Assembly: GCA_019241305.1 (NCBI GenBank)
Contig: JAFAXE010000013.1
Location: 1-52,455, forward strand
Source: Vulcanimicrobiota bacterium
Lineage (GTDB): Bacteria; Vulcanimicrobiota; Vulcanimicrobiia; Vulcanimicrobiales; Vulcanimicrobiaceae
Direction: 5' to 3'
DNA: 52,455 nucleotides
Shown here: one piece after another, positions 1-52,455 of the stretch
Position numbering within the stretch: the stretch's first letter is position 1
Layout: every line of letters begins with the position of its first letter
Notes under the pieces: generated by a model
What the model was told of the DNA's origin: nothing
The model's input: only the letters and a program-made list of their open reading frames with translations
Databases searched by the model: none
Program-made: the position numbers and the translations under genes

Positions 1-284
1 TTGACGACGTGCCGGGTCCCCGTAGACGCCGTCCCGGCGTATACCACGGCGTGGCCTCTTGCGACGAGGCGATTCAGGTAGTTCAGAATGTCCTCGTCGT
101 ACGCCCTGGTCTGGGCCGTCGCGAGATCGCTGGTGGCGGCACGGTAGTGCCGTCCGAGTTGATCCAACTCCTCGGCGGGGAGCGCACGGATACCGCGTCG
201 CTCCGCCTTCGCCGTGAGCTCCTCTAAGCGGCGCCAAGCGTCGCGGCGCCGTGCGATAAAAACCTCTTGGCGCACGCCGCACAC
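1..284 (-). CDS. Stage II sporulation protein M-like membrane protein (partial, N-terminus only)
   Basis: The leftward frame is open from a GTG at 284 (alternative GTG at 275) to the window edge, giving about 94 residues of an N-terminus. The protein reads RQEVFIARRRDAWRRLEEL, later ELDQLGRHYRAATSDLATA and NYLNRLVARGHAVVY. This is the usual cytoplasmic start of SpoIIM/DUF95 integral membrane proteins, which carry several membrane helices further on (not visible here). It diverges from an RDD protein only about 50 bases away. SpoIIM-like and RDD genes commonly sit side by side, often with MoxR and DUF58 genes, in non-sporulating bacteria too, so no sporulation role is implied. Family assignment is fairly confident; the exact start is not. 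Confidence 0.72.
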   Translation of the reverse strand, partial: MCGVRQEVFIARRRDAWRRLEELTAKAERRGIRALPAEELDQLGRHYRAATSDLATAQTRAYDEDILNYLNRLVARGHAVVYAGTASTGTRHVV

Positions 285-335
285 TTTAGGAGCACCGCAG
301 GATTGGCCTCCGTTGGCGACGGAGGCCGTAAATCG

Positions 336-1088
336 ATGGAGCGTTTTTCCGAGGTCGCAACGGGCGAAAGCGTCGCCTTCTCGTACGAACTCGCAGGCCT
401 TGGGAGCCGGTTCTTGGCGGTCTTCCTCGACACGCTGTTTCAGTGGTGCATCGCGCTTGGCATCGTCATCATGAGTGCAACGATGATTCCGTGGCTTTCG
501 GGTAGCGTATCATTTCATGCGCGCTCCACGATTGTGACGTCGATTCTGCTTGCGGCGCTCATCATCGCCGCCTTCTTCCTCTTCTTTGGATACTTCATCG
601 CGTTCGAAACGTTGTGGAATGGCCACACGCCCGGAAAGCGGATCGTCGGGATCCGCGTCGTGCGGGACGGCGGGTTTCCCGTCGATTTCGCCAGCGCCGC
701 TATCCGCAACGTCGTACGCATCGTCGAGGTGGTCCTTGGCTTTTATGCGATCTCGGCCGTCAGTGCGCTGCTATCGTCGCAGAACAAGCGGCTCGGTGAT
801 TTTGCCGCCGGCACGATCGTCGTTCGGGACGAAGCACCCGTCAGCGCGACGCCGCTCGCTCACTTCGTGCGAAATGGCGCTCGGGACGATCCGCTCGTAC
901 GCGAACTCGGAGCGCGCGAACGAGACCTCGTGATCCGCTATGCTGGGAGGCGCGATCAGTTAGGTCAGCGTGCCCGGGTGGCACTCGCTGGACAGATCGC
1001 CGGTATCGTCCGGCCCCAGTTGGCGGCGCGCTTCGAGCACCTCGACGACGATGCGCTCCTGGTTCATGTCGCCGAGGCGCTCCGTTGA
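336..1088 (+). CDS. RDD family membrane protein
   Basis: A 250-residue protein with an RDD domain: YELAGLGSRFLAVFLDTLFQ near residue 20 holds the R and D of the first helix, followed by two or three hydrophobic segments and the GHTPGKRIVGIRVV loop typical of the family. RDD proteins are multi-pass membrane proteins of poorly known function, some linked to ion transport. I chose ATG 336 because GGAGG lies at 321-325, about 10 bases upstream; an ATG at 267 in the same frame lacks such a site and would add residues unlike the family. The C-terminal 70 residues are soluble and charged. It diverges from the SpoIIM-like gene, a common pairing, and its stop overlaps the next start. Confidence 0.85.
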   Translation: MERFSEVATGESVAFSYELAGLGSRFLAVFLDTLFQWCIALGIVIMSATMIPWLSGSVSFHARSTIVTSILLAALIIAAFFLFFGYFIAFETLWNGHTPGKRIVGIRVVRDGGFPVDFASAAIRNVVRIVEVVLGFYAISAVSALLSSQNKRLGDFAAGTIVVRDEAPVSATPLAHFVRNGARDDPLVRELGARERDLVIRYAGRRDQLGQRARVALAGQIAGIVRPQLAARFEHLDDDALLVHVAEALR

Positions 1089-1951
1089 TGCGGCCCTCCA
1101 CCTTCTCCATCGTCGCCGCGGATGTTGCATCCCATGAAATCGGCGTGGCGGTGCAATCGAAGTTCCTCTCCGTGGGCGCCGCAGTTCCGTGGGCGTCGGC
1201 GGACGCAGGCGCGGTTGCGACGCAGGCCTGGGCGAACACTGCATACGGGCCTCGCGGCTTACAACTGTTGCGCGATGGCCTCGAGCCGCAGCAAGTGATC
1301 GCGAGCCTCACGGCGGAGGATCCGCAAAAAGATGACCGGCAAATCGGCGTCGTCGGCAAAGATGCGCGCTGCGCGACGTTTACGGGGACGCGTTGTATGG
1401 AGTGGGCCGGTGGCGTGGCCGGTGAAGGTTTCGCGGCGCAGGGAAACATCTTAGCCGGACCTGCGGTGGTAACAGCAATGGGGGATGCCTTTACTGCCGC
1501 GCGCGGCTCGCTGGCCGACCGCCTGATCGCGGCGCTTCGCGCTGGGCAGAAGGTGGGTGGTGATCGTCGTGGACAACAAAGCGCGGCGTTGCTCATCGTG
1601 AAGCCGGCAGGTGGATACGGTGGCTTCAACGACCGCTACGTCGACCTTCGGGTCGACGATCATCCAGAACCGATCGAAGAACTCGCGCGCATCCTGGAGT
1701 TGCACAAACTCTATTTCTTCCCGCCGGAGCCGCGGGACGTTCTGCCGATCGACGCGGGCTTGGGCAGGGAAATTGCGGCGCTTCTTGCGCGCGCCGGTGA
1801 ACTACCCGCGGGTGCCGCCTTTGATGACGCGGCGCGAGCGACGCTCGTGAAGTTCATGCACCGGGAAAATTTGGAGAATCGCGTCCGCGAGGATGGGACC
1901 ATCGATCGCCAGACGCTGGACTACCTGAAGAACGCCGCCGAGCGATGCTGA
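1088..1951 (+). CDS. DUF1028 family Ntn-hydrolase-like protein
   Basis: A 287-residue protein starting MRPSTFSIVAAD, with the DUF1028 hallmarks: an N-terminal SIVA-D segment, GVAVQSKFLSVGA, QAWANTAYGP and a GEGFAAQGNIL segment near residue 120. DUF1028 proteins fold like Ntn hydrolases and are often called putative peptidase-like or gamma-glutamyltransferase-like; the substrate is unknown. The C-terminal 60 to 70 residues look like a peptidoglycan-binding-type or helical extension. ATG 1088 overlaps the TGA of the RDD gene (TGATG), so translation is probably coupled and the two form an operon. It ends 24 bases from the convergent DUF697-like gene. Function is not established for the family. 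Confidence 0.8.
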   Translation: MRPSTFSIVAADVASHEIGVAVQSKFLSVGAAVPWASADAGAVATQAWANTAYGPRGLQLLRDGLEPQQVIASLTAEDPQKDDRQIGVVGKDARCATFTGTRCMEWAGGVAGEGFAAQGNILAGPAVVTAMGDAFTAARGSLADRLIAALRAGQKVGGDRRGQQSAALLIVKPAGGYGGFNDRYVDLRVDDHPEPIEELARILELHKLYFFPPEPRDVLPIDAGLGREIAALLARAGELPAGAAFDDAARATLVKFMHRENLENRVREDGTIDRQTLDYLKNAAERC

Positions 1952-1975
1952 CCGTTTGACCGCCCGAGAGGGAGC

Positions 1976-2974
1976 TTACCTCTTGTTGCGCAGCCGCAAA
2001 TACATCTCGCGCGCGAAGGCAAGCGCAGAGCGTTTGGTCTCTTCGTAGAGTTGCGTGGCTTGGGCTTTCGTCATGTGGCGACCATGCTCGTAGTAAAACG
2101 TGACGCCTTCGCCCACGACGGTCGTGCCCGCGTACGCAATCGCTCCCTTGATCGCAATCCCTGCCATCGGGATGAAGCCGGAAAGCTCTCGTGCCAGCAT
2201 CCGCCAACCAAAACCGCCGCCCACGACGGGCAACATCTCCCAGATGTCGTGGACTTCGGGGTCTTTGCCGTAGGCAGCACCGATTTGCATCATCAGCACG
2301 ATCTGAATCCCGGTGATCGCGACCATGTCGCCGGCCGAGGCGACAGCGCCGAGCACCACGCCGAGCACCGGGATGTGATCGACCACGGCGCTCGCCGCTG
2401 CGACCTTCAACGCCGACGAAGCGGCATCGCGCGTCAGCTTCGCGGCGACCGTTTCGCGCAGTGCCGGTAAGTTGCGTCCGACGGCGATCTCGACGCCCTT
2501 GCAGCGTTCGACCATGTGCGGAAAGAGCCGCGTGCGCAGTGCATCCCGATCGACGCGCGGCACGACGTAATCGCCGATCGCGGCCGCAAGCGGAGCGTTG
2601 GCCGGCATCGAAGGCGTCGCGTCGCCGTCGACCGTGACAGCGAAGATCGGCAACCGCAGCGCCGCCAACGAATCCAAGCGAGCCCCCGCGCGATCGCCCG
2701 GCCGTCCGAGGAACACGATGAGTTTCGCGTCGCTGCCCATCAGGACGGGCCGCGACGGATCCATCGTCTCGAGCGTAGCGGCCGCCTCCAGCGGCGTGTG
2801 GTCGCCGCGGTGCCCCGCCAATAGCGTCGCGCGAAACTCTGCAATCAGCGCCGGGTCGCCGCACAAGAAAAAGCGGAACGGCCGTTTCACATCGGCGTGA
2901 ATCGTGCGCGTCTGCGCCCGTTTCCGCACGAGGGTGAGCACGTCTGACGCCACCGCCGCCATACTTCGGTTCAT
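1976..2974 (-). CDS. DUF697/YcjF-like membrane protein with a degenerate GTPase-like N-terminal region
   Basis: A 332-residue protein. Residues around 190 to 300 hold two glycine- and alanine-rich hydrophobic segments (AAASAVVDHIPVLGVVLGAV; IQIVLMMQIGAAYGKD) and GGGFGWRMLARELSGFIPMAG, which is the pattern of the DUF697 membrane domain. DUF697 is commonly fused to an Era-like GTPase. Here the N-terminal FRFFLCGDPALIAEFRATL sits where a P-loop would be but lacks the GKS residues, so GTP binding looks lost. I chose ATG 2974; ATG 2962 (MAAVASD) has AGGA about 11 bases upstream and is equally possible. It converges with the DUF1028 gene. Role unknown, probably membrane-associated. Confidence 0.7.
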   Translation of the reverse strand: MNRSMAAVASDVLTLVRKRAQTRTIHADVKRPFRFFLCGDPALIAEFRATLLAGHRGDHTPLEAAATLETMDPSRPVLMGSDAKLIVFLGRPGDRAGARLDSLAALRLPIFAVTVDGDATPSMPANAPLAAAIGDYVVPRVDRDALRTRLFPHMVERCKGVEIAVGRNLPALRETVAAKLTRDAASSALKVAAASAVVDHIPVLGVVLGAVASAGDMVAITGIQIVLMMQIGAAYGKDPEVHDIWEMLPVVGGGFGWRMLARELSGFIPMAGIAIKGAIAYAGTTVVGEGVTFYYEHGRHMTKAQATQLYEETKRSALAFAREMYLRLRNKR

Positions 2975-3114
2975 CCTACGGTGGCATACTGTACCCGCCC
3001 GCCCCAAGTTTCGCCCACCGATCGCTCGGACACCAGCCAGACGTGAGCCCCGCTTTGTTTTTCTTTCATCCGTGTGGATGCGGAGCTACTTAATTGTTCT
3101 TGGAGGCTTTCCGT

Positions 3115-3257
3115 GAGGCGGAGCGTCGACGTTGTGCTGAGGAGCGTTGCGACGAGCGGAGACACGGATGTGGAAGCGAGGAGCAGTCGAGTCCCGCGGT
3201 CTCCAGGATGGAGAACGCGCGTGACGTCTCCAAGGCGCAACGTCGGCGCTCCGCCTC
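3115..3257. repeat. Imperfect inverted repeat element in a 331-base gene-free gap
   Basis: The gap 2975-3305 holds no gene I can support. Bases 3115-3137 and 3235-3257 are inverted copies matching at 21 of 23 positions (arm GAGGCGGAGCGTCGACGTTG), separated by about 97 bases. Both strands of the gap stay open in several frames and give odd Arg/Ser-rich translations that resemble each other because of the symmetry. This looks like a small palindromic intergenic element (REP- or MITE-like) rather than coding DNA. A second short perfect hairpin at 3298-3318 (ACACGCCGC, loop TAC) spans the stop codon of the M48 gene and has no T-run. Confidence 0.55.
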
Positions 3258-3305
3258 GCTGAGAAGTCCCTCAGGCGTACCCGTCAGCTCGGCATCCACA
3301 CGCCG

Positions 3306-5324
3306 CTACGCGGCGTGTCCGTGCGCCTCCTTATCCGGATCATCCGCGTAGTCAAGATAGACGAGCCCTAAGAAAATCTCGAGTGACTGGGCGTCCATAC
3401 CGCGCGCGTTCGCGATGTCGACGATACGCTTCTTCGAGGCTTTGGCTTCCTGCACGATCGCCGCGGGCGTCGTGTTGGTGTCGGCTGCAACGATGGACGC
3501 CGCAGCCACTTCGCCGGGGGTGAGCCCGTCGTGCTGCATCGTCGTGAAATCGAGACCCTCGTTCTTGACGCGTTGGTTGAGCGCGTAGCGCAGCGTCTCG
3601 TAACGATCCTGCGGGAATCCGACGCCAAGCATCGTGATCCGCGTTTGGAGTTGACGCGAGCGAGCCAGGTTGAACAACTGAGACGCTTGTGACCCCGCGA
3701 CCGCGGCCTTGCCGAGCGACGTCGTGGCCGCAGACATGAGCGGGACGAGAGCGTTGTAGTCCGTCGGTGAGATGTCGCCGCCGAAGTCCAGCGACGTGCG
3801 CGCGAGCCGTTTGATAAACGTATCGAGGTCGCCGAGACCGGTGTCGAGGAGCGCGAGCGATGCGCGAGACGCATCGAGGGAACGGATCATGTCGCCGTTC
3901 GAAAGCGCGATATCGTCGAGCATCCGGGGATAGCTCGGCAGGATCGCAAGGGACGGCGAGGGCACCGGATCCATCTTGAGCGGCGCCTGCAGCTCGCGAA
4001 GGATATCCGCGTTTTCTTTGAGCAAGCCGCCCTCTTTATTGCGCTCCAGTGAGCCGACGCCGCCGATGACCGCCTGCGGCTTACCGTACGCGATGTCGAT
4101 GGAGCGTCCCATTCCCGCGAGATTCTTGACGACTGCCTCGAGCCGGCTCCCCTTACGAACTTGAATGCGGCTGAGGTCGGGAAGGCCGTACGTAATGTTC
4201 TGCAGACGCGAGTTGAGCGCTTTCAGTTGGTCTTTGCCGGCGTCACGGCGCGTCGTGATCGCGGCGACGGTCTGCGCCTGGCGGCTTTGCGCGTCATCGA
4301 GCGTTTGGCGCAGCGGCTGCAACGTGGGATGGAGCAGGCTGAACTTCGCCTGATTCGCACGCAGGCTCTTGATCCCAAGCAGCGCCGCCGTGCGCGTCTC
4401 ATCGTTTCCTTTCGCCGCCGCTTCGGCTAAGGTTTGTTCACTCTTGTTCGGTTGACCGAGTGCCAGTTGCGTCTGACCCATGTGCAGCAGCGCGACGGCG
4501 TTACCCGGATCGGCCTTGAGCACTTGGGCGAACTTCATATTAGCGATCGCGTAGCGGGCGGTGTCCTGATCGTGCAACGCCTGGACGAGGACCTGGTCGG
4601 TGGTGCGCACTTTCGGGTCCAGCTCGTGATAGCCGAGCAGGTGTGAAACGCGGTCGGGAACGCCGGGATGGTCGGCAAAGTACTTGTCGACGATGTTGTC
4701 GTGCTGCGCGTACGCAGCGTCGAGATGGCGCATGAACGAGACCATCGCGTCGGGATCGTATCCAGCTCGCGACATGAGCAACAAGCCGTATTGATCGGCC
4801 TGCAATTCATCCGCTCGCGACATCTTTGCGATCATTCCTGCTTCGGCCAACTGCCCGAAGCGATAGATGAACGGTGAAAACAGCGACGCGAGTCCGAACA
4901 GCAAATCGAGCGCCTGCGCCTTCGCGGGCAGCGTGACGGTGTGACGCCGCTCGTTGTGACCCGTTTCGTGACCGATGATGCCCGCCAGCTCGTCATCCGA
5001 TTGGACGAAGTCGAGCGCGCCTTCGTTGATATAGATGTATCCGCCGATCGTCGTGAACGAGTTGACGTCCGGAACGTCCAAAATCTTGATGTTATAGGGA
5101 ACGTCCTTGCGCGCGACTTGGGCCCACAGTTTAGATGAAATTTCGTTGACCCATTGGTTTTGAAGCGGATCTTTGATGATGGTATACGAGTCTAAGATCT
5201 GCTGATCGTCTTGTTTGCCGATCTGAATCTCGGTTGCGGTGGACATCGCTCGCGCCGGCGTCGGGATGTTGGCAGCGAGGAGCGCCACGATGGTGGTGAT
5301 GGGGAGGAAGCGGCGGATATTCAT
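3306..5324 (-). CDS. Secreted M48 family metalloprotease with TPR-like and long C-terminal region
   Basis: A 672-residue protein with a signal peptide ending near residue 26 (TPARA). The zinc motif HETGH is at residues 119-123 and the third ligand Glu at about 173 in RADELQADQYG, so the site looks intact. It resembles the BepA/YfgC (M48) family of periplasmic proteases that guard outer-membrane protein assembly: the N-terminal protease is followed by a TPR-like stretch (about 250-330). The remaining 300 or so residues are not a domain I recognise, and the protein is longer than BepA (about 490). GAGGGA lies 6 bases before ATG 5324. It stands alone between the repeat-bearing gap and the divergent min operon. 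Confidence 0.85.
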   Translation of the reverse strand: MNIRRFLPITTIVALLAANIPTPARAMSTATEIQIGKQDDQQILDSYTIIKDPLQNQWVNEISSKLWAQVARKDVPYNIKILDVPDVNSFTTIGGYIYINEGALDFVQSDDELAGIIGHETGHNERRHTVTLPAKAQALDLLFGLASLFSPFIYRFGQLAEAGMIAKMSRADELQADQYGLLLMSRAGYDPDAMVSFMRHLDAAYAQHDNIVDKYFADHPGVPDRVSHLLGYHELDPKVRTTDQVLVQALHDQDTARYAIANMKFAQVLKADPGNAVALLHMGQTQLALGQPNKSEQTLAEAAAKGNDETRTAALLGIKSLRANQAKFSLLHPTLQPLRQTLDDAQSRQAQTVAAITTRRDAGKDQLKALNSRLQNITYGLPDLSRIQVRKGSRLEAVVKNLAGMGRSIDIAYGKPQAVIGGVGSLERNKEGGLLKENADILRELQAPLKMDPVPSPSLAILPSYPRMLDDIALSNGDMIRSLDASRASLALLDTGLGDLDTFIKRLARTSLDFGGDISPTDYNALVPLMSAATTSLGKAAVAGSQASQLFNLARSRQLQTRITMLGVGFPQDRYETLRYALNQRVKNEGLDFTTMQHDGLTPGEVAAASIVAADTNTTPAAIVQEAKASKKRIVDIANARGMDAQSLEIFLGLVYLDYADDPDKEAHGHAA

Positions 5325-5398
5325 GGTGGTCCCTCAGAGCGGATACGCACACAAGGCTTCGACGCCGCCGCGGTACGTGCTTTTCTGGCGGCGCCCCG

Positions 5399-5423
5399 GG
5401 GCTAACCGTTCGGGTTAAAGCCC
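5399..5423. other. Hairpin in the divergent M48/minC spacer
   Basis: GGGCTAACC at 5399-5407 can pair with GGTTAAAGCCC at 5413-5423 (two-base bulge, short GTTC loop). It lies in the 190-base spacer between the divergent M48 and minC genes. It could be an operator dyad or part of a leader; there is no T-run to make it a terminator. I see no convincing promoter boxes beside it. Confidence 0.3.
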
Positions 5424-5514
5424 TTATGGATAAAACTGTGGGTAACGCGCGTTTGTTGCGAATGGCATGTGGAGAGCACAGGGCCCCTCATGGCAACCGC
5501 CGCAGGAAGGCGTG

Positions 5515-6333
5515 ATGCTGCGGGGGACTTCCCAAGGGCTCGAATTCGTCTTTTCCGACGATGGTGCTGCCGCGCTCGCCCTCTTTCAACGGCGCCTGGG
5601 CGAGCGGCCCGAGTTCTATCGGGGTAGCGTGGCGACGGCGAGCTTTGCGGAGCTGGTTCCATCGAACGAGCTCCTGCGTGACCTCGTCTCGCTGACGAAT
5701 CAATTTGGGATCGAGCTACGCGGAGTGTACGGTGCCGTCGACGTCGCGACCGTAGCGGAGGCGAACGGGCTCGCCTATCTTGGTCTGCGACAGCGCGAGT
5801 CTCCCCGAGCCGTTACCGATCTCGGCCGCCGGCGCGCATCGCGCTCGAGTGCTGTGCTCACCGACGCGGCCCGCTCGCTCGAGGCCGACTTTGCGGGTGC
5901 CCGCGCCGATTTGGCTGCGCGGCGGGTTCGCCGCCCGTTACGCGTCGCAGCCGCCAACTTGACTGCCGTCGCCGCACGGCCGGCCTCCTCAATCGTCGAC
6001 GCGGTCGCAACCCGTTATTACCGCGGGACTGTTCGGGGTGGACAATCTCTTCAACAGGTCGGCAACATCGTGGTGGTTGGCGACGTCAATCCGGGAGCTG
6101 AACTCGTCGCGAGCGGTGATATCGTCGTCTTCGGGACGCTCAGAGGCACAGCACATGCGGGCGCTCAGGGTGATAGGGCCGCGCGCGTCGCCGCCCTCAA
6201 GCTCTCACCGACGCAGTTGCGCATAGCGACGTGCATCGCTGCGGGTGACGGAGATCGTCGAGGCGAGCCGGAGGAAGCACGCATTGAAGGAGAGCGCATC
6301 GTGATCGTCCCTGTATCGGGCGCCAGACCGTGA
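5515..6333 (+). CDS. minC: Septum site-determining protein MinC
   Basis: A 272-residue FtsZ assembly inhibitor. The C-terminal 100 residues hold the MinC beta-helix signature: RYYRGTVRGGQSLQQVGN, VVVGDVNPGAELVASGDIVV and FGTLRGTAHAGAQGD, which bind MinD and the FtsZ tail. The N-terminal region (about 1-100) fits the MinC_N domain that inhibits FtsZ polymers; a charged linker with Arg/Ala-rich sequence joins them. ATG 5515 is favoured by AGGAAGG at 5504-5510; a further upstream ATG at 5467 has no such site. Its stop overlaps the GTG of minD by four bases (GTGA), so this is the first gene of the min operon. Confidence 0.93.
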   Translation: MLRGTSQGLEFVFSDDGAAALALFQRRLGERPEFYRGSVATASFAELVPSNELLRDLVSLTNQFGIELRGVYGAVDVATVAEANGLAYLGLRQRESPRAVTDLGRRRASRSSAVLTDAARSLEADFAGARADLAARRVRRPLRVAAANLTAVAARPASSIVDAVATRYYRGTVRGGQSLQQVGNIVVVGDVNPGAELVASGDIVVFGTLRGTAHAGAQGDRAARVAALKLSPTQLRIATCIAAGDGDRRGEPEEARIEGERIVIVPVSGARP

Positions 6334-7121
6334 ACCCGCGAAAGATCGTCGTCACCTCCGGCAAGGGCGGTGTCGGCAAGACGACCACGACGGCCAATCT
6401 GGGCGCCGCGCTTGCGCGGCGCGGGGAACGCGTCGTTTTGGTCGATGCCGACATCGGTCTGCGCAACCTCGACTTAGTCCTCGGCGTCGAAAAACGCATC
6501 GTCTTCGATCTCGTGGAGGTCATCGAGGGCCGCTGTCAGCTCCGGCAAGCGCTGATTCGCGACAAGCGCTTCGAGCGCTTAGCGATCCTCCCGGCTGCGC
6601 AGACGCGCGACAAAGAGGCGGTGAGCGAGGAGCAGATGGCGCGTCTCGTCGACGAGCTCGCGCAAAGCGCCGATTACGTCTTGATCGATTCGCCTGCCGG
6701 GATCGAACACGGCTTTCGTAACGCCGTTGCCGGAGCGTCGGAAGCGATTATCGTGACCACGCCGGAGGTCAGCAGCATTCGCGACGCTGACCGGGTCATC
6801 GGCAAGCTGATCGCGCGGGAGTTGCCGGTGCGGCTCATCATCAACCGCATTCGTCCAGAAATGGTTCGGACCGGGGAGATGCTTTCCATCGACGATGTCT
6901 GCGAGATTCTGTCGTCCGAGTTGCTCGGAACGGTTCCGGACGACGAAGAGATCATCGATACGACGAACCGTGGCGAGCCGGTGATGTTTAACGAGACGTC
7001 CCGCCTCGCGTCCATCTACGATAAAATCGCACGTCGCCTGCAGGGTGACGTGGTGCCCTTTACGCGCCTCGAAGAACCGACGTTTTTCGGGCGCCTTCTT
7101 GCCGCATTCAAAGCGAGCTAG
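6330..7121 (+). CDS. minD: Septum site-determining ATPase MinD (first copy)
   Basis: A 263-residue membrane ATPase that recruits MinC and is displaced by MinE. It has the deviant Walker A motif SGKGGVGKTTT at residues 10-20 (signature Lys12 and Lys17), the switch I segment DADIGLRNLD, Walker B VLIDSPAGIE, and the MinC-binding helix TPEVSSIRDADR. The last residues FFGRLLAAFKAS form an amphipathic helix like the MinD membrane-targeting sequence. The start is GTG 6330, overlapping the minC stop. Only 7 bases separate it from a second minD, which is unusual. All catalytic residues are present, so it should be active. Confidence 0.95.
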   Translation: MNPRKIVVTSGKGGVGKTTTTANLGAALARRGERVVLVDADIGLRNLDLVLGVEKRIVFDLVEVIEGRCQLRQALIRDKRFERLAILPAAQTRDKEAVSEEQMARLVDELAQSADYVLIDSPAGIEHGFRNAVAGASEAIIVTTPEVSSIRDADRVIGKLIARELPVRLIINRIRPEMVRTGEMLSIDDVCEILSSELLGTVPDDEEIIDTTNRGEPVMFNETSRLASIYDKIARRLQGDVVPFTRLEEPTFFGRLLAAFKAS

Positions 7122-7128
7122 GGAAACG

Positions 7129-7971
7129 ATGAGCGAGTTGGCACGCGAACTTCCTGCTGCCCCTCCCGTCGCACAGACGCGAGGACGATCGATCGTCATT
7201 ACTTCGGGGAAAGGCGGTGTCGGCAAGACGACGACGACGGCGAATCTTGGCGCCGCGCTCGCCGCGCGTGGTGCAAGGGTCGTCATGGTCGATGCCGACG
7301 TGGGTTTGCGCAATCTCGACATCGTTCTGGGGCTCGAAGCGCGCGTGCGCTTCCACCTGCTCGACGTTCTCGAAGAGGGGGCCTCCCTCGACGACGCGCT
7401 CGTTCGAGACAAACGCAGCGACACGCTTTTCCTGCTCGCCGCGGCGCAGGCGCGCGAAAAAGAGGACGTCGCGACCGACCGCATGGTGGCGCTCATCGAG
7501 CGGTTGCGAGAGCGCTTCGACTACGTGCTCATCGATAGTCCCGCCGGGATCGAGCTGGGTTTTAAGAATGCCGTCGCGGGCGCCGACGAAGCGATCATCG
7601 TGTGCATGCCCGAGGTATCGTCGGTGCGCGATGCCGACCGCGTGGTCGGCCTGCTGCCGTCCTTCATGCGCCCGCAGTTGATCGTGAACCGCGTGCGGCC
7701 CGAGATGGTGCGTAAGGGCAAAATGCTGTCGGTGGACGATGTGAACGGCATCTTGCGTCTTCCACTCCTCGGCGTGGTCGTGGATGAACCAGCAATTATC
7801 ATCGCGGCGAACCGCGGCGAACCGGTCGCGCTTGACGACGCCACGAAAACCGGCGCCGCCTTTCGCGCCATCGCCGCGCGCGTCGCCGGCGACGACGTTC
7901 CAGCACCCACCGCACTGCCGCAAGAAGGCGTGCTCGCCAAGATCGGCGCGTTGTTTCGAGGACGACGCTGA
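7129..7971 (+). CDS. minD: Second MinD-family ATPase (MinD paralog)
   Basis: A 280-residue paralog of the preceding MinD. It also keeps SGKGGVGKTTT (Lys28 and Lys33), DADVGLRNLD, VLIDSPAGIE and the MinC-contact helix MPEVSSVRDADR, so it looks like a working ATPase. It differs by an 18-residue Ala/Pro-rich N-terminal extension and a different C-terminal helix (GVLAKIGALFRGRR), which is still amphipathic and basic as for membrane targeting. ATG 7129 was chosen because an upstream in-frame start would lie inside the first minD. It overlaps minE by one base (TGATG). Two complete MinD proteins in one minC-minE operon is not the usual arrangement; they might form mixed dimers or have split tasks. 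Confidence 0.93.
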   Translation: MSELARELPAAPPVAQTRGRSIVITSGKGGVGKTTTTANLGAALAARGARVVMVDADVGLRNLDIVLGLEARVRFHLLDVLEEGASLDDALVRDKRSDTLFLLAAAQAREKEDVATDRMVALIERLRERFDYVLIDSPAGIELGFKNAVAGADEAIIVCMPEVSSVRDADRVVGLLPSFMRPQLIVNRVRPEMVRKGKMLSVDDVNGILRLPLLGVVVDEPAIIIAANRGEPVALDDATKTGAAFRAIAARVAGDDVPAPTALPQEGVLAKIGALFRGRR

Positions 7972-8504
7972 TGTTCGAGTTTTTCGCTCGTCTGTTTCGC
8001 GGCGAACCGTCCGGAGCGAAGGCAAAGGAACGGCTTCGCCTCGTGCTTCTCTCCGACCATCTCGCACTCGCCCCGGATATCGTCGAGTCGCTGAAGACGG
8101 ATTTGCTGGACGTCATCTCGCGCTACGTGGAAGTCGACACGGAACATGTCGACGTGACGTTCGAGCAGCGCGAACACGAGGTGGCGATGCTGGCGAACGT
8201 GCCGATCCTTTCCGTTAAAAACGGACGAAGCGAGGCGCCGGTCCTCGAGCCGGAAATCCCGCCGCACGTTGCCGACAAGGTCGAAGAGTCGCCGAAGGCT
8301 GAAACGCAGGCTGCCGAGCGGGTCGACGCGCTGCTCTCAGAGACTGACGGCATGAACGGTCTCGGTAGTACGCAGACCGCCGCGATGTCGCGATCGAGGA
8401 AACAACGACGGCGTCGCCGGCGGCGCAAAACGGAAGAGCCGCTTGCTTCCCCGAGCGTTCCCCCGTCAACGACGGAGCCGCCGCCATCGCTCGCTTCGTC
8501 GTAA
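7971..8504 (+). CDS. minE: MinE topological specificity factor with Arg-rich C-terminal extension
   Basis: A 177-residue protein. Residues 1-82 match full-length MinE: the N-terminal amphipathic membrane helix FEFFARLFRG, the anti-MinCD segment AKERLRLVLLSDH, and the beta-rich dimer domain LLDVISRYVEVDTEHVDV. Normal MinE ends there at 80 to 90 residues. This one continues for about 95 residues, acidic/proline-rich at first and then SRSRKQRRRRRRRKTEE and a Pro/Ser tail. The basic tract resembles those in the RNase E-like protein encoded just downstream. It starts with ATG overlapping the stop of the second minD. The core is confident; the job of the tail is unknown and might be nucleic acid or membrane binding. 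Confidence 0.9.
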   Translation: MFEFFARLFRGEPSGAKAKERLRLVLLSDHLALAPDIVESLKTDLLDVISRYVEVDTEHVDVTFEQREHEVAMLANVPILSVKNGRSEAPVLEPEIPPHVADKVEESPKAETQAAERVDALLSETDGMNGLGSTQTAAMSRSRKQRRRRRRRKTEEPLASPSVPPSTTEPPPSLASS

Positions 8505-8551
8505 CGTTCACGCACTAGCGGACGGGCCCCCGGCGCAGAAGACGTCTGTGC

Positions 8552-9655
8552 GTGCTCGAGCGACCGTGGTACCGTTCCTTCAATTGGCTGCTGGCGCTGT
8601 TGACGATTGCCGTCTCGGCCGCCGGGATCGTGCTCATCCACTCCGCCGACCTGCGCGACCCCACCGCGGCGATGGAGTGGAAGCGACAAATCGCTTATGG
8701 CGCTGTCGGCATCGTGGTGATGGGACTGTTTGCGGCGATCGACTATCACCGCTGGCAACGTTGGGCAACGCGGCTCTACGTCGTGAATTTCGTTCTCTTG
8801 ACCATCGTCATGCGCGGCGGCCACAGCGCGCTCGGCGCGCAACGCTGGATCTCACTCGGACCGCTGGGAACCTTCCAGCCTTCCGAACCAGCGAAACTCA
8901 TCCTCGCCATCGTCGTCGCCGCGATGCTTTCGCGTTCTGCGGCCGTGGGCGCGAGGGAGATGGTGCTGGCGATCGCCGCGGTCGCGGTCCCTGCCCTTCT
9001 GGTGTTGAAGCAACCCGATATCGGCACGGCGCTCGTGATCTTTGCGATCCTTACGGTGCAGCTGTTCTTTGGAGTTTCGCGCACGTGGCTGTTCGGTGCG
9101 TATGCCGCGGCAGCGGTCGCCGTCGGCGCCTTCGTCGTCGGGACGAAATATGTTCTGAAACCCTTTCAGCGGAACCGGTTGCTCGTCTTTCTGCATCCGA
9201 ACGACGATCCGCAGGGGATCGGTTGGAACCTGCGCCAGTCGAAGATCGCCGTCGGCAGCGGCGAGCTTTTCGGTAAAGGGCTGTACCACGGCACGCAGAC
9301 GCAGCTCAACTTCGTACCGGAACATTCGCGTGACTTCATCTTTACCGTCGTTGGCGAAGAGCTGGGGTACATTGGATCCATCTCCCTCGTCCTCGCGTAC
9401 GCCTGCCTGTTAGCGGCCGGCTCGCGGGCGATCGTCGTCGCGAGGGACCGCTTTGGATTTCTGTTAGCGGCCGGACTCGTCGCGATGCTGGGATTTCACA
9501 TCGTGGTCAACATCGGAATGACGATCGGCATCATGCCGATCACCGGCATCCCGCTGCCCTTCCTTTCGTACGGCGGCTCCGCCATTTTGACGGACTTCGC
9601 GGCGGTAGGGATTCTGCTGAACATCGATCTCCAGCGTGACAAATTCGAGTTCTGA
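8552..9655 (+). CDS. rodA: Rod shape-determining protein RodA (SEDS glycosyltransferase)
   Basis: A 367-residue polytopic membrane protein of the SEDS family, which polymerises lipid II during side-wall synthesis with a class B PBP. Visible marks are about ten hydrophobic segments, GAQRWISLGPLGTFQPSEPAK, LKQPDIGTALV, LNFVPEHSRDFIFTVVGEE and the C-terminal GIPLPFLSYGGSA. These residues and the length fit RodA better than FtsW. The start is GTG 8552 (VLERPWYR). It follows minE by 47 bases and is probably cotranscribed with the min genes, an arrangement also known where min genes sit next to mre/rod genes. No mreBCD or PBP gene is visible in the window. Confidence 0.92.
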   Translation: MLERPWYRSFNWLLALLTIAVSAAGIVLIHSADLRDPTAAMEWKRQIAYGAVGIVVMGLFAAIDYHRWQRWATRLYVVNFVLLTIVMRGGHSALGAQRWISLGPLGTFQPSEPAKLILAIVVAAMLSRSAAVGAREMVLAIAAVAVPALLVLKQPDIGTALVIFAILTVQLFFGVSRTWLFGAYAAAAVAVGAFVVGTKYVLKPFQRNRLLVFLHPNDDPQGIGWNLRQSKIAVGSGELFGKGLYHGTQTQLNFVPEHSRDFIFTVVGEELGYIGSISLVLAYACLLAAGSRAIVVARDRFGFLLAAGLVAMLGFHIVVNIGMTIGIMPITGIPLPFLSYGGSAILTDFAAVGILLNIDLQRDKFEF

Positions 9656-9893
9656 TGTGACGGGCCGCCCCGGTGAACGAGGACCCTTTGCCATCCGCCC
9701 TGAACCGGCACCCATCCGAACTGAAGATTTTTGCGGCTTTGTAGTGCTCGTTCGGGCGCTCGAGCGGCCGCTACGTTCGGCAATCGAGGGAGCGAGATGA
9801 GAGGCGCGGCCTCCGCCCGGCGCACAACGACAGGTGTGCAGAACGTAGTGCGGCGGCGCGTTCCATGGCAGCCCCTGTACAGAGAGGCAACTA
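9656..9893 (+). other. Leader region before the RNase E/G gene
   Basis: This 238-base stretch holds no gene I can support. It contains short dyads, among them a palindrome AGCGGCCGCT near 9765-9774, and ends with GAGAGG at 9882-9887, six bases before the TTG start of the RNase. In other bacteria the RNase E mRNA leader is a target of autoregulation by cleavage, so a structured leader would fit, but I cannot show a specific structure here. No clear promoter boxes were recognised. Confidence 0.35.
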
Positions 9894-12764
9894 TTGGCAA
9901 CTGATATCCTCATATCGAGCGATCCCTGGGAAAACCGGGTCGCAGTTTTGGAGGACGGCGCGCTCGCCGAAATTTACTTCGAGCGCGAAGAAAAAGTCAT
10001 CGGTTCGATCTACAAGGGCAAGGTCCAGAACGTCCTGGCAGCCCTGGGGGCCAGCTTCGTCGATATCGGTCTGGGGCGCAATGCGTTCCTGTACGTCGAC
10101 GACATCAACCGCACGCCGCTCAACATCGGCGAGGTCGAAATCACACAAGGCCGCTCGGGCTGGACGATTAGCGAAAAGGTCAGCCGCGGTGACGACGTCT
10201 TGGTGCAGATCGTCAAAGAACCACGCGGACTCAAAGGGGCGCGAGTCTCGACGAACGTCTCGCTCCCCGGCCGCTACCTCATCCTCATGCCGAACGGCAA
10301 GTTCAGCGGCGTCTCTCGCAAGATCGAAAGTCCCGAAGAACGCAACCGGCTCAAAACCATCATGAAGGCGATTCGTCCCGAAGGGATGGCGACGATCGTC
10401 CGGACCGCGGCCGCGAACGTGAGCCAGGCCGAGCTCATCGCCGATCTGGGCGTGCTGATCAGGATGTGGCATGGCATCCTCGAGACCTACAAGCGCTCGA
10501 CCGCTCCTGCCTTGATTCATCGCGATATGAACTTGGTCTATAAGGCGGCGCGGGACTTCATCACGCCGGACGTCGACCGCGTCCTCATCGACGACGCCGA
10601 AGAGTTCGAGAAAGTCCGCGATTTCATGCGGTTGTACGGACCGCAGTACGTCGATCGCATCGAGCACTACAACGGCGGCCGTTCTCTGTTCGCAGACTTC
10701 AAAATCGACAGTGAGCTCGAGAAGCTGCTGCGACCGAAGATGAACCTCCCCTCAGGCGGCTCCATCGTCATCGAAACGACGGAGGCGCTGACGGTCATCG
10801 ACGTCAACAGCGGCAAGTCGACGAGCGGAAAAAACCTCGACGAGACGATCGTGCGGACGAACGTCGAAGCCGCCGCGGAGATTGCGCGCCAAGTGCGCCT
10901 GCGGGACATCGGCGGCATCATCGTCTGCGATTTCATCGACATGAGCAGCGAGGCGTCACGCAACAAGGTGATCGCGACGCTGGAGGGCGGGTTACGCAGA
11001 GACCGCACGCGCACCACGATTCAGTCGTTCTCCGCGCTGGGGTTGCTCGAATTTACGCGCAAACGGATCGGCAAGGACCTCGCATCCCAGCTGCGCGGCG
11101 AGTGTCCCACCTGCGAGGGTTTGGGGAAAGTCCTTTCTCCCGAAACGGTAGCAATCGACGCGTTCCGGAAACTGCGTCATTTCGCGCATACCCACATTCA
11201 CCCGAATGGCCGTGCCGGAGACGGCCGTGAGCGGACGCCTATCGAGGTGCACGTTGCACCGACCGTTGGCGCGCAGCTCGAGTATTGGTACGAGGACGAG
11301 ATGGCGAAGCTGGAACGGGAACTCGGTACGCGCGTAAACGTGATGGTCGATCCCGCGATGCATCCCGAGAGGAGCTCTGTCAGCGTCGCGGACGGAGCAA
11401 CTGCAGCAGCACGGAGAGGCGACGCGGTTCGAGTCGGGGACGAGATCGACGTCGATCTTCTGCACGCGAAGTTACCGGATCCGACCTCGGCAGTCGCGGT
11501 GGTCGGGAACCGCCTCGTCGAGGTGAAAGACGCGGCGTCAGCCGCTGGGCAACGGTTGCGGATCAAGATCGTCGACGTTGACGATGAAGGCAACATCCTC
11601 GCTGAGCCGCGGGTTGCCGTTGCTCAAGCCGGGGAAGGCCGACGGCGACGGCGGCGTGGAGGTCGCGGGCGGCGTAAACCGCTTACGGCAGCCGAGCAAG
11701 CCGCAGAGCTGCGGGAACTCGCCGAGGAGGCCGCCCACAGCTTGGGAGGCCGGACGGTCGCGATCGGCATCTCCACCTCGGTGGAAGCCGAACAGGAAGC
11801 CGCCGCAGCGGCGCCGGCGTCTCCTCCGCTCACCGTCGTTCCTTCGAGCGCCGCGTCGGCGTCGTATTTTGGAAATGGAGCACAAGAAAGCGGCGAGGGC
11901 TCAGAAGTTCGCCGCCGCCGTCGTCGCCGTCGCCGGCGTCGGCCCGGAGTCTCCGTCGCGGGAATCGAGTCCGGTGAAGCCATGACGCTCGCCGGGATTC
12001 CAGCACGAAGCGCCGAGCTGCAGACGAGCGAAATGGATCGACTGGGCCCGGCTCAGGCCGAAGCAATACCTCCTACGAGCGGACCAGCGCCGCGCGAGGA
12101 GGGCGGAGGCCGTCGCCGTCGCCGGCGTCGTCGCCGTCGCGGCCGCAGCGAAGGATTCGTCCAGGTCGGAGCTGCCGAAACGTCTCAGGCCGGTGGAATC
12201 GGCGCGCAAACGACACCCGATCGTCACATCTTCCGCGTCAACGTTGGCGGAAGCGCCGAGGCGACGGGGGCCAGCGCTCCTCCGGAACCATCGCGGGCGA
12301 TTGCGAAGCCGCAACCGGCCGGTCCGGTCGCCGTTGAGCCACCGCCTCCCAGTTTGAAAGTCGCTGAGGAGAAGCCCAAGGCAGCACGTCCGACAAGCCG
12401 CCGAAGAACGCAACCCCAAGCGCCTCGACAGCTGGAGTCGACGCCAATCGCGGCGTTACCGTCGACCGCCGAGACATCGTCACCACCACGCCGAGGACGA
12501 AAGACCGCGGCGGCTCAGGACGTGCCGCAGGCGTCTCCGGCACCGCCCGAGCCGCGGCCGAAGGCCCGCACCCGCAAGGTGGCGAGCCGCCGGACGGACG
12601 CTGCCGACGCTGCTGTAACGCCGAAGCGGACGCGCGAGGCCGCCACGGCTTCGAGCGAACCGCCAGCGAAAACGTCGCGTACGAAGGCTTCCTCCACCGC
12701 AAAGGCACCGGCAAAGAAAAAGTCCACGGCAAAGAAAAGCCCAAGCCGCAAGAAGTCGTCGTAG
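9894..12764 (+). CDS. rne: Ribonuclease E/G family endoribonuclease with long Arg-rich tail
   Basis: A 956-residue RNA-processing and decay enzyme. The catalytic half (about 1-420) shows the S1-domain start GSIYKGKVQNVLAALGASFVD, the Mg-binding acids Asp303 in TVIDVNSGK and Asp346 in IIVCDFIDM, and the zinc-link Cys404/Cys407 in ECPTCEGLGK, the same spacing as E. coli RNase E. The C-terminal half is disordered, with three tracts of 7 to 10 arginines (roughly residues 583-600, 673-684 and 740-752) and an Ala/Lys-rich end. TTG 9894 is set by GAGAGG six bases upstream. It could be named Rng, but the length and tail resemble RNase E scaffolds. Its place after minCDDE-rodA is notable. Confidence 0.92.
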   Translation: MATDILISSDPWENRVAVLEDGALAEIYFEREEKVIGSIYKGKVQNVLAALGASFVDIGLGRNAFLYVDDINRTPLNIGEVEITQGRSGWTISEKVSRGDDVLVQIVKEPRGLKGARVSTNVSLPGRYLILMPNGKFSGVSRKIESPEERNRLKTIMKAIRPEGMATIVRTAAANVSQAELIADLGVLIRMWHGILETYKRSTAPALIHRDMNLVYKAARDFITPDVDRVLIDDAEEFEKVRDFMRLYGPQYVDRIEHYNGGRSLFADFKIDSELEKLLRPKMNLPSGGSIVIETTEALTVIDVNSGKSTSGKNLDETIVRTNVEAAAEIARQVRLRDIGGIIVCDFIDMSSEASRNKVIATLEGGLRRDRTRTTIQSFSALGLLEFTRKRIGKDLASQLRGECPTCEGLGKVLSPETVAIDAFRKLRHFAHTHIHPNGRAGDGRERTPIEVHVAPTVGAQLEYWYEDEMAKLERELGTRVNVMVDPAMHPERSSVSVADGATAAARRGDAVRVGDEIDVDLLHAKLPDPTSAVAVVGNRLVEVKDAASAAGQRLRIKIVDVDDEGNILAEPRVAVAQAGEGRRRRRRGGRGRRKPLTAAEQAAELRELAEEAAHSLGGRTVAIGISTSVEAEQEAAAAAPASPPLTVVPSSAASASYFGNGAQESGEGSEVRRRRRRRRRRRPGVSVAGIESGEAMTLAGIPARSAELQTSEMDRLGPAQAEAIPPTSGPAPREEGGGRRRRRRRRRRGRSEGFVQVGAAETSQAGGIGAQTTPDRHIFRVNVGGSAEATGASAPPEPSRAIAKPQPAGPVAVEPPPPSLKVAEEKPKAARPTSRRRTQPQAPRQLESTPIAALPSTAETSSPPRRGRKTAAAQDVPQASPAPPEPRPKARTRKVASRRTDAADAAVTPKRTREAATASSEPPAKTSRTKASSTAKAPAKKKSTAKKSPSRKKSS

Positions 12765-12789
12765 CCGACAGCGAGACGCCGCAAACAAA

Positions 12790-12820
12790 AGGGCGCCCGA
12801 CTGGGCGCCCTCATTGTTGC
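12790..12820. terminator. Bidirectional intrinsic terminator between rne and the S41 gene
   Basis: AGGGCGCCC (12790-12798) pairs perfectly with GGGCGCCCT (12803-12811) around a GACT loop. Rightward it is followed by TCATTGTT; leftward by TTTTGTTTGC, so it can stop both the rightward rne transcript and the leftward ftsE-S41 operon. Confidence 0.85.
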
Positions 12821-12832
12821 GTTTACGGGGAA

Positions 12833-14176
12833 TTACGAGCCGGCTTGGGCGAGCTTTCCTTGGAGATACGTGACTGCAGCTTGCAATTGCGTGTCCGAAG
12901 GAAGTTCGCCGAAGCGTGCGTTCTTTGCTGGGTCCGGCGCCTTGATGTCTGGCTCGATGCCGACCGTATTGATATCCCGGCCGCGCGGTGTGAGATAACG
13001 CGCGCTGGTGATTTTCACCGCTGAACCATCCGGCAGCGGGTGAATCGTCTGCACCACGCCTTTGCCATAGGTGCGCGTTCCGATGAGCTCGCCGACGCCG
13101 TTATCTTGAATAGCGCCCGACGTGATCTCCGACGCTGAGGCGGTGTAGCCGTTGACCAAGACGGCGAGCGGTTTTGGCGGGACCGCGGTATTCTCGGCAT
13201 CGTACTGTGTGTTGCTGCCTCCCCGCGCCTCCACCGAGACGATTGGGCCGGACGGGACGAATTTCGAACTGACGTCGATCGCGGCGTTCAAATAGCCACC
13301 ACCGTTGTCGCGCAAATCGAGCACGTATGCCTTGGCGCCTTGCGCGTCGAGGCGGTCGAGTGCCGCGCTGAGTTCCTGCGCCGTGTTCGCTCCGAACACG
13401 GTGAGCCGCGCGTAGCCGATCCCTCCGCGCAACAGCCGCGCGTAAACGCTGGGCTGATGAATCACTGCGCGCGTAACCGCCACAGGCGAAGGAAGCGTCG
13501 CGCCGTTGCGCTGCAGCACGAGTCGCACCATCGTTCCCTCGCGACCGCGCAGCATCTTCGCGTCTTCGTCGCTCGTCAGGCCCTTCGTCGCCTTTCCATC
13601 GACGGTCAGGATAATGTCACCCGGTTGCAGGCCCGCGCGCTCAGCTGGACCGCCTGGGATGATATCGGTGACGCGAAGCAGCTTCGTGTCGTCGTCCACG
13701 CGGATCGCGATTCCGACGCCGCTAAAGTTCCCGCCATCGAGCCCTTCGTTGAGCGCGGCGTACTCTCTAGGCGTGAGGAAGACCGTGTACTTATCGTTGA
13801 CCGACGCCATCAGTCCGGTGATCGCTTCGTACGTGAGTTGGCGCGATCCGAACCGGCCGCCATATTGTGAGGCAACGGCGGCAACCTCGCGGTCGAGTTC
13901 CCGTGCATCCCCGAGCTGGTCGCTTTGCGCATGCGGACTCGGTACGGACGGCGACGCGATACCGTTGCGCTGCAGGAATGTAACGAGCCGCGTGTGCGCA
14001 CCGTTGAGAAGCGTCTGCGGATCGATCTTCTTATAGAACTCGGACGAGAGCAGCGAATAGCTCATCTGCAACTCATCACTTTCTACGGACGAAAGCGGAC
14101 CGGCTGTAGCGAAGGGCGTTCGCGACGTTGCGAGCAGGAGTGCACAGACGAGGGCGACGGGGAGCAGGCGTTTCAT
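12833..14176 (-). CDS. S41 family C-terminal processing peptidase (first of two)
   Basis: A 447-residue secreted serine protease of the CtpA/CtpB type. A signal peptide covers about residues 1-25. A PDZ domain follows around 150-230 (GVGIAIRVDDDTKL, PAERAGLQPGDIILTVDGK), then the S41 fold with LDLRDNGGGYLNAA, the catalytic Ser in NGYTASASEITSG and the catalytic Lys in RTYGKGVVQ. Such enzymes cut C-termini of periplasmic or wall-bound proteins and in some species act with FtsEX and M23 wall hydrolases. It is the last gene of the leftward ftsE operon, 12 bases after a paralog, and is followed by a terminator. ATG 14176 gives the expected signal peptide. Confidence 0.9.
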   Translation of the reverse strand: MKRLLPVALVCALLLATSRTPFATAGPLSSVESDELQMSYSLLSSEFYKKIDPQTLLNGAHTRLVTFLQRNGIASPSVPSPHAQSDQLGDARELDREVAAVASQYGGRFGSRQLTYEAITGLMASVNDKYTVFLTPREYAALNEGLDGGNFSGVGIAIRVDDDTKLLRVTDIIPGGPAERAGLQPGDIILTVDGKATKGLTSDEDAKMLRGREGTMVRLVLQRNGATLPSPVAVTRAVIHQPSVYARLLRGGIGYARLTVFGANTAQELSAALDRLDAQGAKAYVLDLRDNGGGYLNAAIDVSSKFVPSGPIVSVEARGGSNTQYDAENTAVPPKPLAVLVNGYTASASEITSGAIQDNGVGELIGTRTYGKGVVQTIHPLPDGSAVKITSARYLTPRGRDINTVGIEPDIKAPDPAKNARFGELPSDTQLQAAVTYLQGKLAQAGS

Positions 14177-14188
14177 GCTAGTGGTTTT

Positions 14189-15595
14189 TTACCTGTGGGC
14201 AATGCGGCGCAGATAGGCTTGGGCCGCTGCAAGTTGTAGGTCCTTGGGGCTGTCGATGATGCTGGGGTCAGGCGACTGGTTGACGACGAGATCCGGCTCG
14301 ATTCCGCGGTGTTGGATGTCCCGTCCTAGCGGAGTCAGGTAACGCGCCGTCGTGATTTTGAGCGCACCACCGTCGGACATGTTGTAGATGCTCTGCACGA
14401 CGCCTTTACCAAACGTTTTCGTGCCGACGAGCGTTCCGACGCGGTAATCCTGGATTGCACCGGCGGTGATCTCGGACGCGCTGGCGGTATACCGGTTCAC
14501 GAGAATGACGAGCGGACCCACGTCCATGGCATCGTGCGTCGCGCTCTTCGTCTCACGCACGTTATTGCGATCGATCGTGGAGACGATCGCCCCTTGCGGT
14601 ACGAACAAGCTCGAAATTTGGACCGCGGCGTCGAGCAGACCACCCCCATTGTTGCGCAGATCCAAAATGTAGCCACGAGCGTGCTGCTCTTTGCCGGAAG
14701 CGAGCGCGCGGCGTACTTCGTCGTACGAAGTGCTCCCAAAATCTGCGAGGCGCACGTAATCGAAGCCGTTCTCCATCTTGGCATGGACCGACGGAACGAT
14801 GATCTGCTCGCGCGTCACCACCACCGAATGGGCACCCCCGCCCGTATGCGATAGTACGAGGAGCGTCACGATGGTGCCGACTTTTCCGCGGATCGCGTGC
14901 TCGACGTCGTCCAGTTGCATCCCACGAACCGCCTGACCGTTGACGGCGAGGATCGTATCGCCAGGCTTAATGCCGGCGCGATACGCGGGCGTTCCTTCGA
15001 TCGGGTCGACGATGACGCGCTTCGTCCGTGGGTCCTGCACGATGTAGACACCGATCCCGCCGAAGTCGCCGCCGCGTAAGGACTCCTCCAGGCTCGAAAT
15101 CTCAGCCGGTGAAAGGTAGGTCGTGTAGGGATCGCCGAGTGCGTTCAGCATTCCGCGGATCGCGGCTTGCGTCAACTCAGCATCACCGACGACGCCGCGG
15201 TACGACGACTCAGCGATGTCGAGGTTGCGCGAGAGGAGCGCGATATCGTGGCGCTGGTTGCCATTGGCAACCGCCGCTGGGATGCGAGGACTGTGCACTT
15301 GATGCCGTTTTAAGGTTGCAATAAGCTCGCGTTGCTCTCCGTCCATCAAGAGCTGCGCGGTGACCGGCTTGTAGTACGTTTCCTCGACCTTGCGGAAGGC
15401 CGTTGAGAGCAGCGCCTCGTCGCTGTTGCGCGTGCGATCCAAGAGCGACTGCAAGTCGAGCGTTGCCAGCCCTCCTTGGCCGTCGAACAAGCCGATGCCC
15501 TGAATCGTGCGTTCATGTCCGAGATACAACGCGCCGCCCAACGAGGCGAGTGCGACGACGAGGGCGGCGATGAGGGCGCGAAAAGCTGCTGGCAA
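14189..15595 (-). CDS. S41 family C-terminal processing peptidase (second copy)
   Basis: A 468-residue paralog of the next gene. A single N-terminal hydrophobic segment (residues about 6-25) looks like a membrane anchor or signal. The PDZ part has GIGVYIVQDPRTK and PAYRAGIKPGDTILAVNGQ; the protease part has LDLRNNGGGLLDAA, catalytic Ser in NRYTASASEITAG and Lys in KTFGKGVVQ. Both copies are therefore catalytically intact. The start appears to be TTG 15595; no ATG or GTG lies nearby in frame and the ribosome site is weak, so the start is less sure. The 190 bases between it and the M23 gene hold no gene. Confidence 0.88.
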   Translation of the reverse strand: MPAAFRALIAALVVALASLGGALYLGHERTIQGIGLFDGQGGLATLDLQSLLDRTRNSDEALLSTAFRKVEETYYKPVTAQLLMDGEQRELIATLKRHQVHSPRIPAAVANGNQRHDIALLSRNLDIAESSYRGVVGDAELTQAAIRGMLNALGDPYTTYLSPAEISSLEESLRGGDFGGIGVYIVQDPRTKRVIVDPIEGTPAYRAGIKPGDTILAVNGQAVRGMQLDDVEHAIRGKVGTIVTLLVLSHTGGGAHSVVVTREQIIVPSVHAKMENGFDYVRLADFGSTSYDEVRRALASGKEQHARGYILDLRNNGGGLLDAAVQISSLFVPQGAIVSTIDRNNVRETKSATHDAMDVGPLVILVNRYTASASEITAGAIQDYRVGTLVGTKTFGKGVVQSIYNMSDGGALKITTARYLTPLGRDIQHRGIEPDLVVNQSPDPSIIDSPKDLQLAAAQAYLRRIAHR

Positions 15596-15786
15596 AACCG
15601 TGTCGTTTCTTCTTGAAAGGGTGAAGGGTCAACCCGCAGGCTTGATTCCCCGAAAGAACCCGGGTGGTTCGGTCAGGTGCGGCGAGCGCCCTGTGATGGC
15701 TTCTACCCGCCTAACGCAGGGTACGGTAGCCGTGTTTGCACTCTGTCGCCAAGCGAGCGCGGCGGCATGCCGTGTTGGCGCACGCC

Positions 15787-17004
15787 TCAGCGCAAGCGTG
15801 TCGTCGGATCGACCGGGACGCCATTCACGCGGATCTCGAAATGCAGGTGCGGCCCAGTCGCCCGCCCCGTCATTCCGACCGCCCCGATCGCCTGTCCCCG
15901 CTGGACGTCTTGGCCAACGGAAACAAAAACGGCGGAGCAGTGGCCGTACAAGGTCGACATACTGCCGCCGTGGTCGAGAATGATGGCGTTCCCATAACCG
16001 CCGTACCAACCGGCGAAAATCACGCGGCCGGCCGCAGCGGCCGAGATCGTCGCACCGCTCGGCGCGCCGATATCGATTCCGGGGTGCGTCTCGACCCCTC
16101 CCCCGAACGGATTGGGGCGCAGGCCGAAAGGCGAGGTAATGGGTCCCGAGACAGGCCATGAAAAGGCGCCCGGTCCTGCCGCAGTCTCGGGTGGCGCCGG
16201 TTTCCCGGCAAGCAGTGCGGCTCGGCGGGCGGCCTCGGCTAAGGCACGTCGGCGTTCTTCCTCTTCGCGCTGCCGTTCGCGAATGAGGCTTTCGAGCGAG
16301 CCTTCTTCGGCAGCGGAGAGATCTTCGAGTTGCGCGACTTCGCCGGCAACGGCTTGGCGCTGGACACGTGCGGCAGCGAGCAGGCTGCGACGCTGTTCTG
16401 CCAACGAGGATAATTGCGACTGGACGCGCTGCTGCGCGGCCACGTCATCGTTCAGGCGAATTTGCTGTGCTTCGAGCCCGACGCGGGCGCTCGAGACTGC
16501 CTGTTCTGCAGCGCGCCGTTCGCGAACCGTGCGCTGGGTCTGCGCAATCAGATAGCCAATGTCGTCCCATCGTTCGACGAATTCCGTGAACGACGTGGCC
16601 GACAACAGAACGTTGAGGTACCCGATGTCGCCGTGCTCGTAGGCATCGACGATGCGCCGCCGCAAGGCGTCGTTATGCCGAGCCAGCGTCGCTTCGGCGG
16701 CGTCGAGTTGCACTTTATTCTGCGCCAGTTTGCGTTCGCTTTGATGGACTTGCACGGTGAGATCGTCGAGCGCTGCGCCGACGCGCGTGATGCCGGCATT
16801 CGTCTCCGCGAGTTGCCCCTGCAAATCGGATTCCCGCACGCGAGCCACCGTGAGCGCGTGCCGCCGCTGCGTCAGTTTGTCGTGTGTCGTGCGAATCTTC
16901 GCCTGTTCGGCTTGGATCTTCGAGCTGATGCCTTGCGCAAGTGCCGCGCTACGGGGCAGCAGCAACAGCGTCGCGAGGCCGAGCGCCGCGACCGCCTTCC
17001 TCAC
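15787..17004 (-). CDS. M23 family peptidoglycan hydrolase or activator with coiled coil (EnvC-like)
   Basis: A 405-residue exported protein. A signal peptide (about 1-23, ending ALAQ) is followed by long coiled coils (about 27-125 and 160-265), then a C-terminal M23/LytM domain with GLRPNPFGGGVETHPGIDIG, and GRATGPHLHFEIRVNG. The H-D and HxH zinc ligands are present, so unlike E. coli EnvC it may cut peptidoglycan itself. Its GTG start overlaps the ftsX stop by four bases (GTGA), which strongly suggests that it is the partner driven by FtsEX. The FtsEX-coiled-coil-M23 arrangement is well known in cell separation. Confidence 0.92.
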   Translation of the reverse strand: MRKAVAALGLATLLLLPRSAALAQGISSKIQAEQAKIRTTHDKLTQRRHALTVARVRESDLQGQLAETNAGITRVGAALDDLTVQVHQSERKLAQNKVQLDAAEATLARHNDALRRRIVDAYEHGDIGYLNVLLSATSFTEFVERWDDIGYLIAQTQRTVRERRAAEQAVSSARVGLEAQQIRLNDDVAAQQRVQSQLSSLAEQRRSLLAAARVQRQAVAGEVAQLEDLSAAEEGSLESLIRERQREEEERRRALAEAARRAALLAGKPAPPETAAGPGAFSWPVSGPITSPFGLRPNPFGGGVETHPGIDIGAPSGATISAAAAGRVIFAGWYGGYGNAIILDHGGSMSTLYGHCSAVFVSVGQDVQRGQAIGAVGMTGRATGPHLHFEIRVNGVPVDPTTRLR

Positions 17005-17882
17005 GTGCGCAGGTAACGTCCCACGGAAAACCAGGAGGCGACGGCTCCTACGGCCGCGCCGGTCGCCAGGAGCTCCAGGGCCAAGAGCGCCTCGTTCGCG
17101 CTGTTGCCGTTGAGCGGGACGAATGGCAGGGCGGTGATGAGCTTGGGAATCAGCTGATGTTCGGCGGCCGCCAGCAGACCGATCGCGACGAGCGCACCGA
17201 GCACTCCCTCGATGATGCCCTCACAGATGAACGGCATGCGAATATACGTGTTGGTTGCGCCGACGAGCTGCATGATCGCGATCTCGCGGCGGCGCGCGAA
17301 GACGGTGAGACGGATGGTGTTCGAAATGATGATCGCGGCGACGAAAACGAGCAGCGCGACGACGCCAAGGCCAATCCGCGCAAGCACTTCGCCCACACGC
17401 AGCGCGCGCTGCACCGCGTCCTGGGCGTACGATACCGTCGCAACGTCCGGCAGCTTCGCGATATGCGCGGCGACCGCCGGAACATCGTCCGGGCGACCCG
17501 CTTTCACACGGAGCGCGTCAGGGAGCGGGTTGCTGGTGAGGAGCGACGTGTCCATCTGTCCTTTGAGCTGCTGACGCATCTGGCGCAGGCCTTCCGCCTT
17601 TGAAATGAAGGTCACCGACGCGACGCGGTGATCGTGCGCGATGCGTGAGCGCAAGGCTTGAGCGGCTTGCGCGGTCGTCCCGTCCTTGAGGAATACCGAA
17701 ATCTCGATGCGGTGAAGCATGTCGTCGCCGACGGCTGCGAGCGTCGTGCGCACGTAGAGAAAACCGCCGAGCAGTACGACCGTTACCGTGACCGTCCCGA
17801 TCGCCGTGAGCTGCATCGCGGCGTTGCGGGTGAAGTTTCGCCATACTTCACCCCAAAAGAAGCGGACTTTACCCCAGTCCAC
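17001..17882 (-). CDS. ftsX: Cell division protein FtsX
   Basis: A 293-residue membrane subunit of the FtsEX complex. It has one N-terminal helix (TAIGTVTVTVVLLGGFLYV), an extracytoplasmic domain of about 100 residues with FLKDGTTAQ and VASVTFISKAEG, and three C-terminal helices starting at ARIGLGVVALLVFVAAI, with NTIRLTVFARRREIAIMQLV as the usual ABC-permease signature. FtsX passes the ATP-driven change from FtsE to a wall hydrolase. I chose GTG 17882, which overlaps ftsE by 14 bases and gives the family's usual length; the frame stays open further upstream but only inside ftsE. Confidence 0.93.
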   Translation of the reverse strand: MDWGKVRFFWGEVWRNFTRNAAMQLTAIGTVTVTVVLLGGFLYVRTTLAAVGDDMLHRIEISVFLKDGTTAQAAQALRSRIAHDHRVASVTFISKAEGLRQMRQQLKGQMDTSLLTSNPLPDALRVKAGRPDDVPAVAAHIAKLPDVATVSYAQDAVQRALRVGEVLARIGLGVVALLVFVAAIIISNTIRLTVFARRREIAIMQLVGATNTYIRMPFICEGIIEGVLGALVAIGLLAAAEHQLIPKLITALPFVPLNGNSANEALLALELLATGAAVGAVASWFSVGRYLRT

Positions 17883-18630
17883 GTCCGACCCCGAAGGCGG
17901 AGGGACCGAGGGCCGGCGCGCCGGTCGTTCCGGTCGCACGCAGCGCCTCGTTGCCGAAGTACAGTCCGCGTTCTTCGTCCGCGACGATGCGGCCGGCATC
18001 CAAACGGACGACGCGGCGGCGCATTCGGTCGACGACCGCCTGATTATGAGTGGCCACGACGACCGTCGTTCCTTTGAGATTGATGCGCAACAGCAGCTCC
18101 ATGATTTCCGTCGTGTTGGACGGATCGAGGTTGCCCGTCGGCTCGTCGCACAGCAAGATCTTCGGGTTGTGTACGAGCGCCCGAGCGATCGCGGTACGCT
18201 GTTGTTCTCCGCCGGAAAGTTCGCTTGGGAACATGCGGCTCTTGTGAGGCAGCCCGACGAGGTCGAGTACTCTGGGGACTTGACGCATCACGTCGCGCGT
18301 TCGCGCGCCCGTCACCTGTAGCGCGAAGGCGACGTTCTCCCAGACGGTCTTGTCGAGCAGAAGTTTGAAATCTTGGAATACGACGCCGACGCTTCGCCGC
18401 AGCTGCGGGACGCGTGAGCGGCGCAGGCGTTCGACGCGAACTCCATCGACGACGACGGTTCCCCTCGTCGGGACGGACTCGCGGTAGAGAAGTCGCAAAA
18501 GACTCGATTTCCCCGTTCCGGAGTGACCGACGAGGAAGACGAAGCTGCCTTTTTGGATGTCGAGATCGATGCCGTCGAGCGCCTCAGTGCCGTTAGGGTA
18601 CGTGAGTGAAACGCCGCGCAGCGAAATCAC
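17869..18630 (-). CDS. ftsE: Cell division ATP-binding protein FtsE
   Basis: A 253-residue ABC ATPase. Visible are Walker A GHSGTGKSSLLRLL near residue 35, the Q-loop in VGVVFQDFKLLLDKTVWENV, signature ELSGGEQQRTAIARAL, Walker B ILLCDEPTGNLDP and the switch His in VVVATHNQAVVD. The FQDFKLL and LYRE segments are typical of FtsE. The C-terminal 25 residues form a Gly/Ala-rich tail longer than usual. The start is GTG 18630. It heads the leftward operon ftsE-ftsX-M23-S41-S41 and is divergent from an acyl-CoA dehydrogenase gene. Confidence 0.95.
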   Translation of the reverse strand: MISLRGVSLTYPNGTEALDGIDLDIQKGSFVFLVGHSGTGKSSLLRLLYRESVPTRGTVVVDGVRVERLRRSRVPQLRRSVGVVFQDFKLLLDKTVWENVAFALQVTGARTRDVMRQVPRVLDLVGLPHKSRMFPSELSGGEQQRTAIARALVHNPKILLCDEPTGNLDPSNTTEIMELLLRINLKGTTVVVATHNQAVVDRMRRRVVRLDAGRIVADEERGLYFGNEALRATGTTGAPALGPSAFGVGRGLG

Positions 18631-18658
18631 CGAGCCGCTAGGTCCCGCAAAGCAGAGG

Positions 18659-18688
18659 CATCACGGTCGCGTGGACGCGCGAGTGATG
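18659..18688. promoter_or_regulatory. Dyad in the divergent ftsE/acyl-CoA dehydrogenase spacer
   Basis: CATCAC (18659-18664) and TCGCG (18667-18671) are mirrored by CGCGA (18678-18682) and GTGATG (18683-18688), a two-part inverted repeat with a small bulge. It sits in the 104-base spacer between divergent genes and could be an operator or an RNA hairpin. No matched promoter boxes were recognised. Confidence 0.35.
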
Positions 18689-18734
18689 GCATTGCAGGAG
18701 GGTTTTGCCTGGGAGCGGGCCCACACCTTCGCTT

Positions 18735-19883
18735 ATGGACTTCGAGCTAACGGACGAACAGAAGGCCATCATGTCCTTGTGCCGCGAGTTCGCGCGCGAC
18801 GAAGTCGCGCCGCGTGCTGAGGAGTACGACGCGAACGCCGAGTTCCCGTACGAACTCGTCCGAAAAATGGCGGACCTCGGTCTCATGGGACTGCCGTTTC
18901 CTGAAGAGTGGGGCGGCGCGGGAGCCGATACGGTCTCATACGCCCTCGCCGTCATGGAGATCGCGCGCGCCGACGCGTCGACGGCGATTACCCTGGCCGC
19001 ACACGTCTCGCTCGGGTCGACGCCGTTCTTCCTGTTTGGGACGAAAGAGCAGAAAGAGCGTTACCTCATTCCGCTCGCTCAAGGGACAATGCTCTGGGGC
19101 TTTGGCCTGACGGAGCCGCAGGCCGGCAGCGACGCCGGGAACACGGGGACGCGCGCTGAGCTACGCGACGGTACGTGGGTGATCAACGGGACGAAGGCGT
19201 TCATCACCAACAGCGGGACCGATATAACCGGCGGGACGACGATCACCGCCATCACCGGCAAGACCGCGGACGGCAAGAACGAGATCAGCAACATCATCGT
19301 GCCGCAGGACGCGCCGGGCTTTGCACGGAGCCGCAAGTATAAGAAGATGGGCTGGCGCGCCTCGGATACGCGCGAGTTGTCTTTCGAAAACGCCGCGGTC
19401 CCAGAGGAAAACCTGCTCGGCCCGCGCGGCGCGGGTTTCCGCCAGTTCCTCACCATTCTCGACGGCGGACGGATATCGGTCGCCGCGCTCTCCGTTGGCC
19501 TCGCGATGGGCGCGTACGACGAAGCGCTGAAGTACGCCAAAGACCGCGTGCAATTCGGTCAGCCGATCTCGAAGTTTCAGGCTATTCAATTCAAACTCGC
19601 CGATATGCTGTGCGAAATCGAGCACGCCCGTCTCATGGTGCTCAAGGCCGCGTGGGAGAAGGACAGCGGCCGCGATTACGTCATGGCGGCGAGTCTAGCG
19701 AAGCTTTTCTCCGGCGAAGTGTCACGGCGCGTCGTGAACGAGGCCGTGCAAATCCACGGCGGCTACGGCTTTATGGAAGAGTACCCCGTTTCACGGATGT
19801 ATCGCGATCAGAAGATCAACGAAATCGGTGAAGGGACGAACGAGGTGCAACGCCTCGTCATCGCCCGCCTCATGGGCCTATAG
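18735..19883 (+). CDS. Acyl-CoA dehydrogenase (short/branched-chain type)
   Basis: A 382-residue FAD enzyme that makes 2-enoyl-CoA from acyl-CoA. It begins MDFELTDEQKAI, has GLTEPQAGSDAGN and FITNSGT in the FAD-binding middle domain, DRVQFGQPISKFQAIQ in the C-terminal helices, QIHGGYGFMEEYPVSR, and the catalytic Glu366 in GEGTNEVQR, the position used by short-chain and butyryl-CoA types. ATG 18735 gives the family start; an earlier in-frame ATG at 18705 adds only a non-homologous stretch. It stands alone, with no electron-transfer flavoprotein genes nearby, and its end lies against the SARP/BTAD regulator. The chain length of the substrate cannot be read from sequence. Confidence 0.94.
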   Translation: MDFELTDEQKAIMSLCREFARDEVAPRAEEYDANAEFPYELVRKMADLGLMGLPFPEEWGGAGADTVSYALAVMEIARADASTAITLAAHVSLGSTPFFLFGTKEQKERYLIPLAQGTMLWGFGLTEPQAGSDAGNTGTRAELRDGTWVINGTKAFITNSGTDITGGTTITAITGKTADGKNEISNIIVPQDAPGFARSRKYKKMGWRASDTRELSFENAAVPEENLLGPRGAGFRQFLTILDGGRISVAALSVGLAMGAYDEALKYAKDRVQFGQPISKFQAIQFKLADMLCEIEHARLMVLKAAWEKDSGRDYVMAASLAKLFSGEVSRRVVNEAVQIHGGYGFMEEYPVSRMYRDQKINEIGEGTNEVQRLVIARLMGL

Positions 19884-19911
19884 CACGGCCGTAGACGCCG
19901 CGTCAGTTCAG

Positions 19912-22900
19912 TTGCGCCTGTTCGGGGTGCCACGCTGCCTCGCGTTCGACCGTCCCTTCGCGCTCGTTTGTCGGCATCGCGTTCTGCCAATGCTTGCACT
20001 CGTCGCCGCGCACGCGCCGGAACCCATGAAGCGGGACACACTTGCCTTCGCGCTGTGGCCCGACGATGCCGAGCCAGAAGCGCTTGCCAATTTGCGGCGT
20101 CATATCCACTCGGCGCGGAACGCTTTCCCAGACGGCGTCGATCCTCTCGTGACTGACAAACTGCATGTCGCGCTCAACGACGACTTGATCGCATGCGACG
20201 TTGCGGCATTCGAAGCAGCACGGAAGCAAGGCCAGTTCGCACGCGCGGTGTCGCTGTACGGCGGCCCGCTGCTCGAGGGCTATCTGGATGAAGCGATCGT
20301 CGAAGAGCGCGAACGGCTGCAGGCGATGTACGTCACGATGGCAGATGAGTTGCTACGCAAGGCCCGTTCGGAACGCGATGATGATCGCGCGTTCGAGCTC
20401 GCATCGCTGATTCACGCCGTCGACCCGTGGCGCGAAGACGTGGTTCGCGCCTTGATGGAGTTGCGCGCGAGAAGCGGCGATCGCGCCGGTGCGCTGTCGT
20501 TCTACGAACGCTTCGCCCAGCGTCTTACGGACGACATGGGGGTTGCGCCGATGCCGGAGACGGCCGCGCTGCGCGATGAACTGCGTGCTCTGGGGGTGTC
20601 CCTTCCGCCGCAAGAGGCGGTGCCTACGGTGGAGTTGCGCTTCAGTGGACGCTCACGCGAAATGGAAACGCTGCTCAATGCGGCGGAGCGCGCTCGGGGC
20701 GGCCGCGGCTGCGTCGTGTTCGTGTGTGGCGAGGCGGGAATCGGGAAGAGCCGCCTTGTTTCGGAGTTCGCGCGCGAGATGGCGCAGCGGCGATGGCGAA
20801 TCGCAACGGGTACGACGTCGCACGGGGGCGAGCGGCGCCCCTATCAGCCCCTTGCCGAAGCGCTTTCTTCGCTGAGCGGGACACTCGGAGAACTGGACGA
20901 CGTTCAGCGCGCTCTGGTGGACACGCTCCTCGGCTCATCCATATCCGATGAAGAAACGCACGATCCACGACTCGTTTTCGACGCGATCGCCGCGGCGTTT
21001 GCAGCATCGCTCGCGAGTGCGCCACTCGTCGTCGTGTGCGAAGACATGCACGACGCCGAAGAACGAACGCTGGATGCTCTCCTCTTCTCGGCGCGTCGCC
21101 TGGCGAACTCTCCTGCGCTCATCGTCGTAACGTATCGTTCCGACGAGGTTGGTCCCGCGGACGCCGTGGCGCGCCGGCAACGGGAATTATTGGCGAGCGG
21201 TACGGCCGATCTGGTACCGCTGAGTCGGCTGGCGCGCAGTTCCGTCGAGGAGTCCCTTCGCGACGTCGCCATTGCGAACGTAGCCGCGCCCACGCTGGCG
21301 TCGGAAGCTTTCAGGCTCTCCGAAGGCGTCCCGCTCGTGCTCCAACAGGTCGTCCAGAACTGGGCGGAGAGCAGGGGCGCTTCGCTGCAGGGCACAGGCG
21401 GCGCTCTCGGGGACGTCATCAGTTCGCGCATCGACCGGCTCAGCGCGGACGCGCGTGCATTTGCGGAAGTGGCGGCAGTCGCCGGAGAAGCCTTCGACCC
21501 GGAGGTCGTGCGCGCGGCCTCCGGGTTCGATGCTGCTCCTGCCTTTCGGGCCCTCGATGAGTTGTTGGAGCGACGGCTGATTCGCGAGAGCGGCGCCCGC
21601 GGTGCATTTCGTATTACCTTCGCGCACAATCTCATACGGGCGCACGTGTACGAGGCGCTTCCACCCAACGTACGCGACCGATTGCATCGCAGGATCGGTG
21701 GCATTCTCTTGTCGCTCGGCGACGCCGTTGCGGCGGATGCCGCTGCGCATTTCGATGCGTGCGGCGATTTTGAGCGCGCCGCGCCGCTGCTGCTCTTGGC
21801 TGCGCGCCAGTTTCGCATGCGAGCCGCATACGAGCGAGCAGCCGTGCTCGCTGCGCACGGGCTAACGCTCGCTCGGGACGCATTGCTCCGTTTCGATTTG
21901 CTCTTGGAAGCGGAGGGCGTTGCCGACCTCCAGGGAGACCGCTCTCGGCAAGGAGATCTCTTGCTGCAGGCCGCCGAGATGCTGGAGGAGGTGGACGAAA
22001 CACGCGCCGGCACGTTCCTGACGCGACGCGCTCGACTTGCTCGCGTCCTCGGGGATTCCGACGCGAAGAAAGAAGCCGTTGCCGCCCTCGGCGCCCTCTC
22101 CGAAAGGAGCGCCAACACGGTCGTACGCGCGAACGCACTTTTCGAGCGCGGCCGCATGCTCTACGATCAAGGCGATACTGCGGGAGGCCGCGCCGACTTC
22201 GAGTCAGCGCTCGCGCTGTTCGAGACGGCGGGCGATGTGCAGGGTGTAGTCGACGCGCTGTCACGCATGGTGGAGACCGAGGTCACGACGGGCACGATTT
22301 TGGAGGCCGAAGCTCTCGTTCGGCGCCTGCGCGCGATCTCGGCCGACGCGGATGACGTTGACCTTAGGCGCCGGGTGGAGGCCTCAGCGTTCATGGTTGC
22401 CCTTCGTCGGCGCGATTACGACGAGGCGATCCGGGCGGGTGAGATTCTTCTGCAGCACGGGCAAAACCGCGACCGCATCGCGTACATCCATTCCCGGCTC
22501 GCGGTCGCGTTTGCGAATAGCGCCCGCTGGCGCGAGGCACAGGTTCATTACGCCCGGGCTCGCCGGTTGTACCGCGAACTCGAAGATCTAACAGGGCTCG
22601 CCGTCACGGCGCTCAACGAGGGTTCCGGCAGTGCAAAGTTCGGCCACCTGAGCAAGGCCCGGGCCCTATTTGCGGAGGCGGATGAACGCTTCGCTGAAGT
22701 CGGCGATCATTTCGGCACCACGATGGCGAAGACCAACCGCGCAAACGTTGCGCTGCATCTCGGTCGCTACGCGGAGGCGTCACGTTGCGCCCGCGAGGCG
22801 ATTGACGCGGCACAGTTGGCTGGCAGCGCGTGGCTGCAAAGCGTTGCGCTCGGTAATCTCGCGGTTGCCGAACGGGAGCAAGGCGACATCGAGGCGGCGC

Positions 22901-23289
22901 TTGCGCACGGCAAGAACGGCATCGCGTTGGCGCGGTCTTCCGGTTCACCGGCACAAGTGATGGTGGACCTTGCCGAGTACGGGATAACGCTGTGCCGTGC
23001 AGGCCGGCTGGAAGAAGCCTTGTCCGTGGCCACCGAGGTTGGTGTGCTCAGCGACACATACGCGCCGGAATCGCTTCCGTTCGTGCCGGCGTACGCGCGC
23101 GCCGTGGTGGCTTCGGCAGCGGGACGCGCCGACGCCAAAGCACTTTTGAGAGCGGCGCGAGAAGCACTCGACGGGTACCTCTCATCACTCGACCAGGAAG
23201 GCCGCGCAGAGATGGTGACGAGCGCATTCGTTCGTCCGGTGCTTGCAGCGACCGCAACGCCGGACGGTGAACGGACGGGCTCCTCATAG
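19912..23289 (+). CDS. SARP/BTAD-type transcriptional regulator with AAA ATPase and TPR repeats
   Basis: A protein of about 1125 residues. It begins with a winged-helix DNA-binding segment (LRLFGVPR, MKRDTLAFALWPDDAEPEAL, LRRHIHSARN), then a BTAD domain of helical repeats (about 100-240), an AAA_16/NACHT-like ATPase with Walker A CGEAGIGKSRLVSEFA near residue 272 and Walker B LVVVCEDMHDAEERTL, and many TPR-like repeats to the end. No C-terminal LuxR helix-turn-helix is present. Large regulators of this design sense signals through the ATPase/TPR part. The start is uncertain: TTG 19912 yields the family N-terminus but lacks a ribosome site; GTG 19828 would overlap the dehydrogenase by 56 bases. 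Target genes are unknown. Confidence 0.85.
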   Translation: MRLFGVPRCLAFDRPFALVCRHRVLPMLALVAAHAPEPMKRDTLAFALWPDDAEPEALANLRRHIHSARNAFPDGVDPLVTDKLHVALNDDLIACDVAAFEAARKQGQFARAVSLYGGPLLEGYLDEAIVEERERLQAMYVTMADELLRKARSERDDDRAFELASLIHAVDPWREDVVRALMELRARSGDRAGALSFYERFAQRLTDDMGVAPMPETAALRDELRALGVSLPPQEAVPTVELRFSGRSREMETLLNAAERARGGRGCVVFVCGEAGIGKSRLVSEFAREMAQRRWRIATGTTSHGGERRPYQPLAEALSSLSGTLGELDDVQRALVDTLLGSSISDEETHDPRLVFDAIAAAFAASLASAPLVVVCEDMHDAEERTLDALLFSARRLANSPALIVVTYRSDEVGPADAVARRQRELLASGTADLVPLSRLARSSVEESLRDVAIANVAAPTLASEAFRLSEGVPLVLQQVVQNWAESRGASLQGTGGALGDVISSRIDRLSADARAFAEVAAVAGEAFDPEVVRAASGFDAAPAFRALDELLERRLIRESGARGAFRITFAHNLIRAHVYEALPPNVRDRLHRRIGGILLSLGDAVAADAAAHFDACGDFERAAPLLLLAARQFRMRAAYERAAVLAAHGLTLARDALLRFDLLLEAEGVADLQGDRSRQGDLLLQAAEMLEEVDETRAGTFLTRRARLARVLGDSDAKKEAVAALGALSERSANTVVRANALFERGRMLYDQGDTAGGRADFESALALFETAGDVQGVVDALSRMVETEVTTGTILEAEALVRRLRAISADADDVDLRRRVEASAFMVALRRRDYDEAIRAGEILLQHGQNRDRIAYIHSRLAVAFANSARWREAQVHYARARRLYRELEDLTGLAVTALNEGSGSAKFGHLSKARALFAEADERFAEVGDHFGTTMAKTNRANVALHLGRYAEASRCAREAIDAAQLAGSAWLQSVALGNLAVAEREQGDIEAALAHGKNGIALARSSGSPAQVMVDLAEYGITLCRAGRLEEALSVATEVGVLSDTYAPESLPFVPAYARAVVASAAGRADAKALLRAAREALDGYLSSLDQEGRAEMVTSAFVRPVLAATATPDGERTGSS

Positions 23290-23298
23290 CATCACTTC

Positions 23299-23505
23299 AT
23301 GGATGCGCTCTACATCGTGCGCGTATGGTCGCGGCGCGGCTCGGACGCCGCATGGCGCGCCACCGTGGAACACGTAGCGACGCGCCTCCGGTACGAGTTT
23401 CTATCGCCTGAGCAACTGCTGGAGTTTTTCGCGCGGCGGCTGGGGACAGACTTCGTCGCACCGCCTCTTTCTACGGGCAGCGATGTCGCGGCGCGCGATT
23501 TGTAA
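23299..23505 (+). CDS. Small protein of unknown function
   Basis: A 68-residue protein starting 9 bases after the SARP/BTAD gene. It reads YIVRVWSRRGSD, then WRATVEHVATRLRYEF and SPEQLLEFFARRL. The pattern of a beta hairpin (W-x-x-V-x-x-V) followed by a helix with an L-L-x-F-F motif looks like a real compact fold rather than a chance frame. Its tight spacing suggests cotranscription with the regulator. I do not recognise a named family, and there is no catalytic motif, signal peptide or membrane segment. Confidence 0.55.
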   Translation: MDALYIVRVWSRRGSDAAWRATVEHVATRLRYEFLSPEQLLEFFARRLGTDFVAPPLSTGSDVAARDL

Positions 23506-23539
23506 GGCTCGGGACGCTGGCCGGACGCTCCGGTCGCTA

Positions 23540-23586
23540 GAGTGTCGATGTTGCGCGCGGCCTACGGGCCCGCGCCATGCACACTC
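23540..23586 (+). promoter_or_regulatory. Hairpin in the leader of the secreted protein gene
   Basis: GAGTGT (23540-23545) pairs with ACACTC (23581-23586), ATG (23548-23550) with CAT (23576-23578), and GCGCGG (23555-23560) with CCGCGC (23570-23575), with internal loops between. The stem ends eight bases before the strong ribosome site AAGGAG of the next gene. It might shield the site or stabilise the mRNA; it is not a terminator because no T-run follows. Confidence 0.4.
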
Positions 23587-23605
23587 GACGATAAGGAGTC
23601 ATCAC

Positions 23606-24433
23606 ATGAACCTTCGCACCTCGGCGCTTTCGGGCGCATCCCTCGCCGTTATGGCGGGATCTTTGATCGGACTTTCACACACGGCCGTTGGCGCTCACAC
23701 GGTCACGCCATCGTCGCGCACCAAGACCTGCAAGGTGCCGGGCCTCAACGCGTGCGCGCAATGGACGAACACTGCATCGAACGGTATAGGGGTCACCGGC
23801 ATCGGCGGAAAGTTCATGTCCTTCGGCATCCTGCCGATCACCGGCGGCGGTTTGCTCGGCGTGACGACCAATAGCACGAGCGGCGTTCAGGGCGCCGCGA
23901 TCGGTGGAGGCACCGCACTGAATGCGGCGGCCGATCAGAATTCCCTGGCACTGTCGGCGTATCGCGACTCCTCGGCGCCCGGGGCTCTGATCGCAGAGTT
24001 CATCAACGGCGAGAACAACGCTGTGTTTCAAGCGACCGCCACGGGCAACGTCACCATCGCTGGAGAGATCTTCACGGCTGGTCAGTGCTCCACCGGGTGC
24101 GCGCACAAGCGCGTCGTTTCGTATGCGCAACGCACGACGGTGCCCACGATTGAGGATGTCGGCGAAGCGTCGCTGCGCGGCGGCGAAGCGTTCGTTCCGC
24201 TCGACCGTTCGCTGCTGAACGCGATCGACTCCGCCACGTCGTACATCGTGACGCTCACGCCGGAGGCCGACGTCTCCGGACTGTACGTAGCCTCGCGGAC
24301 CGCCCGCGGCTTCGAAGTTCGCGAGACGCACGGCGGCAAGTCGAACGCGCCGTTCGCGTACCGGCTCGTCGGGCACCCGTATGGCGCCGCAGGTTCGCGC
24401 CTGCCGCTGGTGGACGTCCAGGCACATCGGTAG
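23606..24433 (+). CDS. Secreted protein with repetitive beta-rich region, unknown function
   Basis: A 275-residue exported protein with a signal peptide to about residue 30 (SHTAVGAHT). A Gly/Thr-rich middle (about 50-150) with GIGVTGIGGKF, GVTTNSTSGVQGAAIGGGTAL and ATATGNVTIAGEIFTAG has the repeat texture of phage tail-fibre or collagen-like surface proteins. The C-terminal part, from CSTGCAHKRVVSYAQRTT on, contains TVPTIEDVGEASLRGGEAFV and SYIVTLTPEADVSGLYVASR and looks like a globular beta domain. Cysteines near 155-165 might form a disulfide. ATG 23606 is set by AAGGAG 8 bases upstream. It is probably surface-exposed; a role cannot be assigned. A strong terminator follows. Confidence 0.75.
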   Translation: MNLRTSALSGASLAVMAGSLIGLSHTAVGAHTVTPSSRTKTCKVPGLNACAQWTNTASNGIGVTGIGGKFMSFGILPITGGGLLGVTTNSTSGVQGAAIGGGTALNAAADQNSLALSAYRDSSAPGALIAEFINGENNAVFQATATGNVTIAGEIFTAGQCSTGCAHKRVVSYAQRTTVPTIEDVGEASLRGGEAFVPLDRSLLNAIDSATSYIVTLTPEADVSGLYVASRTARGFEVRETHGGKSNAPFAYRLVGHPYGAAGSRLPLVDVQAHR

Positions 24434-24469
24434 CAGCTCCGCCCTCACGCGAAAAACACCGAATAAAAG

Positions 24470-24503
24470 GGAGGCGTCCCTTCGGAAGGACGCCTCCTTT
24501 TGT
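24470..24503 (+). terminator. Intrinsic terminator after the secreted protein gene
   Basis: GGAGGCGTCC (24470-24479) pairs perfectly with GGACGCCTCC (24488-24497) over a CCTTCGGAA-type loop and is followed by TTTTGTT. On the other strand the run AAAA precedes it, so it could also work leftward, though no leftward gene ends here. Confidence 0.9.
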
Positions 24504-24510
24504 TGCCATC

Positions 24511-24567
24511 GCGCCGGTGACATGGCAAACGGGAGCGGTGCGGCACCGCTGCGAAACCGCACGGCGC
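24511..24567 (+). ncRNA. Structured leader RNA before the peroxiredoxin gene (possible cis-regulatory element)
   Basis: Directly after a terminator and 21 bases before the gene start, GCGCCGGTG (24511-24519) pairs with CACGGCGC (24560-24567) apart from one bulged G. The closed region holds a perfect inner hairpin, AGCGGTGC (24534-24541) with GCACCGCT (24543-24550). The two unpaired sides, ACATGGCAAACGGG and GCGAAACCG, are purine-rich with GCAAAC and CGAAAC boxes. This layout of a closing stem, inner hairpin and conserved-looking joining strands is that of a ligand-binding leader. The boxes recall the GEMM-I (c-di-GMP) riboswitch only loosely, and I do not call it one. Confidence 0.4.
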
Positions 24568-24588
24568 CCCATTCAAAGGAGAGTCGCG

Positions 24589-25128
24589 ATGCCTCGTCTT
24601 CTCGCAGCCCTGTTGTTCTGTTCCGCACTCGTCGCAGTACCGGCACTGGCCGAACTGAAGACCGGTACGGCCGCACCGCCCTTCGACGCCAAGGCATCGC
24701 TCGGCGGGAACGTCTTTACGTTCAACCTTTTAGACACGCTGAAAAAGGGACCCGTCGTGCTGTACTTCTATCCCGCGGCATTTACGAAGGGCTGCACGAA
24801 AGAGGCGCACGACTTCGCCGAACACATGGACGACTACAAGAAACTCGGCGCGACGGTGATCGGCGTTTCCGAGGACGACATCGCGACGCTGAACCGCTTT
24901 TCGGTCTCGGAGTGCCGTAGCAAGTTTCCGGTCGCGGCCGACGCTGACGGGAAAATTGCGAAGTCGTACGACGCCGTGCTGATGACGACGCCCAAAATGC
25001 TTGCCAATCGCACCTCGTACGTGATCGCGCCGGACGGCAAGATCGTCTACGCGTACACGGCACTGGATCCAGACAAGCACGTCGCTAACACGCTCGCAGC
25101 GCTGCAAAAACTCCAGCAGAAGTCTTGA
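24589..25128 (+). CDS. Secreted BCP/PrxQ-type peroxiredoxin
   Basis: A 179-residue exported thiol peroxidase. A signal peptide covers about residues 1-22 (FCSALVAVPALA). The AhpC/TSA fold is clear: GTAAPPFDAKASLGGNVFTF, VVLYFYPAAFTKGCTKEAHD with the peroxidatic Cys near residue 69, GATVIGVSEDD, and a second Cys in SVSECRSKFPVAADADGKIAK that could be the resolving one. It ends with RTSYVIAPDGKIVYAYTALD. It should reduce peroxides outside the cytoplasm. ATG 24589 has AAAGGAGAG upstream. It lies behind a terminator and a structured leader, and it converges with rmuC 21 bases on. Confidence 0.9.
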   Translation: MPRLLAALLFCSALVAVPALAELKTGTAAPPFDAKASLGGNVFTFNLLDTLKKGPVVLYFYPAAFTKGCTKEAHDFAEHMDDYKKLGATVIGVSEDDIATLNRFSVSECRSKFPVAADADGKIAKSYDAVLMTTPKMLANRTSYVIAPDGKIVYAYTALDPDKHVANTLAALQKLQQKS

Positions 25129-25149
25129 GGCCGATGGCGCAAGCGCCGT

Positions 25150-26481
25150 TCAGTGCATCGTCGTTTCGTCCTCTTCCGACGTCGGTTCTTCGACGAGCTC
25201 GGCCGCAACCGTCTCGCCTCCGAGCGGAAGTTGCGGGCTATCCATCGTGACGATCGGAGCCAAGCGATGCGCCTCAGCAGCGCTTTCCACTTCGCGTGGT
25301 TCCGGGAGTGCCGCTTTGAGCGATGCCAGGTCGGCGATGCGGCGCGCGCGCGGCGCGAGGCGCGAGATGTACGTTCCGACTGCCTCGTTGTAGCGGCCCA
25401 CGGCCCGCCCCAGGTCGACGCCGAGCGTCTGCAGTTTCGCGGCAAAGTTACTGACGGAGTCGTACAACTGTCGGCCGGCGTGCGCGATTTGTTCCGCATT
25501 TTCCGCTTGATGCTGCAGCTGCCAGCCTTGTGCGAACGCTTGCAGGTAACAAAGCAGCAGCGTCGGTGAAGCAAGATAAATGCGCTTCTGTGCGCTATCG
25601 TCGATGAGCGTTTGATCCGTTGCGACGGCTGCACTAAGGAACGACTCCAGCGGAACGAAGAGGATGACGAAGCCGGCGTATCCTTCGATGCGATCGTAGG
25701 GACGCGCAGCCAGATCCTTCACGCGCTGACGCAGCGCCTGGGCGGCTTGCTGCAAGAGACGACGCTGTTCGAGCGGGTCGGTCGTCTTCGTTGACGCGAT
25801 GTAGTCTGCATAGGGCGTCTTGGCATCGATGGGAACGGCGCGGTCGCCGGCCAGACGGACGATGACGTCGGGCCGCGCGCCGCCCGCCTCGGTCGTGAAC
25901 GTGCGCTGCATTTCGAAATCGCAGTGTTCGGTCATTCCTGCCAGTTCAATGACGCGGCGTAGTGCGAATTCGCCCCAGGTGGCACGCACCGACGTGTTGG
26001 CCAGTGCGGATTTCAACTCGGTTGTCGCGAGCTGCGACTCCGCCACCGCCGCGCGGAGCTCCTGATTCACGGTTGCAAGCGCGTCCATGCGCTCGGCGAG
26101 CGCGCTTTTTTCTTTCGTCGCATTGTCTCGCAGCGCGTCGATTGCGCTGCGCAGTTCCCCCAGGTTTGTCGCGACTGGCCTGAGCACGTCGCGTTCGAGC
26201 ACGTCGGTAGCGACGTCGCGGAAACTTTGGAGAAGCGCCGGCCGAGTGCCGCGTTCCAGCTCGTCGGCTCGCGCCTGCGCTGCTGCGCGCTGTGCAACGG
26301 CGCGTGAAGCCTCTTCACGCGTCGCGTCGAGTTGTTCACGCAGCTGCGAAGCCTCAGCGGCGCGTGCCCCTGTCAGCGTTTCCCAATGCGCAAGCCGAGC
26401 ACGGTTCCACAGCGCTGCGAGGACGGCTCCCGTCAGCGCTCCGATCAAGAAGAAAAGGATCGTCGAACTGGCGGCCGTCAA
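25150..26481 (-). CDS. rmuC: DNA recombination protein RmuC
   Basis: A 443-residue protein. An N-terminal membrane helix (STILFFLIGALTGAVLAAL) is followed by a long coiled coil (about 35-160) and the RmuC nuclease-like domain: TWGEFALRRVIELAGMTEH, GGARPDVIVRLAGDRAVPID, AKTPYADYIAS and GFVILFVPLESFLSAA, with D and K residues arranged as in PD-(D/E)XK enzymes. RmuC limits inversions between short inverted repeats in E. coli. The acidic C-terminal tail is typical. The start seems to be TTG 26481, 19 bases after the dienelactone hydrolase stop, so the two may be cotranscribed. Confidence 0.92.
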   Translation of the reverse strand: MTAASSTILFFLIGALTGAVLAALWNRARLAHWETLTGARAAEASQLREQLDATREEASRAVAQRAAAQARADELERGTRPALLQSFRDVATDVLERDVLRPVATNLGELRSAIDALRDNATKEKSALAERMDALATVNQELRAAVAESQLATTELKSALANTSVRATWGEFALRRVIELAGMTEHCDFEMQRTFTTEAGGARPDVIVRLAGDRAVPIDAKTPYADYIASTKTTDPLEQRRLLQQAAQALRQRVKDLAARPYDRIEGYAGFVILFVPLESFLSAAVATDQTLIDDSAQKRIYLASPTLLLCYLQAFAQGWQLQHQAENAEQIAHAGRQLYDSVSNFAAKLQTLGVDLGRAVGRYNEAVGTYISRLAPRARRIADLASLKAALPEPREVESAAEAHRLAPIVTMDSPQLPLGGETVAAELVEEPTSEEDETTMH

Positions 26482-26500
26482 ACCGACACCCCGATCGGCG

Positions 26501-27382
26501 TTACGATGCGCTCAAATACCGTCGGAACCATCCTAACGTGCGCGGCCATGCATCCGACGCCGCTGATGCAACGTATGACGGCCGCGTGTCGTCAAAGAAC
26601 GCATGCCCGGCTTCATCGTAGACCTTGAGATCGTGCGGGACCGGAAGTGCGGCATAGAACGTGCGCACCTCGTCGGCCGGAATCCCGGTGTCGCGGCCAC
26701 CGTACGAGCCGAGGATCGGGACACGCACCTTCGTAGGATCGACGTCTTTCACGGCACCGTACCAAATGGACGCTGCCGAAAAGCCGGCAGCGTTTCCGAC
26801 GGTTTGTCGCAACGCGATCGCGCCGCCCATGCAAAAGCCCGTGATGGCGACGCGCAGCGTTCTCGTTGGAAGCCGAAGCACCGGCGGAGGAGTGCGTGCC
26901 CAGTCTGCTGCGGCCCGGATATCGGCGTCGACCGTCTCGCGAGAAAGCTTCGAAGCGACTTCGCGAAACGGCGCATAATCCGTCGTGTTGTCTCCATCCG
27001 GCGCTCCCAGGCCGGCAAAGAGATCCGGTGCGATCGTAACGTAGCCTTCCTTTGCGAAGCGGCGGACGATGTCGCGAATGTTTGCGTCAATTCCCCAAAT
27101 ATGCAAGATGACGACGACGCTACCCACGGGCTCGCGCTTCGGAAGCGCAGCGTATGCGTCCAGCCGGCGGCCGCCGTGCTCGAGCGCCTCGCGCGTCACC
27201 ACGATTTCCGGATCGTTCTCCGCGACGATCGGTGGGTGGGGTTTGCCGAACCCTTGATCCTCCGCGAGTGCCGCAAGTCCGGGGTTGCTCACGAGCGCGG
27301 CACTTCCGGCACCCATCCCGACAAACACGCGTCGCGTGAACGCGGCATCGGATGGCGTCGTTGGATCGATGGATTCAGGCAT
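26501..27382 (-). CDS. Dienelactone hydrolase family protein with Tat-like signal
   Basis: A 293-residue alpha/beta hydrolase. The N-terminus has FTRRVFVGMGAGSAALVS, a twin-arginine-like export signal ending near residue 40. The hydrolase core shows VVVILHIWGIDANIRDIVRR, the nucleophile elbow GFCMGGAIAL (catalytic Cys about residue 188), the acid in YGGRDTGIP and the His in EAGHAFFDD, the Cys-Asp-His triad of dienelactone hydrolase. Family members open lactones in aromatic breakdown, but many have other ester substrates. ATG 27382 follows a GTG at 27385; neither has a strong ribosome site. It lies between cysteine synthase and rmuC. Confidence 0.9.
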   Translation of the reverse strand: MPESIDPTTPSDAAFTRRVFVGMGAGSAALVSNPGLAALAEDQGFGKPHPPIVAENDPEIVVTREALEHGGRRLDAYAALPKREPVGSVVVILHIWGIDANIRDIVRRFAKEGYVTIAPDLFAGLGAPDGDNTTDYAPFREVASKLSRETVDADIRAAADWARTPPPVLRLPTRTLRVAITGFCMGGAIALRQTVGNAAGFSAASIWYGAVKDVDPTKVRVPILGSYGGRDTGIPADEVRTFYAALPVPHDLKVYDEAGHAFFDDTRPSYVASAASDAWPRTLGWFRRYLSAS

Positions 27383-27438
27383 CACCGTTCGTTCGTTGTC
27401 GCTTACTGGCTCTCCCAGAACCGTGGTCCTTCCTTCAG

Positions 27439-28461
27439 TTAGAGAAACGCGAGACCCGATGCGGAAGGAACGAGATCGTTCTCACGCAGCCACTCTGCGT
27501 TCCAAAGCCGTGACCGGTACCGCTCACCTCCATCGCAGAGAATCGTCACGACGGTGCTGCCTTCCGGCAACGTTCGCGCCAGTCGCGACGCGCCGACGAC
27601 GTTGAGCGCGGCCGACCCGCCGACGAACAATCCCTCTTCCCCCAGTAACCAGTAGGCCATCTCCACCATGGCACGATCGTCGATGCGCAAGGCGTCGTCG
27701 ACCGGTGCGCCTTCGAAGTTTTTCGTGATCCGTTTGATGCCGATTCCTTCCGTGATCGAGTCACCCGGCGCGTCGAGGGTGCCGGCCTCGACGTAGCAAA
27801 ACAGCGACGAACCTTCCGGATCGCACAGCACGACGCGAACGCGCGGATCACGTTCCTTGAGCGCGGCACCGGCGCCGGCGAGCGTGCCGCCCGTCCCGCA
27901 AGCGGCGACGAATGCCGTGAGCCGTTCGCCGAGGGCTTCCCAGATTTCCGGCCCCGTCGTCTCGTAGTGTGCGCGGCGGTTCGCAATATTGTTGAATTGG
28001 TCGGCCCAGATGGCGCCCGGTATCTGGGCGGCGATCCGCTGCGCAACGTGGTAATAGTTTTCCGGATTTGCGAACGGCGCCGCGGGGACGATACGGAGGT
28101 CGGCGCCAAACGTTCGCAGCAGTTCGTACTTTTCTGGAGACTGGTCGTCGGGGACGCAGATGATGGTGCGGTACCCTCTCGCGTTGCCGATGAGCGCGAG
28201 CGCGATCCCCGTGTTCCCTGCGGTTCCTTCGACGATGGTACCGCCTGGGCCGAGGGCTCCGCGGTGCTCGGCATCGTCGACGATCCCCTTCGCGGCGCGG
28301 TCTTTCACCGAGCCTCCGGGATTCAGAAACTCTGCCTTTCCGACGATGGTTCGTCCCAGCGCCGCAGAGAGTTTTGGGAGAACGATATGCGGTGTGCGGC
28401 CGATCGTGCCGCCGAAACCGGCGGCTACGTTCTTCGAATCAGCGCGGGTGTCGAGGTTCAC
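27439..28461 (-). CDS. cysK: Cysteine synthase A family PLP enzyme
   Basis: A 340-residue fold-type II PLP enzyme that makes cysteine from O-acetylserine and sulfide. It has GTIGRTPHIVLPKL, the PLP Lys in FLNPGGSVKDRAAKG, the Asn loop VEGTAGNTGIALAL, NNIANRRAHYETTGPEIW and the phosphate-binding ACGTGGTLAGAG. It is about 25 residues longer than E. coli CysK at the C-terminus. The start GTG 28461 overlaps the stop of the preceding gene (GTGA), so translation is likely coupled; the frame stays open upstream but only in the shadow of that gene. Cystathionine beta-synthase is an alternative, but the regulatory CBS domains are missing. Confidence 0.9.
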   Translation of the reverse strand: MNLDTRADSKNVAAGFGGTIGRTPHIVLPKLSAALGRTIVGKAEFLNPGGSVKDRAAKGIVDDAEHRGALGPGGTIVEGTAGNTGIALALIGNARGYRTIICVPDDQSPEKYELLRTFGADLRIVPAAPFANPENYYHVAQRIAAQIPGAIWADQFNNIANRRAHYETTGPEIWEALGERLTAFVAACGTGGTLAGAGAALKERDPRVRVVLCDPEGSSLFCYVEAGTLDAPGDSITEGIGIKRITKNFEGAPVDDALRIDDRAMVEMAYWLLGEEGLFVGGSAALNVVGASRLARTLPEGSTVVTILCDGGERYRSRLWNAEWLRENDLVPSASGLAFL

Positions 28462-28895
28462 CCGAAGAGATGTCCACACGCAAAGGTATGCTGCGGCTTC
28501 TCCCTGCTGCTGATCACGACCGAATAGTTTCCGGAGAGCAGCGTCGCCAGCGCAGCGTCGATCGACGTCGCGCTTTGCGCGTCGATGAGATCGTGCAACA
28601 GATAGCTCGCCGGTTGCCCGATTGGATGGTCGCAGTCTGCAATCCGATAGATTCCGACGCGCTCGACTTTTCCGCCGGGCACGCCGTGCATGCGGATGTC
28701 GACGAAGACGTGTGAGCCGCGGCGGAATAGCGTCACGGTACCGACCTGACCGGAACTCTGCATCTGCTGTATGCCCCGCTTCGTTCCGAGACCGAGATCC
28801 TTCGGCGATTGTTGTGCCACCGAAGCCGTGGCGAGTAAGGCCACCACAAGGGTGGTGCATGCGACGGTGCGCAGGAGTGGGGACTGAAAAATCAC
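28458..28895 (-). CDS. Small secreted protein, possibly SOD-like beta fold
   Basis: A 145-residue exported protein. The signal peptide (TTLVVALLATASVAQQ) ends near residue 29. The rest has alternating beta-strand pattern with GTVTLFRRGSHVFVDIRMHG, PGGKVERVGIYRIADCDH and YSVVISSR, ending FACGHLFG. The VGIYRIADCDH piece resembles the metal-site loop of Cu/Zn superoxide dismutase-like proteins (two cysteines, few histidines), but the full set of copper ligands is not visible, so enzyme activity is doubtful. GTG 28895 is the likely start. Its stop overlaps the start of cysteine synthase, which suggests an operon. Confidence 0.6.
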   Translation of the reverse strand: MIFQSPLLRTVACTTLVVALLATASVAQQSPKDLGLGTKRGIQQMQSSGQVGTVTLFRRGSHVFVDIRMHGVPGGKVERVGIYRIADCDHPIGQPASYLLHDLIDAQSATSIDAALATLLSGNYSVVISSREKPQHTFACGHLFG

Positions 28896-28932
28896 GCGCC
28901 GCCTCTACGCGACGAAGACCGTATTGCCTGCA

Positions 28933-29859
28933 TCAAACGTAGGCGAACAGCGTGTCGGATTGACTCCCTCCCGGACGTGGTCCCCCAGCCGGGACGTATA
29001 AGACGTCGTCGATCACGCCGGCACCCGTCCCGTGGCGAGGTGCAGGGAGCGATGGAAACGTCTTCCAGCTGTTCGCCTTGAAGTCGTAGGCTTCCACGGT
29101 ATCGAACGCGTGGCGCGGAGACTCTCCACCGCAAACGACGATGCGGTCACGATAGAGTGCGCCCGCCACGCCGCTGCGCGCGGTTGGCATCGGCGCGCGA
29201 GTGGTCCAGCGATTCGTCGCCGCATCGTAGGCGTCGGTGCGATCGACGTTGTGCGAGAAGGTATCGACTCGTCCACCGATCGCGTACAACGTGTCATCTG
29301 CGACGACGATCGCTACATGGTCGCGCGGAACGGGAAGCGCGGCGAGCGTCGTCCACAGATTCGTTTCAGGATCGTACGCGTGATGCAGCGCGATGCTGCC
29401 GCCGGCGTTGCCTCCCACGACGTGAATGCGTCCCATGAGTACGGCGGCGCCGGCCGCACCGCGCGCAGACGGTAAAGGCGCAATCGCGGACCAGCGGTCG
29501 CTGCGGGGGTCATACGAAAACGTTTCCGCGGTCGCTCCGCCGCCTTGCGAAAAGCCTCCGAAGAGATAGAGCTTGCCACGGTATGCCGCGGCAGCCGCAT
29601 GGTTGCGACCAGCGGGCAACGACGCAGAGGTCCGCCAGCGATCGGCCGTTGCGTCGTACGCGAGTACGATGCGCTGGTCGTTATCGGCTGCGAAGCCGCC
29701 GATCACGTACAGGTTGCGGCCGTTCGTGGCCACCGCCACTTCGCTGCGTGCGACGGGGAGCCGCGCTCGCTGGGACCAGCCTCCCTCCGCTGCGAGCAGG
29801 GGACGTGAGCCAACGGTGACCGTTGCGGTCGCCCATGCGACGAACGCACGCCGCTTCAT
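28933..29859 (-). CDS. Secreted Kelch-repeat beta-propeller protein
   Basis: A 308-residue protein. KRRAFVAWATATVTV near the start looks like a Tat-type or Sec signal. At least five Kelch repeats follow, each with a double glycine and a downstream Y/W pair: LYVIGGFA with RWRTSA, LYLFGGFS with DRWSAI, IHVVGGNA with NLWTTL, LYAIGGRV with NRWTTR, and IVVCGGES with NSWKTF. These build a beta-propeller used for protein or sugar binding. No extra catalytic domain is visible. ATG 29859 was chosen for the signal peptide; an upstream frame extension has no support. It diverges from rfbB by 86 bases. Confidence 0.88.
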   Translation of the reverse strand: MKRRAFVAWATATVTVGSRPLLAAEGGWSQRARLPVARSEVAVATNGRNLYVIGGFAADNDQRIVLAYDATADRWRTSASLPAGRNHAAAAAYRGKLYLFGGFSQGGGATAETFSYDPRSDRWSAIAPLPSARGAAGAAVLMGRIHVVGGNAGGSIALHHAYDPETNLWTTLAALPVPRDHVAIVVADDTLYAIGGRVDTFSHNVDRTDAYDAATNRWTTRAPMPTARSGVAGALYRDRIVVCGGESPRHAFDTVEAYDFKANSWKTFPSLPAPRHGTGAGVIDDVLYVPAGGPRPGGSQSDTLFAYV

Positions 29860-29945
29860 CAGGGAAGGATTTGGTTCGCCGAAGCCATTGCGCCTTTGCC
29901 CAAGCGCCCGCAGGTGGGACGCTCCGGGTGTCACAGTCAACCGGC

Positions 29946-30974
29946 GTGCCGTTCGTCTTTTCCCATGTTCTCGTGACCGGTGGCTGCGGCTTCATCGGCT
30001 CGCATCTCATCAGACTGTTGCTGAGCGAGTATCCCGGCGTTCGCGTCACGAATCTCGACGCGCTGACGTACGCAGGCAATCCTGACAACCTCCGAGATGT
30101 CGAAGGAAATGCGCACTATCGCTTCGTCCACGGAAACGTCTGCGATGCAAATGCCGTCGAGGCAACGATCGCCGGAGGTGTCGATGCGGTCGTCAACCTT
30201 GCGGCTGAGACCCATGTCGACCGCTCCATTTTGGATCCCGAGGCCTTCTTGCGGACCCAAATCTTAGGGACGCACGTCCTCCTCGAGGCGGCGCGCAGCC
30301 ACGGGATCGCCCGTTTCCTCCAGGTCTCCACCGATGAAGTCTACGGCGACGTGCGCGACGGAGCTTCGCGTGAAAGCGATACGCTTGCGCCCCGTTCCCC
30401 GTACGCCGCGAGCAAAGCGGGCGCCGATTTGCAAGTGCTGGCGTATCATCACACCTATGGCATGCCCGTACTGATTACGCGCGGTTCCAACACGTACGGC
30501 TCCCATCAGCATCCAGAAAAATTCATCCCGCTGTTCATCACCAATCTCATCGACGATGAACCTGTCCCGCTGTATGGCGACGGCAACAACGTGCGCGATT
30601 GGCTGCACGTCGACGATCATACGCGCGGCGTTCTGCATGTGCTCGAGCACGGCGACCCGGGTGAAGTGTATAACATCGGAGGTGGCAATCCGCGCACCAA
30701 TCGCACGATTACCGAGCAACTGGTATCGTTGTGCGGGCGTGCGTGGGAAAGTCACGTCCGCCACGTCACCGATCGCGAAGGTCACGACCGGCGATATGCG
30801 CTCGACTGCGCGAAGTCCCGCGCGTTGGGATGGGCTCCGCGCCGGCCCCTCGACGAGGGGCTGGCGGCAACGGTGCAGTGGTATGCGCAGAACGAAGCGT
30901 GGTGGCGACCGCTGAAAGCCGCCTCGTTTCAGGCGTACTACGCGCGCCAATACGCCGGGCGAGGACTCTCGTGA
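29946..30974 (+). CDS. rfbB: dTDP-glucose 4,6-dehydratase
   Basis: A 342-residue short-chain dehydrogenase-type enzyme turning dTDP-glucose into the 4-keto-6-deoxy sugar. It has the NAD loop VTGGCGFIGSHLIRLL, NLAAETHVDRSI, QVSTDEVYGD with the catalytic Thr/Asp/Glu, YAASKAGAD with the YxxxK pair, and SNTYGSHQHPEKFIPLFI. GTG 29946 (VPFVFSHVLVTGG) is the best start. The stop overlaps the GTG of rfbA by four bases, so the two are cotranscribed. rfbC and rfbD, needed to finish dTDP-rhamnose, are not in the window; another 6-deoxysugar could be the product. Confidence 0.94.
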   Translation: MPFVFSHVLVTGGCGFIGSHLIRLLLSEYPGVRVTNLDALTYAGNPDNLRDVEGNAHYRFVHGNVCDANAVEATIAGGVDAVVNLAAETHVDRSILDPEAFLRTQILGTHVLLEAARSHGIARFLQVSTDEVYGDVRDGASRESDTLAPRSPYAASKAGADLQVLAYHHTYGMPVLITRGSNTYGSHQHPEKFIPLFITNLIDDEPVPLYGDGNNVRDWLHVDDHTRGVLHVLEHGDPGEVYNIGGGNPRTNRTITEQLVSLCGRAWESHVRHVTDREGHDRRYALDCAKSRALGWAPRRPLDEGLAATVQWYAQNEAWWRPLKAASFQAYYARQYAGRGLS

Positions 30975-31711
30975 AGGGCGTCATCCTCGCCGGAGGTCTT
31001 GGGACGCGCCTCCGTCCCTTGACGACCGTCACAAACAAACATCTGCTGCCGGTCTACGATAAACCGATGATTTACTATCCGCTGGAGGCGCTGTGCCGCG
31101 CGGGTATTCGAGACATCATGATCGTGACGGGCGGTAACTCCGCGGGCGATTTTCTGCGCTTACTCGGCAACGGGCGACAATTCGGGCTCAAGGACATCTA
31201 TTATACATATCAGGAAGGCGAGGGCGGGATTGCCGACGCGTTGCGCCTATGCGAACACTTCGCCGAGGGCCAGCGCATTTGCGTGATTCTTGGCGACAAC
31301 ATCCTCGAGGATGACATCGGCCCGGTCGTGGAGCGGTTCGAACGCCAGCGCTCGGGAGCACGAATCCTGCTGAAAGCCGTCAGAGATCCCGAGCGGTTCG
31401 GCGTCGCCGTTCTCGACGGCGAGCGCATCGTTCGCATCGAAGAAAAGCCGAGCGTGCCGCCGAGTCCCTACGCGGTGACCGGCGTCTACCTGTACGACCC
31501 GCGCGTCTTCGAAATCATCCGCGGCTTGCAGCCGTCGGGTCGCGGTGAGTTCGAAATTACCGACGTCAACAACGCGTACATCGCGACCAAAGAGCTCGAG
31601 TACGAAATTCTCCGGGGCTGGTGGACCGACGCAGGAACGTTCGAGAGCCTCCACCTCGCCGCAACGCTCGTGGAGTCTCGCCGTAAGGCACCTGAAGTCG
31701 TGACCCCTTAG
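30971..31711 (+). CDS. rfbA: Glucose-1-phosphate thymidylyltransferase (short form)
   Basis: A 246-residue nucleotidyltransferase making dTDP-glucose from glucose-1-phosphate and dTTP. It has the signature KGVILAGGLGTRLRPLT, NKHLLPVYDKPMIYYPL, VILGDNILEDD, a metal-binding Asp, and RIEEKPSVPPSPYAVTGVYL, with GRGEFEITDVNN and RGWWTDAGTFESL near the end. Length is of the short class (about 240) that lacks the C-terminal helical extension of E. coli RmlA. GTG 30971 overlaps rfbB. Its stop TAG (31709-31711) interlocks with the stop of the convergent gene. Confidence 0.93.
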   Translation: MKGVILAGGLGTRLRPLTTVTNKHLLPVYDKPMIYYPLEALCRAGIRDIMIVTGGNSAGDFLRLLGNGRQFGLKDIYYTYQEGEGGIADALRLCEHFAEGQRICVILGDNILEDDIGPVVERFERQRSGARILLKAVRDPERFGVAVLDGERIVRIEEKPSVPPSPYAVTGVYLYDPRVFEIIRGLQPSGRGEFEITDVNNAYIATKELEYEILRGWWTDAGTFESLHLAATLVESRRKAPEVVTP

Positions 31712-32205
31712 GAGACGCCCCGCCGCACGTCGCGCAAACGCATCTCGGTTTCGTCGGCAACGGTCGCAAGCGTTTCGCGCGCAAGATCCTCGATGAACCG
31801 CTGCAGGCTCTCCTTCGCCACGGTGTCGAGTGTGGCAGTGTTTGCCAGCGTCCCCAGGACTCCAGAGGGCACGTGATATTGGCCCCGCAGATGGAGCTGA
31901 GAATCGGCGGATCCGGCCGGTTCAACGGCGATCTGTCCCTCGAACCTTGGGAACAGCGCTTCCATCGTTCGGGCTTCGATCTGCAGAGAGAGTGCCCCGT
32001 TCGCATCCTCCTTGCTATCGTCGTAGTGCAGGACGACGGGCACTTCAATCTTGGCGACGGGCGTGCTGCCCGAGGTCGCCGCTGCGCTAAAGGAAACGCC
32101 GCCCGCCCGCGAGCGGTCCGCCATAGCAACCAGCGTTTTGCGTACCGCCTCTTGCCCGGCAGCAGCGGCGAGCGGCAACGCCGCGACCAGATCGATGTGC
32201 GGCAC
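31708..32205 (-). CDS. SRPBCC-like protein, unknown function (first of a pair)
   Basis: A 165-residue protein from GTG 32205. The predicted pattern, a long central beta stretch (ALSLQIEARTMEALFPRFEG, DSQLHLRGQYHVPSG) and a C-terminal helix (LGTLANTATLDTVAKESLQR), fits the START/SRPBCC fold used for binding lipids or small hydrophobic molecules. No catalytic residue can be named. It lies 11 bases after a second SRPBCC-like gene with a similar C-terminal helix, so the pair is probably an operon. Its TAA stop overlaps the rfbA stop on the opposite strand. Confidence 0.6.
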   Translation of the reverse strand: MPHIDLVAALPLAAAAGQEAVRKTLVAMADRSRAGGVSFSAAATSGSTPVAKIEVPVVLHYDDSKEDANGALSLQIEARTMEALFPRFEGQIAVEPAGSADSQLHLRGQYHVPSGVLGTLANTATLDTVAKESLQRFIEDLARETLATVADETEMRLRDVRRGVS

Positions 32206-32216
32206 GAAAAGTGTGG

Positions 32217-32666
32217 CTACGCCGGCGTCAGCTGCCCGTCACGTTCCGGAGAGGAAAGCGGTGGAGTCCAGGCGGCGCGTTCATTCCGCCAGCATTCTTC
32301 GACTGCCGCATGCAGTTCCCGGAGAAGCCCATCGATGGCACTGTGCGCGAGCCTGCGACCGATGACGAGGTCGTATAACGGGCCCGCGAAACCAAGAGGG
32401 GGAGCATAGGAAGCTTCCAGCTGGAGCCGACAGCCCCGATGCCAAGGCCGCGCCGTAATCAGGACCAGAAAAGGCGCGCACGGCAGACGGCTGTGAGGCA
32501 GAAACTCGACCGACAGCGCGGTATTGCGGCGCGCTCGGTCGCTGCGGTCCCTGAGTGCCTTGGCTGCGAGCCGTCTCGCGACGAGCCGTTCCGCACAGCG
32601 CTGCGTCAGCTCCATCACGGCGGTAAAGGGACAGTCGACTTCTGTGGTTCGGCGAATGGTTCGCAT
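32217..32666 (-). CDS. SRPBCC-like protein, unknown function (second of a pair)
   Basis: A 149-residue protein from ATG 32666 (GTG 32672 also possible; the frame is open to 32846 but that part overlaps the opposite-strand start region and looks unlike a protein). It reads MRTIRRTTEVDCPFTAVMEL at the start, RLQLEASYAPPLGFAGPLYD in a beta-to-helix turn and RRLAHSAIDGLLRELHAAV in the final helix, which matches the ligand-binding SRPBCC pattern and echoes the downstream gene. It diverges from the ribosome hibernation gene. Confidence 0.55.
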   Translation of the reverse strand: MRTIRRTTEVDCPFTAVMELTQRCAERLVARRLAAKALRDRSDRARRNTALSVEFLPHSRLPCAPFLVLITARPWHRGCRLQLEASYAPPLGFAGPLYDLVIGRRLAHSAIDGLLRELHAAVEECWRNERAAWTPPLSSPERDGQLTPA

Positions 32667-32781
32667 GGCCACTCCAAAGTGACGGATTTCGTCTAGGAGT
32701 GTTCCCACCAGTCGCCGCTTCCAAGCGCGGTCAAGGGAGGCTCCGAGGTGACTCGCCTGCGCACGCGGGAAAGGGACCTCC

Positions 32782-33165
32782 ATGGTCCTTCCCGTGCAAG
32801 TTACGTACCGGAAAGTCAGGCGAACGGAGGCACTGGACCGCGTCATTCACGAGGAGGCTGCCAAACTGGAGCGCTTCTTCGAACGCATCGTCAGTTGCCG
32901 CGTGTTGATCGAACTGGCGCATCGGCATCGCCGCTCCGGTGTCCCGTTCCACGTCCGGATCGACCTCGGCGTCCCTGGCGACGAACTCGTCATCAGCAAC
33001 GAGCCGACTCTCCATTCAACGCTCCTCGGCCGTGAGGCTGAAGCCGCCGAGAAGTCGTTCGAACTCGATGTCGATCACAAGACGGCGGACCGTGCCGTCC
33101 GCGATGCATTCCGCAAAGCGCAGCGCCGACTAGGCGACTACGCTCGACGCAAAGCGAAGCTGTAG
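32782..33165 (+). CDS. hpf: Ribosome hibernation-promoting factor (HPF/RaiA, sigma-54 modulation family)
   Basis: A 127-residue protein that binds the small ribosomal subunit in slow growth. It reads LPVQVTYRKVRRTEALDRVI, HEEAAKLERFFERIVSCRVL and a C-terminal DHKTADRAVRDAFRKAQRR helix, the beta-alpha-beta-beta-alpha order of the family. Between strands 3 and 4 there is an added loop (about residues 65-90), and there is no long-form dimerisation domain. AAAGGGA precedes ATG 32782. The last 30 or so bases are repeated just after the stop codon (see repeat at 33134-33204). Confidence 0.86.
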   Translation: MVLPVQVTYRKVRRTEALDRVIHEEAAKLERFFERIVSCRVLIELAHRHRRSGVPFHVRIDLGVPGDELVISNEPTLHSTLLGREAEAAEKSFELDVDHKTADRAVRDAFRKAQRRLGDYARRKAKL

Positions 33166-33204
33166 TCGCCTAGCGACTAGGCTCGACGCAAAGCGAAGCT
33201 GTAG
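33134..33204 (+). repeat. Two-copy direct repeat duplicating the end of the hpf gene
   Basis: Bases 33134-33165, the last codons of hpf with its TAG, recur at 33173-33204 with one mismatch (C33141 against G33180), giving a period of 39 bases. The linker TCGCCTA lets TAGTCGC and GCGACTA fold back on each other across the junction. The second copy lies outside any gene. This looks like a recent tandem duplication or slippage product. A further hairpin GGGACG/CGTCCC at 33211-33226 follows, with no T-run. Confidence 0.75.
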
Positions 33205-33273
33205 AGGTAAGGGACGGCCGCGTCCCGCAGTCATCGCCCTTCCTGGAGACCGCAGACCGATGAGGTCCTTTGC

Positions 33274-35244
33274 ATGAGCGCAACCGACCAGGCCCGTTCC
33301 GAAACGATCGAGGCGCTGCTTACCGAAGAGCGCCGCTTTCCGCCCCCACCGGAGTTCGCGGCCAACGCCAACGTCGGACCGCAGGTGTATCCGGAGGCCG
33401 ACCGAGACTTCGAAGCATTTTGGGCGGCACGCGCACGCGAGTTGGAATGGGAAAAAGCGTTCACGCGGGTGCTCGAATGGCAAGAGCCGTTCGCGCGCTG
33501 GTTTGCCGACGGCCGTCTGAACATCACGGTCAACTGTCTCGACCGTCACGTACGCTCCGGGAAAGGCTCACGGGTTGCCTATTACTTTGAAGGTGAGCCC
33601 GGCGACCGCCGCATCGTAACCTACGCCGACCTGTTGCGCGACGTTTGTCAGTTTGCGAATGCGCTGCGCAGCCTGGGCATCAAAGCGGGCGACCGTGTCG
33701 CGATTTACATGCCGATGATTCCGGAGCTTCCGGTCGCGATGTTGGCGTGCGAGCGCATCGGCGCGGCGCATTCCGTCATCTTTGGTGGTTTTTCACCAGA
33801 TGCGATCGTCGACCGCGTCACCGACGCAGGCTGCGTGCTGATCATTACGGCCGATTTCGGCTGGCGCCGCGGCAAGCAAGTGCCGCTCAAGGATAACTGC
33901 GATGCGGCCATGCGCCACACGCCGAACGTTCGCCATTGCATCGTCTTCAGGCGCACGGGGCACGAGGTGTCGATGCATGAAGGCCGTGACCTGTGGTGGC
34001 ACGACGTGATCCGCGATCAACCCGATAGCTGTGAGCCGGCCGCGCTCGAGGCCGAACAGCTGCTCTTCATCTTGTACACGAGCGGGACCACGGCAAAGCC
34101 CAAGGGCATCAAACACACGACCGCTGGGTATTTGACAGGCGTCGCGACGACCCACAAGTACGTCTTCGACGTCAAAGATGACGACGTGTACTGGTGCACG
34201 GCGGATATCGGATGGGTAACGGGCCATTCGTACATCGTCTACGGGCCACTGTGCAACGGAACGACAGGCATACTCTACGAGGGCACGCCTGACTTTCCAG
34301 AACGGGACCGCTTTTGGGCGATCGCGGAGCGCTACAAGGTCAGCATTCTGTATACCGCGCCCACCGCAATTCGCACGTTCATGAAGTGGGGGCCGGAGTT
34401 TCCCGCCAGGCACGACCTTTCATCGCTGCGCCTTTTGGGAACGGTGGGTGAACCGATCAATCCAGAGGCCTGGATGTGGTACCGCGACGTCATCGGCGGT
34501 GGACGTTGCCCGATCGTCGACACCTGGTGGCAGACGGAAACCGGGATGATTATGATTACGCCGCTTCCCGGCGTCACCACGACGCTTCCGGGCAGTGCAA
34601 CCCAGCCATTTCCTGGCATCTATCCCGACGTCGTCGATGAACGTGGCGCGAGCGTGCCGCCCGGGGGCGGAGGCTACATCGTCATTCGCAAGCCTTGGCC
34701 CGCCATGCTGCGGGGAATCTGGGGCGACGACGAGCGCTACGTTCAGACCTACTGGTCTAAATTCCCACACATGTACCTCGCCGGCGACGGCTGCCGCCGC
34801 GACGACGACGGCAATTACTGGTTCATGGGCCGCATCGACGATGTGATGAACGTCAGCGGACACCGCATTTCCACGACCGAGGTCGAGAGTGCCCTCGTGG
34901 ATCACCAGGCTGTCGCCGAGGCCGCGGTGGTTGGCCGAACCGATGCGATGACCGGTCAGGCGATCTCGGCTTTCGTCTTGCTCAAAGGCGCCGAGCTCGG
35001 TTCCGAGGCGCTCGCCGAGGAATTGCGAGCACACGTCGGGACGAAACTGGGACGCTTCACCGCCCCAAAGTACATCACGTTCACGAACGAGTTACCGAAG
35101 ACGCGCAGCGGCAAGATCATGCGTCGCTTGTTGCGCGACATTTCCGAAGGGCGTGCCTTGGGGGACACAACGACGCTGGCCGATTCCAGCGTGGTGGCGG
35201 AGCTGCAGACGCGCGCCAAAGCCGAAGCGCAAAAGGAGGAATAA
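33274..35244 (+). CDS. acs: Acetyl-CoA synthetase (AMP-forming acyl-CoA ligase)
   Basis: A 656-residue AMP-forming ligase. The ATP-binding P-loop is ILYTSGTTAKPKGI; TADIGWVTGHSYIVYGPL, VDTWWQTETGMIMITPLPG and MGRIDDVMNVSGHRISTTE are the classic acetyl-CoA synthetase motifs, and the C-terminal RSGKIMRRLLRDI carries the Lys regulated by acetylation in the family. The length (about 650) and the N-terminal FEAFWAARARELEW domain match Acs. Propionyl- or acetoacetyl-type use cannot be excluded, but the WWQTETG context favours acetate. GAGG lies 8 bases before ATG 33274. The nearby homogentisate genes yield acetoacetate, so acetyl units could be handled locally. Confidence 0.93.
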   Translation: MSATDQARSETIEALLTEERRFPPPPEFAANANVGPQVYPEADRDFEAFWAARARELEWEKAFTRVLEWQEPFARWFADGRLNITVNCLDRHVRSGKGSRVAYYFEGEPGDRRIVTYADLLRDVCQFANALRSLGIKAGDRVAIYMPMIPELPVAMLACERIGAAHSVIFGGFSPDAIVDRVTDAGCVLIITADFGWRRGKQVPLKDNCDAAMRHTPNVRHCIVFRRTGHEVSMHEGRDLWWHDVIRDQPDSCEPAALEAEQLLFILYTSGTTAKPKGIKHTTAGYLTGVATTHKYVFDVKDDDVYWCTADIGWVTGHSYIVYGPLCNGTTGILYEGTPDFPERDRFWAIAERYKVSILYTAPTAIRTFMKWGPEFPARHDLSSLRLLGTVGEPINPEAWMWYRDVIGGGRCPIVDTWWQTETGMIMITPLPGVTTTLPGSATQPFPGIYPDVVDERGASVPPGGGGYIVIRKPWPAMLRGIWGDDERYVQTYWSKFPHMYLAGDGCRRDDDGNYWFMGRIDDVMNVSGHRISTTEVESALVDHQAVAEAAVVGRTDAMTGQAISAFVLLKGAELGSEALAEELRAHVGTKLGRFTAPKYITFTNELPKTRSGKIMRRLLRDISEGRALGDTTTLADSSVVAELQTRAKAEAQKEE

Positions 35245-35269
35245 ATCGCCCGGACGGGCGGGTCACATC

Positions 35270-35551
35270 ATGGAGCTCTTACCGCAGGTCGAGCGTGCAC
35301 GGCTGGAAGCGTCGCCGTGTCTGGCTGAGTCGAACGAGTTTGCCGTCTACGCGCTCGGCAACGACACGTACGCGCTCGTGCACCGGCATCAGGCCGTTCC
35401 GTGGCAAGCCGTCACGTTTTCCGGGGACGCGCTGTTCCGGGTCAATCAGTTGCTCGCGACAGCGGCGCGTACGTTGTACCGCGACGTCGCCGCCGAGTTG
35501 TCTCCACGCAGGCAAGCCGAAAAGGCCGCAGAGGGACCGCGCTCGGCGTAG
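35270..35551 (+). CDS. Small hypothetical protein
   Basis: A 93-residue protein between acs (25 bases upstream) and fumarylacetoacetase (16 bases downstream), read in the same direction. It has AESNEFAVYALGNDTYALVH followed by WQAVTFSGDALFRVNQLLAT, a beta hairpin and a helix, and a charged end. Composition and the operon-like spacing favour a real gene, but I know no family for it and see no motif, signal or membrane segment. The upstream in-frame extension lies inside acs and was rejected. Confidence 0.5.
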   Translation: MELLPQVERARLEASPCLAESNEFAVYALGNDTYALVHRHQAVPWQAVTFSGDALFRVNQLLATAARTLYRDVAAELSPRRQAEKAAEGPRSA

Positions 35552-35567
35552 TCGCGCGTTTCTAGCG

Positions 35568-36872
35568 ATGAACGAGACGCACGATCCGAAGCTACGGAGT
35601 TGGGTGACGTCGGCCGCGCCTGGCCACGACTTTCCGATTCAAAATCTTCCTTTTGGGATATTTCGCCGCCGGGCAAGTGGTGAGCGGTTTCGGGGCGGGG
35701 TTGCAATCGGCGATGAGATCCTAGACCTCGGGGCAGCGTGGCACCGTGGCGTTTTTCCGTCCGATGTTCAAGACATCGTCGAGTGTTGCTGCGCGCCGGG
35801 GCTGAACGACTTCATGGCGCTGGGCCCGCAGGCGTGGTCTGCGCTACGCCTGGCCTTGTCGCGTACCTTGCGCGCTGGCGCCCGAGAAGAAGCAGAGTTG
35901 CGCCGTTGCCTGGTCTTGCAGCGCAACGCCGAGATGGCGTTGCCGGCGCGTTGCGGTGACTACACCGACTTCTATGCATCCGTGTATCACGCAACGAACG
36001 TCGGAAAACTTTTCCGCCCGGACAATCCGCTGCTGCCGAACTATGCATGGGTTCCGATCGCCTATCACGGTCGGTCGTCGTCGTTGTGCCCTTCAGGATA
36101 CGCGTTCCGGCGGCCCATCGGACAAACCATGCCGCCCGAAGCCGCGTCGCCCGTGGTCCAGCCGACGCGCCGACTGGATTTCGAACTGGAAGTTGCCGTG
36201 TGGATCGGCGTCGGAAACGATATCGGCAGCCGCGTTTCCCTGGAGGATGCCGAGCGTCACATCTTCGGCCTTGGCTTGCTCAACGATTGGTCCGCACGGG
36301 ACGTACAGGCCTGGGAATATCAACCGCTCGGACCATTCCTCGCCAAAAGTTTCGCCACGACCGTATCGCCGTGGATCGTCACGCTCGAGGCGCTGGAGCC
36401 GTTTCGCGTTCCCTGGGAGGGGCCGAACGAAGGCGCCAAGCCGCTGCCGTATCTCGATGCACCGAGCCTTCGCGAACGCGCCGCGTTCGACGTCCAGTTG
36501 GAAGCGCGTTTGCAAACCGAGACGATGCGGGCAAAGAAAAGCGAACCCGTGCGGCTCGCTCGGACCAGCTTCCGGCATACGTACTGGACCGTTGCACAAA
36601 TGGTCGCACATCACACGATGAACGGCTGCAACCTGCGGCCCGGAGACCTCTTCGGTACCGGAACGCAATCCGGTCCCACCTCTGGCGAACTCGGCTCGTT
36701 GCTCGAGCTTACGGAAGGCGGAAAGCAGCCCTTTTCGCTCGGCGATGGCGAGACGCGCACCTTCCTCGAGGATGGCGATACCGTCGTGCTGCACGCCTGG
36801 TGCGAAAAAGAGGGCTCGGCCCGTATCGGCTTCGGCACCTGTGAAGGGAGCGTACTCGCGGCCATATCTTGA
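35568..36872 (+). CDS. fahA: Fumarylacetoacetase
   Basis: A 434-residue enzyme that splits fumarylacetoacetate into fumarate and acetoacetate, the last step of tyrosine breakdown. It shows the Ca-binding DYTDFYASVYHATNVG segment, RPDNPLLPNYAWVPIAYHGR, LDFELEVAVWIGVGNDIG, LGLLNDWSARDVQAWEYQPL and GDLFGTGTQSGPT, all conserved in the family. ATG 35568 was chosen because the frame upstream merely overlaps the small gene before it. Its stop TGA is part of the TetR operator at 36870-36883. Homogentisate dioxygenase lies downstream; maleylacetoacetate isomerase is not in the window. Confidence 0.94.
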   Translation: MNETHDPKLRSWVTSAAPGHDFPIQNLPFGIFRRRASGERFRGGVAIGDEILDLGAAWHRGVFPSDVQDIVECCCAPGLNDFMALGPQAWSALRLALSRTLRAGAREEAELRRCLVLQRNAEMALPARCGDYTDFYASVYHATNVGKLFRPDNPLLPNYAWVPIAYHGRSSSLCPSGYAFRRPIGQTMPPEAASPVVQPTRRLDFELEVAVWIGVGNDIGSRVSLEDAERHIFGLGLLNDWSARDVQAWEYQPLGPFLAKSFATTVSPWIVTLEALEPFRVPWEGPNEGAKPLPYLDAPSLRERAAFDVQLEARLQTETMRAKKSEPVRLARTSFRHTYWTVAQMVAHHTMNGCNLRPGDLFGTGTQSGPTSGELGSLLELTEGGKQPFSLGDGETRTFLEDGDTVVLHAWCEKEGSARIGFGTCEGSVLAAIS

Positions 36873-36892
36873 ACGCTCGTTCAGGGTATGCT
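36870..36892 (+). promoter_or_regulatory. TetR-type operator and promoter of the tetR/MFS pair
   Basis: TGAACGCTCGTTCA (36870-36883) has perfect six-base arms TGAACG/CGTTCA with a two-base centre, the usual shape of TetR-family operators. It covers the stop codon of the upstream gene and lies just before the -10-like TATGCT (36887-36892, with GGG before it). The start codon of tetR is at 36904, so the transcript would have a leader of about five bases. No good -35 was seen. Confidence 0.6.
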
Positions 36893-36903
36893 AGACTGCG
36901 CGC

Positions 36904-37500
36904 ATGCCGCGTCGTCCAGACCGCGAGAACCGCCTGGACCTGCTCGATCGCGCGGTAGATTACGTCTCCGAGAACGGCATCGCCGATCTGTCGCTGCGAC
37001 CGCTAGCGCACGCGCTCGATGTTAGTCCGGCCATTCTTCTCTATCACTTCGCTTCTAAGGAGAATATGATCGTCGAACTGCTGGGGCGCGCTGGTGACCG
37101 CCAACGGACCATGTTCGAACGGCTGCGTTCCGACGATTCGGCCTCTGCGCAAGACGTGTGCCGAGAGGCATGGCGGGTGCTCAGTGCGCCGCGCGCGCTG
37201 CCGCTCTTTCGTTTATTTTTCGAAGTGTACGCGCTGGCACTGCAGTCGCCCGCGCGCTTTCCCGCATTTTTTCCTGGAGCGGTCCACAACTGGCTCGGGT
37301 TTTTGGAGCGTCCTGCGCTCCGTGAAGGCTGCTCGCCGTCTGAGGCGCGACGCCGCGCTACGGTGATCCTCGCCGGTTACCGCGGTTTCTTACTCGATCT
37401 TTGTGCGACACACGAGCGCAAACGCGTCGAGGGCGCGGTGGAGGCGTGGATCCGCACGCTCCCGTTCCTCGGCGAAGATACGTGCATTGGAGCATCGTGA
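36904..37500 (+). CDS. TetR family transcriptional repressor
   Basis: A 198-residue repressor. The N-terminal 50 residues hold the helix-turn-helix: LDLLDRAVDYVSENGIADLS, LRPLAHALDVSPAILLYHFASKE. The rest is the helical ligand pocket, with WRVLSAPRALPLFRLFFEV. ATG 36904 sits right after a dyad operator, fitting autoregulation. Its stop overlaps the GTG of the MFS gene by four bases (GTGA), so it very likely controls that transporter, and the ligand is probably the transported compound. Although placed between fahA and hmgA, it may or may not control them. Confidence 0.9.
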   Translation: MPRRPDRENRLDLLDRAVDYVSENGIADLSLRPLAHALDVSPAILLYHFASKENMIVELLGRAGDRQRTMFERLRSDDSASAQDVCREAWRVLSAPRALPLFRLFFEVYALALQSPARFPAFFPGAVHNWLGFLERPALREGCSPSEARRRATVILAGYRGFLLDLCATHERKRVEGAVEAWIRTLPFLGEDTCIGAS

Positions 37501-38777
37501 CGCCGATGTTGCCTCAAGCGCCCGCAGCTCGCAAAGGTGCCGTAACCTTCATTTTCATCACCGTCGCGATCGATATGATCGCGCTCGGCATCATCGCGCC
37601 CGTACTGCCGAAGCTCATCGCCAATTTTCTCGGCGGAAACCTTTCTTCAGCAGCCGAGATCACGGGACTGTTCACGACGGTGTGGGCGGTCATGCAGTTT
37701 CTCTGCTCGCCGCTGCTGGGGATGCTGTCGGATCGCGTCGGCCGGCGTCCGGTCATCCTCATTTCGTGCGGTGCGACGGCGATCGACTTTGCCATCATGG
37801 CGATGGCGCCGAACCTGTGGTGGCTCTTCGCCGGCCGCGTGTTATCAGGGATGACGACCGCCAACATAACGGCGGCCTATGCGTACATCGCCGACGTGAC
37901 GACGCCGGAGCGAAGAGCGGCGTCGTACGGGCTGCTGAGTAGCGCCTTCGGACTCGGGTTCGTCATCGGTCCTGCGATCGGTGGCCTGGCCGGAAACGTC
38001 GATCCTCGTCTCCCATTTTGGATCGCCGCTGCACTGAGCGTCGCGAACACGCTCTACGGCGTTTTCGTGTTACCGGAGTCACTGCCGAAGGAGCACCGTA
38101 CGGCGAAACTGGAATGGCGCCGCGCCAATCCGCTCGGTTCGCTCCGGCTCCTTGGGCGACATCGGGAACTCTATGGTCTCTCGGCGGTCACCTTCATCGC
38201 GCTGGTCGCCCATGAGGCTCTACCGAATTTGTGGGTACTGTACCTCATTGCGCAATTTGCCTGGGACGAGCGTGCGATCGGATTGTCTTTGGCGCTCGTA
38301 GGGGTTTGCTCGTCGATCACCGCGGCGTTTCTCGTCGGCCCTGCCGTGGCGCGCTTCGGCGAGCGGCGCACGCTGATGTTCGGCCTGTTCACCTTCATGC
38401 TCGCGAATGTGCTGTTCGCCGTGCCCAACGGGTACGTGATCGTCCTCGGCATCATCGTGATCAGTCTGTCTATCTACAATTCACCGGTGCAGTCGCTCAT
38501 GTCCAAGCGCGTCGAGCGAACGGAGCAAGGTGAATTGCAGGGTGCGATGGGCGCGCTGCGCGGAATCTCGATGCTGATCGGTCCGGGAATCTTTACGCTG
38601 ACGTTCGCAGAATTTGCTGGGCCGTGGCGCGGCCTCGAATTGCTGGGGGCGCCCTTCCTTTTGGCGGCGGCGATGTTGGCGCTGGCCCTGATCCTGGCGT
38701 GGCGAGTCACATCGCGCGCAGATGACGTGGCGTTGCCCCTTCCCGAAGCAGTGCCTGCGTTCGTCGTCGACGGCTAG
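37497..38777 (+). CDS. MFS transporter, TetA/DHA1-like
   Basis: A 426-residue membrane transporter with twelve hydrophobic segments. The loop between helices 2 and 3 has [20 protein letters not shown], the MFS motif A, and [13 protein letters not shown] and [13 protein letters not shown] (motif C-like) point to DHA1-type proton-coupled efflux. The start is GTG 37497, overlapping tetR; ATG 37506 is an alternative. Paired with a TetR gene, it looks like a drug or metabolite exporter, but uptake of an aromatic acid is also possible given the homogentisate neighbours. Confidence 0.9.
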
Positions 38778-38829
38778 GAACGGGGTGGCGCGGCACTGCA
38801 TCCGAAGGAAGCGTCGAGGAAAAACGACG

Positions 38830-40200
38830 ATGGCGATCAGCGAGATCACGTACACGACGATGTCGGGCTTCGGAAACGAGTTTGCGACCGAAGCGCTGCC
38901 CGGCGCGCTTCCGGTAGGTCAAAACTCTCCGCAGCGCTGTCCCTACGGTCTCTATGCGGAGCAACTTTCGGGGACCGCATTTACCGCACCGCGTGCCGTC
39001 AATCGGCGCTCGTGGCTGTACCGGATTCGACCCGCGGCGATGCACGAACCCTTCGCGCGGATGGACAACGGCCGCATCGTGAGCGACTTTTCGCTCGTGG
39101 AAGCGCCGCCGAATCAGTTGCGCTGGGATCCCCTTCCGATTCCGAGCGAACCCGTGGATTTTGTCGATGGCCTCGTCACCATGGGAGGCAATGGCGGTCC
39201 GGCGTTGCAGAACGGCTGCGCCGTTCATCTGTATGCCGCGAATCGTTCCATGACGGCCCGGTTCATGTACGATGCGGATGGCGAGCTGCTGATCGTGCCG
39301 CAACAGGGTCGCTTGCGGCTTGCCACCGAGCTTGGCGTTCTCGACGTCGCGCCGCTCGAGATCGGCGTGATCCCGCGCGGCGTTCGTTTCCGCATTGAGC
39401 TCCTGGACGATGCGGCTCGCGGCTACGTCTGTGAGAACTACGGAACGCCGCTGAGGCTGCCGGATCTGGGGCCGCTCGGCTCCAACGGGCTGGCCAATCC
39501 CCGCGACTTCGAAACACCCTGCGCGTCGTACGAGGACCGCACCGGCGACTTCCGCCTGGTCGCGAAGTTTCAAGGAAATCTCTGGCAAGCAACGATCGAT
39601 CATTCACCGCTCGATGTGGTTGCGTGGCACGGAAACTATGCTCCGTATCGCTACGATTTGCGGCGCTTTAACACGATCGGGTCGGTCAGCTTCGACCATC
39701 CGGATCCGTCGATTTTCTTGGTGCTGCACGCAGCCACCGACACTCCCGGCGTAGACGCGATCGACTTCGTGATCTTCCCGCCGCGCATCTTAGTCGCGGA
39801 GCATACCTTTAGGCCGCCGTGGTTTCACCGCAATATCGCCGGGGAGTTCATGGGGCTCCTCGAGGGCGCGTATGATGCGAAGGCCGAGGGCTTTGCGCCG
39901 GGCGGCGCGAGCTTGCACAACTGCATGAGTGGACACGGTCCGGATGCCGAGTCGTTCGAGCGCGCCAGTGCCGCCGACACCTCGAAACCCGACTACCTCA
40001 CGGACACGATGGCGTTCATGTTCGAGAGCCGCTACGTCATCCGGCCGACGCGCTTTGCGCTCGAATCCGCGCAACTGCAGCATGAGTATTACCGTTGCTG
40101 GCAAGGCCTGCAGAAGCACTTCGATCCGACAGATCCGCAAGCGGGAATGAAGAATAGAGCCGTGCCTCGGTCTGCTGCAAGGAAGAATGGCCCGGCCTAA
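38830..40200 (+). CDS. hmgA: Homogentisate 1,2-dioxygenase
   Basis: A 456-residue iron dioxygenase that opens the ring of homogentisate to maleylacetoacetate. The N-terminus [20 protein letters not shown] is the family start. The iron ligands of the human enzyme map to His333 and Glu339 in [12 protein letters not shown] and His369 in NCMSGHGPD, all present at matching spacing. ATG 38830 has GAGG about 11 bases upstream. It follows the MFS gene by 52 bases and overlaps the FecR-domain gene by 14 bases. With fahA it covers two of the three homogentisate steps; the isomerase would be elsewhere. Confidence 0.95.
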
Positions 40201-41173
40201 CTCGCTCCAGCGTAGGGTCGGTACAGCGGCGCTGCTCGCCTGCGGCTGCAGCGCGCTGAGTCTCGTCCGATTCGCGGCGGTCAGCGCCGAGCCGCCGCTC
40301 GCGACCCTCTCAGCGGTTCATCGCGGAGCAACGCTCGAGACCGCTTCTACATCTTCAAAAGGCGGCACCGTGGGAGCCGAGATTTCCCCGGGGACCGTCG
40401 TCGCGACCGATACAGGGCAAACGGCGAAGGTGACGATTGCCGATGGTTCGTCGATCGAGATCGAACAGCGGTCTCGCGTCACATTCGAACAGTTTGGTCG
40501 CGGCATCGGTGGCGTTCACGTGAAACTTGCGAATGGAACGATTCGACTCGACGTTCCCGAGAAGCCGCACTTCGCTCCTCGTGGCTTTACGGTCTTGACG
40601 GCTCAAGCACGCGTCGTTTTTCGCGAGAAGAAAGGCTATGTCACCTCGAGCAGCGACCAAGATGTCGTCACGTGTTTGCGCTGTCGTATCTACGATCGCC
40701 AGCGGTGCGAGCAGAACGACTTCATCGTACGCGACGCCTCCACGTGTCTGAGTCTCAGCGATGCTGCCGTCGCCGTCGTCACGCGACAACATGGCATTCA
40801 ATTACAGTCGTCCTCTGCCGAAGCGATGGTGCGCTCCGTGATTGGGCAACTGGGTGGCAGCGTGTCGGCCGCATCAGGGACTCCCTGGTGGAAGAACCCG
40901 GATGGCGCGGAAGGGCTGTCAGTCGATCGCAACGCCGTTGCCCTCGATCATCCTGGCGATACCGCGGATCTCACCGTGGAGGACCACAACGATGGCGGGA
41001 ATGTTTGGTGGCTCAGCGTCGATCCGCAGGTCGCCGCCGTGGACTTCGTCGATCCGAAGGGGTCCTGCCGGCTGCGCGCCGCAGGTTCCGGAAGAACGGC
41101 GGTGATTGCCTTCGACCAATTGGGCCGCTATGTTGCGGTCGACGTCGAGGTCCGAGGAACTGCACAGCGCTAA
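40187..41173 (+). CDS. FecR-domain secreted protein
   Basis: A 328-residue exported protein. A signal peptide ([20 protein letters not shown]) ends near residue 34. A FecR-like domain follows: [57 protein letters not shown]. The middle is Cys-containing ([12 protein letters not shown]), and the C-terminal 90 residues look like a bacterial Ig-like (Big) domain, [20 protein letters not shown]. FecR domains may sense signals or form structural proteins; no sigma factor gene is near. ATG 40187 lies inside hmgA. It overlaps the next gene by 44 bases. Confidence 0.75.
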
Positions 41174-41999
41174 ACGGCCGGAACGGCGTAACGCCGGGCG
41201 TTTTGCTTGGGGCGCGATAGCTTGGCTCGTTATCGTCTCTTCAGTCTCAGGCGCGATGGCGCTCACGTTGCCGTATCCCGGCGAGCCGTCGCGCCTGGTC
41301 GTCGCAGCGTACCGCAATGGCGAGGGCCGCAGGACCGATGCGCCGATGCGCGTCTCGCTCCGCTTTATCGGGATTGGGGCGGGCCGGCTTCGGATCGGTC
41401 TCGCCGCGCCGCAAGCCCTGGGATCGGTACTCGTGATCAGCAATGGCATCGTGGCGTGCCGGCCGTACGTCGGGACGCTACAACCGTTCATCGAACGCCG
41501 CTTCACTGGAGCCAGCGTGCCGCATGCCGTCGATATGGATGGCTCCCAGGTAGGAACGGTTCGAGCCTTCAGTGCGCAAGTCGAAACAGCGGTGTTTCGC
41601 CAAGAATGTACGCTGAACGCGCGCGCGCGCCGCTATGATTTTTCGACGTATCGCTTGGAAGTGTTATCGGGTTACCGTTTCCTCGAAGGTACAGGAGGCA
41701 CGCAGTTCATTCCGTCGGACGCTCAACTTCGGCCCATCGAGAATTACGTCGTACGCCTGGATGACGCCATCGAGGAAGCGCGCTTTGAAGGAGGCACATC
41801 AATCAGCGATGAGCCGACGGCGCGGCAGCTCACGGGAGAGGCCTCTGGTGTCATGGTTGCCTGGAAAGACCCGCATCTTGCCACATTCCGGGAATTCGCG
41901 CTGTTCATCTTGGCGGGCGCCTTCGCACTAGGCATCAGCATGTTGATCGAGTTGGTCAAACCGCGGTTCCTCGATGATCCCAGAGGCGCGTCCCCCTAA
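41130..41999 (+). CDS. Membrane-anchored protein of unknown function
   Basis: A 289-residue protein with an N-terminal hydrophobic segment (GAIAWLVIVSSVSGAMALTL) and a C-terminal one (FALFILAGAFALGISMLIEL) followed by a basic end, so it should be held in the membrane at both ends with an extracytoplasmic middle. The middle is beta-rich and has two cysteines (IVACRPYV, RQECTLNA). I chose ATG 41130, which overlaps the FecR gene by 44 bases; no better in-frame start lies between. Its tight link to the FecR-domain gene suggests joint action. No family recognised. Confidence 0.6.
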   Translation: MLRSTSRSEELHSAKRPERRNAGRFAWGAIAWLVIVSSVSGAMALTLPYPGEPSRLVVAAYRNGEGRRTDAPMRVSLRFIGIGAGRLRIGLAAPQALGSVLVISNGIVACRPYVGTLQPFIERRFTGASVPHAVDMDGSQVGTVRAFSAQVETAVFRQECTLNARARRYDFSTYRLEVLSGYRFLEGTGGTQFIPSDAQLRPIENYVVRLDDAIEEARFEGGTSISDEPTARQLTGEASGVMVAWKDPHLATFREFALFILAGAFALGISMLIELVKPRFLDDPRGASP

Positions 42000-42133
42000 G
42001 CGGCGGAGGTGCGGGAGCGCCGGAGGTTGCCTTCGAAACCCGTAGGCCAGGATCGGTTTCGCGGGGCGGTTCTTGAAAGTGCCGCCCGAGCGAAATCGCG
42101 CAGCACGAACAACGGTTCGTATCGGAGGTATGG

Positions 42134-42511
42134 ATGAACTGGCTGATCCGCTTCGTCATCAACGCGATCGCGCTCTATCTGATTGCGAAGTTCGTTCCGG
42201 GATTCAATCACGACGTGGGAGTCGTCACCGCTCTCATCGCCGCGATCATCTTCGGGCTGGTCAACGCGATCATTGGGCCAATTCTGCGGCTCGTCACGTT
42301 GCCGATCAATTGGATCACGCACGGCGTCTTCTCAATCGTCGTGAACTATATCCTATTCTGGCTGACGGTGTTGATCGCACCGAATTTTAAGACCACCGGC
42401 GAAATTCCAGCATGGGAAGCGCTGCTCATCGGCGCGATCATCATGATGATCGTCTCGACGGCTGTGCATGCGGCGTCCCGGACCGAAGAGGAACGGGCCG
42501 CGGCCCGCTAG
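42134..42511 (+). CDS. Small integral membrane protein, phage holin family 4 superfamily
   Basis: A 125-residue protein with four hydrophobic segments: RFVINAIALYLIAKFVPGF, TALIAAIIFGLVNAIIGPIL, THGVFSIVVNYILFWLTVLI and EALLIGAIIMMIVSTAVHAA. The order and the GLVNAIIGPILRLVTLP loop match the phage_holin_4_2 (YvlD-like) family, found widely on bacterial chromosomes and not a sign of a prophage here. GGAGG precedes ATG 42134 by six bases. It has its own terminator right after it. Confidence 0.85.
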   Translation: MNWLIRFVINAIALYLIAKFVPGFNHDVGVVTALIAAIIFGLVNAIIGPILRLVTLPINWITHGVFSIVVNYILFWLTVLIAPNFKTTGEIPAWEALLIGAIIMMIVSTAVHAASRTEEERAAAR

Positions 42512-42537
42512 CTCGCTCAACAGGAAAAGCAGGGAAG

Positions 42538-42567
42538 CGGTCCGGGACGAGAGTTCCGGGCCGTTTT
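42538..42567 (+). terminator. Intrinsic terminator after the holin-like gene
   Basis: CGGTCCGG (42538-42545) pairs with CCGGGCCG (42556-42563), one U-G pair included, and a TTTT run follows directly (42564-42567). It separates the small membrane gene from the GntR promoter. Confidence 0.75.
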
Positions 42568-42605
42568 CATTCCGCGGCGACCTCTTTCGGCGGTGCCGAC
42601 GACCC

Positions 42606-42638
42606 TTGACAGGCCATGCGTATGCATGTATACATGCA
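42606..42638 (+). promoter_or_regulatory. Promoter with 16-base palindromic operator of the GntR gene
   Basis: A perfect -35 box TTGACA (42606-42611), a 17-base spacer and -10 box TATACA (42629-42634). The palindrome TGCATGTATACATGCA (42623-42638, perfect over 16 bases) is centred on the -10 box. Its core TGTATACA fits the GT-N-AC type sites of FadR-like GntR regulators, so GntR would block its own promoter. The expected transcript start near 42641 nearly coincides with the GTG at 42642. Confidence 0.85.
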
Positions 42639-42641
42639 GAC

Positions 42642-43292
42642 GTGGATGCGAACAGCGTGCGGGCGCAGAGTACTGCGGAGTTGCTGGCGGCACGTCTGCG
42701 CGACGACATTGCCGAGGGTACCATTCGCGCCGGCGAGCAACTGCATCAGGAAAACCTCGCAGCACAGTACGGCTACAGTCGCAGCCCAATTCGTGAAGCG
42801 CTGAGGCTGCTCGAAGCGCAAGGTCTGATCACCTATTTCCCCAACCGCGGCGCGGTCGTCAATGGGATGACGGCGTCGCGCGCGCAGGAAGTTTTCGAAA
42901 TTCGCCGTTTGCTGGAGCCGGCGCTCATCGGCCACGTCATACGGGAGATCGGCGATGACGACGTTGCAGAGTTGCGCCGTGCGCTCGCGGCTCTCGATGT
43001 CGACGTGCCGGCCAAAGCCTGGATTCCGCTCCACTGGGAATTTCACGAGCGCGTCTACCGGCTCGCCGGCCGTCCTCACATGCTCGAAATTTTGACGGAT
43101 CATCGCTTGCGCATCTCGGAACTGCCGGACGTCGAGTCGTTTCTGCACTCTGCCTGTCAGCGGTTCTTACGTTGCGACCGGGCGTTGATCACCGCACTGG
43201 CGCGGCACGACGCAAGCGCTGCAAAAGCTGCTACCCTTCGACACCTTTCCGTCTTGGAGGACCGCTGTCTGCAGCGCTACAGCAAACCATGA
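42642..43292 (+). CDS. GntR family transcriptional regulator, FadR/FCD subfamily
   Basis: A 216-residue regulator. The N-terminal winged helix is STAELLAARLRDDIAEGTI, LHQENLAAQYGYSRSPIREA, LRLLEAQGLITYFPNRGAVV, the usual GntR layout. The C-terminal FCD helical domain starts at EVFEIRRLLEPALIG and includes LHWEFHERVYRLAGRP with metal-binding-type His residues. GTG 42642 is chosen because the promoter leaves almost no leader; GTG 42657 is the alternative. Its stop overlaps the S9 peptidase start (ATGA), so the regulator and the two peptidase genes form an operon, presumably induced by a peptide-derived acid. Confidence 0.9.
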   Translation: MDANSVRAQSTAELLAARLRDDIAEGTIRAGEQLHQENLAAQYGYSRSPIREALRLLEAQGLITYFPNRGAVVNGMTASRAQEVFEIRRLLEPALIGHVIREIGDDDVAELRRALAALDVDVPAKAWIPLHWEFHERVYRLAGRPHMLEILTDHRLRISELPDVESFLHSACQRFLRCDRALITALARHDASAAKAATLRHLSVLEDRCLQRYSKP

Positions 43293-45244
43293 CGCTGCGC
43301 TCGCTGCCGATCCTTATCGCTCTCCTGGTGGCGTGCGTATGTGCGTCGAACGCGCGCCCGTACAGCTTCGCCGATGCAGTCGGCATCCACTGGATTGCTT
43401 CGTTGGAACTGGCGCCGAACGGTGCGCTGCTCTACAGCGTTGGCGGCGCGAACGTCCAAAAGAATGCGTTTGAAACCGCGTACGTGCTGCAAGATGCTTC
43501 CGGCGCCGTGCGCAAGCCAACGGTGCTGGCAAACGCCTCCGTCGCGCATTGGTCACCGGATGGCCGCCAAATCGCCGTGGTGATGCCGCAAGACGCGGGC
43601 AGTGTGCTGACGGTGCTCGATGCGCGGACGCTCGCCGTCAGGCGAAAGCTTCGCACACCGTCGACGATCCCAAATTTCTCGTGGTCGCCGGACGGACGTA
43701 CGATCGCGTCCGTCGAGTACGTTGACGCGAGAGACTCACATTCCGCGGTATCGGTGTGGCTGCGACCCGACACCGACGTCCTTGGAGATATTCCGAGTTC
43801 GCGTCAGTTGTGGCTCACCGACGTTCGTACGGGCCGTCGCCGCCAGCTGACGCGCGACCGGTTCTCATACGGTGGGCCCGTCACCGATCACGACCCCAGT
43901 TGGTCGGCCGACGGCACGTCACTGCTCGCGGTTCGGCAGCCCTCCGCACTCTATGGCGATTTCGAGAAGGCCGAGGCGGTGCGTGTCGATGTGCAGAGCG
44001 GTCGCGTGCAGCCGGCACTCCATACGCACAGCTTCAGCTTACCGAACTCTATTCCGCCGCAGTTCGGTCCGGATGAACGAATTCTCAACGTTCACACCTG
44101 GGACGGAACGTTTGCGGCGCGCGAGGATTTGTTTATCGGGGATCGCGATCTTTCGGCCTCGTTCGATCACGACTTTTGGACCTGCGCGGCGTCGCAAGCC
44201 GCCTGGGACGGGCGCTCGGTGCTCGCAACGACGATGGACGGCGTCGATACGCGCCTCTATCGCTTCTCCGAGGATGGAGCCGTGCACGCCCTCACTCCAG
44301 CAGGTGGTTCGGTGCAGGGCTTCTCGGTTTCGAAAGCAGGTATCGCCATTGCGTACTCGACTCCGGCGCGGCCGCTCGAGATCTATATGCTCGTTCCGAG
44401 CGGCGCGATGCATCAGGTAACACACATCAACCATCTGCCGTCCGGCACGAACGTTGCGCCGACGAAAATTATTCGGTGGACGGGACCGGACGGGCACCGG
44501 CTCGTCGGGCAACTCACGGCAACGACGGATGAACGGGCGTTGCTGACGGAGCCGCACGGTGGCCCGCAATGTGCGGACGACTCATCGTTTGCGCCGTACG
44601 CGCAGGTTTTTGCGCAGAATGGTTACGGCTACTTTCGTCCGAGCGTGCGTGGCAGCGACGGCTACGGCGACTGGTCGTACAAAGCCATCGTAAACGACTT
44701 CGGCCCCGGACCGCTCACCGATTTGCTGAGCGGTGTCGACGCGGCTTTGGCCGCGACGCGCGTGAATCCTGAGGCGTCGTTCCTGTACGGTGCCTCGTAC
44801 GGCGGATATCTCACCGCCTTCGCAGTCACACACGATCGTCGCTTCCGGGCTGCCGTGGCCGGCATCCCGGTGACCGATCTTGCGCTGGACTATGCGTTGT
44901 CGGAGAGCCCGAACATTACGCGCCGGTTTTTCGGAAAGACGCCGCTACGGGACAATGAGGCACGCATGGATGCGCAGTCGCCCGTTACGGCCGCGCGCGA
45001 TTTGCAAACCCCGTTGCTCTTGATGGCAGGTTTGCGCGATACACGGGCACCGTATCCACAAACGATCGCCTTCTATCGCAGGCTGGTTGAATATGGGAAG
45101 ACGGTGAGTTTGTTGGCTTACCCGAGCGATGGACACGGCCCAAGCACGCCACGCTCCCAGTCCGATTGGTTCAAGCATATCGCCGGCTGGTTTGAAGCGC
45201 ACGGCGGACCGGCGGTTCCTGGGGCACTCACAGCGCAGCGGTAG
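43289..45244 (+). CDS. Secreted S9 family prolyl oligopeptidase-like peptidase
   Basis: A 651-residue exported serine peptidase. A signal peptide covers about residues 1-23 (LPILIALLVACVCASNA). The first 400 residues form a WD40-like beta-propeller with repeated WSPDGR units (near 96, 138 and 215). The C-terminal alpha/beta hydrolase has Ser503 in YGASYGGYL, Asp584 in AGLRDTRAP and His616 in SDGHGPS, a full triad of the acylaminoacyl/dipeptidyl-peptidase type. ATG 43289 overlaps the GntR stop. It is followed with a one-base overlap by an M20 dipeptidase, which suggests stepwise peptide breakdown. Confidence 0.92.
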   Translation: MTLRSLPILIALLVACVCASNARPYSFADAVGIHWIASLELAPNGALLYSVGGANVQKNAFETAYVLQDASGAVRKPTVLANASVAHWSPDGRQIAVVMPQDAGSVLTVLDARTLAVRRKLRTPSTIPNFSWSPDGRTIASVEYVDARDSHSAVSVWLRPDTDVLGDIPSSRQLWLTDVRTGRRRQLTRDRFSYGGPVTDHDPSWSADGTSLLAVRQPSALYGDFEKAEAVRVDVQSGRVQPALHTHSFSLPNSIPPQFGPDERILNVHTWDGTFAAREDLFIGDRDLSASFDHDFWTCAASQAAWDGRSVLATTMDGVDTRLYRFSEDGAVHALTPAGGSVQGFSVSKAGIAIAYSTPARPLEIYMLVPSGAMHQVTHINHLPSGTNVAPTKIIRWTGPDGHRLVGQLTATTDERALLTEPHGGPQCADDSSFAPYAQVFAQNGYGYFRPSVRGSDGYGDWSYKAIVNDFGPGPLTDLLSGVDAALAATRVNPEASFLYGASYGGYLTAFAVTHDRRFRAAVAGIPVTDLALDYALSESPNITRRFFGKTPLRDNEARMDAQSPVTAARDLQTPLLLMAGLRDTRAPYPQTIAFYRRLVEYGKTVSLLAYPSDGHGPSTPRSQSDWFKHIAGWFEAHGGPAVPGALTAQR

Positions 45245-46581
45245 TGCAGTACGGAGCGTGGCTCGAGCAGCACATCGGCCGCTACGTCGATGAACTCTCA
45301 CGCTTCGCCGCCATTCCGAGTGTCGCCGGCGATGCCGATGCCATTGCTGTCGCGGCACAGTTCACCGCCGATGCGTTTCGGCGCCGCGGCTTCCATGCCG
45401 AAGTGATACCGTCACGTGGCAACCCGGTCGTTGTTGCGACGGGTGGTTCCGGTGAGGCTTCGCTCTTGCTTTATAATCACTACGACGTACAACCGGCGGG
45501 AAGGACGGAGGAATGGCGCAGCGATCCATTTGCGCCGGTGCTGAGCGATGGAATGCTGTATGGCCGCGGCATCATCGACGACAAAGGCGAGATCGTGGCG
45601 CGCCTCGCGGCCATCGACGCCCTGAAGGAACGCTTCGGTGAGCTGCCCCTGCGGATCGTCACATGTATCGAAGGCGAGGAAGAAACGGGGAGTTCGAACC
45701 TCGCTCCTTTTCTCGCTGAACACGCGGACCGTCTTGCGGCCGGCGCGTGCCTATGGGAAGGCGGCATGGTCGATGCGGCGGGACGCCCGCACATGTGGCT
45801 CGGCGTCCGGGGACTCGTCTTTGTCCACCTCAGCGTCACGACGCTCCGTCACGATGCACACTCGGGCTTCGCGCATGTCTTGCCGAGCGCTGCATGGCGG
45901 CTCGTCCACGCACTAGCGACCCTCGCCGGCGCGGATGGTCGCGTTCTGGTGGAAGGCTTGAACGAGGCGGCATGCGGGCCAACGTCTGCGCAAAACGTCC
46001 TGCTCACGCGCATGCCTGACGAGGACGACGATTTTCGCGCAGAGTTCGGCGTCGAGCGCTTCGTCGCAGGACGAACGGCACGCGACTTGCGCGAAGCCGT
46101 GTTCCTTCCCACGTGTAACCTGTGCGGCTTGCATAGCGGCGCCGAACGAGGGCAGACGCGAACGATCGTGCCGGCCACCGCGCATGCATCGCTCGATCTC
46201 CGTCTGCCGCCCGGCGTGACGCCCGAACGCGCGGTGAATGCTCTACGCGCTCACCTGGATCGCGCCGGCTTCGCCGACGTGCAGATGCGTGCAGCCGAGG
46301 CGGAACGCGCCGCGTGTTCCGATCCCGAACATCCCTTCGTTGGGATAGCATCATCGGCGCTTTGTGACGTCTATGGCGTCGAGCCGGTGGTTTCTCCGCT
46401 CGTCGGTGGAACCGGGCCGGCGGCCCATGTCGTCGAGACCCTCGACCTGCCTTTCGTCAGCATCGGCTGTAGTTATCCCGGTTCGCGGAAGCACGCACCC
46501 AACGAGCACCTTCGCCTGCGGGATTTCATCTTGGGTGCGGCGGCGATTGCAACGCTCATGGAACGCTTCGCCTTCGCCTAA
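45244..46581 (+). CDS. M20 family metallo-dipeptidase
   Basis: A 445-residue zinc peptidase of the carnosinase/ArgE group. It has the first metal His79 with Asp81 in YNHYDVQPAG, GIIDDKGEIVARLAA with Asp112-113, the catalytic Glu pair in CIEGEEETGSSNL, an Asp/Glu-binding WEGG segment, and the dimer lid from HMWLGVRGLVFVHLSVTT onward; the final SPLVGGTGPAAH and HAPNEHLRLRDF carry the last metal His. Length and the HYDVQP motif favour dipeptidases over aminoacylases. GTG 45244 overlaps the S9 stop by one base. It converges with the cyclase gene, only 10 bases away. Confidence 0.93.
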   Translation: MQYGAWLEQHIGRYVDELSRFAAIPSVAGDADAIAVAAQFTADAFRRRGFHAEVIPSRGNPVVVATGGSGEASLLLYNHYDVQPAGRTEEWRSDPFAPVLSDGMLYGRGIIDDKGEIVARLAAIDALKERFGELPLRIVTCIEGEEETGSSNLAPFLAEHADRLAAGACLWEGGMVDAAGRPHMWLGVRGLVFVHLSVTTLRHDAHSGFAHVLPSAAWRLVHALATLAGADGRVLVEGLNEAACGPTSAQNVLLTRMPDEDDDFRAEFGVERFVAGRTARDLREAVFLPTCNLCGLHSGAERGQTRTIVPATAHASLDLRLPPGVTPERAVNALRAHLDRAGFADVQMRAAEAERAACSDPEHPFVGIASSALCDVYGVEPVVSPLVGGTGPAAHVVETLDLPFVSIGCSYPGSRKHAPNEHLRLRDFILGAAAIATLMERFAFA

Positions 46582-46591
46582 ACTTCGTTCT

Positions 46592-47440
46592 TCATGGAAG
46601 TATTGCGATAACGCGTGCAGGAAAGCCGGAACCGCCCTTTGGCTTTGGGAAGGTTACCATTGCCAGCGCGCCGGCTTCCGGAACGCGGTCGACATTTGCA
46701 AGCAGTTCGATCTGATAGTGATCGTGATGCAGGATCCAGCTTTCGAGCGAGTAGTCGTCGTGGGTCGTCGCCTTGCCCGGGTCCGTGTCCGTCGTTTCGT
46801 GGCCTGACGCGGTAATGTGGCGGCGCTCGTAGAGGTACCGCAGCGCCGGCAGGCTCCAGCCCGGATAGTGTGCGACGCCGTGTGCGTCTTTGTTCGCCAT
46901 CGCGGCATTGCCGCCGGACCAGCGCTTCGACCAATCGGTGCGCATGATCACGAACGCGTGCGCGGGTACCGGCCCGTGGCGGGATTCCCACGCAGTAATA
47001 TCGTCGACTGAAAGCACGTAGTCGGGATTTCGAGCGACCTTGTCGTGAACGTCCAGCACGACGAGCGGCAGCAGCATTTCCTTGGGAGTTATTTGATCGA
47101 CGGTGCGGCCGCCACGGGCGAAGTGGGCCGGCGGATCGACGTGCGTTCCCCACTGTCCGACGTGGCAGAATTGTTGCACGAAGAAACCGGATCCCCGCGT
47201 GCCGGGGCGGGGATCGTACCAATAGAGCGTCCGGACGCTCTCTGGATCGAAGCCTTTCCAGTGTGGAATATTTGGCGAAAAGTCGTGTGTGAGATCGACG
47301 AACCTCTTCGAGGCGATGACCGCGTAGGCGTCGGTGAGCGTCGCGCTGCGCGGCGTCGATTCCGCTCGCTTTACGCCGAGCAGCGTCACTGCGGATGCGA
47401 GCGTCGCCGCCGCGAACAATGCAAAGGCTTTGCCTACCAT
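46592..47440 (-). CDS. Secreted cyclase-family hydrolase (kynurenine formamidase-like)
   Basis: A 282-residue exported protein of the PF04199 family. The signal peptide (KAFALFAAATLASAVTLLG) runs to about residue 25. The metal motif HVGQWGTHVDPPAHFA is the family's HxGTHxDxPxH-type signature, and RFVDLTHDFSPNIPHWKGF and TASGHETTDTDPG follow the family pattern. Known members hydrolyse N-formylkynurenine or cyclic amides/isatin; which substrate applies here is open. ATG 47440 has AGGAGCACG upstream; longer frames lack support. No tryptophan 2,3-dioxygenase gene is near. It is separated by 35 bases from the next leftward gene. Confidence 0.85.
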   Translation of the reverse strand: MVGKAFALFAAATLASAVTLLGVKRAESTPRSATLTDAYAVIASKRFVDLTHDFSPNIPHWKGFDPESVRTLYWYDPRPGTRGSGFFVQQFCHVGQWGTHVDPPAHFARGGRTVDQITPKEMLLPLVVLDVHDKVARNPDYVLSVDDITAWESRHGPVPAHAFVIMRTDWSKRWSGGNAAMANKDAHGVAHYPGWSLPALRYLYERRHITASGHETTDTDPGKATTHDDYSLESWILHHDHYQIELLANVDRVPEAGALAMVTFPKPKGGSGFPARVIAILP

Positions 47441-47475
47441 CGTGCTCCTGTCTTTGCCGGGCGTAACCCGCGGCG

Positions 47476-48177
47476 CTAAATGTTTGAATCGGCCATGCGG
47501 TAGCGATGGTCGAGCAACTGTGCCGTCGCGGGCGGCACGCCAAGATGCACGAGCTCCGAAGGACGAAGATACCCTCCTCCGCCCGCAATCTGGTGCCACG
47601 CGCCGTGCCGCTTCCGAAAGACGTGTCCGCCGCTACCGTGATTGGCCCAGCCGACGAGGGCATACGAGCCTACCACAACGACTGGGCCGATCAAGAAGTG
47701 CGGCATGTGCTGGTACATGATCGCGCGCAGCGCGATCTCATCACGGCTAGGATGCGGCGGAGCGACGTTGCCGGGCGGGCATCCAACGTTGCGCGCCGGA
47801 AGCGAGCCGATCGACTCCAGCGCTGGGATCTCCCGGATCGGCACGCCGAGTGCAACGTAATCGCATCCGCGAAAGCGACGGCTCATCGCGATGAGTTGCC
47901 ACCCGAAAGGATAGTGGCGATAGAGAAACTGTCCTTGCATGCGGCGCGACTCGATGATGCCGTCGAAGTTTACGACTGCGAAGCTCCCCCGCAATACCGT
48001 TGGACCGATGGTTCCGCTCGTCCCCTGGTCGAACATGGCCCGCGCCTGAACCCGCACGCTCGCGTCTTGCGATCGGCCACCTTGTGCACTCGCCGCCGAG
48101 TGCACAAGGGTAGCGACGAGGAGCAGCGGTGCACAGCACGCCGCGACGAAGGGCCGGTGAGCAGCTCGGCGTCCCAT
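47476..48177 (-). CDS. Secreted protein of unknown function
   Basis: A 233-residue exported protein. From ATG 48177 a signal peptide covers about residues 8-31 (FVAACCAPLLLVATLVHSAA). The mature part has SFAVVNFDGIIESRRMQGQF, RRFRGCDYVALGVPI, YALVGWANHGSGGHVFRKR and WHQIAGGGGYLRPSELVHLG, the texture of a small beta-rich domain of two similar halves. It resembles nothing I can name. It lies 77 bases downstream of dnaE2 on the same strand, so it could be on the same SOS-controlled transcript. The frame is open to 48312, but that part overlaps dnaE2 and was not used. Confidence 0.6.
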   Translation of the reverse strand: MGRRAAHRPFVAACCAPLLLVATLVHSAASAQGGRSQDASVRVQARAMFDQGTSGTIGPTVLRGSFAVVNFDGIIESRRMQGQFLYRHYPFGWQLIAMSRRFRGCDYVALGVPIREIPALESIGSLPARNVGCPPGNVAPPHPSRDEIALRAIMYQHMPHFLIGPVVVVGSYALVGWANHGSGGHVFRKRHGAWHQIAGGGGYLRPSELVHLGVPPATAQLLDHRYRMADSNI

Positions 48178-48254
48178 GTGGTGGCGTTCACCAGCAACGA
48201 AGCGCGGGCCTCGGGCGGCGAAACCCATCGCGAGGCGCACGGAAGCCGTGACGC

Positions 48255-51200
48255 CTAGTGAAAGTTGCGAGCGTGGACACCGTCGGTCATTCCATGCACG
48301 TCGAGCGGCCAAAAGCGCTTCGCAAGGATGTCGAGACAGCCTTGTTCCTTCTGAAGCGTCCCTTCGATGATCATCGCTGCCGACAATCGGATGACGCGGC
48401 GGTTCCGTTCGTATACATCCGGGCGGACGATGACATTGACGAGTCCCGTCTCGTCCTCGAGCGTGAGGAACACAAAACCTTTTGCCGTCCCGGGCCGCTG
48501 ACGTGTGATGACCATGCCGCCTACTTTGCAGACGAGATGGTTCGGCATATCCTCGAGCCGGCTTGCTGGAATGACGTCCTCCGCATCGAGCGCGGCGCGG
48601 AAGTGCACGATGGGTTGCGTCGTCGTGGATAAGCCCAACCCCCAGATATCGAAGGTAGTTTCCTCGACCGCCGAAAGCTGCGCGAGTTTGGCGGTTGGCT
48701 CATCGACATCCATGACGCGTCCCAGTTCGCCGCGCGTTTCGCGCTCGTCGAGACCGCGCAGTGCCCACATGGCATCGCGGCGCGTCGCAAACCACGGCGA
48801 GAAGGCGCCGGCGACCGCAAGATTTTCGAGCGCCTCTTTGTGGAGCGCCGTGCGCCGCGCAAACTCGACGAGATCGCAAAACGGTCCTGCGCCGATGGCC
48901 GCTTGCAGCCGCTCTCGCTGACTTTCGCCGAGTCCGCGCACGAGGTGAAAGCCTAAACGTACCACACCGGCGTCGTCGACGAAGCTCCAGTATTCGCTCG
49001 CGTTCACCTCGACCGACTTCACCACGACCCCGTGGCGGCGCGCGTCGTTGACGAGTACTTCGGTGGAATAAAACCCCATCGGTTGCACGTTGAGGATCGC
49101 CGCACAAAAAATCGCCGGCTCGTGGCATTTTACGTAGGCTGAGGCGTACGCGAGGAGCGCGAAGCTGGCGGCGTGGGATTCGGGAAAGCCGTAGTCGGCG
49201 AACCCTTCGAGCATGTGGAAGAGTTGGTCGGCGGCCTGCCGGTCGATGCCGTTCTCTACCATGCCTTCGATGAGTTTGGGATAGATTTGTGCCATGCGCT
49301 CGTGCGAGCGCTTGTGTCCCATCGCGCGCCGCAGCTGATCGGCTTGACCGGGTGAAAATCCCGCAGCCTCGATCGCCATCCGCATCCCTTGTTCTTGGAA
49401 GAGCGGGACCCCGAGCGTCCGTTCGAGGACCGCTTTGAGTTTGGGATGAGGATAGGTCACTGGCTCGAGCCCGTTGCGCCGGCGTAGGAAAGGGTGAATC
49501 ATGTCACCTTGGATTGGGCCTGGGCGTATGATCGCCACCTGCATGACCAGATCGTAGAAGCAGACCGGTTTCATGCGCGGCAGCATCGATTGCTGCGCTC
49601 GCGATTCGACTTGAAAGACGCCGATCGAGTCGGCCTTCTGCAGCATGGCGTAGGTTGCGCCATCGTCGGCGGGGATGCTCGCAAGGGACAGCGGCGCTTG
49701 GTTCGCGTCGTAGCGGCGTTGAAACAAGCTAAAGGCTTCGCGTAGCAGCGAGAGCATGCCGAGCCCGAGCAAATCGATCTTGATGAGTCCGAGGTCGGCG
49801 AGATCGTCTTTATCCCACTGCACGATCGTGCGGTCTTTCATCGTCGCCCACTCGACGGGTGCGACGCGCACGAGGGGATCGCGCGTCAGCACCATCCCAC
49901 CGGAGTGAATTCCCATGTGCCGTGGAAAGCCATCGATCCGCCGGCACAACTCCAGCAATATCTTCCCCATCGCGCCGCCCACGGGCCCACGCATCTCCGG
50001 CTTCGGATTGACGACGGCGTTGGAGCGGGGCGACACTTCTAAAAGCACACTCATGTCGTCAGCATTTTCGAAGCCGCGTGGATAGTAGCCACGGGAAGCG
50101 CGGACGTTTGAGGCCGCATCCAAATCGCGACGCTTCTTGACCGAGTCTGGCAAGGCGCCATCGGACGAGGCTGCTTCCGCGCCGGTGGCACTGACGAGCG
50201 ATTCACGGGCGTCGTACTCCTTGGCGATGGCATCGACTTGCGCGAGCGTGAGACCGAGCGCTTTGCCGATGTCTCTGATCGCCGAACGCGTGCGGTAGGT
50301 GACGACTTCGGCCGTCATCGCGGCATGCTCGCGCCCATAGCGTTCGTAGACGTACTGGATGACCTTCTCGCGATCTTGATGGGCGAAATCGATATCGATA
50401 TCGGGAACTTCGTTGCGTTCCTCCGAGAGGAAACGCTCGAAGAGCAGGTTCATGCGGATCGGATCCACCGCAGTGATTCCGAGCGCATAGCAGACCGCGG
50501 AGTTGGCGGCAGAACCACGGCCCTGCGCGAGGACGCCGAGTTCCTCGGCCTTATGCGAGATGTCCCAGACGACGAGAAAGTAACCGGCCAGATCCATGCG
50601 CGCGATGATCCCGAGTTCGTATTCGAGTTGCCGTTCGACCGCGGCGTCAAGCTGCGCGCCGTAGCGGATGCGCGCTCCTGCGTAAACGAGCGTGCGCAAG
50701 TACGAATGCGTGCTCGTTTCGCCGTCCGGGATGGGAAAGCGAGGAAACTGACCGGCGAGGCGCTCCAGACGAAACGTACACCGCTCGGCGATTTCTTGCG
50801 TTGCCTGAAGCGCTCGCGGATATGGTGCAAAGAGCCGGCTCATCTGCGCCGCGCTCTTGAGATGGAATTCGGCGTTGGGGAAGAGCAGCGTGCCCGCGGC
50901 CGCGAGATTCGTCTTATACTTGACGCAGCGTAGCACGTCGCAGATGCGCGCATCGCCTTTTCGCGTGTACGCGACGCCGTTCGTGGCAACGTACGGCAGC
51001 TGGAGCGCTGAAGCTATTTCGAGTTGCGCAAGGATGAGCCGGACGTCTTCTGGACGCAAATGGTGTTGTAGCTCGATGAAAAAACGCCGCCCGAAGAGAT
51101 CGCGCAACTGCGCGGCCCGGGTTTGCGCGGTCGTGGCGTCGCCACGAAGGAGTGCCTCTTCGGCAAAGCCGTGGCCAGAGGATGACAGCGCAATGAGGCC

Positions 51201-51611
51201 TTCGGTCTTGCCGTCGAGATCGGCAAGATGGAGAAGCGCATCGCGCTTGCTGCCGCGCATCTGCGCGATCGAGATGAGGTGGACGAGATTGGCGTATCCC
51301 GCCTCGTTTTCTGCCAGCAACACGAGGCGGGGGCGTCGCGCCGAGAGAGCCGCCATATCTTCACCCCGTGCGAGACTTGGCCGGTCTCCGTCCGCAAGCG
51401 TGAGTTCCGCGCCGCAAAGGGCGGCGAGGCCGGTCCCCTTGGCGGCTTTGGCAAACCGCACCGCGCCATAAAGCCCGTCACGGTCGGTGAGGGCAAGCGC
51501 CGGCAGGCCGAGGCGCAGTGCCTGCTCGACCAGGCCCTCGGGATGCGAGGCTCCCTCGAGGAACGTGAAGTTGGACCAGCAGTGCAGTTCCGCGTAGCCC
51601 AGGGGGCGCAT
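48255..51611 (-). CDS. dnaE2: Error-prone DNA polymerase III alpha subunit DnaE2 (ImuC)
   Basis: A 1118-residue translesion polymerase. The N-terminal PHP domain starts YAELHCWSNFTFLEGASHPE, the hallmark of DnaE2 over DnaE1. The polymerase acids are in EVPDIDIDFAHQDREKV (about residues 401-406) and LIKIDLLGLGML, with GRGSAANSAVCYALGIT before them and IRPGPIQGDMIHPFLRRRNG later. A C-terminal OB fold has VCKVGGMVITRQRPGTA. The beta-clamp-binding tail is not obvious. It stands without imuA or imuB here, which usually accompany it. A perfect SOS box lies just upstream, so it should be damage-induced. Confidence 0.94.
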   Translation of the reverse strand: MRPLGYAELHCWSNFTFLEGASHPEGLVEQALRLGLPALALTDRDGLYGAVRFAKAAKGTGLAALCGAELTLADGDRPSLARGEDMAALSARRPRLVLLAENEAGYANLVHLISIAQMRGSKRDALLHLADLDGKTEGLIALSSSGHGFAEEALLRGDATTAQTRAAQLRDLFGRRFFIELQHHLRPEDVRLILAQLEIASALQLPYVATNGVAYTRKGDARICDVLRCVKYKTNLAAAGTLLFPNAEFHLKSAAQMSRLFAPYPRALQATQEIAERCTFRLERLAGQFPRFPIPDGETSTHSYLRTLVYAGARIRYGAQLDAAVERQLEYELGIIARMDLAGYFLVVWDISHKAEELGVLAQGRGSAANSAVCYALGITAVDPIRMNLLFERFLSEERNEVPDIDIDFAHQDREKVIQYVYERYGREHAAMTAEVVTYRTRSAIRDIGKALGLTLAQVDAIAKEYDARESLVSATGAEAASSDGALPDSVKKRRDLDAASNVRASRGYYPRGFENADDMSVLLEVSPRSNAVVNPKPEMRGPVGGAMGKILLELCRRIDGFPRHMGIHSGGMVLTRDPLVRVAPVEWATMKDRTIVQWDKDDLADLGLIKIDLLGLGMLSLLREAFSLFQRRYDANQAPLSLASIPADDGATYAMLQKADSIGVFQVESRAQQSMLPRMKPVCFYDLVMQVAIIRPGPIQGDMIHPFLRRRNGLEPVTYPHPKLKAVLERTLGVPLFQEQGMRMAIEAAGFSPGQADQLRRAMGHKRSHERMAQIYPKLIEGMVENGIDRQAADQLFHMLEGFADYGFPESHAASFALLAYASAYVKCHEPAIFCAAILNVQPMGFYSTEVLVNDARRHGVVVKSVEVNASEYWSFVDDAGVVRLGFHLVRGLGESQRERLQAAIGAGPFCDLVEFARRTALHKEALENLAVAGAFSPWFATRRDAMWALRGLDERETRGELGRVMDVDEPTAKLAQLSAVEETTFDIWGLGLSTTTQPIVHFRAALDAEDVIPASRLEDMPNHLVCKVGGMVITRQRPGTAKGFVFLTLEDETGLVNVIVRPDVYERNRRVIRLSAAMIIEGTLQKEQGCLDILAKRFWPLDVHGMTDGVHARNFH

Positions 51612-51619
51612 GGGACGCC

Positions 51620-51648
51620 ATGGTACCGAACATATGTTCGATGGTCAA
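51620..51648 (-). promoter_or_regulatory. SOS (LexA) box and promoter of dnaE2
   Basis: On the leftward strand, -35 TTGACC (51648-51643), a 17-base spacer, and -10 TACCAT (51625-51620). The spacer holds CGAACATATGTTCG (51627-51640), a perfect 14-base palindrome fitting the Bacillus-type LexA consensus CGAACRNRYGTTYG at every position. Transcription would start about 51613, at or beside ATG 51611, so dnaE2 mRNA is probably leaderless. Confidence 0.9.
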
Positions 51649-51752
51649 GACCTCGATTTGGCCAAGCCCAAGCCTCAGGGCTCCGCAGAAAAATGTACGC
51701 CTCACTGCACGATGTCAGCGCACAAGCTGGCCGTCTTCAGAGTTTCTTGAGA

Positions 51753-51809
51753 CTGCTGATGCATCGTCAGTGTACCGCTCGATGCGGAGCCGCCGAGAAC
51801 GTCGGCGGC
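51753..51809 (+). promoter_or_regulatory. Palindrome and hairpin upstream of the 51-residue gene
   Basis: CTGCTGATGCATCGTCAG (51753-51770) is a near-palindrome with a perfect GATGCATC core, beside a weak -35-like TTGAGA (51747-51752). A perfect eight-base hairpin GCCGCCGA/TCGGCGGC (51789-51796 with 51802-51809, loop GAACG) follows. The region 51649-51831 has no gene I can support. These may be an operator and a leader hairpin for the small gene; the evidence is structural only. Confidence 0.35.
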
Positions 51810-51831
51810 GGGATCAGAAAGGATCGGGACG

Positions 51832-51987
51832 ATGCCGGGTTTGATGATTTTTACGTCGTTGGCTGAAGCGATCAAATGCGGCTTCCAAGTCTACGATCGC
51901 ACCACCGACGGATACATCGTGCGTGCCAAAACGGCAAAGGGCTGGGCGCTCGCGATGGTGGTTTGCACGCAAGTAACGGCGCGCTAA
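51832..51987 (+). CDS. Very small protein of unknown function
   Basis: A 51-residue reading frame from ATG 51832 to TAA 51985-51987, in a stretch otherwise without a gene. The protein reads MIFTSLAEAIKCGFQVYDRT, DGYIVRAKTAKGWALAMV: a short helix, then two beta strands with well-placed hydrophobic residues and an ordered DRTTDGY turn. GGATCGGGACG precedes the start. The amphipathic pattern and codon choice look real, but no family is recognised. It lies between dnaE2 (divergent) and the epimerase-like gene. It could be a small regulatory or DNA-binding protein. Confidence 0.55.
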   Translation: MPGLMIFTSLAEAIKCGFQVYDRTTDGYIVRAKTAKGWALAMVVCTQVTAR

Positions 51988-52034
51988 CCCCATTTCTGCA
52001 TGGTGGCTCGCCGTGCGGGCCGAAGCCAACGAAC

Positions 52035-52455
52035 ATGACGACGACGATCGTTACCGGTGGCGCAGGATTCGTCGGAAGTCACCTCGTCGACGCGTTGATT
52101 GCCAAGGATCGTCGCGTGCTCGTCTTGGACGACCTTTCCACCGGAACGCTGCACAATCTAAAAGGGGCTCTTTCAACCGGAAAAGCGACGTTTATCGAGG
52201 CAGATGTTGCCGTAGGAGCCGAGGCCTTGCGCGCGATGATACGCGGTGGCGGCCACCACGACATTGCAGCGATCTTCCATCTGGCCTCACCGGCCAGCCC
52301 TGAAGCCTACGGTGGACATCCGTGGGAAACGCTCGCGGTCAACGGAATCGGAACGATGTCGCTGATCGAGATTGCGCTCGAGCACCGAGCACGCTTCACG
52401 TACTCTTCAACGTCGGAAGTGTACGGCGATCCGCTGGTCCATCCGCAACCCGAAA
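52035..52455 (+). CDS. UDP-glucuronate decarboxylase-like epimerase/dehydratase (partial)
   Basis: The N-terminal 140 residues of an extended short-chain dehydrogenase cut by the window edge. It has the NAD loop IVTGGAGFVGSHLVDAL, LDDLSTGTLHNL, the segment FHLASPASPEAYGGHPWETL typical of UDP-xylose synthase/UDP-glucuronate decarboxylase, and YSSTSEVYGDPLVHPQPE with the catalytic Ser/Glu region. The YxxxK pair lies beyond the edge. The LASPASP and DPLVHPQ pieces separate it from GalE and RfbB. ATG 52035 is 47 bases after the 51-residue gene. It may belong to a sugar-nucleotide cluster to the right. Confidence 0.85.
   Translation, partial: MTTTIVTGGAGFVGSHLVDALIAKDRRVLVLDDLSTGTLHNLKGALSTGKATFIEADVAVGAEALRAMIRGGGHHDIAAIFHLASPASPEAYGGHPWETLAVNGIGTMSLIEIALEHRARFTYSSTSEVYGDPLVHPQPE

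Follow-up and report, generated by a model that had tools for sequence, protein, structure and literature searches.

The gntR gene of a Vulcanimicrobiota contig probably possesses an autoregulated leaderless promoter, on which the GntR repressor would sit upon the -10 box until released by a ligand, and which would drive an operon that also encodes an S9 peptidase and an M20 dipeptidase. This reading of the promoter, the operator and the leaderless start is supported by sequence comparison. The whole stretch of DNA that was analysed, called the window below, is a contig of 52,455 nt (GC 63%); the source genome amounts to 2.8 Mb in 227 contigs and is 91% complete.

Promoter, palindrome and operon in the window

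A preliminary description of the window had placed a near-consensus promoter, a perfect 16-base operator and a leaderless GTG in front of gntR, and TTGACA-N17-TATACA, the 16-bp palindrome and the in-frame GTG were all found where it had put them. The -35 hexamer TTGACA (42606–42611, forward strand) matches the consensus at 6/6 positions and deserves the term near-consensus. The -10 hexamer TATACA (42629–42634, forward strand), which comes after a 17-nt spacer and lies inside the proposed operator, does not: it matches at 4/6 positions and lacks the T at position 6. Because the scanner requires this T, TTGACA-N17-TATACA was not listed in a standard promoter scan of the window. TTGACA followed after 16–18 nt by at least 4/6 of TATAAT has a single occurrence in the window when both strands are considered.

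The -10 box is covered by the perfect 16-bp palindrome TGCATGTATACATGCA (42623–42638, no strand assigned), whose core ATGTATACAT (42626–42635) is identical to the published operator of Atu1419. While the palindrome is perfect and lies over the -10 as described, its extent had to be revised, since the repeat continues as a 24-bp near-palindrome, CGTA-TGCATGTATACATGCA-GACG (42619–42642, no strand assigned, 11/12 pairs), which we propose as the GntR operator. Its right arm reaches the G of the GTG start codon (42642–42644, forward strand), which is in frame with the GntR/FCD protein and is proposed to be leaderless. TATACA and this GTG are separated by seven bases, with no room for a Shine-Dalgarno sequence. 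Leaderless genes typically carry TANNNT some 12 nt ahead of their start codon; the window departs from this, as TATACA begins 13 nt upstream and has no final T. By its position and by the comparative footprint the operator lies on the regulator's own promoter, so that gntR would be repressed by its own product. A strict alternation of purines and pyrimidines, the longest in the window (24 nt, 42615–42638; the next is 16 nt), runs over the operator and is possibly a mere by-product of repeated 8-mer units.

The regulator gene (216 aa, 42642–43292), the proposed autorepressor, is followed on the same forward strand by genes for an S9 (prolyl oligopeptidase) family peptidase (650 aa, 43292–45244), with a signal-peptide-like N-terminus as judged by eye, and a dipeptidase-like peptidase of the M20 family (445 aa, 45244–46581). 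The gntR stop overlaps the S9 ATG (ATGA, 43292), the S9 stop overlaps the M20 GTG (TAGTG, 45244), and the three genes apparently form one operon headed by gntR. The upstream PF04020 gene (4-TM holin-like family, 42134–42511, forward strand) ends 94 bp before the -35 and was not counted in this operon. Elsewhere in the window, a homogentisate 1,2-dioxygenase gene (TIGR01015, 38722–40200) is followed by one for a FecR-domain protein.

Perfect 16-bp palindromes are found in the window about as often as in Markov sequences (4 against a mean of 2.7 in 40 simulations), and the palindrome alone is therefore weak evidence. An argument from its rarity was dropped, given that the simulations yield similar counts. 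Inverted repeats of 24 bp with at most one mispair number 2, against a simulated mean of 0.53 (40 Markov simulations). The case for an operator rests on the place of the palindrome and on its relatives, not on its rarity. Since palindromes of this kind are no rarity in the window, the present one could also serve a different regulator, or be a repeat that arose by chance in an AT-rich promoter, with the GntR protein acting elsewhere. We consider this very improbable, because the core is identical to the operator crystallised with an FCD-GntR protein (Atu1419), the site recurs at a fixed distance before homologous gntR genes (see below), and both the full palindrome (a single match with up to 3 mismatches) and its core TGTATACA (only two occurrences) are rare in the 2.8 Mb of the 91% complete source genome.

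A genome-wide search for the palindrome, which had been recommended for defining the regulon, yielded no second full copy in the source genome. With one site only, the full palindrome was discarded as a definition of the regulon, and the regulon of the window GntR protein therefore looks local. Two FCD-GntR genes were matched in the source genome. The second (G000:C104 2785–3132, within locus L048 2728–5147) is preceded, on the same strand, by a gene of the beta-lactamase family (PF00144). Upstream of this PF00144 gene, the centre of the second TGTATACA is 20 nt from the ATG and off the -10, and TAATAT is located 7 nt before the ATG. Each TGTATACA of the source genome hence precedes an apparent operon that holds one of its two FCD-GntR genes. 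Since the assembly is 91% complete, further copies of TGTATACA or of FCD-GntR genes may be missing from it.

Predicted fold of the regulator

Both domains of an FCD-GntR protein, the GntR winged helix-turn-helix (PF00392, 7.8e-18) and the FCD domain (PF07729, 2.1e-17), were detected over their curated cut-offs. Named NCBIfam models gave matches below cut-off only, and no specific regulator name was therefore assigned. An AlphaFold model of the protein was built from 26 sequences (mean pLDDT 87.7). It predicts effector-domain helices at residues 78–102, 105–116, 124–140, 145–158, 164–170 plus 172–187, and 191–214, which makes six helices if the kinked 164–170/172–187 is counted once. Six effector-domain helices are reported for the VanR group and seven for the FadR group (PMC7797058). 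When the model was submitted to a fold search, PmiR, McbR, AlkR(VanR) and TM0439 outranked the FadR entries, and the nearest solved structures are FCD-GntR proteins of the VanR kind, among them DNA-bound Atu1419 (6za3). The window regulator is predicted to adopt a VanR-group fold. The VanR group has a short GT...AC palindrome as its site; a sequence with the ATGTATACAT core is present in the window, and binding to it is predicted.

In FCD members that bind metal, three His and one Asp/Asn make up the site. In an alignment inspected by eye, the corresponding residues of the window protein are His131, His135, Asp179 and His201, and the usual Asp/Asn and one His look swapped between His131 and Asp179.

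Recurrence of the layout in related genomes

The GntR protein was searched against 99 family genomes at a threshold of E <= 1e-15. Matches were obtained in 25/99 genomes, its own included, and the closest other homologue (G019) is 43% identical. From 35 listed matches, 30 GntR genes in 30 retrieved loci formed the homologue set. GTATAC was present in the 130 nt that precede the matched domain in 17 of these 30 genes and absent from the other 13. In 16 of the 17 GTATAC-bearing genes (window included) its centre lies 9–13 nt ahead of an ATG or GTG that is in frame; the remaining one has it at 6 nt. A control stretch of equal length inside the same 30 genes contained GTATAC in 0/30, with about 0.7 expected from the background density. 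In a second set, made of the best FCD match per genome (30 loci minus three already in the first set, i.e. 27), GTATAC was found in 2/27, at 17 nt, and in 1/27 of the control stretches; the layout therefore belongs to a subset of FCD regulators. A single-protein scan of genome contigs found no relative. Among the homologous regulators compared within the family, about half thus show this layout. The earlier suggestion of a repressor over the -10 box is strengthened both by the Atu1419 core and by this recurrence of GTATAC before starts in 16/30 homologues.

Two registers of the -10 were observed. The -35 is separated by 17 nt from TACNNT in G005, G006, G020, G054, G075 and G088 (18 nt in G059), and by 17 nt from TATACA in the window and in the S9-gntR operon of G091. 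Several of the relatives with TACNNT do have TANNNT about 12 nt before the start. The pattern TTGAC-N10-20-TGTATACA-N2-14-RTG was detected in 10/99 family genomes and its reversed control in 1/99. It directly precedes gntR in seven of the ten genomes; no GntR gene is present in the 3-kb locus of two others (G023 and G042). TTGTATACAA was also tried as a marker and rejected: 24/99 genomes match, with a GntR of this kind in only 8/24 loci, and the reversed-pattern control is commoner. It was kept only to supply loci.

Three of the 30 homologues (L015, L022 and L028) carry a GATAATATATTATC-type palindrome instead, 10–12 nt before a start, so that their layout is alike and their operator different. 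In five loci of one genus, g37 (L105, L108, L109, L111 and L113), two GTATAC operators lie 44 bp apart upstream of gntR. Among homologues from named genomes, GTATAC was found within 200 nt in 18/80. With TTG also accepted as a start, it is centred 12–13 nt before an in-frame start in ten loci of Nostocales, and at 14 nt in one more. Two TTGTATAC-type sites, one of them centred 12–13 nt before a possible start, were observed in each of the Nostocales loci L138, L139, L141, L142, L144, L149, L150, L153, L154 and L165, and three inspected Nostocales homologues are divergent from a 2-isopropylmalate synthase (leuA-like) gene, as judged by eye.

The leaderless start could be assessed from the same relatives. 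G005 and G006 have an in-frame stop 27 nt ahead of the start, and G020 has one directly before it; the codon 6 nt after the -10 is therefore the first possible start in these genomes. Over the 99 family genomes, TTGACN-N16-18-TANNNT-Nx-ATG gave 936 matches against 160 in the control for x = 5–7, 448 against 153 for x = 10–12 and 292 against 159 for x = 15–17. Since leaderless-type spacing is over-represented, leaderless expression is probably common in this family of Vulcanimicrobiota (Candidatus Eremiobacterota). The source genome alone lends weak support, with 6 matches against 3 in the control at the leaderless spacing of 5–7 nt, and 2 against 1 for the pattern with exact TTGACA. TANNNT just before starts showed no excess in 270 kb of the source genome with crude gene calls, and a slight excess in relatives. 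An enrichment test over all in-frame RTG codons was too diluted and was abandoned. The proposal of a leaderless GTG thus finds backing in the missing Shine-Dalgarno space, in the upstream stops of the three relatives and in the family-wide excess of this spacing.

The same repressor and operator could also act on an mRNA that is not leaderless, if translation started at the second GTG (42657) behind a leader of about 16 nt. This codon is in frame and its use would retain the whole winged helix-turn-helix. Residues 1–6 of the longer form (start at GTG 42642) are modelled with low confidence, and the N-terminus of the model therefore does not decide the start codon. A start at 42657 is nevertheless unlikely: no clear Shine-Dalgarno sequence precedes it (by eye), it lies 26 nt from the operator centre as against 9–13 nt in 16/17 GTATAC-bearing genes, and the in-frame stops of G005, G006 and G020 leave no start further upstream there.

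The link between the regulator and peptidases also extends beyond the window. In G019, the gene of the closest homologue adjoins an M20 gene 56% identical to that of the window; its other neighbours encode an alpha/beta hydrolase that contains a TAP-like domain (PF08386) and a solute-binding protein of family 5. A double TGTATACA (L034 9780–9960) is located at the M20 start, in the gap from which the M20 and TAP-like genes diverge. The gntR of G091 is preceded by an S9 gene that shares 42% identity with that of the window and has TTGCCG-N17-TATACA-5 nt-ATG. An aspartyl protease gene (PF13650) is divergent from gntR in G005, G020, G088 and G059, and, by sequence, in G006. Other homologues, e.g. 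those of G058 and G092, have different neighbours. Our best guess is that the regulator is a local switch for peptide use.

In G005, G006 and G020, the start codons of the divergent gntR and aspartyl protease genes are 26 bp apart (L037 7316–7343, L038 8195–8222 and L036 7764–7791). In these pairs, codons 2–3 of the protease gene (CGTCAA) are the complement of the gntR -35 TTGACG, and gntR codons 3–5 contain TGTCAA, the complement of the protease -35 TTGACA. As each -35 is written in the codons of the other gene, promoter and protein sequence would constrain each other. The M20 and TAP-like start codons of G019 are 28 bp apart and display the same mutual -35 layout; these starts are less certain because each of the two genes has additional in-frame ATGs farther upstream, within the operator. 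A general search for the divergent pattern gave 21 matches against 5 in the control. Long coding-like ORFs on both sides were found in 5/21 (the G005, G006, G020 and G019 pairs and L123); the 16 matches without two such ORFs were discarded. The family may thus have a reusable compressed switch, a suggestion for and against which we see about equal reason: a palindrome of about 20 bp would be at once the operator, the -10 box for one leaderless promoter or for two, and nearly the whole gap, with the -35s in codons 2–5 of the opposite genes, both genes being silenced together. The window would represent a one-sided version of it.

Proposed mechanism and comparison with known systems

In the mechanism that we propose, a VanR-type GntR dimer would bind the 24-bp palindrome, with the ATGTATACAT core on the -10 and an arm extending to the first base of the GTG. 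Because the operator lies on the -10 and reaches up to the GTG, the repressor and sigma-70 RNA polymerase would exclude each other. The FCD domain would take a ligand, probably a small molecule released when peptides are broken down, upon which the repressor would leave. Transcription would begin at the GTG or within one or two bases of it, and ribosomes would start at the 5' end of the mRNA without a Shine-Dalgarno sequence. The S9 and M20 genes would then follow, probably by translational coupling through the overlapping codons ATGA and TAGTG. As the leaderless -10 adjoins the start codon and comprises the same bases as the proposed repressor site, control of transcription and start of translation would be held within about 40 bp.

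Some GntR proteins activate, and the window protein could be an activator or a dual regulator on this same site. We find this hardly credible and the least probable of the alternatives. A site atop the -10 leaves little room for activating this promoter, and the Atu1419 operator, which overlaps -10 boxes, is reported to be a repressor site (PMC7797058).

The findings suggest that leaderless expression is common in this little-studied phylum, by which start annotations there would be corrected. They also point to a candidate regulator for the use of peptides and to its operator. With the divergent version, a situation in which two promoters would each be encoded within the opposite gene becomes open to testing.

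Literature searches, with most subscription journals outside their scope, yielded a single soil co-assembly paper when leaderless expression was sought in Eremiobacter-type bacteria, and no match on leaderless autoregulated GntR operators. A search for GntR proteins with ATTGTATACAAT gave no match either.

Among the closest parallels is Atu1419 of Agrobacterium fabrum, an FCD-GntR protein of the VanR group (6z74, 6za0, 6za3, 6za7 and 6zab). Like the window protein, according to its model, it combines a GntR and an FCD domain with a six-helix effector domain. Atu1419 is reported to bind the 10-mer ATGTATACAT, as seen in a crystal structure and by gel shift, and a copy of the palindrome overlaps the -10 of atu1418 and of atu1420, as the operator does in the window (PMC7797058). 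It is described as a tetramer that regulates hydroxycinnamate genes and is able to form a DNA loop between sites separated by 190 bp (PMC7797058), whereas the window has one site, its operon encodes peptidases and a leaderless start is proposed for it; the two proteins share about 20% identity in a structural alignment. Leaderless expression is not mentioned in the main text of the Atu1419 paper (PMC7797058). PmiR (7xp0) and McbR/YncC (4p9f) are among the top fold matches of the model (Z 21–22), with 19–23% identity to the window protein.

Leaderless genes are described as having little or no leader, with the -10 some 12 nt ahead of the start codon (Zheng 2011, PMC3160421; Deinococcus-Thermus 2025, PMC12340547). 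Operators are not mentioned in the main text of the latter, and the phyla named in the accessible text of the former do not include that of the window. The pxpR gene of Corynebacterium glutamicum is a GntR gene with a mapped leaderless start (PMC13274462), such as is proposed for that of the window. It is reported to be divergent from its target operon, and its operator lies 143 bp from its own start, unlike that of the window; its authors judge autoregulation unlikely (PMC13274462). Operators that cover the -10 and leaderless starts are thus both known already, each singly. What look like new features are the pairing of the two at a fixed distance within one regulator group and the mutual arrangement of the -35s.
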